A stretch of DNA of 30,076 nt from a virus. The number at the start of each line of letters is the position of its first letter. The first letter of the stretch is position 1. The notes under the pieces were generated by a model. That model saw only the letters and a list, made by a program, of their open reading frames with translations, searched no databases and was not told the origin of the DNA. The translations under genes were made by a program, and so were the position numbers. Location of the stretch: positions 1 through 30,076 of the IMG/VR virus record IMGVR_UViG_3300036944_000106. The stretch is one strand, 5' to 3'. Of this stretch, positions 1 through 30,076 are shown in pieces.

Positions 1-173
1 CGTTCAGGATCAGGAGTAGCAATGGCAGCTTCACCAAGTTCGATTTGTCTGTTAATCTCATCGTTCGCTTCCTTGATAGCTTCCTGACGTCCTTGCTGAC
101 GCAACTTGTTTTCGTTCCACGCCGCCCAGAGGCGGTCAAGCAACGACAGCAAAGACGACAGTAGTTTTATCAT
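1..173 (-). CDS. Partial small membrane-anchored protein, possible spanin-like lysis protein
   Basis: Only the first 57 codons are in the window; the gene runs off the left edge. The start is the ATG at 173, which overlaps the TGA of the holin-like gene in an ATGA junction. The N-terminus (MIKLLSSLLSLLDRLWAAW) is a short hydrophobic or amphipathic segment, followed by a charged helical stretch rich in Glu, Gln, Lys and Arg. A membrane anchor plus a charged helix, placed directly behind holin and endolysin, is the arrangement of inner-membrane spanin (Rz-like) subunits. That role is inferred from position and topology only. The missing C-terminus prevents a firm assignment, and it could be another small membrane protein of the lysis cassette. 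Confidence 0.5.
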   Translation of the reverse strand, partial: MIKLLSSLLSLLDRLWAAWNENKLRQQGRQEAIKEANDEINRQIELGEAAIATPDPE

Positions 174-352
174 GCGTCTGGCGCAGGCTTTTCAGACAGG
201 AACACAGCGATTACGCCTGCCAAACTAGCTACCACTGTGGAAATGGCAACCCACTCAGCGTCAGACAGGCCAAACGCCAGCGCGAGGCCGGCGAAACCTG
301 CGTAAGTACTTGGCTCTTTCAAACGATGTAACAACCAGCTTACAAAATTCAT
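170..352 (-). CDS. Small holin-like membrane protein
   Basis: A 60-residue protein beginning MNFVSWLLHRLKEPSTYAG. The start at 352 is chosen because an AAGGGAG ribosome site lies 6 nt upstream, right at the end of the endolysin gene; a further in-frame ATG at 415 would lie inside the endolysin gene and adds non-hydrophobic residues. There are two hydrophobic stretches, about residues 18-28 and 34-54, and the C-terminus is short and charged. The RLKEPSTYAG segment and the overall plan recall small phage holins and holin-like proteins found next to M15 endolysins. It would act in the inner membrane to release the endolysin. Family membership is judged by size, hydrophobicity and context, so holin is likely but not proven. 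Confidence 0.65.
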   Translation of the reverse strand: MNFVSWLLHRLKEPSTYAGFAGLALAFGLSDAEWVAISTVVASLAGVIAVFLSEKPAPDA

Positions 353-353
353 G

Positions 354-746
354 TCATTCTCCCTTAGGATAAAACTTCCAAGGCAGTTCCCAATGTGGGC
401 CGTCCTTGAAAGCACGCCAATCGCCGCCCCATTGGAGCGGGACTTTCTCGTCCGCCGCGGCGGACTTCACGATCTTGGCCAGCCGATGATACAGCGGCCA
501 ATCCCATGATACTTTACCGCCAATCATCGGCGCTAGGTCAACAGCGTGTCCGGTGATGTGGCGTGAATTCATTGTCCGTGATGCGCCTTGGTTGACCAAC
601 TGCTTCTGGCGCTCGACGGTACGCAGACCTTCCAGCACCGTGAAGTCGAGGTCCGACAGCGCCGCGGCCTTCTTGACGACGCGCACCAGATCAGGGTGGA
701 CGCCCTCAAGCCGGTTTAGACTGCGCTGGCCTAGTATGATGGTCAT
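354..746 (-). CDS. Endolysin, M15-family peptidoglycan peptidase
   Basis: A 130-residue zinc peptidase of the M15 (VanY/D-Ala-D-Ala carboxypeptidase-like) family, compact as in phage endolysins. The signature is clear: S61-R62-H63 ... G66-H67-A68-V69-D70 supplies zinc ligands H63 and D70, and the C-terminal D115-G-P-H118-W-E-L supplies the third ligand H118 with an acidic residue three positions before it. The conserved W106-G-G-D-W segment precedes this. It should cleave peptide bonds in peptidoglycan stems or cross-links at the end of infection. No signal peptide is seen, so export would depend on the neighbouring holin. Its ATG overlaps the TAA of the upstream small membrane gene (TAATG), and its own stop lies 2 nt before the holin start, forming a coupled lysis cassette. 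Confidence 0.93.
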   Translation of the reverse strand: MTIILGQRSLNRLEGVHPDLVRVVKKAAALSDLDFTVLEGLRTVERQKQLVNQGASRTMNSRHITGHAVDLAPMIGGKVSWDWPLYHRLAKIVKSAAADEKVPLQWGGDWRAFKDGPHWELPWKFYPKGE

Positions 747-925
747 TAAAGGCCCCTCTGCAATAGACTTAGCAGGATGCCGACCAGCAGCATAATGATC
801 GTACCAGCAGCGCCGATACCAATGCTTTCAATGCGCTTCATCCGTGCACAGATACTCTCGTACCTGAACGCGCAGACCTGTTCGTGCGTGTTGAGTTGTG
901 CTTGGGTCTGGTCAATAGAAGTCAC
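746..925 (-). CDS. Small protein with C-terminal membrane segment, lysis cassette
   Basis: A 59-residue protein that I read directly. It starts at a GTG (925) with AAAGG 8 nt upstream, and ends in TAA overlapping the endolysin ATG. Residues 1-33 are a polar helix containing HEQVCAFRYESICARMKRIE; residues about 36-55 are strongly hydrophobic (GIGAAGTIIMLLVGILLSLL), then a short basic tail. Small phage proteins with a polar N-terminal helix and one C-terminal membrane span, including XhlA-like haemolysins and accessory holins, often sit immediately before endolysins. The function is inferred from that topology and position; the alternative is a membrane-attached regulator of lysis timing. Confidence 0.7.
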   Translation of the reverse strand: MTSIDQTQAQLNTHEQVCAFRYESICARMKRIESIGIGAAGTIIMLLVGILLSLLQRGL

Positions 926-936
926 GGCAGTACCTT

Positions 937-3201
937 TTACTGGTTAGAAGACTGTGTATTGTACGCGCGCATTGCCTGAGCAAATGCGTTACGCACCGGC
1001 GACGGTAGTGTGCTGAGATACTCAGAGAACTGAGCCGCAGTCGGGTACTGCTCCATAGCGTTCAATGCGCTGCGACCGCTGGTAAACGCGTTAGCAATCT
1101 CGCGCTGGACGTTAGGGTTGACAAGCGCGCTCTCGACGTTCTGCGCGCCGGTGCCTGCGAACGCTACGGCAGGGAACTTCGCCCGCACTAGCGTACCCAA
1201 GCCCCGCGACAATAGGCCGGGCTGTTGCGACCGCAAGATGTTGCCTGCCCGCGGTTCGCCGCGAGTGCCTAGCTGCGCCATCCTGTTCAGCGTTTCCAAT
1301 TCGTCCGCCGACGTTTTCATCGCCAAATACCGCGCAGGATCGGCCAGCGCCATACCGCCGATGTCGTACTGCTTCGTACCTTTACCCATGATGTCTTCAA
1401 CAATCTTAGGCCGTTCGCCGCGCATGAGCGCCGTAAACTCGTCTGGCGACTCCTTGGCTAGTTGTGCGCCTTTCGCTGCAACTTCTTGACGGTTAATAAC
1501 TTCGAAGCCCTGACGCGTGCGGGTCAGATAATCCTTAAAGCCTACGCCGCCGGCGCCTTCAATGGCGTCGTCAATCATGGGGCGGATGTCGCCCATCAGT
1601 TTTGCCGCGCCTTCTTTAACGCCAGACGGAGGCATATTGCGTCCGCTCAACAGTACGTTGACAATGTCGCCCAATTCAGATTTGCGGAACTGATACAGGT
1701 CGCGTGCGTCAATCACGCCGTTAGCGTCGGCCAATGCGTCAAGCTGGTTGGCTGCCGTAACCAATGCACGGCGCTGTAGTTTAGATGCGCGTGTGCCGGG
1801 GGCCGACGCCATAGCGCGAATGGACTGCGTGATCGGCGCAACCGTCAACGGCTGCATACCTTCGGCGGCTAGGTCGGCCACAACATCTTCCATGTCGCGT
1901 GCGGTGTCTCGCAAACCAATCTGCGCTGCTATAGCTTTGTCGGCGCGTTCGCCAGCCGCACCTGCTATACCGCGTGTCTGCTGTATGCGTTCCATGTCAG
2001 GGAATAGCGCAGGCTTGTCGCCCATGATGGCGGCCTGTTCACCAGCGCGCTCTTCCAAACCGCGCATACGGGGGACGAAGCCAGACGCGGTGATTTCATC
2101 TGCACGTTGACGGGCTGCTGCTGCCAAGGCTTCTGCTTCAGGAACGACGCGGCCGGCGACGTTAGCACGTGCCAGTGCCGTGTCGCGCGTAGGGCCAGTG
2201 GCTTCGGTGACGGCACGGCGGCCTGTCTCTGCTGCCGACCGTTGCATCGTCGCTGTTTCGCCGCCAGCGGCTTCAGCCAATCTTGCAGAACGTGCCGCTT
2301 CTTGCTGCGCCAATATACGTGCTGGAGCGTCAGGGTCCATTTGACTAGCGGCGATATTTCCTAAACCAAAGAAGGGGCTAGGCTCAACACCGGCTTCAAC
2401 TAAGACTTGCTGCGCCAGACGCTGATCGTCAGGCGACAACGCACGGAAAGCCGCTGCGGCTTCTTCCACGTTTTCGCCCAGCGCCTCGCGGATGATTTGT
2501 CCGGCTTTGACTTTGGATAGGCGGGTAAGGTCTACGGCCTTTCCGCCGATGCGGCCAAGGATAGAACCGACCACAGGTAATCCTGCGCCGAAAGCTGCAC
2601 CTTGCGAGACATCTTGACCAGTTAGACCGGCACCAGCGCCGCCGGCGATAGCCCCGCCGACCATACGTTCGGCAAGTTGACCGACGCGCTGGCCTTTTGT
2701 CAGTGCCGCCGTCTGTGCAGCCGTGCGGCCAGAACCGATACCGCCGGTGCGTGTCGCAGCGCCGACGCGCTGGACGACACGACCTACACGCGGCGCGACC
2801 GTGCCAAGCGCCTTACCGCCAGCTTGAATTGCGCCACCGCCAGCAGCAATCAGCGGCGCTGTCGCAATGATTTCACCTGCAATCTTACCGCCGGTAAAGT
2901 AGTTAGGCCGATCTTGCTGCGCCCTTGCGCCTTGCCGCGCTAACTGGTTTCTAGTTTGGGTAGACTTCTGCGGGCCTATGTAGCTTAACGGATTAAGATA
3001 ATCTAACGCCTCTGCAATCGGCTGCATACCGCGTTCAATCCCAGACACAACCGACTCTAGGCGGCCAGCTTTCGGGGCCTGCTTAGTTGGTTTCGCTGTA
3101 CGCGTGCGTTTGATCTCCGCCGCAATCTCGCGCGCCGCAGCTTCATCGCCAGCAGCATCTGCTTTCATCAAAGCGGCTTCTAGTTGCGCGACAGTTGCCA
3201 T
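937..3201 (-). CDS. Large ejection (internal virion) protein, P22 gp16-like by position
   Basis: A 754-residue protein, the last and largest of three consecutive ejection-type genes, matching the place of P22 gp16. Such proteins are packaged in the head and delivered with the DNA to cross the envelope. The N-terminus (MATVAQLEAALMKADAAGDE) is a short Ala-rich helical motif often found in virion proteins of this kind, followed by a basic linker to about residue 45. Residues about 104-135 and 180-220 are Gly/Ala-rich hydrophobic segments, typical of ejected proteins that associate with membranes. The rest is mostly charged helix. No lytic active site is recognised. The start lies 3 nt after the stop of the preceding ejection gene. 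Sequence similarity to P22 gp16 itself is weak; the call relies on order, size and composition. Confidence 0.75.
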   Translation of the reverse strand: MATVAQLEAALMKADAAGDEAAAREIAAEIKRTRTAKPTKQAPKAGRLESVVSGIERGMQPIAEALDYLNPLSYIGPQKSTQTRNQLARQGARAQQDRPNYFTGGKIAGEIIATAPLIAAGGGAIQAGGKALGTVAPRVGRVVQRVGAATRTGGIGSGRTAAQTAALTKGQRVGQLAERMVGGAIAGGAGAGLTGQDVSQGAAFGAGLPVVGSILGRIGGKAVDLTRLSKVKAGQIIREALGENVEEAAAAFRALSPDDQRLAQQVLVEAGVEPSPFFGLGNIAASQMDPDAPARILAQQEAARSARLAEAAGGETATMQRSAAETGRRAVTEATGPTRDTALARANVAGRVVPEAEALAAAARQRADEITASGFVPRMRGLEERAGEQAAIMGDKPALFPDMERIQQTRGIAGAAGERADKAIAAQIGLRDTARDMEDVVADLAAEGMQPLTVAPITQSIRAMASAPGTRASKLQRRALVTAANQLDALADANGVIDARDLYQFRKSELGDIVNVLLSGRNMPPSGVKEGAAKLMGDIRPMIDDAIEGAGGVGFKDYLTRTRQGFEVINRQEVAAKGAQLAKESPDEFTALMRGERPKIVEDIMGKGTKQYDIGGMALADPARYLAMKTSADELETLNRMAQLGTRGEPRAGNILRSQQPGLLSRGLGTLVRAKFPAVAFAGTGAQNVESALVNPNVQREIANAFTSGRSALNAMEQYPTAAQFSEYLSTLPSPVRNAFAQAMRAYNTQSSNQ

Positions 3202-3204
3202 ATA

Positions 3205-4827
3205 TTATAATCCGTATTTTGCGCGGGTTTCCGCTGAGAGCGTGCTGGTCGGCGTCTTTGTTTTAGTTTTCGTAGGTGCCGGTTTTGCTGCCGCGCCGCC
3301 GATACGCTCGCCAAACTGATCCTCATACGCACGCAATACACGGTCGCGCGAACCTTCCAGCCTAGCAATATAGTCTTTGACGGACTGACGGAATTTCGCT
3401 TCGCTTTGTGTCCGCGAGGATGCAAAGGCAGACTGCTGCAACATTTTGTTTTCGCTGTCCGAGACTTGGCCCAACGCACCGCCGGTCGGCGAGTTGTCGC
3501 GCATGGTTTGAAGTTCTTGGAAGCCAGCGATAGTCAGCAGGTTGTTGTAATCGGACAAAGCATCCGCTGCGTCTTGCGAAAGCAAACTTAACGCTGTTTC
3601 GGGGATGTTGCCTTGAATGTTTCCTAAGATGCCGTTCAACGCAGGGTTCTTTAATAGGCGCCGCGCGACCGCTATGGTGGTGTCGTACTTTGACTTCGCA
3701 CCTAACGCTGCACTGCGCGCTTTGGCAGGTGCTGTACCCTTGATGACAGGCGTTTTACCGCCGCCCGCCGCCGGTGCCGCGCCGCTTGTGTTGCCGGTCT
3801 CAAACTCGCGCATGGCTTTTGCCACGGCAGGGATTTGGTTAGCCGAGATTGGCGCGTCAATATCTACGCCTGCTTTCTGCGCGACGTACTTCTTGTAGTT
3901 GCTGACAGACGCGGCGCTGTTTTCTGGCCCTTGCGGCGCGTACTTGTTGATAATCTTGTTGACCGTGTTGAAGCCTTTATTGACGTAGGCAGTACGCAGC
4001 AAGTTTTCTTGAGCCGCTGCGCCTGCCGCTGGCGAGTCAAACGTAGCAAAGCCGCCGCTTGCACCAGTGTAACCGGGCTGCGACTTAGCAAACGCGCCAT
4101 CTTTAAGAGCGCCGGGGTTGGTCTGCAATGCAGCAGCAACGCCGCCTTTGCCGGGTGCGCCTGCGGACGGTGCTGGTGTAGCGAAACTACCGCCGGTCTT
4201 GCTAGGCATCGCAAATACGTTACCTTGATCGTCTTTGACGTACTGCATACCTTCGGCTACTTTGATGCGTGAGCCGGGGACTTCAGTTGCACCGGCGCCA
4301 CCAAATTTCGGTACGCTTATTAGGCGTTCTTCGGTGCCGGTGGTTTGCTTTATGTAGTCGCGGGCCAACTCATCTTTGGCATCCAAAGTCCGCCTAACCA
4401 GTTTCTCGCGGTTAGCCTCAAAATTGGCCGGGTCACTGTTTAACTCAGCTACTGTCTCATCTATCGACGCTTGAAGTTCGGGTTCAGGGAACATCTGCTT
4501 CATGCGGTCGCCAAGCGCCGCCGCCTGTGGAGCATTAAAAGAATTTGAAAGTGCGATCACTGAAGTTTCATAGAAATCCATGACGTACTTTAGACGCTCA
4601 GAGTTTGCTTTTGCCTGTGCTTCAGTTACTTTAAACGGCTGCAATTCTGCTTCGCGTGCTTCATTCGCCCGTGCAAACTCCATCTCCTGACGCGCGCGCT
4701 CACCCTGAAGCTGCGCGGCTTCCTGCTGCCGCGTCATGTTCATCATGTTTGCGTACTGCGCGGTTTGACGCGCTGGATCGGGAAGCTGTGGGTTACGCGC
4801 TTGAAGGGCTATCATTTGGTTTGGCAT
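3205..4827 (-). CDS. Ejection protein with muramidase-like domain, P22 gp20-like by position
   Basis: A 540-residue protein. Residues about 30-85 form a Gln/Glu/Ala-rich helix (coiled coil), and about 85-165 is also helical. Residues about 235-345 form a separate domain: NPGALKDGAFAKSQPGYTG, then GGFATFDSPAAGAAAQ, then NKGFNTVNKIINKYAP, ending with a DIDAPISANQIPAVAKAM segment. This pattern (NPGxL, FATF...GxxA, NTVxKIIxKYAP) recurs in phage virion proteins thought to act on peptidoglycan during genome entry. A Lys/Thr-Pro-rich tail closes the protein. It lies between the gp7-like and gp16-like genes, 11 nt after the former, with an AAAGG ribosome site. It probably helps DNA pass the cell wall; catalytic residues are not certain. 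Confidence 0.75.
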   Translation of the reverse strand: MPNQMIALQARNPQLPDPARQTAQYANMMNMTRQQEAAQLQGERARQEMEFARANEAREAELQPFKVTEAQAKANSERLKYVMDFYETSVIALSNSFNAPQAAALGDRMKQMFPEPELQASIDETVAELNSDPANFEANREKLVRRTLDAKDELARDYIKQTTGTEERLISVPKFGGAGATEVPGSRIKVAEGMQYVKDDQGNVFAMPSKTGGSFATPAPSAGAPGKGGVAAALQTNPGALKDGAFAKSQPGYTGASGGFATFDSPAAGAAAQENLLRTAYVNKGFNTVNKIINKYAPQGPENSAASVSNYKKYVAQKAGVDIDAPISANQIPAVAKAMREFETGNTSGAAPAAGGGKTPVIKGTAPAKARSAALGAKSKYDTTIAVARRLLKNPALNGILGNIQGNIPETALSLLSQDAADALSDYNNLLTIAGFQELQTMRDNSPTGGALGQVSDSENKMLQQSAFASSRTQSEAKFRQSVKDYIARLEGSRDRVLRAYEDQFGERIGGAAAKPAPTKTKTKTPTSTLSAETRAKYGL

Positions 4828-4838
4828 GGGCTACACCT

Positions 4839-5663
4839 TTACGTGGTAGTAGGTAGGTAAGGGTTGCGGGGTAGCATTGGGTCGTAGCCAAAAACAGGTT
4901 TAGCTTGAGGCGCGACGCCCACTCGCGGCGTGTTGCTGCTACCACTATCCGCTGGAACGCGGTTGTAATAGTTCATCATAGCGTTGTTCAAAGGTGCTTG
5001 CTGGGCATAAGACCCTATTTGACCCAGCGCAGTGTTAAGCGCATTGGCTGACCCAATGTAGCCAGACGCGCGGGCTTGACCGGCGTTATAGATGTTCGAC
5101 GCTTCGTTCTGGCCCATCTGTCCAGCCGCGCCTGTCATCACGTTGGCTGCTGATTGACCCGCACCCATCAGCGATTGCAGCGGGTTCAGCTTGGCTGCGC
5201 GCTCTGTCTGGTAGCGGTTAAACGCGTTCTGATATTCTTGGCTGGCTAAGTCCTGCCCGAAACGCTGCACACCTTTCATGGTGGAGCCGGACAGTAGATT
5301 GCCACGCGCTGCTGCCGACCGCTCTAGCGCCTTCATACCTTCCGCTTGGCGGAACGCATAGCCGGGGTCTTTCTGAAAGTCTGCCTCACCAAAGGCTTTA
5401 CCAAGGCTGCCGTAACCCGCAGCGTTTTTGTCGCCGCCGATGCCCAGTAGCTGCATAATCTCATTTTGCGCTGTTAAGCCGCCTTGGCGAAAAGGCTCTT
5501 GCAGTTCCGTCTGGCGCTGAAACATACGCTCTTGCGCCGATGTAGCGTCGCGTGCGGCTTGCTCTTGCGCCTTAGATGCTTTTTTAGACGCGCTTGACGC
5601 GATAAGACCGCCGCCGATTGCACCTGCGGCGCCAATACCTGCTGCGATTACTGCTGGTGGCAT
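4839..5663 (-). CDS. DNA transfer (ejection) protein, P22 gp7-like
   Basis: A 274-residue protein with the usual layout of the gp7 type. A Gly/Ala-rich hydrophobic N-terminus (AAGIGAAGAIGGGLIASSAS) precedes a helical region rich in Gln and Ala. The middle contains DPGYAFRQAEGMKALERSAA followed by RGNLLSGSTMKGVQ, a motif set I recognise from phage DNA transfer proteins. The C-terminus is rich in Asn, Gly and Pro. In P22 the gp7 homologue is carried in the head and ejected first among the pilot proteins. Its ATG lies inside the end of the gp14-like gene (16-nt overlap) and it is followed at short distance by the gp20-like gene. Confidence is good for the family, lower for exact mechanism. Confidence 0.85.
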   Translation of the reverse strand: MPPAVIAAGIGAAGAIGGGLIASSASKKASKAQEQAARDATSAQERMFQRQTELQEPFRQGGLTAQNEIMQLLGIGGDKNAAGYGSLGKAFGEADFQKDPGYAFRQAEGMKALERSAAARGNLLSGSTMKGVQRFGQDLASQEYQNAFNRYQTERAAKLNPLQSLMGAGQSAANVMTGAAGQMGQNEASNIYNAGQARASGYIGSANALNTALGQIGSYAQQAPLNNAMMNYYNRVPADSGSSNTPRVGVAPQAKPVFGYDPMLPRNPYLPTTT

Positions 5664-6082
5664 TTTGGTAACTCCATCTTATACAAATCGTACATGGACC
5701 CTAGGGTATATATCATTTCACCTGTGGGTTGCATACCCCCCTTGCGCGCGTACATATACACGCTAGGGGAGTTAGGCGCAATTCGCGCCCACAGCGTTTC
5801 GGCGCCGTTTTCTACGGCGTAATCAATAGTGAACTGCCGCGCTTTAGCCGCCCACTTACCGCGGCCTTCGGGCAATATCATTACGTGTACTTCATAGACG
5901 TTAGGTGATGTCCACGCCAACACATAACCGCCGTGTTCGCCCATCAAAAACCAGTTCTTATCAAACTGAACCGCGTCGGTAAAATCTAACTCACCTAAAC
6001 TTACTGGACCTACAAAGGGGCGGACGTCGGGGTGGTTAGCCACACCGTTTATCCGTTCCACATCGTAGCTACGTTCCAGCAT
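5648..6082 (-). CDS. GNAT-fold protein, P22 gp14-like (DUF2824 type) by position
   Basis: A 144-residue protein with the layout of an N-acetyltransferase (GNAT) fold: an N-terminal helix and strands, the strands FLMGEHGGYVLAW and YEVHVMILPEG, a helix after GRGKWAAKA, and the late strand LWARIAPNSPSVYMYARKGG. P22 gene 14, which lies just before gp7, encodes a GNAT-like DUF2824 protein linked to head assembly, and this gene has the same position. The usual acetyl-CoA loop (Q/R-x-x-G-x-G/A) appears here only as EGRGKWA, so catalytic activity is uncertain. Its start overlaps the preceding TAA (TAATG), and its end overlaps the gp7-like start. It may act as an assembly factor instead of an enzyme. 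Confidence 0.7.
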   Translation of the reverse strand: MLERSYDVERINGVANHPDVRPFVGPVSLGELDFTDAVQFDKNWFLMGEHGGYVLAWTSPNVYEVHVMILPEGRGKWAAKARQFTIDYAVENGAETLWARIAPNSPSVYMYARKGGMQPTGEMIYTLGSMYDLYKMELPKCHQQ

Positions 6083-6417
6083 TAGCTAACCAGACGACCT
6101 GACGCGCGGATGTTGATCGCCGACGCCGTACCAGCGATGGTGCTGATGAAGCCATTGTTCGGCAGCACATGGCCGACCAGTTCAGGAAACGTATACGTTT
6201 CGCTGGCCTGAAGCGTTTTCGACTTGACGATCAAGTTGTCGTTGCCGGCGGAGCCAGCAGCCGAAATCAGGTTGACGCTGATCGTTGCGGCGGTCGCGCT
6301 GTAGTTAGTCGCAGTAAACTTGTCGATGATCGTCTGCACGCCATTCGACGTGTACTGCGTCGTCTGCGCGTTCTCCGCTGTCTTGGCGGGGATGATGTTA
6401 CTAATAGACACGGTCAT
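6082..6417 (-). CDS. Small beta-rich virion protein (paralogue of the one at 7310-7645)
   Basis: A 111-residue protein. The ATG at 6417 is preferred over one at 6444 because it forms a TAATG junction with the upstream stop and has AAAGGA just before it. The sequence is a run of Thr/Ser/Ala/Val-rich strands (for example TAATISVNLISAAGSAGNDN) without helices or catalytic motifs, as in Ig-like or beta-sandwich virion parts. It aligns by eye over its length with the equally long protein at 7310-7645: shared features include TTxYT near residue 20, an Asn-centred strand pattern NxxA(x)3-TxxVxL, GxAGxxN, and A(x)2-TY/TL near the end. It is probably a tail or fibre-attachment component; function is not known. 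Confidence 0.75.
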   Translation of the reverse strand: MTVSISNIIPAKTAENAQTTQYTSNGVQTIIDKFTATNYSATAATISVNLISAAGSAGNDNLIVKSKTLQASETYTFPELVGHVLPNNGFISTIAGTASAINIRASGRLVS

Positions 6418-7310
6418 TAAGCTATCCTTTGCATAGTAAGGCATGAGCCAATCTGTAATGTGACGGCTGACGCGTTGACTTCAGATGCGAACTGTACCTG
6501 AAAATTGCCCGGAGTGGCACCACAAGTTACGATACCCGAAATGCGGGCGGTGTGGTTACTGTTTATTGCGGTGACGCCGGTGCCAAGGACGTTGCCGGCG
6601 ACGGTCGCGGCAGCGCTGGGGAATATTGTCCGCAACTGTGTCGCAGCAGCGGTCGATGTAATAGGTACTACAATTTGTAGCTGGCAGGCTGAACCAGCAG
6701 GCGATGTAAACCCTAAGTTGAGGCCGGTGGTCGTGGCTGCGCTTTGGAACGTGACAAAACAATCTACGCGGTAGACGCCGTTAGCGACCATTGGCTCGAC
6801 AAGCTGTGTGACGTTGGCGAGCGCGGTAGTTGTCGATTGCTGCGTCGATGTCAGCTTATCAACCGTAGCGGCAAAAAAACCGGTGACAGTGCCAGACACC
6901 GTAAGGTCGCCGCTGCCAAGGATCGTCGTACCGTTGATCGTCTTGATGTTGGTCGCGCTGACCAGTGCGGCCTGCTTACCGTTGAAGGTTGTCCAATCCG
7001 CCGACGACAACACACCGCGGTTAGCGGCGGATGCAGTGGGGATGTTTAATGTTATAACGGGCGTCGCTGTGCTGGTGGCAACGGTGGACGACAAGTCAGT
7101 CCCTGTCGTGCCAAGCGTCAGCGCCGCAACGCTGGTGACGGTGCCGGTGTTGGATGTGTAGCCGTTCGGGTTAGCTGCGCTATACGGCGTGAAGCCAAGC
7201 GCGGTATTGACGTCTGTATTCGCCAGCGTGACAGTCCCAGTGCGGGTGTTAAACGTCGTAACTCCGCCGCTGCTATTGCCAGAACTAGGAGGGAAAGTGG
7301 TGATCGGCAT
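6417..7310 (-). CDS. Fibre-like virion protein with Ser/Thr/Gly-rich shaft and C-terminal beta domain
   Basis: A 297-residue protein. Residues 15-45 contain VTTFNTRTGTVTLANTDVNT followed by ALGFTP, a motif that starts many phage fibre and appendage proteins. Residues 92-115 carry TASAANRGVLSSADWTTFNG, another common fibre repeat unit. Up to about residue 145 the chain is low-complexity Thr/Ser/Ala/Gly, as in fibrous trimer shafts. Residues about 145-297 are a separate beta-rich domain (LANVTQL, GVYRVDCFVTFQSAATTTG) resembling jelly-roll or C1q-like tips. It may be a tail fibre, needle tip or head appendage. Both ends are TAATG overlaps with flanking genes that encode paralogous small proteins, which suggests that the three products assemble together. 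Confidence 0.75.
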   Translation of the reverse strand: MPITTFPPSSGNSSGGVTTFNTRTGTVTLANTDVNTALGFTPYSAANPNGYTSNTGTVTSVAALTLGTTGTDLSSTVATSTATPVITLNIPTASAANRGVLSSADWTTFNGKQAALVSATNIKTINGTTILGSGDLTVSGTVTGFFAATVDKLTSTQQSTTTALANVTQLVEPMVANGVYRVDCFVTFQSAATTTGLNLGFTSPAGSACQLQIVVPITSTAAATQLRTIFPSAAATVAGNVLGTGVTAINSNHTARISGIVTCGATPGNFQVQFASEVNASAVTLQIGSCLTMQRIA

Positions 7311-7645
7311 TATACAGCCTCACCGCCACTAACGCTTGCGGTGATCCCAAGAGCGGACCCTTGCACCTGTATAGTGTCGCCAGCGTTCATGATTTGCACG
7401 CCCGTCCATTGCAGCGTCGTGTTGGCGGCTATGGACACACCGTAAAAAAGAGCGTTACCGGTGCCAGCCGCGCCGCCAGAAGGAACCAAATGCACGTTGA
7501 CCGTCAACGCACCTGCGGTTGTGTTGCACAAGTCTATATCTTTAACCATAGCGCGCGTTAAAGCGGGGACAGTATATATCGTAGTCGTACCGGCAGTGAC
7601 CGCGGCTTGGGCTAACTTTACTGGGGTTATTTGCTGAAACGCCAT
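7310..7645 (-). CDS. Small beta-rich virion protein (paralogue of the one at 6082-6417)
   Basis: A 111-residue protein starting MAFQQITPVKLAQAAVTAG. It consists of alternating strands with small and hydroxylated residues (AGALTVNVHLVPSGGAAGTG, then IAANTTLQW). This pattern, with a VHLVPSGGxAxxxN segment, occurs in small structural proteins of many tailed phages and looks like an Ig-like or beta-sandwich fold. It has no enzyme motif. Its length is identical to that of the protein two genes downstream and the two resemble each other throughout. The stop overlaps the start of the fibre-like gene (TAATG). A virion role is likely from the fold type and from its place between gp10-like and ejection genes. 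Confidence 0.75.
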   Translation of the reverse strand: MAFQQITPVKLAQAAVTAGTTTIYTVPALTRAMVKDIDLCNTTAGALTVNVHLVPSGGAAGTGNALFYGVSIAANTTLQWTGVQIMNAGDTIQVQGSALGITASVSGGEAV

Positions 7646-7646
7646 A

Positions 7647-8087
7647 TTATAAACCTAACCATGCAAGGACTTGCAAGGATGCCACAGCACTTGCTGTATC
7701 GACATACTCGTTACGGGGTTCCGTAAGAACAGTGTTCTGAAAGTCGTAAAGCTGTTTTTCAACCCCAACCGCAAAAGAACTCGCGTCTGGTTCGCTTTCG
7801 GTCGTCTGCGCCAGCGTCTCCAGCATAGCATCGTAGTTAGCCAACATCGACGCTGTGTCTGGCTGCGTCTCTGTCGTCTGCGCCAGCGTCTCCAGCATGG
7901 AATCGTAGGTCGCTAACAGCGACGCTGTGTCAGGCGCCAGCATAACTTCTTGTTGGTTGCTTTCCGTAGCGTTTAACAGCGACAGGAAGAACCGATACCA
8001 CTCACGGCTAATAGCGCCTGACCGCGGGTCGATAAACTCAACACGCGGCGGCGTTAACTGGGTGGGGTTGATCGGTGCCAGTGCCAT
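7647..8087 (-). CDS. Minor tail protein candidate in the P22 needle (gp26) position, with internal repeat
   Basis: A 146-residue protein. The N-terminal 40 residues (PPRVEFIDPRSGAISREWYR then FFLSLLNA) contain the REWYRFFLSL motif that I recognise from many small phage tail-region proteins of unknown role. Residues 52-99 are two tandem 24-residue repeats, PDTAS(L/M)LA(T/N)YD followed by (S/A)MLETLAQTTE, identical at 19 of 24 positions, then a third partial copy. The repeats are acidic and could form helices. The gene follows the gp10-like gene, the place of the P22 tail needle gp26, but no clear long heptad coiled coil is seen, so equivalence with the needle is only positional. Confidence 0.7.
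   Translation of the reverse strand: MALAPINPTQLTPPRVEFIDPRSGAISREWYRFFLSLLNATESNQQEVMLAPDTASLLATYDSMLETLAQTTETQPDTASMLANYDAMLETLAQTTESEPDASSFAVGVEKQLYDFQNTVLTEPRNEYVDTASAVASLQVLAWLGL
7791..7934 (-). repeat. Tandem 72-bp in-frame coding repeat
   Basis: Two direct copies of a 72-bp unit (7863-7934 and 7791-7862) encode 24-residue repeats identical at 19 of 24 residues. The next few codons (Pro-Asp-Ala-Ser-Ser) look like the start of a third copy. Copy number could vary by slippage or recombination. Confidence 0.8.
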
Positions 8088-9517
8088 CAGGCGCTCGTCC
8101 CGCTCAATAGCAGTTCAGCGCCCATGACGTAAATCCGTACAGGGTCTGTGCCAGACACTTCGTAGACGCGGTCGCGTATCTTCATCGTTGCCCCAAGGCG
8201 GCGCCAGATGGTACGCTTGCCAAACCTACCGATAGCACCCATCGACTTCCAGTGTTCACTGGACCATGTGTGGCCGCCATCGTCCGACCAGCGCAGCATG
8301 ACTTGCGGGTCGCTGCCTTGGCCCAAGTTCAGGCCCACGCCTGTCTCGCAGTCAAGCTGCATGGAGTGCTGGATAGTACGCGCGAGGTTGTTAGCGCCGG
8401 TTGGCAGCGCGCGCCACGACCGCAGCCATTTCTGCGGTTGACCGTCGTCAGCGTACACGTTCAGGTCAAACTCGTAAATCTTGCCGTTCTGGTAGTCGCC
8501 AACGACGGTGGTGTTGTTGAAGAACATCTGGCTGCTGGCGCGGTGGCGGTTAAACTCGCCTGCGGCAAACGACGCGCGCTCATGCCATGCGCCAGTGGCG
8601 ACGTCGTACACCCATGTCGTGTCGGCGCTGGGGAAGTTCAGGACGTAGAAGCTGTGGCCGTCCTGCTGGTACGTGTAGCCAACAGCGTCTGACAGGTCGG
8701 CATACTCTTGCATCTGCCATTCGATAGCGTGCGTAGATACGCGCTGGCCGATGTAGCCAGCGGCCTTGTAGACGATACCCTGACCGCGTGCGTCCTTACC
8801 CAGCCAGTAGACTTGGTTGTCCATCTTGGCGATGCTGTACGGGGCAGCGCAGCCTAGTTCGTTGAACGCGCCTTGGATACGCGCCAGTGGGAAGTCGAGC
8901 AGCCCTGCGTCATACCAGACCTCAGTTGAGTTGGTGCCGAACACCCAGACTTCGCGGTGGTCCACAAAGATAGCCGCGACGTTGTCTGGGTTGCCTTCCG
9001 CACTGGAAAACTCCAGCGGGTCAACGGACAAACCGTCGAGCAACTGCGTAACCCAAATCTTTTGCGTGCCGGGTTCGTTGAATGTAAAATAGCCGTCGAT
9101 GTAACCGACTGTGCCAGCACCGGGGAAGTCAGGGTCGGTGATTTGCTGGAACACGTCAGTGTTGGCGTTGTAGATGTAACCCAAGGGGTTAGCCGCAACG
9201 AATAGCTGCGTACCGTTGTCAGCCATGCTGACAGGGCCAGAGCCGCCCACAGTGCCTTTAGCGGTCGCGGTCCAGCTACTGTCGATCTGGTACAGCGTTG
9301 GGCCGGAGACGACGTAGCCGTAGTTGCCATAGGTCCACATACCGCGGATAGGGCCAATGCCAACGGTTGCCAAACGGGTCAGCCCCGGCGCACGCTGAAG
9401 GAACGCTGGCTCCTTGCCGCCCTCAGGGACAATCTCAGGGAACAGGTTAACCATGCGGTTGTCGGCGGCGTTGACGCTTCTAGCGACATACGCCGACCCA
9501 AGGATCGGCGTTTTCAT
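8087..9517 (-). CDS. Packaged-DNA stabilisation protein, P22 gp10-like tail hub
   Basis: A 476-residue protein, close to the 472 residues of P22 gp10. In P22, gp10 hexamers bind below the gp4 ring, close the channel and hold the packaged DNA. The sequence has the family layout: an N-terminal ADNRMVNLFPEI segment followed by QRAPGLTRLATVGIGPIRGM, then repeated beta-propeller-like strands such as YGYVVSGPTLYQID, VSMADNGTQLFVAA, HREVWVFGTNSTEVWYDAG and MDNQVYWLGKDARGQGIVYK. The late WSDDGGHTWS motif and RTIWRRLGATMKIRDRVYEV are also typical. The gene follows the gp4-like gene with a TAATG overlap, the P22 order. High confidence as a phage stabilisation/tail hub protein. Confidence 0.92.
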   Translation of the reverse strand: MKTPILGSAYVARSVNAADNRMVNLFPEIVPEGGKEPAFLQRAPGLTRLATVGIGPIRGMWTYGNYGYVVSGPTLYQIDSSWTATAKGTVGGSGPVSMADNGTQLFVAANPLGYIYNANTDVFQQITDPDFPGAGTVGYIDGYFTFNEPGTQKIWVTQLLDGLSVDPLEFSSAEGNPDNVAAIFVDHREVWVFGTNSTEVWYDAGLLDFPLARIQGAFNELGCAAPYSIAKMDNQVYWLGKDARGQGIVYKAAGYIGQRVSTHAIEWQMQEYADLSDAVGYTYQQDGHSFYVLNFPSADTTWVYDVATGAWHERASFAAGEFNRHRASSQMFFNNTTVVGDYQNGKIYEFDLNVYADDGQPQKWLRSWRALPTGANNLARTIQHSMQLDCETGVGLNLGQGSDPQVMLRWSDDGGHTWSSEHWKSMGAIGRFGKRTIWRRLGATMKIRDRVYEVSGTDPVRIYVMGAELLLSGTSA

Positions 9518-10227
9518 TAGTAGTTGCCTGCGTAGATGTTGAACCGCTGACGTGAAGCGATGAGGCTGTACGGTATCGACATGATGTCGTCAGGGTTGTT
9601 GATGCGCTTGATGTTACGCTTCGACGCCATCGCCAGACGGCGGACTTGCGACGAAGGCTCAACGCCAAACTCAGGTGCCATTTCGCACGCCAAGTTATAA
9701 CGGAACGCACGCAGATAGCCGGGCGGGAAATACAATATGGTCGCCAGCGACGCTGGCTGTGTCAGTTCTTCAACCGAAACAAAATGCCATTCCAGATCGC
9801 GCGTCGGACGCGGATAGATGTACATCTCAATGTCAGGGAACGTCATGTTGATAAAGATAACCTGCGGGTATGTCGATGTGACGGTCTTGACCGCAATACC
9901 GTTATACTGCTGCTGGTTAATGAATTTGATGCCGTAGCTGACGCCAGTGCCGGGGTCGCGGAAATACGTGCTGTCGTCGAGCAGCACGGGACGGTTGCCG
10001 ATGAAGTTGCCGGTCGGTCCCATCGTGCGCGATAGCTGGCCCGCAGGCCATGTGAATACTTGGTCTTGTGTCGAGAAGACCGCGAGGCGCTCTGTGTTCC
10101 AGCTATCAATCATCTGGTTCATGGCGCGCAGTGCGTCCTGCGACGTTTCAGCCGATGGAACTTCGCCTTCTGCCAGAACACCTAGCAGTCTAAGCGAACC
10201 GTTAATGATGTCCCCAGCCGTATCCAT
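9517..10227 (-). CDS. Head-to-tail adaptor, P22 gp4-like tail accessory factor
   Basis: A 236-residue protein, longer than P22 gp4 (166). The N-terminal helices carry the family pattern: DIINGSLRLLGVLAEGEVPS followed by QDALRAMNQMIDSWNTERLA, which matches the way gp4-type adaptors begin. A middle beta region (TMGPTGNFIGNRPV, FINMTFPDIEMYIYPRP) and a C-terminal helical region (PPGYLRAFRYNLACEMAPEF) follow. The product should form a ring between portal and the gp10-like hub. The stop overlaps the gp10-like ATG. The extra length lies mainly in the middle strands. The role is well supported by order and motifs, although the exact stoichiometry is unknown. Confidence 0.85.
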   Translation of the reverse strand: MDTAGDIINGSLRLLGVLAEGEVPSAETSQDALRAMNQMIDSWNTERLAVFSTQDQVFTWPAGQLSRTMGPTGNFIGNRPVLLDDSTYFRDPGTGVSYGIKFINQQQYNGIAVKTVTSTYPQVIFINMTFPDIEMYIYPRPTRDLEWHFVSVEELTQPASLATILYFPPGYLRAFRYNLACEMAPEFGVEPSSQVRRLAMASKRNIKRINNPDDIMSIPYSLIASRQRFNIYAGNY

Positions 10228-10230
10228 TGG

Positions 10231-10407
10231 TTAGACTTCCTGCGCTTTGCGGCGGCTTTTGGGCGCCGGCATTTCGTTTACTGGCGCCTCTGCAGGCACT
10301 TCAGGATAATAGCGTGTCCAACCATAATATTCATCAGAAATCGCTTCTTCTTCAGATATAGCAACTTTTGCGCCGTGGACATTGTGAACAAGATAGATAG
10401 CAGCCAT
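10231..10407 (-). CDS. Small hypothetical protein with basic tail
   Basis: A 58-residue protein read directly, starting MAAIYLVHNVHGAKVAISEE and ending with a Pro/Ala-rich linker and a basic tail (PAPKSRRKAQEV). A GGAG ribosome site lies about 6 nt before the ATG at 10407. The N-terminus looks like two short strands, then an acidic helix and WTRYYPE. Small proteins of this shape (a strand pair, acidic patch, Pro-rich basic tail) occur between coat and adaptor genes in other phages, but no function is known to me. It ends 3 nt before the gp4-like start. Confidence 0.7.
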   Translation of the reverse strand: MAAIYLVHNVHGAKVAISEEEAISDEYYGWTRYYPEVPAEAPVNEMPAPKSRRKAQEV

Positions 10408-10423
10408 AAAAACTCCGTAAAAT

Positions 10424-10443
10424 GGACGGCCCGAAAGCCGCCC
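10424..10443 (-). terminator. Intergenic hairpin after the 10451-10864 gene
   Basis: On the minus transcript the arms GGGCGGC and GCCGTCC (one G-T pair) enclose a 6-nt loop and are followed by ATTTTA. It lies between two late genes. The U-tract is poor, so it may be an attenuator or an mRNA-stabilising stem instead of a full terminator. Confidence 0.5.
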
Positions 10444-10450
10444 AAATTAA

Positions 10451-10864
10451 TTAAACGCAGTGAATAATCGCAAAGTTAATCACTACTGCTTCTGACAGCG
10501 TACCGCCAGAAATGTTGCGAAGGCTGATGCTGACAGAGCCAGCAGCCAACGCGTTAGCAAACACGTTGTATGATCCGGGGGTCGTTTGACCGCCAGAGAT
10601 AGTCAGAATAACAGTGTCATTTGCAGAAATGAAGCTGTTGTTCAGCGTGAACGTAGCGTTAGTTGCAGTGGTTAAAGACGCGTTGTTCATGGTGATACGG
10701 CCAGCAGGTTTGTTCAGTGTGACGGCAGTTGACTTGTCTGTCGCTTGCGTGACCGTACCTTGTGCTGCGGCGGTGTAGCCGATTTGCTCATCAGCCAAGA
10801 CAAATTGTGCGCCAATAATGTCTTGGTCGAGGAAAGCAACGCCGATAGCTTTTGTATTAGCCAT
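10451..10864 (-). CDS. Head decoration or capsid-region virion protein candidate
   Basis: A 137-residue protein with a strong AGGAG site before its ATG. The body is a beta-rich domain: AVTLNKPAGRITMNNASLTT, NATFTLNNSFISANDTVIL, NVFANALAAGSVSISLRNIS and SGGTLSEAVVINFAII. This set of motifs is frequent in phage structural proteins, both stand-alone and as fibre tips, and is probably a beta-sandwich trimerising domain. Its place just after coat and another small beta protein suggests a decoration or head-fibre subunit. That role is inferred; the sequence alone shows only the fold type. Confidence 0.75.
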   Translation of the reverse strand: MANTKAIGVAFLDQDIIGAQFVLADEQIGYTAAAQGTVTQATDKSTAVTLNKPAGRITMNNASLTTATNATFTLNNSFISANDTVILTISGGQTTPGSYNVFANALAAGSVSISLRNISGGTLSEAVVINFAIIHCV

Positions 10865-10885
10865 TAGTTTTCTCCTGAAAAGGAA

Positions 10886-10905
10886 GCCCCGACCGTAGCC
10901 GGGGC
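10886..10905 (-). terminator. Intergenic hairpin after the 10913-11311 gene
   Basis: The minus transcript forms GCCCCG/CGGGGC arms around an 8-nt loop, followed by TTCCTTTT. It lies between two capsid-region genes, 21 nt upstream of the next start. It could terminate part of the transcription or protect the 3' end of the upstream message. Confidence 0.55.
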
Positions 10906-10912
10906 AAACCTA

Positions 10913-11311
10913 TTAGCCAGCGATACGGTACAGGTTGTACGTTTCAGCGCCGGTTTTAACAGCGCGGAACAATACGCTGCGCGATGCAATACCGAGACCA
11001 ACGCCAACCAACGTCCAGCCAGTGCCTACTACGATAGTAGGCACGCCAGTGCTGGTGGTGACCAAAGAAAACTCAAACGATGAGTTAACTTTTGCGCTGC
11101 TAAGGTCAGCGTTAACAACGGTGACCGCAGGAAGCGTAAGGTCTGCTGTAGAAGCAGATGTGTAAACAACTGCGCCGCCAGCAAGATCGGCAGTGGTCAG
11201 GGTAGCCGCTGCGGTGTACGCAGTGGGGATACCTGAAGTGCCAAAAGTAACTTCGCCAAGATTGCCGTCACCAACTTGGTAACCGCCAGCGCCATTAGGT
11301 AGAATAGCCAT
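10913..11311 (-). CDS. Small capsid-region protein, decoration or head-fibre candidate
   Basis: A 132-residue protein directly after coat. The first 30 residues (NGAGGYQVGDGNLGEVTFGT) are Gly-rich and could be an attachment arm. Residues about 30-132 are a beta domain with YTAAATLTTADLAGGAVVYT, ADLTLPAV, SSFEFSLV and VGTGWTLVGVGLGIASRSV, a pattern seen in many phage head-associated proteins (the TLTLP...SFxFxV type). It ends in YNLYRIAG. The start has AAAGGA 9 nt upstream. A capsid-decorating role is likely from neighbours and fold, not proven. Confidence 0.75.
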   Translation of the reverse strand: MAILPNGAGGYQVGDGNLGEVTFGTSGIPTAYTAAATLTTADLAGGAVVYTSASTADLTLPAVTVVNADLSSAKVNSSFEFSLVTTSTGVPTIVVGTGWTLVGVGLGIASRSVLFRAVKTGAETYNLYRIAG

Positions 11312-11334
11312 GATATAAATCCTTTAAAATGTTT

Positions 11335-11356
11335 GGCCTCCGGCGAACCGGAGGCC
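11335..11356 (-). terminator. Perfect hairpin after the coat gene
   Basis: A perfect 9-bp stem (GGCCTCCGG/CCGGAGGCC) with a TTCG tetraloop on the minus transcript, 9 nt after the coat stop. It is followed by AAACATTTTAAAGG, not by a run of T, so efficient intrinsic termination is unlikely. Stabilisation of the coat mRNA 3' end or partial attenuation fits better. Confidence 0.6.
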
Positions 11357-11365
11357 ATGATTAAA

Positions 11366-12574
11366 TTAGCCCCACATCCGGACGGCCATTTGCGGACGGA
11401 TCGTGCTGTAACCATACAGAACGTCAATACGGCAAGGCATACGGTCGTTGTTGATGTCGTACTGACGAACAACGCGAAGCGAGATGCCGTTGTGTACCTG
11501 ACGCGAAGCCATATCTACGCCCTGTGGGAGCAGAAGGTCGGCTGTTGCGAAGGTGATAGCATCCTTGTGGTATACGAGGTTCTGCGCGTACTGACCGCCC
11601 GAAGCACCGACGAACACAACTGCCTTGCTGGTAGCTGGCAGAGCGTTGACGGTAGCAAGTGCGTGACCAGCCGAGTAGATCGGAGCAACAGTGATGTTAC
11701 CAGCGCCAGCGCCGCTGAGTGTGACATCAGCAAGAGCAACGAACTGGAAGAACGAACCAGTGCTTTCACGGGTCTGTGGGTTGACTGCATAGCAATCAGC
11801 TACAGTGAACACGTCGCCAGCCTTGACAGTAGCAGCCGCGCCAGCACCAGTGATGGCGATGGTGGTTGCACCTTCAGCAGTGACAGCAGCCGAAGTCGTG
11901 CCGCCAGTTGCAGTACGCGTACCGCAAGTGAACTGCTTGATGGACTGCGACATATTGATTTCTTCGAAACCAAGTACGCCTGTACCCATCATGCCGTTCT
12001 TGAACTGCTTGCTGACAGTGTCGGTTGGGTTGAAGAGACCCTTCATGCCTTCGACCAAACCAGCGTTTGCGGCTGGGTTGACAGTGGCATAACGTGGCGA
12101 CATCACCGCAGCGTTTTCGTTGAGCTTCTGCTGTGCAGCAAGAAGAACAGCCGAAGTGCCGGGCGTTGTGCCGGGCGTGCCGACAGTGTTACCGATGGTT
12201 GCATACGCGTTTGCAACGTCAGCGTCGATGCTGGATGCAAGCTGCGAGATACGTGGCTTAAGAACGCGCTCTGCGAAATCATCCAACTGCATGGTCAATT
12301 CAGCAGTGGTGAAGTTAACGCCGATGTGCTTCTGGTTGGCAACGGTCAGAGTTGTGAACTGCTCGTTGTCGTCCTGTACCTGAAGGGCTGCGCCATCAGT
12401 TACAAGCGCGCGGTCCGGCAAACGGATACGCAGGGTTGAGCCAATTTTAGCACCTTCAACAGCAAAGCTGTCGTCGTACTGGCGGTTTACGTTACGTGTG
12501 AGTACGAGGTTGTTCTCAAGGATTTCGAGAGCCTTCCGCGTAATCATGTCAATGGTTAAAATCGAGTTACTCAT
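11366..12574 (-). CDS. Major capsid (coat) protein, P22 gp5-like
   Basis: A 402-residue protein of the P22 coat type (P22 gp5 has 430). The N-terminus MITRKALEILENNLVLTRNV, then QYDDSFAVEGAKIGSTLRIR, is a strong family signature, as are the next FTTAELTMQLDDFAERVLKP and YATVNPAANAGLVEG. Residues about 215-325 (GATTIAITGAGAAATVKAGD, then FTVADCYAVNPQTR) match the place of the inserted I-domain that P22-type coats carry within the HK97 fold. The C-terminal part (GISLRVVRQYDINNDRMPCR, then IDVLYGYSTIRPQMAVRM) is also typical. It lies directly after scaffold, with AGGA 8 nt before the ATG, and is followed by a perfect hairpin. It forms the capsid shell. Confidence 0.95.
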   Translation of the reverse strand: MSNSILTIDMITRKALEILENNLVLTRNVNRQYDDSFAVEGAKIGSTLRIRLPDRALVTDGAALQVQDDNEQFTTLTVANQKHIGVNFTTAELTMQLDDFAERVLKPRISQLASSIDADVANAYATIGNTVGTPGTTPGTSAVLLAAQQKLNENAAVMSPRYATVNPAANAGLVEGMKGLFNPTDTVSKQFKNGMMGTGVLGFEEINMSQSIKQFTCGTRTATGGTTSAAVTAEGATTIAITGAGAAATVKAGDVFTVADCYAVNPQTRESTGSFFQFVALADVTLSGAGAGNITVAPIYSAGHALATVNALPATSKAVVFVGASGGQYAQNLVYHKDAITFATADLLLPQGVDMASRQVHNGISLRVVRQYDINNDRMPCRIDVLYGYSTIRPQMAVRMWG

Positions 12575-12589
12575 GGAAATAATCCTATA

Positions 12590-13378
12590 TTATCGGTTGC
12601 GTTGTGCCTCGTACTTCTTGATCTGCCGTTGCCGTTCTGCCTCAATCCAATCTGACGTACTCATGGACTTTACGGACCGTGGGTCTGTCGTATCAAATGT
12701 CGGCGCACCAGAGGTGCGGGCAGTGACAGGTGCAATCGGTGCCGGGGCGTTGGAGGTTTTCTTGAATGTAGGTTCGGCTGAAAGCCGCGCCTCAATCATT
12801 CCAATTTCCCTAGCTTGCAAAATGGGGTCTAGACGCGAAATACGCTGGGCATCTTTAGCGTTGAGACCTAAGTGATAAATCACATCAGGGCCAACGTCGG
12901 ACGCTTGTATTGCCATCGCCATCGCGTCGGTGATTGGAAGGTTGGGGTTGTAGGCGACTTGTTCAAAGTCGTCATACTTGTCCCGCGCTGCCTCTTCACG
13001 TTCGTGATAAGACTCTAGCATTGCACGTTGCTGGCTGTCCTTTTCACGGCGTGCCAGCAGTTCTTCGGCTTTACGCTCGGCCAAAACCTCTGCGTAATCC
13101 TCGTAAGTCTCAAATTGCTCAGGAGTTATGTCGTGGATCGGCTGCTGCCGCGCCTGCATTTCCTCTGCTCTTTGAGCCTGTTCGCGTTCCCATTTACGCT
13201 GCTCTCTTGCGAGTCGTTTGCCTACGATGGCGTCCAGTTCTTCTTGGGAGAAGGACTTAGAGGCTTCCTGTTCAGCAGACTGCTCTTCCGGCGTCGTGTT
13301 TTCTACAGGCTCGATTGCTGCCGTGGCTTCGAGTTCTGGCGCGGAGGCATCCGCTTCGGTAAAGACATTATCGTCCAT
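12590..13378 (-). CDS. Scaffolding protein
   Basis: A 262-residue acidic, helical protein directly before coat, as P22 gp8 lies. The first 40 residues are Glu/Ala-rich and probably disordered; residues about 42-155 are coiled-coil-rich (SQEELDAIVGKRLAREQRKW then a run of Glu/Arg/Gln); a Pro/Thr-rich linker follows at about 205-235; the last 20 residues (DWIEAERQRQIKKYEAQRNR) form a strongly basic helix, as in the coat-binding C-terminus of P22 scaffold. It would guide procapsid assembly and leave during maturation. An AAGG ribosome site precedes the ATG. No protease gene is visible next to it, so release without cleavage, as in P22, is plausible. Confidence 0.87.
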   Translation of the reverse strand: MDDNVFTEADASAPELEATAAIEPVENTTPEEQSAEQEASKSFSQEELDAIVGKRLAREQRKWEREQAQRAEEMQARQQPIHDITPEQFETYEDYAEVLAERKAEELLARREKDSQQRAMLESYHEREEAARDKYDDFEQVAYNPNLPITDAMAMAIQASDVGPDVIYHLGLNAKDAQRISRLDPILQAREIGMIEARLSAEPTFKKTSNAPAPIAPVTARTSGAPTFDTTDPRSVKSMSTSDWIEAERQRQIKKYEAQRNR

Positions 13379-13463
13379 GTTTAACCCTTAAAGAGTTCCT
13401 GATGAGCCGCATCAGTACGGTTGGTGGCTAGACTACATCATTTGATGCAACATAGCAATATCG

Positions 13464-14912
13464 TTACTTGCCGACCCAACCAGTGTTGCCGGTGCCGGAT
13501 TGTTTTACATATAAGGTTGTTGATGCGCCGCCATCAGAACGAAGGAACAGCGATCCTACTGGTGCAGTTACTACGCCTTCTGGTGTGCCAGTTCCAGAGC
13601 GCACCACAATAGTAGGTGCTGCGGTTCCGTCACCAAACACTAAACCGTTGCGGCTACCGCTAACGGCAGTAAAGGGTTCGGTCTGCGTGTCATTATACCA
13701 TGCTTGGTGGTAGAGTTGGTTAGACGCCTGATAAACGCGCTGCGTGTTGTAGATCACGCCAAAATTGTTTTGAAACAGGTTGTTTTCCAGACCTGTTTTG
13801 ACTCCAGCGCCATTGTCTACAAAACCAACACCTGTTGTGAGTGAACCCGCCACATTGTCTAAGCAGATAATTCCGCTGGCTTTATTCAGACTGAATGGAG
13901 CGGTTGATCCTGATATGCTTTTATATGAGTCAGCTTGCCCAAAAGCATTAGAAAGCTGAACTGTTCCAGAATTAACAATAAGGGCGCGGTTTACATTTCC
14001 CGCAGCACCGTTTCCAAAATGCCGCCATTGGTCGATTTTTAAAACAATAGCCGCACTTGGTGCGTTCATATAAACATGGGCTTCAACTGGGCCTTCTGTC
14101 CACAAGCCATAAAACGCATCAGGCACAATGCTGGTAGATACAGAGTAAACATTATACCCTACGTTATTACCTGAAGCCAAATAGTTGGACTCACAAACGG
14201 CTGAATAAAACACGTTTCCATTCGTTCCGACGCCCAGATACAATCCCGCCCCGTCGTTCTGCATCCCATGATATGAAAAAAACTGATTGGCGTTTGACGG
14301 TAGACCGTTTGACGTTGGAGTAGCCCAGCTAGTAATGCCTTCTTGAAGCACAAATCCGTGGCCAACATTGTAAATGCACTCAACATTTATAAATGTGTTA
14401 CCCAAACCTTGGAACATGACAATGCCGTTGTTACCGCATTTTGTCACAGTAACATTTTCCATAATGTTAAATGCCCAACGCAACAAACCAAAGCCCACTT
14501 GGTTGGTTAGCGTTCTGTCACCAATTAGGCTGAAATTACGAAACGCCATTCCACCCTTATCGTATGCGCCAACAGCAGGCACTGCATCGTCAATCCTAAT
14601 GATGTATGTAGACGCAGTCGATTTAATGATGGACGCATATTTCCCTGCGCCTTCAATAGACACGTTTTGTGGGACAGTTAATGTTGCGTTAGTTTTGTAT
14701 ACACCGGCAGGAAGAAAGACGGTTGTGCCGCCTTTTATGAAATAACCCGCACCACCAAATGAGGGATCGGCAATAGAAAGTGTTCCTGCATATGTCAAAG
14801 CAGCCTGAATAGCCGCCGTGCTATCCGCAACACCCGTAGGGTCAGCGCCATAATCCAGCACGTTCACTACTGCGCCGTTGATTAATGAATATGTTGCTTT
14901 GGTCAGGGTCAT
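13464..14912 (-). CDS. Tailspike-like protein, pectate-lyase-type beta-helix
   Basis: A 482-residue protein. Residues 15-40 carry VNVLDYGADPTGVADSTAAI, the signature that opens right-handed beta-helix (pectate lyase 3 superfamily) tailspikes. FLPAGVYKTNATLTVPQNVS and IEGAGKYASIIKS follow as the first rungs, and beta-helix-like repeats continue to about residue 350. The end (TTLYVKQSGTGNTGWVGK) is typical of phage fibre C-termini. The N-terminus before the helix is only about 15 residues, so it has no large head-binding domain and may attach through the neighbouring 720-residue spike. It likely binds or cleaves surface polysaccharide; catalytic residues are not evident. The gene is more AT-rich than the flanking scaffold gene. 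Confidence 0.85.
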   Translation of the reverse strand: MTLTKATYSLINGAVVNVLDYGADPTGVADSTAAIQAALTYAGTLSIADPSFGGAGYFIKGGTTVFLPAGVYKTNATLTVPQNVSIEGAGKYASIIKSTASTYIIRIDDAVPAVGAYDKGGMAFRNFSLIGDRTLTNQVGFGLLRWAFNIMENVTVTKCGNNGIVMFQGLGNTFINVECIYNVGHGFVLQEGITSWATPTSNGLPSNANQFFSYHGMQNDGAGLYLGVGTNGNVFYSAVCESNYLASGNNVGYNVYSVSTSIVPDAFYGLWTEGPVEAHVYMNAPSAAIVLKIDQWRHFGNGAAGNVNRALIVNSGTVQLSNAFGQADSYKSISGSTAPFSLNKASGIICLDNVAGSLTTGVGFVDNGAGVKTGLENNLFQNNFGVIYNTQRVYQASNQLYHQAWYNDTQTEPFTAVSGSRNGLVFGDGTAAPTIVVRSGTGTPEGVVTAPVGSLFLRSDGGASTTLYVKQSGTGNTGWVGK

Positions 14913-14969
14913 GTCAAAATCCTAAAAGTTGTGATTTTAGCATCAAGCAGTGCAGCGGCGAAATCATGG

Positions 14970-17132
14970 TCAAGTCCAGCTAAATGCGGATACAGGAATG
15001 CGTCGTTCTATGCCGACATAGTTGATTTGCATAGCTTGTGCGTTTAATGTGGTGCAGTTTATTCGCAATACTGGGTTGCTGGCTCTCAGCACGGTCCCTT
15101 GCACAATATATTCGCCAGTTTGGTATGTAGTAAGCGCCCCATCAAACTCTGCACTACCGTGTAGAACTTGGAATGTTGTGGCGCGTACAGCCATCAGCAT
15201 GGTTGCCTTGAACGTGCGTGCATTGCTGTTCAAGGTAGTGGTAGCGATTTGCGCCCACGATACGGTGTTTGTCCCATCGTAAAGTTGGAAAGCCAAATTA
15301 AAATTAGCTACCCCGCCAGTGATCTGACCCGTGACGGTAATTTCATACACTTCATTTTCAGTATCAAAATCAAATCCAAAAGCGGCTTTAGTGAAGGTGT
15401 AAAGCGTTTTTGTGGTTGGGACTGCCGCAGCCAAAATGTTTTGATCGTTTTTATAGTTTTGGCTTCGTATTGACACCGCATTTTGCGGAAAAATGTATGG
15501 TTTAGTGTATTGAACTGCATTGTTAAAATACCGCTCTAATTCACCTTCTATGGTCACATTGTCTGGAACAGCAATTCTAACCACATAATATGGCGTGGTC
15601 GCATAAGGTAATGTTGTTCCCGTAGTGCAACTGCAATTTATGATTTGTGTGTCACGAACACCGCCGGAATTTACAATTCTAATATCACGCCCTGTGAAAT
15701 TACTAACCTGATTGTTTACTGTGTTAATTTCGCAACTGATTAATTCAGCCTCAATGGAGCTAAATACAGTAGCCTGTGGTTCGCAATAAAAATTGCTAAT
15801 TACAGATTCTTTGATAAATTGATTTGACCCACCAATACCGATTGCGGCTCGGCCCACGCAGAAATTACGCACAATTCTTGAATTATTGAGCGCAGTCGTA
15901 GCAGTAGTTCCGTTTAGTTTTAGAAACTGCCCAGTGCCAAGATGAGCGCAATCCTTAACGTCAAAGTTGTCAAACTGACCGTAAGTGACTGAACCTTTAA
16001 GCTCAACAAAATGTCCGATGTTCGGGCCGCCAGAGCAGTTACGGATGGTTACGCCGCCGAGATTAGACGCCGTGCCATTTTCGAAAAAGAACAGGGCATT
16101 AGACACCGCAAAGTTTGTGGTTGTAATGCGCTCAAATAACATATTCTCAAAGAAATTTTCCGCATTTGGAAAATCAATGAAATTGCGAGTTACCGTTCCT
16201 TCAAAAGTAAATCCTTCGACAAACAAAAAGAAGCTGTCTGACGGGAACACGCCAACACATGAGAATATGAAGCCAGCAGTTTGCCCAACTCCATCACAAT
16301 CAATGACAGCGCCGTATCCATAAAGATGTCGATCACGACGCGTTAGGCCAGCTTGCGAGTCCGTGACAATGTTAATTGGTGCAGTGATGCGATATGTGCC
16401 TTCAGGAAAACAAAGTGTCCCATAAGGTGTTGCATCAATCGCATCTTGAATGGCAGCCGTATCGTCCGCCACGCCATCGCCAACAGCGCCGAAGTCCTTA
16501 ACCGAAACATATTGAGCCAACTTGTCTTCGACGTTGGTAGCAACGCCGCCTGTAAACGGCGGGTTATATGTTACAATCGATGCATCCACAGCGCCGGTAG
16601 TTGTTTGGACGGCTGTGGTAAACTTCACTTCGCCGCCGACGTGTACGCCAGCAGTAAACGTTACGGTGTTGCTGTCCGTTTCCAGATAGCTGTCACCGAC
16701 ATACTGGTTTACGCCATCTATGTAGACGGTCAGCGAGTTGGTGCCGGGCGTGTAGTTGATCGTCGAAAGGTTAAACACAGTCTGGCCGGCAGTCGCCGTG
16801 ATGACTTCCTCTTGGACCGTGTAGTTGATAAAGTTTGAGTTGACGCCCGTGATGTTGTCGTAGGTGCCAAGCAAGATGCCTGTTGATGTCTCAATGACAA
16901 ACTTGTAAACCAGACCGTCAGTCAGCCAAATCTCGCCGCCCGGTACGCGTCCTGCGCTGTCCAATATGATAGGGTTGGCATGAGGTGTAGTGCCAGCCGC
17001 GCTGGTGTATGTTGCTTGCGGCGTAGTTGTGCCGGCGGCGTAAGTGTAAATCTTACCACCTGTCAGAATGACGCCGTTGTTGTCAAAAAACTGAGCCGCG
17101 AACCCGCCAATCGGGGAAGGAGTTACTGACAT
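14970..17132 (-). CDS. Tailspike with N-terminal attachment domain and beta-helix
   Basis: A 720-residue protein with modular build. Residues about 1-95 (GGKIYTYAAGTTTPQATYTS ... PIILDSAGRVPGGEIWLTDG ... YKFVIETSTGILLGTYDNI) resemble in layout the head-binding domain of P22-type tailspikes. Residues about 105-175 (VFNLSTINYTPGTNSLTVYI, DGVNQYVGDSY) form a second small beta domain of the kind found in fibre stems. VKDFGAVGDGVADDTAAIQ at 211-229 opens a right-handed beta-helix that runs to about residue 540, and a C-terminal beta-sandwich-like receptor domain ends at 720. It probably is the main receptor-binding, glycan-degrading spike. AAAGG precedes the ATG. The coding region is clearly AT-richer than the portal and coat genes, which suggests module exchange. 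Confidence 0.9.
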   Translation of the reverse strand: MSVTPSPIGGFAAQFFDNNGVILTGGKIYTYAAGTTTPQATYTSAAGTTPHANPIILDSAGRVPGGEIWLTDGLVYKFVIETSTGILLGTYDNITGVNSNFINYTVQEEVITATAGQTVFNLSTINYTPGTNSLTVYIDGVNQYVGDSYLETDSNTVTFTAGVHVGGEVKFTTAVQTTTGAVDASIVTYNPPFTGGVATNVEDKLAQYVSVKDFGAVGDGVADDTAAIQDAIDATPYGTLCFPEGTYRITAPINIVTDSQAGLTRRDRHLYGYGAVIDCDGVGQTAGFIFSCVGVFPSDSFFLFVEGFTFEGTVTRNFIDFPNAENFFENMLFERITTTNFAVSNALFFFENGTASNLGGVTIRNCSGGPNIGHFVELKGSVTYGQFDNFDVKDCAHLGTGQFLKLNGTTATTALNNSRIVRNFCVGRAAIGIGGSNQFIKESVISNFYCEPQATVFSSIEAELISCEINTVNNQVSNFTGRDIRIVNSGGVRDTQIINCSCTTGTTLPYATTPYYVVRIAVPDNVTIEGELERYFNNAVQYTKPYIFPQNAVSIRSQNYKNDQNILAAAVPTTKTLYTFTKAAFGFDFDTENEVYEITVTGQITGGVANFNLAFQLYDGTNTVSWAQIATTTLNSNARTFKATMLMAVRATTFQVLHGSAEFDGALTTYQTGEYIVQGTVLRASNPVLRINCTTLNAQAMQINYVGIERRIPVSAFSWT

Positions 17133-17160
17133 TTTTTAACCTTTTTGTTCATGTAGTAGG

Positions 17161-18435
17161 TCATGCTGAGAGCGTTCGTAATGAAGTGTCGGGCAGCCGC
17201 GTGTTGTAATAAGCAAGAGACCGAATGTGTCCGCTAAAAATATCTGCGCCGCCGCTGGTTGAGCCAATATATAGTGTTGTTAATCCTGTCGGAACCGCAC
17301 CCGATGTATCTGTAGCCGGAGCATTGCCATTTAAGGAAAATGCGTAATCGTTTACTTTATACGCAAGCGCAGTTTTAGCGGGGGTATTCGCGGCTATAGT
17401 GCCGTTTGTCATATCTGCTACGTTTGCACCGCCAGCATTTACATATCCGCGAGGCGTCGATGGCACTCCGGGGAAAATCCAGTTACGGATTAAATTGTTG
17501 GAACTTACATATGCTGAAAATGGGGAAACACCGTTAGGGTTTGCAATGGTCAATACTGAAAATGCCACCGCAAATGTCCCCTCGTTGGCGTTATACCAGC
17601 TAGAGAAGTTAGTACCTGTCATAGACGCTACATCGGCGTTGCGTGTCACGGCAAGCAGGGTTGTGGGGATGTAGCTGGTAGCGAATGCGCCTGCTTCGAG
17701 TTGAGCGCCGTAAAGCCCAAGGGCATTTCCGCTGTTTCCAGCATATGATGCAACACCGTCAGCAGACGCTGCGCCAATAACAACAGCCCCAACAACCAAT
17801 GTTCCGCTTATAGAGCAGCGATAAAAGCCATTTCCAGCGGGAGTAATGGTTGCAGTCAATCCGGCTGCAACTGTCCCTATTGCCCCAGTCGATACGTTAA
17901 AAAATGCAATCGCGTTTCCGGTAGCCAGCGTAACACGCATAACTAACCAATTTCGCGTGTCTGGTTTGGCATAGACTGATAATGTATATGATCCAACAAC
18001 AGCATTAGCCGTGAAAAACCAATGGTTTCCTGAAGCCGAGTTTTCTACCAATACGTTTGTGTTAGCTGTTCCGTCAGGAGATGTTCCAGCCAAGACAATC
18101 GAGCAGTTTGTTTTTGTCCAAATTACATTGTTAAAGTCGTTGCCGTATGTCAGCGCGTTTGCACGGCTTTCTTCAATCAGCAGACCTTTAGGTGCGAGAG
18201 TAGCTGGATTGTAATCAAAGCGAGGCGCGTTGATTGCAGCGGTTTGGATAAAACCGTTGCTGCCGACAAACGTAGCCGTTGTGGCGCGTGTAAAGGTGAC
18301 GCGGCTGTCGAGCGAGTTTGTGCCAATAAAGTCCAAAAACATGGCTGGCCGACCGCCGATCCGCAAAGACGACAGGAATGTCGAGGCTAATAGCCCGACA
18401 CCCAAGCCATTGCGGACAGGAATACCAAAACTCAT
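17161..18435 (-). CDS. Receptor-binding fibre protein with lectin-like domains
   Basis: A 424-residue protein. Residues about 33-95 contain FLDFIGTNSLDSRVTFTRAT and FDYNPATLAPKGLLIEESRA, a recurrent opening of phage fibre/adhesin proteins. Residues about 100-245 (NVIWTKTNCSIVLAGTSPDG, YTLSVYAKPDTRNWLVMRV, GNALGLYGAQLEAGAFATS) look like a carbohydrate-binding jelly roll. The last third (TFAVAFSVL ... AYKVNDYAFSLNG ... LYIGSTSGGADIFSGHIRSL) looks like a concanavalin/LamG-type domain. A glycan-binding fibre is therefore likely. The ATG overlaps the stop of the preceding small gene (ATGA). Confidence 0.85.
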   Translation of the reverse strand: MSFGIPVRNGLGVGLLASTFLSSLRIGGRPAMFLDFIGTNSLDSRVTFTRATTATFVGSNGFIQTAAINAPRFDYNPATLAPKGLLIEESRANALTYGNDFNNVIWTKTNCSIVLAGTSPDGTANTNVLVENSASGNHWFFTANAVVGSYTLSVYAKPDTRNWLVMRVTLATGNAIAFFNVSTGAIGTVAAGLTATITPAGNGFYRCSISGTLVVGAVVIGAASADGVASYAGNSGNALGLYGAQLEAGAFATSYIPTTLLAVTRNADVASMTGTNFSSWYNANEGTFAVAFSVLTIANPNGVSPFSAYVSSNNLIRNWIFPGVPSTPRGYVNAGGANVADMTNGTIAANTPAKTALAYKVNDYAFSLNGNAPATDTSGAVPTGLTTLYIGSTSGGADIFSGHIRSLAYYNTRLPDTSLRTLSA

Positions 18436-18734
18436 CTGATGTTGATCGGCTTTGCGTACAGCGTGCCGCCTGCGCTAATCTGGATTGCGCTGACGCGCCA
18501 TACGCCGCCTGCGCCAGCAGGTACAAAAATCGGCACAGGCACGCCCGCTGGAAGCGGTGTAGCCGCTGAAGTCGCCGTGACGCCTTCACCAACAAGAACA
18601 TAAGCGTCTGAGGTACACCATACCAATACGCCCTGTGGACCGGCGTTCCAGCCAGTTACAGAACCGGCAGTGCCAGTATAGGCTACGCTTTGAGTAGCAA
18701 AACCTGAGTCATTAAGAGGGCGTAAAAGTTCCAT
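18432..18734 (-). CDS. Small beta-rich protein, likely virion component
   Basis: A 100-residue protein starting MELLRPLNDSGFATQSVAYT. It is rich in Gly, Ala, Val and Thr, with strands such as GVLVWCTSDAYVLVGEGV and VPIFVPAGAGGVWRVSAIQ. Small proteins with this pattern (a short sandwich with WCTSDAYV-like strand) are found with fibre genes in several phages, but no role has been assigned to my knowledge. AAGGA lies 9 nt before the ATG, and the stop overlaps the fibre gene start. It could be a fibre-attachment or head-decoration unit. Confidence 0.75.
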   Translation of the reverse strand: MELLRPLNDSGFATQSVAYTGTAGSVTGWNAGPQGVLVWCTSDAYVLVGEGVTATSAATPLPAGVPVPIFVPAGAGGVWRVSAIQISAGGTLYAKPINIR

Positions 18735-18745
18735 GCGTCGCGTCC

Positions 18746-19108
18746 TTATGCGAGAAATTTAAGTTTATACAGCGTGCTGTAGTACAGACCAAAAATCTCG
18801 TCGATAATGTTTTGGATCGGAGTGCAATCCTTATCGACGACTTTATACCGCATTTCCATCAGTTCGTCTACTTGACCTTCAAGAAACTCGACAATGTTGT
18901 TAGTCTTCTTAGCTGACATGAGCGAAATAGGGCCGATGAGGCCATATTTGCCCTGATAGGCTTCTGCAAATTTGTCTGCCAATTCAATCACTTCATCATA
19001 GAAAGTGTTCAAAGCAGAGTGTTTGGCAAAGCTGCGTGTGTTCAGGTGCGTAGAGTGAGCCACATCGCGCGCAAGAAACAGTCTACCTACAAAGTCAGCG
19101 CAACTCAT
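18746..19108 (-). CDS. Dps/ferritin-like helical protein (DUF5856-like)
   Basis: A 120-residue all-helical protein. The first half (ARDVAHSTHLNTRSFAKHSA, then LNTFYDEVIELADKFAEAYQG) has the spacing of metal-binding residues seen in Dps/ferritin-like four-helix proteins: H21, H30, D38, E39, D45 and E49. Phage proteins of the DUF5856 type carry this same HLxTxSxAxHxAL...FYDE...EAYQG pattern. The role in phages is not established; iron or metal binding is an inference. Its ATG overlaps the portal stop (TAATG) with AAGGA 8 nt before it, so it is coupled to portal synthesis. Confidence 0.75.
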   Translation of the reverse strand: MSCADFVGRLFLARDVAHSTHLNTRSFAKHSALNTFYDEVIELADKFAEAYQGKYGLIGPISLMSAKKTNNIVEFLEGQVDELMEMRYKVVDKDCTPIQNIIDEIFGLYYSTLYKLKFLA

Positions 19109-21351
19109 TACATCATTCCTTCAGGGGCTTGTTCAGGCATTTCTGGCATTTCCATTGGCATCTCAGGCTGCTCGCCCATCTCTGGGGCTTGCTGCATCTG
19201 CTCGTCCATCTGCGGTACTTCGCGCATTTCAGGTGAACCGCCAATCAAGTCGCCTGTATCCAGCGCGCCTGCAATCGTACCCATGACAATATCCTGAATT
19301 TGCTCAGGTGTCATGCTGTTTTGTACTGCGGAGATGCGCTTGGTTTCAGCTTCGTAAGCCTGCACTTCAGCCTTGTACCTGTCGATGGAGATTTTCTGCT
19401 GTTCCGCGCTGTCTTGGATGTTTTCCATGATGTCAGAGACGCGGTTGAGTTCTTGCGACAGGGCTTCAATCTGCTGCTTGGCTGCCATGATTTCAGGCGA
19501 CTGATCGCCTTCTTCCAAGACTTTCGGGTCAAGGATTTTCTTGAACCGCTTCGCCATTTCCTGCGCTCCGGGCCAATCCATGTTCTTGATGAACAAATCG
19601 CCGGCCACAGTCCAAAGCTGCGGGTTGGATTGCAGAATCGTTGACATGGCGTCGAGTGCTTCTTGGCGCTTAGTCATGTAGCCGGGGCCAGTAGTGACCA
19701 TAACGTCATATGTACCGATTGACGGGTTATAGATTTTTTCAATCAAACCGCCATTTTGGTCACGAATTTCCTTGACAGGTTCAGCCTGCATTGGGTCCAT
19801 TTTGACCATGCTGACTTCACCATCAACGCCGATGATGCGTGCAATGCGCTGTGTGTCGTAAATCTTAGGGATAATATCGACAAGCTGGCGGGTAATGTGA
19901 CGGATCGCACGGGCAAGGTTGTCAACATAGTGGTACGTGCCGACGTCACCCTGCTTTTCGCGTGCGGTGATGGCTTTTGCAGACCGTTCGTTGCCCTGTG
20001 CGCCTAGCGAGGCGTCATACTGGCCGGTGGTGGACTTGATGTCCTCACCAGCGCCCATTTTAGCCTGTATCAGCCCTGTTTGGGGCAGCGGTGGGGCTGC
20101 ACGCTGCGGAAGCGGTAAAACGTTCCCAGCGCCGTCTGTGACGTCTGGATTGACTTCCAAATACGGCCAGTTGGTCGTGTTGGCAGTCTTCCACTGGTTC
20201 TCGTAGCCTTCGAATTGGCCGCCATAGGCAATAAATGGCGCTTTTGGTGCCAGCGCCAGCATTTCTGCCTCTTGGCTGGTCCAGTAGTTGTACATACGCT
20301 GTGCGTCTTTGGCGTTCCGCACCAGACCGGACACGTAAATTTGCCCTTGTACCTCAAATTCGTTACCTACGACGCGTACCACAGGTATCCAACTGCCCGG
20401 CCATTCGCGTTCGTCCAGCACATCATAGCCATTGGTCTTCATCCACATGACTTTTTTGCGGTCTACTTCGCGTGTGCGGACAGGTTTGCCGTACATGGCG
20501 CGTAATTGCTTATCCATGTCGGTATTTTTGAACGCAGAGACGTTATCTGGGTACAAATTCAGCGTTTCGCGCTTGCGTTTGTAGTAAAAATACTCCGCGA
20601 CGCGGATAGTGTCTTCGTCGAGCCATGCCGACATGCTTTCATCGCCCACAGCGGTGGACAAAATCGACGAAATAGGTGTCGCGTCTGGAAATTCGCGCTC
20701 ATACTCGTCTTTTGTCATGTCCTGCGTGACAAAACACCACTCAGCGTCCGCGCCGCATGGGTCTTGGATTGTAGGGTCCATGTAAACGCTAAACGAGTTG
20801 CGGACGCGCATGATGCGAACGTCTTGGTCAAAGGTTTCTTCGTTGCAATATTCCGTAATGAGACGGATATAACCTTCGCCGTAGGTCACTTGGTTGTCGC
20901 AGGCCGTGTCGTAGGCCACGTCAGCGTCGGACATATACTCAATATGCCGCACGACGCCGTCAAAGATCGCTGCCACTTCAATGTCAGCATTATCATCGAC
21001 AGGGATTACTTTACCCGCAGGGCGGTTCTGACGCTGCTCGTTCGTTACCTGACGCACGTGCTGTGGCAGCTTGTTAATCGTCAGGCATGGCCGTGCGTTG
21101 ATGGTCTGGCCTTGTACTGCACCGCGGGTTGCCAACACGTCAGCAGGCCACTGCCACTGGTTGTCAGGGCTGCCGGCCATGAACCGCAGGTCGTCCAGTT
21201 CGTCTTCACGGCTGTCCGAGTAAGCTGCCATCGACATCTGTAGCCGATGGCGCATGGTTGCCATTGTATCAGGGTCACCACGGGTGTTTGCTGGATCGCT
21301 ACCGCGGTCAGCTACATCACCTACTTTGTTAATACCTGTCGGATCAGCCAT
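19108..21351 (-). CDS. Portal protein, P22 gp1-like
   Basis: A 747-residue protein (P22 portal has 725). Family signatures include YSDSREDELDDLRFMAGSPD followed by NQWQWP; RPCLTINKLPQHVRQVTNEQ followed by RQNRP; and DVAYDTACDNQVTYGEGYIRL. The wing, stem and clip regions follow, and the long C-terminal helix (residues about 635-690, rich in Gln/Glu/Ala) matches the P22 barrel. The last 40 residues are low-complexity Met/Pro/Glu/Gln, built of PEM-like repeats. It forms the dodecameric DNA entry channel. The start lies only 3 nt after the preceding stop and has no obvious Shine-Dalgarno sequence, so it may depend on coupling. Confidence 0.95.
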   Translation of the reverse strand: MADPTGINKVGDVADRGSDPANTRGDPDTMATMRHRLQMSMAAYSDSREDELDDLRFMAGSPDNQWQWPADVLATRGAVQGQTINARPCLTINKLPQHVRQVTNEQRQNRPAGKVIPVDDNADIEVAAIFDGVVRHIEYMSDADVAYDTACDNQVTYGEGYIRLITEYCNEETFDQDVRIMRVRNSFSVYMDPTIQDPCGADAEWCFVTQDMTKDEYEREFPDATPISSILSTAVGDESMSAWLDEDTIRVAEYFYYKRKRETLNLYPDNVSAFKNTDMDKQLRAMYGKPVRTREVDRKKVMWMKTNGYDVLDEREWPGSWIPVVRVVGNEFEVQGQIYVSGLVRNAKDAQRMYNYWTSQEAEMLALAPKAPFIAYGGQFEGYENQWKTANTTNWPYLEVNPDVTDGAGNVLPLPQRAAPPLPQTGLIQAKMGAGEDIKSTTGQYDASLGAQGNERSAKAITAREKQGDVGTYHYVDNLARAIRHITRQLVDIIPKIYDTQRIARIIGVDGEVSMVKMDPMQAEPVKEIRDQNGGLIEKIYNPSIGTYDVMVTTGPGYMTKRQEALDAMSTILQSNPQLWTVAGDLFIKNMDWPGAQEMAKRFKKILDPKVLEEGDQSPEIMAAKQQIEALSQELNRVSDIMENIQDSAEQQKISIDRYKAEVQAYEAETKRISAVQNSMTPEQIQDIVMGTIAGALDTGDLIGGSPEMREVPQMDEQMQQAPEMGEQPEMPMEMPEMPEQAPEGMM

Positions 21352-21354
21352 AAA

Positions 21355-21639
21355 TTATTTGCGCTTTGTCGTCATCGGTGATGGCTTAAACGGCTTAGTC
21401 GTGCGGATGACTTGCTGCTTAGGTGCTGGCGTTTTAGCTGGCATTTTGACCGGTGCGCGGGCACCGGATGCATTTGTTTGGCCTTCGCGCGCTGTAATCT
21501 TGGCTGCGTCGGGCTTGCGGCCTGCCAAACGAGCAGCGGCGGCAGCGTTTCTTTGAGCGCCTATTTCGCCGGCCATATCACCAGCTTTGTAAAGCGCCTT
21601 GCTGCGTTCGCCGTAAATATTCTTCTTACCTGATGGCAT
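21355..21639 (-). CDS. Small basic hypothetical protein between terminase and portal
   Basis: A 94-residue protein. The start at 21639 (MPSGKKNIYGERSKALYKAG) is chosen because it lies right after the preceding gene's stop (TAATATG); the further in-frame ATG at 21744 would lie inside that gene. It is rich in Lys, Arg, Ala and Pro, and the C-terminal half (KMPAKTPAPKQQVIRTTKPF) is Pro/Lys-rich and probably disordered. Such composition suggests nucleic acid or portal binding, but no family is recognised. It lies between terminase and portal, so a packaging or assembly role is a guess from context. Confidence 0.65.
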   Translation of the reverse strand: MPSGKKNIYGERSKALYKAGDMAGEIGAQRNAAAAARLAGRKPDAAKITAREGQTNASGARAPVKMPAKTPAPKQQVIRTTKPFKPSPMTTKRK

Positions 21640-21640
21640 A

Positions 21641-21796
21641 TTACTTACCCTTCTTGGCGGTTTTGGCGCTGTCTTTAAACGCCTTGGCTGTGGGGGCGCC
21701 TTTAGCACCCGGTTTACGCATTTTCTCGCCTGATCCAGCGGCAATCCGCTCTTTCTTGGCGTGGATGTTACTGTAGAGACCTTTTTTGGCTGCCAT
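21641..21796 (-). CDS. Very small Lys-rich protein after large terminase
   Basis: A 51-residue protein read directly: MAAKKGLYSNIHAKKERIAA then GSGEKMRKPGAKGAPTAKAF and a lysine-rich end. The motif KKGLYxNIHAKxxRIxxGSGEKMRKPGxxGAP is one I recognise as widely conserved in tailed phages at this location between terminase and portal; its function is not known. It ends with TAA and the next gene starts with the ATG only 2 nt away. Its ATG lies 2 nt after the terminase stop. Confidence 0.8.
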   Translation of the reverse strand: MAAKKGLYSNIHAKKERIAAGSGEKMRKPGAKGAPTAKAFKDSAKTAKKGK

Positions 21797-21798
21797 AC

Positions 21799-23334
21799 TC
21801 AAGAACCCATCCAAGATGTAGAATATCCGGCAGGAGAATACGCGCTTGTGCGGCGCTTGTCAACGCGTCCTAGACGCGGATCTCTAGAAGCTACAGGAAA
21901 TGCAAACGTCACCGCTATGGCGTCCGCTGCGTCAGGTGACGCCAGCCCGCGTGACTTCATGTCCTTCTTGCTTTCGAGGAACAGCGTCCCCTTGCTGTCC
22001 GGCTTAGTGCGCGGACTGATGAGGTCTGTTTTCAGGAACCTATCGCTGGGGATGTGCGCTGTCTTGAGCCAGTCGCGCATGGCGCCCCACATCTCTGCGC
22101 GCTTGTTGCCCCACATGATCTGGTTCTTGGCCTTATTGCCGAAGTTGACGCCGCGTATCTTGTACCGCTGTTCCTTCAGCCGGTCCACGACGCCTGCGCC
22201 TAGCCCGCCTTCGTCGATGCAGACCAGCGCAGGCTTGAACTGCTCTATGGCGTCGATGACGTACCCAGCCACTTCCATCGTGTCTGCCCCGCGGTGTCTC
22301 CGCAACTCTAGGATGTCACGGCCCTGCCGTATGGCGATGACGGTAGCGTCCGCCCCAAAGCGTGCAGGGTCTACCCCTATGACGATGGGCGCACTGTCGT
22401 CCTTGGCTGGCGTGCGCTTCATGGCGTCGTCTACCAGATTGCTGCCGATAAACTGGTCGTCACCTTCAGACGGGAAGTTACCGTAGACTTCGACACTGGC
22501 TTGGTAGCTGTCTGGCCCGTACTCGTCGATGATGCGTTGGTACAGGTTCTTGTCTGTACCCTCGACATCGCGGGCGTCGATGACGCGGGTATTCCAGAAC
22601 GCCCGCTTGCTGTGGAACGTCTCGTAGAAATAGCCAGTGTTGCGCCGCGGGTTGGAAAAGGCCAGATGGAAGCGGTGCGGCGTGTTCTCTGTGAAGAAAC
22701 CATCACTGACCGACCATATGCTGTCAGGTATACCGCTGGCTTCGTCGAAGATCAGCATCACACCGTCGAAGTTGTGAACCCCTGCGTACGCGTCAGGGTT
22801 TTCTTCGGACCACAGCCGGCCTTCGACTGACCAGTAGCGCGTGCCTTTCTTCAGGTCGCGCTCGACCAATTCCGTCAGCCACTTGGCTGGCATGATGCGT
22901 GTGGCAGCTATCTCGAACCAGTGACTGTTCAACGACATTGCCAGCCACTTGGTAATTTCCGCCCATGTTACCGACCGCAACTGCGCTTCAGAGTTAGCCG
23001 ACACGATGGTCGTCGAGCCGATCCTTGATGATAGCATCCAGATGACTAGCCATGAGACCAGTGCCGACTTACCGATACCGCGTCCAGAGGCTATCGCCAG
23101 CCGTGCCGTGTCGAAGTCAACCTTGCCGTTGTTCGCTTTGATGTGGTCACGCAGGTCGGCGAGTATCTGGCGCTGCCATTTACGCGGGCCGGGGAAATGT
23201 TCCAGCGGTGTACCCTGCTGCCCCCACGGGAATGTGTACAGGACAAACGCTAGTGGGTCATCTTTTAGCGTGGGCGACCACAGCCGCGCCATCAACTCCA
23301 TCTCGTCTTGCGCTGAATATATCGGCTGCTGCAT
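21799..23334 (-). CDS. terL: Terminase large subunit
   Basis: A 511-residue packaging motor. The ATPase has Walker A G84-R-G-I-G-K-S90 and Walker B VMLIFDE at 192-198 (D197, catalytic E198). The C-terminal nuclease has the RNase H-like pattern: IGVDPARFGADATVIAI with D322, VCIDEGG with D374, and SPDAADAIA with D468/D471. It cuts concatemeric DNA and pumps it into procapsids. An N-terminal PWGQQGTPLEHFPGPRKWQR segment is typical of a subfamily I associate with alphaproteobacterial phages. The start at 23334 is backed by GAGG 9 nt upstream and overlaps the small subunit gene by 77 nt. Confidence 0.96.
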   Translation of the reverse strand: MQQPIYSAQDEMELMARLWSPTLKDDPLAFVLYTFPWGQQGTPLEHFPGPRKWQRQILADLRDHIKANNGKVDFDTARLAIASGRGIGKSALVSWLVIWMLSSRIGSTTIVSANSEAQLRSVTWAEITKWLAMSLNSHWFEIAATRIMPAKWLTELVERDLKKGTRYWSVEGRLWSEENPDAYAGVHNFDGVMLIFDEASGIPDSIWSVSDGFFTENTPHRFHLAFSNPRRNTGYFYETFHSKRAFWNTRVIDARDVEGTDKNLYQRIIDEYGPDSYQASVEVYGNFPSEGDDQFIGSNLVDDAMKRTPAKDDSAPIVIGVDPARFGADATVIAIRQGRDILELRRHRGADTMEVAGYVIDAIEQFKPALVCIDEGGLGAGVVDRLKEQRYKIRGVNFGNKAKNQIMWGNKRAEMWGAMRDWLKTAHIPSDRFLKTDLISPRTKPDSKGTLFLESKKDMKSRGLASPDAADAIAVTFAFPVASRDPRLGRVDKRRTSAYSPAGYSTSWMGS

Positions 23335-23758
23335 GTGTGTTATCCTCTAGGCGGGGTGTGACGTCAGTGTACAGCCCTTCGATGACGCGCGACTGTGCTT
23401 TTTCCAGCGCGCCTGTAATGCTTATCTGTTGGTCGATGTTTACGTCAATCTGCTGCTTGGCTACCCAGCCGTGCTGATGCTTGAGTATCTCCAGCGCAGC
23501 CTTGCTGTCGCCATCGCGTGCCGCTTCGTACATGGTTTTAGCCGCGGTGTACTCGCCGTCGCTGCGGCCCTTGATCTCAGCCATCTCCACTAGCGGGTCA
23601 GCGTCGGCCAGCACACGAAACTGCCGCGGGGTCAATCCTGCGGCCATTGCAAGGCTGTCACCTTTAAGCCCGTACTTGGCAGCCTCATAGATAGACTCCA
23701 GCCGCGCCTCGGTGGCCTGCGTCCGCTCTGGTGTAAATGGCAGTGAGTAGAAGGTCAT
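23258..23758 (-). CDS. terS: Terminase small subunit candidate
   Basis: A 166-residue protein directly before terL, overlapping it by 77 nt. Residues about 18-60 (RLESIYEAAKYGLKGDSLAM then AAGLTPRQFRVLADADP) form a helix-turn-helix-like unit; a helical oligomerisation region follows (EYTAAKTMYEAARDGDSKAA then LEILKHQHGWVAKQQ), with the ALEILKHQHGW segment being a frequent TerS feature. The C-terminal 50 residues are polar. It would recognise the packaging site and hand DNA to TerL. It is the first gene of the leftward operon. The upstream sequence lacks a clear ribosome site, so the start could differ slightly. Confidence 0.85.
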   Translation of the reverse strand: MTFYSLPFTPERTQATEARLESIYEAAKYGLKGDSLAMAAGLTPRQFRVLADADPLVEMAEIKGRSDGEYTAAKTMYEAARDGDSKAALEILKHQHGWVAKQQIDVNIDQQISITGALEKAQSRVIEGLYTDVTPRLEDNTHAAADIFSARRDGVDGAAVVAHAKR

Positions 23759-23783
23759 TGGGCGTACAATAATCTACCGGGTG

Positions 23784-23833
23784 CAGATATGCAACAGGCT
23801 TTGGTGCACCAACATTTTAAAAAAATAAAAATT
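23784..23833 (-). promoter_or_regulatory. Possible leftward promoter with A/T-rich upstream element
   Basis: Reading leftward, a 20-bp pure A/T tract (23814-23833) is followed by TTGGTG (23812-23807), a 17-bp spacer and TATCTG (23789-23784), about 25 nt before the terS ATG. Both hexamers are weak matches, so this is only a candidate. Confidence 0.3.
23801..23812. promoter_or_regulatory. Perfect 12-bp palindrome TTGGTGCACCAA
   Basis: The sequence equals its own reverse complement. It overlaps the -35 candidate of the leftward promoter and lies 43 bp from the terS start, so a dimeric regulator could bind here. Confidence 0.5.
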
Positions 23834-23872
23834 GCTCACGCTATGTGACCGTGTCAGTCACGCGGCGCTCGG

Positions 23873-23897
23873 CCCTGCCACCCCCACCCCCCTGCCC
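23873..23897 (-). other. G-quadruplex motif on the minus strand
   Basis: The minus strand has four G runs of 3, 6, 5 and 3 separated by 2, 1 and 5 nt, which satisfies the usual G3+N1-7 rule. It lies about 115 bp upstream of terS on the strand whose sequence matches the leftward transcript. Confidence 0.6.
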
Positions 23898-23948
23898 GAC
23901 GGTCGCCAGCTTTAAACGATCGCGCAGATTCTGCGTTGGCCTTTCACC

Positions 23949-23964
23949 TTGACGCTTACGTCAA
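23949..23964. promoter_or_regulatory. Inverted repeat TTGACG-CTTA-CGTCAA
   Basis: Perfect 6-bp arms with a 4-bp spacer, of operator type. No gene overlaps it. Confidence 0.45.
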
Positions 23965-24002
23965 CGTAAAGAAAACACAATCGGCTGGCTGGCTATGCTG
24001 CA

Positions 24003-24018
24003 ATGCAACATATTGCAT
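24003..24018. promoter_or_regulatory. Inverted repeat ATGCAA-CATA-TTGCAT
   Basis: Perfect 6-bp arms with a 4-bp spacer, 18 bp before the tandem repeats. Part of it (TGCAACATATT) recurs at 24410-24420. Confidence 0.45.
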
Positions 24019-24036
24019 ATGCCGGTTGTCAAGTTG

Positions 24037-24092
24037 TCACGGTGATCGCGTCACGGTGATCGCGTCACGGTGATCGCGTCACGGTGATCGCG
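24037..24092. repeat. Four perfect tandem 14-bp repeats (iteron-like)
   Basis: The unit TCACGGTGATCGCG occurs four times without a mismatch or spacer (starts 24037, 24051, 24065, 24079). Each unit contains the near-palindrome TCAC-G-GTGA and a GATC. Further TCAC/GTGA pairs lie at about 23835-23861. Iterons of this kind bind replication initiators or repressors. No initiator gene is identified in the window. Confidence 0.85.
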
Positions 24093-24108
24093 TGGCCGAT
24101 TAGGGGAA

Positions 24109-24121
24109 ACCCTCAAACTGT
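24109..24121. repeat. 13-bp direct repeat, copy 1 (second copy at 24436-24448)
   Basis: ACCCTCAAACTGT occurs at 24109-24121 and again at 24436-24448, once after the iterons and once in the leader of the first early gene. It may be a shared regulator site. Confidence 0.6.
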
Positions 24122-24189
24122 ATTAGTCGCGCAGGTAGGTCAAATTGTCATAGTTGCCATGACTTTTCAGTCGCCGCGAATATTTACAC

Positions 24190-24205
24190 AGGTATCTATA
24201 TACCT
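24190..24205. promoter_or_regulatory. Inverted repeat AGGTAT-CTAT-ATACCT
   Basis: Perfect 6-bp arms and a 4-bp spacer, followed on the plus strand by CTTTTTCT. It may be an operator or, less likely because of its short stem, a weak rightward terminator. Confidence 0.4.
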
Positions 24206-24324
24206 CTTTTTCTAAAACTTGAGTTTATATCTTTTCAATAACAATTAAACGTCCAATCCCCTTGTCACCCGCGCATTCGAGCCATTTCGCCGGTTGTCAT
24301 TCCCGCTATTTTCGTGACTACCTT

Positions 24325-24352
24325 TTGACAACTTTCACCCGATATTTATTAT
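24325..24352 (+). promoter_or_regulatory. Rightward early promoter, near-consensus sigma70 type
   Basis: A consensus -35 TTGACA (24325-24330) is followed after 16 bp by TATTAT (24347-24352), which matches five of six -10 positions. Transcription would start near 24359, about 128 nt before the first early gene. It is the best promoter visible in the window. Confidence 0.7.
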
Positions 24353-24371
24353 CGGCAAAATATGCCGATAA
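24349..24371. promoter_or_regulatory. Operator-like inverted repeat overlapping the early promoter
   Basis: Perfect 9-bp arms TTATCGGCA and TGCCGATAA flank a 5-bp AAATA spacer. The left arm overlaps the -10 hexamer and the right arm covers the expected start site, so a bound dimer would block transcription. The same sequence could form a hairpin at the extreme 5' end of the RNA. Confidence 0.6.
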
Positions 24372-24435
24372 ATCCCTAGCGTTTGCGCCTCACGTCGATT
24401 TATTTTGCGTGCAACATATTTTGTGGCTTGTAAGT

Positions 24436-24448
24436 ACCCTCAAACTGT
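24436..24448. repeat. 13-bp direct repeat, copy 2 (first copy at 24109-24121)
   Basis: Second copy of ACCCTCAAACTGT, 39 bp before the first early gene and inside its predicted leader. Confidence 0.6.
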
Positions 24449-24486
24449 GAGACTGTCACATCTCAATCAGTGAAGGAGCAAACGAC

Positions 24487-24825
24487 ATGCCTACATCTTG
24501 TTTACATCAATACGCCACTATTGGCGAAGCTCGCGTAGCGCGCAAACTAGTTAAGGCCGCGTTAGACCGTGACCTATCAGTAAGTGTTCACGACGGCGAA
24601 GAGTGGACGGTCACAAAAGCGTGGCGGCTCAAGACCGTGCTGGACGCAATGGCAACGACCGGCGAAGATACGCTGCGTATGTATGCACCGACCGGCGATT
24701 GTGTCGGTACGTTCTATCTTGTTTACGGCAACGAAGAGGACGGTAGTTGCTTGATCGCAGATCATACTGACAACGATATATGCCAGCGTATGTTTGAGGC
24801 CGCGCAACCGGTCGATGCCATATGA
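24487..24825 (+). CDS. Early hypothetical protein, first gene of the rightward operon
   Basis: A 112-residue protein with a strong ribosome site (AAGGAG, 8 nt before ATG). The first half is helical (GEARVARKLVKAALDRDLSV); the second half is acidic with strands (DTLRMYAPTGDCVGTFYLVY) and an acidic helix (DNDICQRMFEAAQP). No known family or motif is recognised. It is the first gene after the predicted early promoter and is probably made early and in quantity. The stop overlaps the next ATG (ATGA). Small acidic first early proteins in phages often act on host factors, but there is no direct evidence here. Confidence 0.8.
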   Translation: MPTSCLHQYATIGEARVARKLVKAALDRDLSVSVHDGEEWTVTKAWRLKTVLDAMATTGEDTLRMYAPTGDCVGTFYLVYGNEEDGSCLIADHTDNDICQRMFEAAQPVDAI

Positions 24826-24914
24826 AACAAGCCCTAATCCATAACCTAGCGTTCGCGGTGTATATCGTCGCGGCAATAGCAATCGACGCCCTAATCTTTG
24901 GAGTACCTCAATGA
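24822..24914 (+). CDS. 30-residue membrane microprotein
   Basis: Read directly: MKQALIHNLAFAVYIVAAIA then IDALIFGVPQ. A single hydrophobic segment covers residues about 9-27. Both ends are ATGA overlaps: its ATG overlaps the upstream TGA and its TGA overlaps the next ATG, which supports translation even though its own ribosome site is weak. The role is unknown; a small inner-membrane peptide that alters the host membrane or excludes other phages is possible. Confidence 0.6.
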   Translation: MKQALIHNLAFAVYIVAAIAIDALIFGVPQ

Positions 24915-25126
24915 CTAATTATTTCGAAACGCTTAACGACGCGCTGGATAGCGAAAACCTAATCGACTGCTGGCCTATCACGGCGAGCGTTCCATACGGC
25001 GCGACTGTTGCGCTTGCTATCGCTGGCCGGTGGATATCGATCTATCGCGACGGTGTCACCGGTCGATATGAACGCCCTATCCACTATGCGACGCGCATGG
25101 CAGACACCGGCCTCATCCACCTCTAA
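24911..25126 (+). CDS. Small hypothetical protein
   Basis: A 71-residue protein with GGAG 7 nt before the ATG. It begins MTNYFETLNDALDSENLIDC (acidic helix) and continues with beta-type sequence (ATVALAIAGRWISIYRDG) and a His-rich end (RPIHYATRMADTGLIHL). No family is recognised. The second half resembles a small beta hairpin domain. It is coupled by ATGA to the membrane microprotein and followed by a 39-nt gap before the clamp-like gene. Confidence 0.75.
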   Translation: MTNYFETLNDALDSENLIDCWPITASVPYGATVALAIAGRWISIYRDGVTGRYERPIHYATRMADTGLIHL

Positions 25127-25165
25127 TATTACAACCACCACCACCGTAAAATAAAGGACAGTAAA

Positions 25166-25858
25166 ATGACTAACGAAACTATCTCTATCTCAATCAACGC
25201 CGGTTTCATCGACGCGGCTATGCAATGCGTTTCAAAAGAAGAAACGCGCCACTACCTCAAGGGCGTGTTTTTAGACGCGCGCGGGTTCGTCGTCGCAACC
25301 AACGGCCACATGGCATTCGCTGGCCGGTGCAATGATGCGTTCAAGCTGCAGGACGTTCGGCCAGCGTATGATATCCACGCGCATAACCTTGCCGGTGTCA
25401 TCGTGCCAGCCGAGGCCGTCGTGCAAGCTGGCAAGGCCGCTGGACGGTCGAAAGGCCTTCACTATGTCGTGGAACGCGACGCGTCCGGCTTGTGGTGGAT
25501 ACTATATGGCAATGCGCGCGTCCACTTCGCGCCGGTTGACGGTTCATTCCCCGAATGGACGCGTATCATTCCAACGGCACCAGACGCGCTTGTGGCTGGA
25601 CACTATCAGCCGCAGTATATCGCGGCCCTAGGTAAAATGGCACAAGCGTTGCGCGACGGTAAGAAGGATGGCGCTTGTCAGTTTCGCTTGCACCAGAATG
25701 GGGACCAACCGGCGCTTGTGACTTTCCCGCGCCCTATGGAGAACCGGAACGACACGCGTGCACCTCGCACCGATTGCCTTGCCGTCCTCATGCCTATGCG
25801 GACATATGTCGAAGAATATGCCGCTGCGACGCTTACCGACACGTTCTTGAAAAACTAG
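25166..25858 (+). CDS. Sliding-clamp-like protein (DNA polymerase III beta homologue), two domains
   Basis: A 230-residue protein with marks of bacterial beta clamps. Domain-2-type features: RHYLKGVFLD (28-37), the TNGHMA loop (45-50) corresponding to the clamp TDGHRLA, VIVPAEAV (78-85), and VDGSFPEWTRIIP (124-136), which matches the VDGRFPDYRRVLP hinge of E. coli DnaN. Domain-3-type features: residues about 137-213 ending in VLMPMR (207-212), matching the DnaN C-terminus VVMPMRL, then an extra 18-residue tail. A region equal to clamp domain 1 is absent, as the usual length is about 366 residues. Closed rings have six domains, so a trimer is predicted. It likely tethers a polymerase to DNA; that polymerase is not in the window. 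Confidence 0.8.
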   Translation: MTNETISISINAGFIDAAMQCVSKEETRHYLKGVFLDARGFVVATNGHMAFAGRCNDAFKLQDVRPAYDIHAHNLAGVIVPAEAVVQAGKAAGRSKGLHYVVERDASGLWWILYGNARVHFAPVDGSFPEWTRIIPTAPDALVAGHYQPQYIAALGKMAQALRDGKKDGACQFRLHQNGDQPALVTFPRPMENRNDTRAPRTDCLAVLMPMRTYVEEYAAATLTDTFLKN

Positions 25859-25868
25859 CACCACCGGA

Positions 25869-25886
25869 GCGCGGAGCAATCCGCGC
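25869..25886 (+). other. Perfect RNA hairpin with GNRA tetraloop after the clamp gene
   Basis: A 7-bp stem GCGCGGA/TCCGCGC encloses a GCAA loop, 11 nt after the clamp-like stop. No T-run follows, so it is not a standard terminator. It could protect or process the message between the clamp-like gene and the next gene. Confidence 0.55.
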
Positions 25887-25934
25887 CGAGGATGGCGCTA
25901 GTGCCAACAACAGTAAAATAAAGGATAGTTCAAT

Positions 25935-26198
25935 ATGACAGACATTTCATGCAACGGATGGCGCAATGCCGCAACGTGGACAGTAAACGTATGGTTCGGT
26001 GACCATTGGGCAGAATTGGCCGAGGATGGTTTTGATTTTTCCCCTGAATATTTGCGCGATATGGTCGAAGAGTATGTTTACGATCTGATCGGCAAGGACA
26101 GCACTACCGCCGGTTTCATTTGGGATATGCTTGACCTGAACGTCGTCGATTGGGACGCGCTGCGCGACCATTACGCACCAGTAGGAGAGGACGCATGA
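25935..26198 (+). CDS. Small acidic protein of the NGWxNxxTWxVNxW type
   Basis: An 87-residue acidic protein. The N-terminus CNGWRNAATWTVNVWFGDHW is a motif I recognise from small phage and plasmid proteins (DUF7249-like), which usually read NGWxNxETWxVNLW. Acidic helices follow (SPEYLRDMVEEYVYDLIG and GFIWDMLDLNVVDWDALRDH). The strong negative charge is reminiscent of DNA-mimic or anti-restriction proteins, but that is speculation. It follows the clamp-like gene, uses a duplicated AAAGGA leader, and its stop overlaps the next ATG. Confidence 0.8.
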   Translation: MTDISCNGWRNAATWTVNVWFGDHWAELAEDGFDFSPEYLRDMVEEYVYDLIGKDSTTAGFIWDMLDLNVVDWDALRDHYAPVGEDA

Positions 26199-26434
26199 TT
26201 AACAACATATTTCGCACGGTGCGAGAGCTACTCGAAAACCGCGATTGCGTGCTAATGGGCAATGCCGTCAACACGGAAGGCAAGCTATACGACGACAGCG
26301 TCGAGAACCTTCATGCGCTGGATATGCTGGAGCCGTCCCTGCGCGGCCTTGTGGATGTATGCGTCGCAAGCGGCATGGAATGTGCCGAGCTGTATGAAGT
26401 GATTGGCCTGATCGGCTTGGAGATAGACGCATGA
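26195..26434 (+). CDS. Small acidic hypothetical protein
   Basis: A 79-residue protein. The ATG at 26195 (MINNIFRTVRELLENRDCVL) overlaps the upstream TGA and has a GGAGAGG site; the longer reading from 26150 lies inside the previous gene. It is acidic and helical (ENLHALDMLEPSLRGLVDVC, ELYEVIGLIGLEIDA). No family is recognised. It is one of a run of coupled early genes. Confidence 0.75.
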   Translation: MINNIFRTVRELLENRDCVLMGNAVNTEGKLYDDSVENLHALDMLEPSLRGLVDVCVASGMECAELYEVIGLIGLEIDA

Positions 26435-26685
26435 CACACGACCGCAACTATTTACGTATGATGCACGATTGCGAGTTGACGCACTACGCAAAAGAGCACG
26501 GCACGACCGAACTAGAGTTTGTCCTGCTGGAGCGCCTGTGCACCCTGCTAGACGTTGACGAGCAACTAGAGGCCGCACAAGTCACTATCGAGGACTTGCA
26601 GACCGAAATGACCGCGCTGAAAGCCGAAATTGCCGAATTGCAGCATGAAAACGACCTTTTTCGCGGCTATGGCCCAGACAAATGA
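26431..26685 (+). CDS. Small coiled-coil protein
   Basis: An 84-residue protein. The first half holds MTHDRNYLRMMHDCELTHYA; the second half from about residue 42 is a clear coiled coil (DEQLEAAQVTIEDLQTEMTA then LKAEIAELQHENDLF) with leucine or isoleucine heptads. It should form dimers or higher oligomers. GGAG precedes the ATG, which overlaps the previous stop. Function unknown. Confidence 0.78.
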   Translation: MTHDRNYLRMMHDCELTHYAKEHGTTELEFVLLERLCTLLDVDEQLEAAQVTIEDLQTEMTALKAEIAELQHENDLFRGYGPDK

Positions 26686-26741
26686 CGGCGCTGTTAGCCG
26701 GTGCCGCCCTGTTCCTTTTAACCCTTTTATTGGATGATTAA
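26682..26741 (+). CDS. 19-residue hydrophobic microprotein candidate
   Basis: Reads MTALLAGAALFLLTLLLDD, almost entirely hydrophobic. Its ATG overlaps the previous stop (ATGA), but it lacks its own ribosome site, so expression would rest on coupling. It could be a membrane peptide or only a chance reading. Confidence 0.35.
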   Translation: MTALLAGAALFLLTLLLDD

Positions 26742-26744
26742 CCA

Positions 26745-26906
26745 ATGACACATTACGAATTCGCAATCGCGGGACTGTTAGCCGCGCAAGCCTTCACGCT
26801 CACCCTGCTATGGGAAACGCACAAGCTATACAGATGGTATAGCAACGTATGGGTGCGCGATACGAAAGAGCTGTTAGAGCTTAAACGGGAGCGCAACAAT
26901 GGATAG
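26745..26906 (+). CDS. Small single-span membrane protein
   Basis: A 53-residue protein read directly: MTHYEFAIAGLLAAQAFTLT then LLWETHKLYRWYSNVWVRDT and a charged tail KELLELKRERNNG. Residues about 6-23 form one membrane span, with a basic amphipathic C-terminus, so N-out/C-in topology is likely. It starts 3 nt after the preceding microprotein candidate and overlaps the next gene by 8 nt. Ribosome site weak. Function unknown. Confidence 0.65.
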   Translation: MTHYEFAIAGLLAAQAFTLTLLWETHKLYRWYSNVWVRDTKELLELKRERNNG

Positions 26907-27231
26907 GAACCTGCGCGCAAAGATACGGCACTTGGCCGGATACATCACCGACAAGTCGGCGGTTATGCAATACATCAACAGGGAGCAAAACCTGCGCCTA
27001 ACGCTGCGCGACATAGAGGACGCCTGCGCGGGGATTAGGGAATACAGACCGAACCTTAAGCCTATGATTCCGTCGCCGCTCATAGCGACGCACCAGACGC
27101 AAGGTTATGACGACCTAGCCCTTGCGCTGTTCCGATACCATGCCAAGCGCTCACACGGCCCTGAGCAAGCCTACTGGCTGGCAAGGCTGAACGACAGGCG
27201 CCCCAAGCCTACAACAAACGTACAACTGTAA
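26899..27231 (+). CDS. Small basic hypothetical protein
   Basis: A 110-residue basic protein with GGGAG before its ATG. Residues about 10-48 (HLAGYITDKSAVMQYINREQ then NLRLTLRDIEDACAGI) could be a helix-turn-helix-like unit; a second helical block contains YDDLALALFRYHAKRSHGPE. It might bind DNA, but no family is recognised. It sits in the middle of the early operon, 13 nt before the next gene. Confidence 0.75.
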   Translation: MDRNLRAKIRHLAGYITDKSAVMQYINREQNLRLTLRDIEDACAGIREYRPNLKPMIPSPLIATHQTQGYDDLALALFRYHAKRSHGPEQAYWLARLNDRRPKPTTNVQL

Positions 27232-27244
27232 AGGAAACTGAACC

Positions 27245-27487
27245 ATGACTGACATTACACCTATCGACACATTCCCAGCCGATGATGACGACATCGATCC
27301 AGAATTGGATTTGCTGCGGGTGGCAGCGCGTGCCATTGAGAAGCACGAGCGGCTCAAGGCTGAATTGCGCCAGCATGAGCGGCACTTGTCGCTTGTCTGC
27401 CAGACATACGGCAGCGTGTACAAGATATGGGGATTTAGGCCGGAGCACCTGCGTCAGGCTTGCATCGCGCGGGGGTTACTGAAATGA
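27245..27487 (+). CDS. Small hypothetical helical protein
   Basis: An 80-residue protein with AAAGGA before the ATG. It has an acidic N-terminus (FPADDDDIDPELDLLRVAAR) and a long helix (AIEKHERLKAELRQHERHLS), then a compact end (YGSVYKIWGFRPEHLRQACI). No family is recognised. The stop overlaps the next ATG (ATGA). Confidence 0.75.
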   Translation: MTDITPIDTFPADDDDIDPELDLLRVAARAIEKHERLKAELRQHERHLSLVCQTYGSVYKIWGFRPEHLRQACIARGLLK

Positions 27488-27669
27488 GCCGCCCGATGAT
27501 ATACCCGATGGGAACGCTAGAAGTTGGTGAGGTGGCAACCATGCCAGCCACCAACAGGGGCGATGCAAAGCGCACTAGCCGCAACGTCTCGCAATATGGG
27601 ATCAGGAACGGGAAGGCGTTCAAGTGCCGCACTGTTGAGGGCGTCACATTCATTACGAGGTTAAGATAA
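27484..27669 (+). CDS. Small basic protein, possible nucleic-acid binder
   Basis: A 61-residue protein. The ATG at 27484 overlaps the previous stop; an alternative at 27460 lies inside the previous gene. MSRPMIYPMGTLEVGEVATM is followed by a basic part, AKRTSRNVSQYGIRNGKAFK, and a beta end GVTFITRLR. The RNVSQYGxRxGxxFxxR...GVxxxTR pattern occurs in small phage proteins that look like DNA or RNA binders. The function is not known. Its stop overlaps the next ATG (TAATG). Confidence 0.72.
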   Translation: MSRPMIYPMGTLEVGEVATMPATNRGDAKRTSRNVSQYGIRNGKAFKCRTVEGVTFITRLR

Positions 27670-27848
27670 TGACAGACCAAAACGGATATATGAAATTAAC
27701 TCGCACCCCTGCGGTGCGGTCACCTAGAGACCCGAACACTTTCACCAACCACCTTACCGCCGAAAGCGGCGGAATAGGTGAAAGGGTGACAGACGAAACC
27801 GCGACGCACTATTTGGTGCATCACTTTTGGATCGAAGAAAAGAAATGA
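27669..27848 (+). CDS. Small hypothetical protein
   Basis: A 59-residue protein read directly: MTDQNGYMKLTRTPAVRSPR then a polar middle and HYLVHHFWIEEKK at the end. It is rich in Thr, Asn and His. Both ends overlap neighbouring genes (TAATG and ATGA), which supports a real gene. No family is recognised. Confidence 0.6.
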   Translation: MTDQNGYMKLTRTPAVRSPRDPNTFTNHLTAESGGIGERVTDETATHYLVHHFWIEEKK

Positions 27849-28147
27849 CAGACGATAGCATTGAAGCAAAAGCCTTGGCGCTGGTGAATGAGGTGAGAGA
27901 GGAGCGAGATTTGCCATCAAAACTACAGATGTGTCGATTATCTCAAGCACAAGACGAAGCACTATGCCGCGCCCTTGAACAGCACGAAGCCTTTAAGCAA
28001 GACGTGAGCGATGTGCTCAAGATGGCGGGTGCCGCTATCCGTGGGCTTCTGGACATAGCACCAGAAGAAAATCTCGACAGCGAACAGGCTGGCCATGCGT
28101 ATGCGGCGCTTCATACAATCGACACAGCACTAAAGGAAACAACATGA
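27845..28147 (+). CDS. Small acidic helical protein
   Basis: A 100-residue protein. The ATG at 27845 (MTDDSIEAKALALVNEVREE) overlaps the previous stop and is preferred over one at 27827. It is helical and acidic (LSQAQDEALCRALEQHEAFK, QDVSDVLKMAGAAIRGLLDI). Many phage early regions encode proteins with this ALVNEVREERxL ... ALEQHEAFK pattern, but no function is known to me. The stop overlaps the next ATG. Confidence 0.78.
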   Translation: MTDDSIEAKALALVNEVREERDLPSKLQMCRLSQAQDEALCRALEQHEAFKQDVSDVLKMAGAAIRGLLDIAPEENLDSEQAGHAYAALHTIDTALKETT

Positions 28148-28200
28148 CGCGGGAGCAACTGGACGCCCTTGGCTTTGAGATACGCGAGAAGGGCAAATGA
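28144..28200 (+). CDS. 18-residue microprotein candidate
   Basis: Reads MTREQLDALGFEIREKGK. It has a good ribosome site (AAAGGA, 7 nt before ATG) and ATGA overlaps at both ends. The sequence is a short amphipathic helix. Function unknown; it could also serve only to carry ribosomes to the next frame. Confidence 0.45.
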   Translation: MTREQLDALGFEIREKGK

Positions 28201-28265
28201 TACGGTGCGTCATCGACTGGATCATAGCCCGCTTGGCTGAAGGCGTTAAGGATTGCGACCAATAA
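28197..28265 (+). CDS. 22-residue microprotein candidate at operon end
   Basis: Reads MIRCVIDWIIARLAEGVKDC then DQ and TAA. AAGG precedes the ATG, which overlaps the previous stop. A short amphipathic hydrophobic helix with two cysteines. It ends 4 nt before the terminator stem, so it is the last frame of the rightward operon. Confidence 0.45.
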   Translation: MIRCVIDWIIARLAEGVKDCDQ

Positions 28266-28269
28266 TAAA

Positions 28270-28302
28270 AAACCCCCTGCGGAGTGAGGACGCAGGGGGT
28301 TT
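28270..28302 (-). terminator. Intrinsic terminator between convergent operons
   Basis: A 12-bp stem (AAACCCCCTGCG/CGCAGGGGGTTT) with a 9-nt loop. On the minus transcript it is followed by TTTTTTATTATT, a strong U-tract, so it should end the helicase transcript. On the plus transcript the tail is only TTTAAAAAGG, so it may end the early operon less efficiently. Confidence 0.88.
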
Positions 28303-28360
28303 AAAAAGGTCAGCGGAGCATTGCCAACCCTAACTGTATATCATCGACTGATATCGCCTG

Positions 28361-30067
28361 TCAATTCTTGCCTATTGACGGCATAAACCCAGACTTAGGC
28401 ACGTCCTCTGCCATGCGGCGCAACTCTGACTTGCTGTATTTCGGAAGCGTATCAGGCGCGACAAACAAGTGTTTCTTGTTTTGATGTTCCTTCGAATTGA
28501 CGCGGCCTAAGTCAACCCAGCCCGCTTCCTTCAGCGCATGTAGGAGCGCCGCCTGTGGTATCTTGACACCGGCAGGGACGTTGACCGCCAGCGCGTCACA
28601 AATGCGGTGGAAAGGCCCGCCAATGACGCCGTTGGCAAAGACAGACGCCTTCTCGCGCATCAAGTCCACAAGGTAGCTTTCGGCTACACTCATGCCATGC
28701 TCGACCATGTTTAGTTTCCATTCGGTAACCGGCGGCGCAGCGGCAGGGTTGAACGCCGAAACGTCACGCTGCCACAGCCACGCGGCGCACTTCTCATAGC
28801 CGCCGGCCTTATACCAGCCCCACAGCTTGTCCGCTGCGGCTGGCGACATACGCGGTGCACGCGTCCAGACGCAGAACCAGCGGCGGTCTTGTGTCGGCAG
28901 TGTGATAGGCAACGGATCGTTCGTGTATGCAATTACCATCAAGCGGTTAACCAACTCATACGGGTGCATCCCCTTACGGTTGACTGTCAGCGTTTCAGGT
29001 GGCGCAGCAATGAGCGGCTTTAGCTTGTTAGCCATCGCGCGGCGCTCTCGTGCCTCTGGCTCCTTTAATTCGTTCAGGATGACAACTTCAGCCTCAAGCG
29101 AATAGCCCCACTGGCTGTCCAAGCCGCCGGCCTCAATAACGGACCTGTTGCGCCAATGCTGACCGCCCAGCGCCCATAGGAACGGCTGGAACATACTGTC
29201 CTTACCGACGCCTTCGTCACCGCCGATCAGGATTGCATGGTTCATCTTGACGTTAGGGTGCTGTATCTTGAACGCCATAGCGTCAAGGATGTGGTCTAGT
29301 TCCTTATCGTCCGCAATCAGGTCGCGGCAATGCTCTAACCACGGCTCGACGTCATGGTCTGCGATTGCGTCGCTGTCGGACACGTCAGGGCGGGCGTCTG
29401 TCCAGCGGTTGCCGTAGACCAAGCCGTCACGCGTCACCAGCACATCATCGCCAGCGGCAAACGTCACAGCAGCCAGCGCAGGCGCGCCGCGGTCTTGCCG
29501 GCGCTCATCGAAATAGATGGACGACTGCACACGCTGCGTCTTCTTGTGGATGGAACGGCAATCAACGTGACGGAACAACGCGTTGAAGACGTTGCGGGCT
29601 ATCTCCTGACGCGTCACCATGTCAAAGTAGCAGTCATCAGATTGGATATATGCGAAACGCTCGAACCACTCGCTTTGTTCCAGCCGTCCCGCTTCTTTTT
29701 TCTCGACCTCACGCACACGCGCTGCGGCCTCGTCGGGGAATGCTTCAGTCGGCGCTATCTTCTCATACATCAGCGACAGACGTTCAGCGATTAGTTCGTC
29801 ACGCAAACCCGGCGTCACCTTCGGGCCGCCCTCATTAGCTACCCAATCAAGGAAGGTGCGGCTGTCTAGGTCTTGGCAATGCCCGTGATAGCAGCAGAAT
29901 GAACGATCCAGCGGCTTGTAGCGCGCCTCGATCATGCCGTCGCTGTGTTGCTCATGGTTAGGGCAGACGATGCCACACCAGCCGTCAGCGTTAGGGTGAC
30001 TAAGGACTAAATTGTTGTCCGCAAGCCATGTCAGGACGTTGTCAAGGCCAGTGTCGCGCAACTGCAC
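28361..30067 (-). CDS. Primase/helicase: zinc finger plus SF3/D5-like ATPase
   Basis: A 568-residue protein for replication. Residues about 31-64 form a CHC2-type zinc finger (C35-P-N-H38 and C58/C59 ... C64). Residues about 245-430 are a superfamily 3 (D5/DUF5906-like) helicase: Walker A GGDEGVGKDS at 282-291, Walker B VVILNE at 328-333, the LMVIAYTND sensor at 376-384, and DRRW (394-397) as arginine finger. A winged-helix-like C-terminus follows. It should unwind DNA, and prime it if the middle region is active; no clear primase active site is seen. The start is a GTG at 30067, but the frame stays open to the window edge, so the gene could begin upstream. Its 3' end is followed by a strong terminator. 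Confidence 0.92.
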   Translation of the reverse strand: MQLRDTGLDNVLTWLADNNLVLSHPNADGWCGIVCPNHEQHSDGMIEARYKPLDRSFCCYHGHCQDLDSRTFLDWVANEGGPKVTPGLRDELIAERLSLMYEKIAPTEAFPDEAAARVREVEKKEAGRLEQSEWFERFAYIQSDDCYFDMVTRQEIARNVFNALFRHVDCRSIHKKTQRVQSSIYFDERRQDRGAPALAAVTFAAGDDVLVTRDGLVYGNRWTDARPDVSDSDAIADHDVEPWLEHCRDLIADDKELDHILDAMAFKIQHPNVKMNHAILIGGDEGVGKDSMFQPFLWALGGQHWRNRSVIEAGGLDSQWGYSLEAEVVILNELKEPEARERRAMANKLKPLIAAPPETLTVNRKGMHPYELVNRLMVIAYTNDPLPITLPTQDRRWFCVWTRAPRMSPAAADKLWGWYKAGGYEKCAAWLWQRDVSAFNPAAAPPVTEWKLNMVEHGMSVAESYLVDLMREKASVFANGVIGGPFHRICDALAVNVPAGVKIPQAALLHALKEAGWVDLGRVNSKEHQNKKHLFVAPDTLPKYSKSELRRMAEDVPKSGFMPSIGKN

Positions 30068-30076
30068 CGCTTTATA

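Follow-up and report, generated by a model that had tools for sequence, protein, structure and literature searches.

The iterons of SaPI elements flank an AT-rich region. SaPI Rep and SCCmec Cch2 bind iterons via a C-terminal domain and may be self-loading helicases, and SaPI5 Rep is a primase–helicase fusion (PMC7581432). Work cited in PMC4234260 ascribes to P4 alpha a winged helix that acts at the repeats of its origin. In the PLE satellites of Vibrio cholerae, the RepA DNA-binding domain and the iterons have been swapped jointly, which is attributed to an origin-directed nuclease (PMC8263062), and in geminivirus Rep a short stretch of residues, the iteron-related domain, co-varies with the iteron (PMC10653810). 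Here we compare with these systems an intergenic gap (23759–24486) of an uncultured phage, which, judged from its sequence, is very probably the phage replication origin. Our main reading, to which we give a probability of roughly 0.7, is that this gap is the origin, that a primase–helicase is its initiator on GTTGTCA-type iterons, and that a conspicuous array of four 14-bp repeats is an accessory, lineage-specific expansion. A probable origin and a probable initiator can be named for an uncultured phage group.

The window (the whole stretch analysed, the 30,076-base virus record IMGVR_UViG_3300036944_000106) derives from an uncultured freshwater podovirus whose portal, coat and head-closure protein are all P22-type. 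A second record, 3300043036_000003, represents the same virus (99.99% identity across 24.25 kb). Similar DNA was not found among annotated phages, and the collections searched hold only two annotated relatives of the group, both distant. We compared the corresponding gaps of relatives at 80 loci retrieved via the terminase small subunit TerS (86–100% identical) and 160 via the helicase. Related helicases also occur in betaproteobacterial MAGs (L319, L322 (Rhodoferax MAG); L320 (beta-proteobacterium MAG)), a hint of Burkholderiales hosts or, alternatively, of co-binned phage contigs. Elsewhere in the window, the tail-spike genes (13464–17132) have a GC content of 0.43–0.51, below most of the window, which suggests exchange, and a tandem repeat (7801–7935; 72 bp, 1.9 copies, 88%) overlaps late-region coding sequence. 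A search of the window for RNA elements gave no Rfam match and no tRNA.

Table 1. Features of the putative origin gap and of the candidate initiator gene (window coordinates)
Feature	Position	Strand	Remarks
TerS (terminase small subunit)	23258–23758	−	Left border of the origin gap; no co-variation with repeats
Distal iteron pair GTTGTCAaGTTGTCA	24025–24031, 24033–24039	+	Second overlaps array start; same place in L038, L048, L076
14-mer array, 4 perfect copies TCACGGTGATCGCG (alternative unit reading GATCGCGTCACGGT)	24037–24092	+	GCGT-box array, putatively accessory, left origin arm
Proximal iterons ATTGTCA, GTTGCCA	24144–24150, 24153–24159	+	9 bp apart, immediately left of AT-rich core; layout conserved
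AT-rich core, candidate unwinding element	24179–24240		77% AT; includes GGTATCTATATACC; many relatives have AACCATATAGGTTATA
Right-arm iterons CTTGTCA (one mismatch), GTTGTCA	24261–24267, 24293–24299	+	
Inverted right-arm iterons GTAGTCA (one mismatch), GTTGTCA	24315–24321, 24326–24332	−	
Hairpin TTATCGGCAAAATATGCCGATAA	24349–24371		z −3.8; near the DnaA-box place of many relatives
First early gene	24487–24825	+	Right border of the gap; phrog_22565
Primase–helicase (DUF5906/VapE-like), candidate origin-binding initiator	28361–30076	−	N-terminus beyond window end
Helicase C-terminal 126 aa, predicted winged-helix topology	28364–28741	−	Candidate iteron-binding domain
Wing-tip residues NSKEHQNK	28475–28498	−	Type switches with iteron class

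An earlier note on this DNA had placed the array between two divergent operons, followed by AT-rich sequence from about 24180. Both observations stand: TerS runs leftward from 23758 and the early operon rightward from 24487, and positions 24179–24238 are 77% AT. Comparison of relatives places the true iterons, which at 7–9 bp are shorter than the 14-mers, on both sides of this core. Closer relatives keep a common layout: about 265 bp from the TerS start lie one or two iterons, just left of the core a tandem of two or three, 8–9 bp apart, and to its right two inverted iterons followed by further copies in both orientations. The iteron itself exists as alleles (TAGGCTA, TGGGTCA, GACGTCA, GTTGTCA, GTTTACA and GTGGACA), which we sorted into classes A (TAGGC[TG]A), B (TGGGTCA), C (GACGTCA), D (GTTG[TC]CA) and E (TAGGTCA), with F (GTTTACA) and W (GTGGACA) for more distant relatives; these classes were set post hoc from the data, a freedom that the permutation and close-pair tests below remove incompletely. 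The window iterons are class D, some with one mismatch (Table 1).

Where the sequence of a relative is complete or long, its iteron motif clusters within this 1 kb: G018 has eight sites in its 1-kb gap versus one in the remaining 36 kb, and MW202483 has eleven GTTTACA sites clustered at 28,225–28,575, close to TerS. The window octamer GTTG[TC]CAT is only mildly concentrated, with three occurrences in the gap and five elsewhere. Perfect DnaA boxes are present in 34 of the 127 non-redundant gaps of relatives (0.86 expected); the window's own gap has none. MW202483 (L092) carries an annotated homing endonuclease gene (27644–28090) between TerS and the GTTTACA cluster, and one origin (L047) combines class A iterons in the left arm with largely class B in the right arm, a mixture that suggests recombination in the AT-rich core. 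An exact 13-nt direct repeat, ACCCTCAAACTGT, stands at 24109–24121 and 24436–24448 of the window; relatives repeatedly have TACCCTC/GAGGGTA words just in front of their first early gene, a candidate early-promoter operator; and minisatellites of 5–9 bp (up to 17 copies) lie beside the iteron region in L169, L215, L221 and L224.

GC skew, suggested by the earlier note as a check of the origin, does not turn at the gap in those relatives whose genomes are complete. Its turning points scatter, none falling consistently at the gap, and we rejected it as an origin marker here. Several genomes do have an AT-skew minimum near the gap, which follows the switch of coding strand.

The candidate initiator is encoded at the window's right end. 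Its helicase domain matches DUF5906 (37.8–38.7 bits, above the cut-off of 27.6), consistent with a D5/SF3-type helicase, with a VapE-like match below cut-off; the only PDB relative found by sequence is NrS-1 (6k9c/6k9e/6lrb, E 2.9e-7). The window copy is truncated, and in a full-length relative (G002) a fused primase is recognized as RepB_primase (25.6 bits, cut-off 24.3). AlphaFold gives the C-terminal domain an H-E-H-H-beta hairpin topology (pLDDT 79.5), and Foldseek returns mostly winged-helix proteins as weak matches (best E 0.057), from which the domain is predicted to be a winged helix. A scan of the window's early-side proteins against PHROGs and Pfam revealed no separate plasmid-family Rep initiator. 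According to the earlier note, the protein that recognizes the repeats is not visible in the window; for the 14-mers this still stands, and for the true iterons it is probably wrong, the C-terminal part of the helicase being the likely binder.

Alignment columns that predict the iteron class point to the same domain. The best all fall in residues 286–306 of the helicase's C-terminal segment (adjusted NMI 0.64 maximum), a variable segment that follows ...LLHALKEAGW.D.G and sits in the predicted hairpin loop between strands 76–81 and 90–94. The best class-associated column of any other family reaches 0.31 in this test, which covered the protein families with enough members (three small families were left out). 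That column belongs to the early protein c8 (26899–27231), rejected as an iteron binder on this comparison; for the GCGT boxes described below c8 is a vague candidate, with a poor model (pTM 0.39). TerS scores 0.21 at best. This value bears on the idea that the repeats are a packaging (pac) site for the neighbouring TerS: the array does lie about 280 bp upstream of the gene, but TerS proteins stay 96–99% identical beside quite different repeats. We rejected TerS as the repeat binder for this reason, and a pac site is an extremely improbable explanation.

The wing residues usually follow the iteron class: N-S-K marks classes C and D and G-S-x classes A and E, [AH]-S-x is found mostly in B, and distant relatives have K-S-R (class W) or GMCAAEELPTKRH (class F). 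Tallied over 110 non-redundant combinations, N-type wings go with class C or D in 18 cases and A in 1 (2 without a class), G-type with A in 38 and E in 2 (2 without), and A/H-type with B in 18, A in 5 and E in 1 (4 without). Wing and iteron agree in 56 of 59 phages (tree tips), against a random mean of 18.7 and maximum of 30. On a tree built from the helicase core, without the wing-bearing C-terminal segment, we count about 16 switches of iteron class and about 17 of the wing, but only 19 of their joint state. Among pairs with cores at least 93% identical, which are mutually non-independent, different wing groups are seen in 131 of 140 pairs that differ in class and in 12 of 145 pairs that share one. 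One pair (L213 and L218) has identical cores, with both wings and iterons different. The helicase of L006/G025 comes near to a natural swap: identity to the window's protein is about 99% up to roughly the final 100 aa and falls to 76% over the last 80 aa, and the accompanying iterons are TGGGTCA.

We propose from these alignments that wing and iterons have been swapped together between relatives and that the wing tip reads the iteron. Exceptions are L281, the ACV/ASF wings and two cases in which a K wing accompanies class B. The clearest mismatch, L281, pairs an N-type wing with class A iterons, its helicase lying at a contig edge; over 7.1 kb it otherwise shares 97.7% identity with L305, whose G-type wing fits the pattern, and it is either a chimera or a true recombinant. 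The roughly 16 specificity switches with matched sites, often on near-identical helicase backbones, amount to a natural experiment, and the origin-reading residues are thereby testable through swaps of a few amino acids.

The four perfect 14-bp copies reported earlier are real and far above chance. TCACGGTGATCGCG is repeated head to tail at 24037–24050, 24051–24064, 24065–24078 and 24079–24092, with no further copy in the window; 14-bp periodicity is perfect over 24036–24093 (TRF score 116), and the longest exact lag match at periods 8–40 is 44 bases, compared with 8–11 in ten Markov shuffles. The same four copies are present in 3300043036_000003, so that an assembly accident is improbable; both records nevertheless represent one lineage. 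In a pattern scan of the viral collection for two adjacent units, this record was the sole match beyond the window, and the array is absent from every other gap examined among relatives, nearly all of which carry other repeats. It is missing from relatives whose gene order around the gap is unchanged. The earlier note had named loss of the repeats with gene order intact, together with no skew change, as evidence against its reading, and both are what we find for the 14-mers. Its proposal of an origin survives as a location, through the flanking iterons, the DnaA boxes of relatives and the co-switching of iteron and wing; the 14-mers as the defining iterons of that origin do not. Folding of the array is moderately better than that of shuffles (z −2.5 and −1.7), values on which we rejected a hairpin or cruciform reading.

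The array occupies the left-arm spacer, between the distal and proximal iteron pairs, and its first unit starts within the iteron at 24033–24039. This position, with GTCAC kept by each unit, would suit 14-mers that are themselves iterons of the initiator: each unit junction, CGCGTCAC, has the GTCA half in common with GACGTCA/GTTGTCA sites, which would add three or four sites at 14-bp spacing, and N-type wings pair with GACGTCA as well as GTTGTCA iterons. Against this, one relative (L005/G002) has a helicase whose last 80 aa are identical to the window's, together with GTTG[TC]CA iterons, and lacks the 14-mers, which are thus not the initiator's essential sites. Spacer arrays with GCGT also accompany TAGGCTA and TGGGTCA iterons, their units ignoring iteron class, and we consider the 14-mers unlikely to be initiator iterons.

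The earlier note's alternative was a repressor array or master operator. A phage repressor or early regulator would then bind the 14-mers, through the palindromic core TCAC-N-GTGA, and control the divergent operons. Divergent genes and a palindromic core are indeed present, a sigma-70-like promoter (24325–24352) lies 230 bp from the array, and a DSL-LC05 gene is annotated 'repressor protein C'. Yet no repressor family was recognized among the window early proteins scanned, relatives without the array keep the gene order, and the array lies outside the sole promoter-like site, where an iteron rather than a 14-mer overlaps; the alternative is unsupported and we think it quite improbable. The extra TCAC/GTGA words noted near 23835–23861 exist, but they belong to a conserved TerS-adjoining block found in relatives without the array, and several such 4-mers are expected per 700 bp. 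As for the overlapping iteron, 24326–24332 (−) covers the −35 of the promoter-like site, and the early operon might conceivably be autoregulated; one such site is expected by chance in our search.

Other relatives fill the same spacer with units of 12–15 bp that contain GCGT and share one orientation: CGATTGCGTGAT (L060, L066), AGTTTGCGTGGCC (L065), TTGCGTGGTCAGT (L262, L268), TGCGTGGTCATGAC (L017 and many others) and GATTGCGTG-type units (L316). Single boxes close to the window unit are CCGATCGCGTGGCC (L036) and CCGATCGCGTGAC (L060). Of 63 non-redundant gaps, 14 have a chain of two or more boxes 11–16 bp apart on the + strand and 2 have one on the − strand, compared with 3.3 in shuffles; chains of four are confined to the window and L060. 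Neutral slippage could also have produced the window array, as a recent, functionless minisatellite in a length-tolerant spacer. The units are identical and found in one virus only, spacer length is highly variable in relatives, and others carry 5–9-bp minisatellites there; the one-orientation GCGT core that independent arrays share above chance argues the other way, and we regard slippage as possible but not probable.

The recurrence of GCGT arrays in this spacer makes a lineage-specific expansion the best reading of the window array: by sequence, the 14-mers look as if a GATCGCGTG box of the left-arm spacer had been multiplied in tandem, and are a lineage-specific extra array rather than origin-defining iterons. 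Any role for them we infer; most likely they are a candidate accessory binding array or a spacer. The most conspicuous repeat of an origin need not be its functional iteron.

Sequence comparison itself establishes the array and the conserved layout, the joint switching of iteron and wing, the DnaA boxes and the recurring GCGT arrays. SaPI Rep, SCCmec Cch2 and P4 alpha are the models for our mechanism, and by analogy with them we infer binding, melting and self-loading by the helicase at the gap: the C-terminal winged-helix domain of the primase–helicase would bind GTTGTCA-type iterons on both arms of the core, the bound protein would melt the AT-rich core, and it would then load itself as replicative helicase–primase and start synthesis. 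A more speculative extension, which we hold to be rather doubtful, treats wing tip and iterons as a recognition code of at least six alleles, exchanged as a unit within a large group of uncultured freshwater podoviruses, with possible diversifying pressure and replication-based incompatibility groups, and with the GCGT arrays binding a second, class-independent factor. Any such pressure would possibly come from origin-targeting rivals (nucleases, satellites or superinfecting relatives), and the PLE case would make an origin-directed nuclease one conceivable cause of the joint swapping proposed here.

Iterons around an AT-rich core, as in replicons of the SaPI, Cch2 and P4 alpha type, are found in this gap, and the locus shares with SaPI Rep–ori and Cch2 a helicase with a C-terminal candidate DNA-binding domain and an iteron origin, and with SaPI5 Rep a primase fusion. 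Unlike these, the putative initiator is that of a podovirus; the origin adjoins TerS and is not directly downstream of the rep gene, the helicase stop codon lying about 3.9–4 kb past the gap end in the window; and there are 7–9-bp iterons with many alleles among close relatives, plus extra GCGT arrays. P4 alpha likewise unites primase, helicase and winged-helix origin binding in one protein (as cited in PMC4234260; binding is predicted here), but its primase is Toprim, whereas our N-terminus matches RepB_primase and our helicase DUF5906, the C-terminal domains being likened by predicted fold. The NrS-1 primase-polymerase shares the DUF5906 helicase type (PMC9611036); a search of PMC7102993 turned up neither a winged domain for origin binding nor a set of iterons for it. 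PLE RepA–ori resembles our system in the joint exchange of initiator DNA-binding domain and iterons among relatives, and differs in a RepA_N initiator without helicase, an N-terminal binding domain and far fewer alleles. Geminivirus Rep also has a short stretch co-varying with the iteron, but it is an HUH-type rolling-circle protein from ssDNA viruses of plants, with an unrelated fold. The combination of DnaA box, AT-rich DUE and iterons that marks a RepA-type iteron plasmid origin occurs in the 34 of 127 relatives; the window gap has no perfect DnaA box. By analogy, we propose that this origin system works like the SaPI/P4 Rep–ori replicons, as a variant of them.
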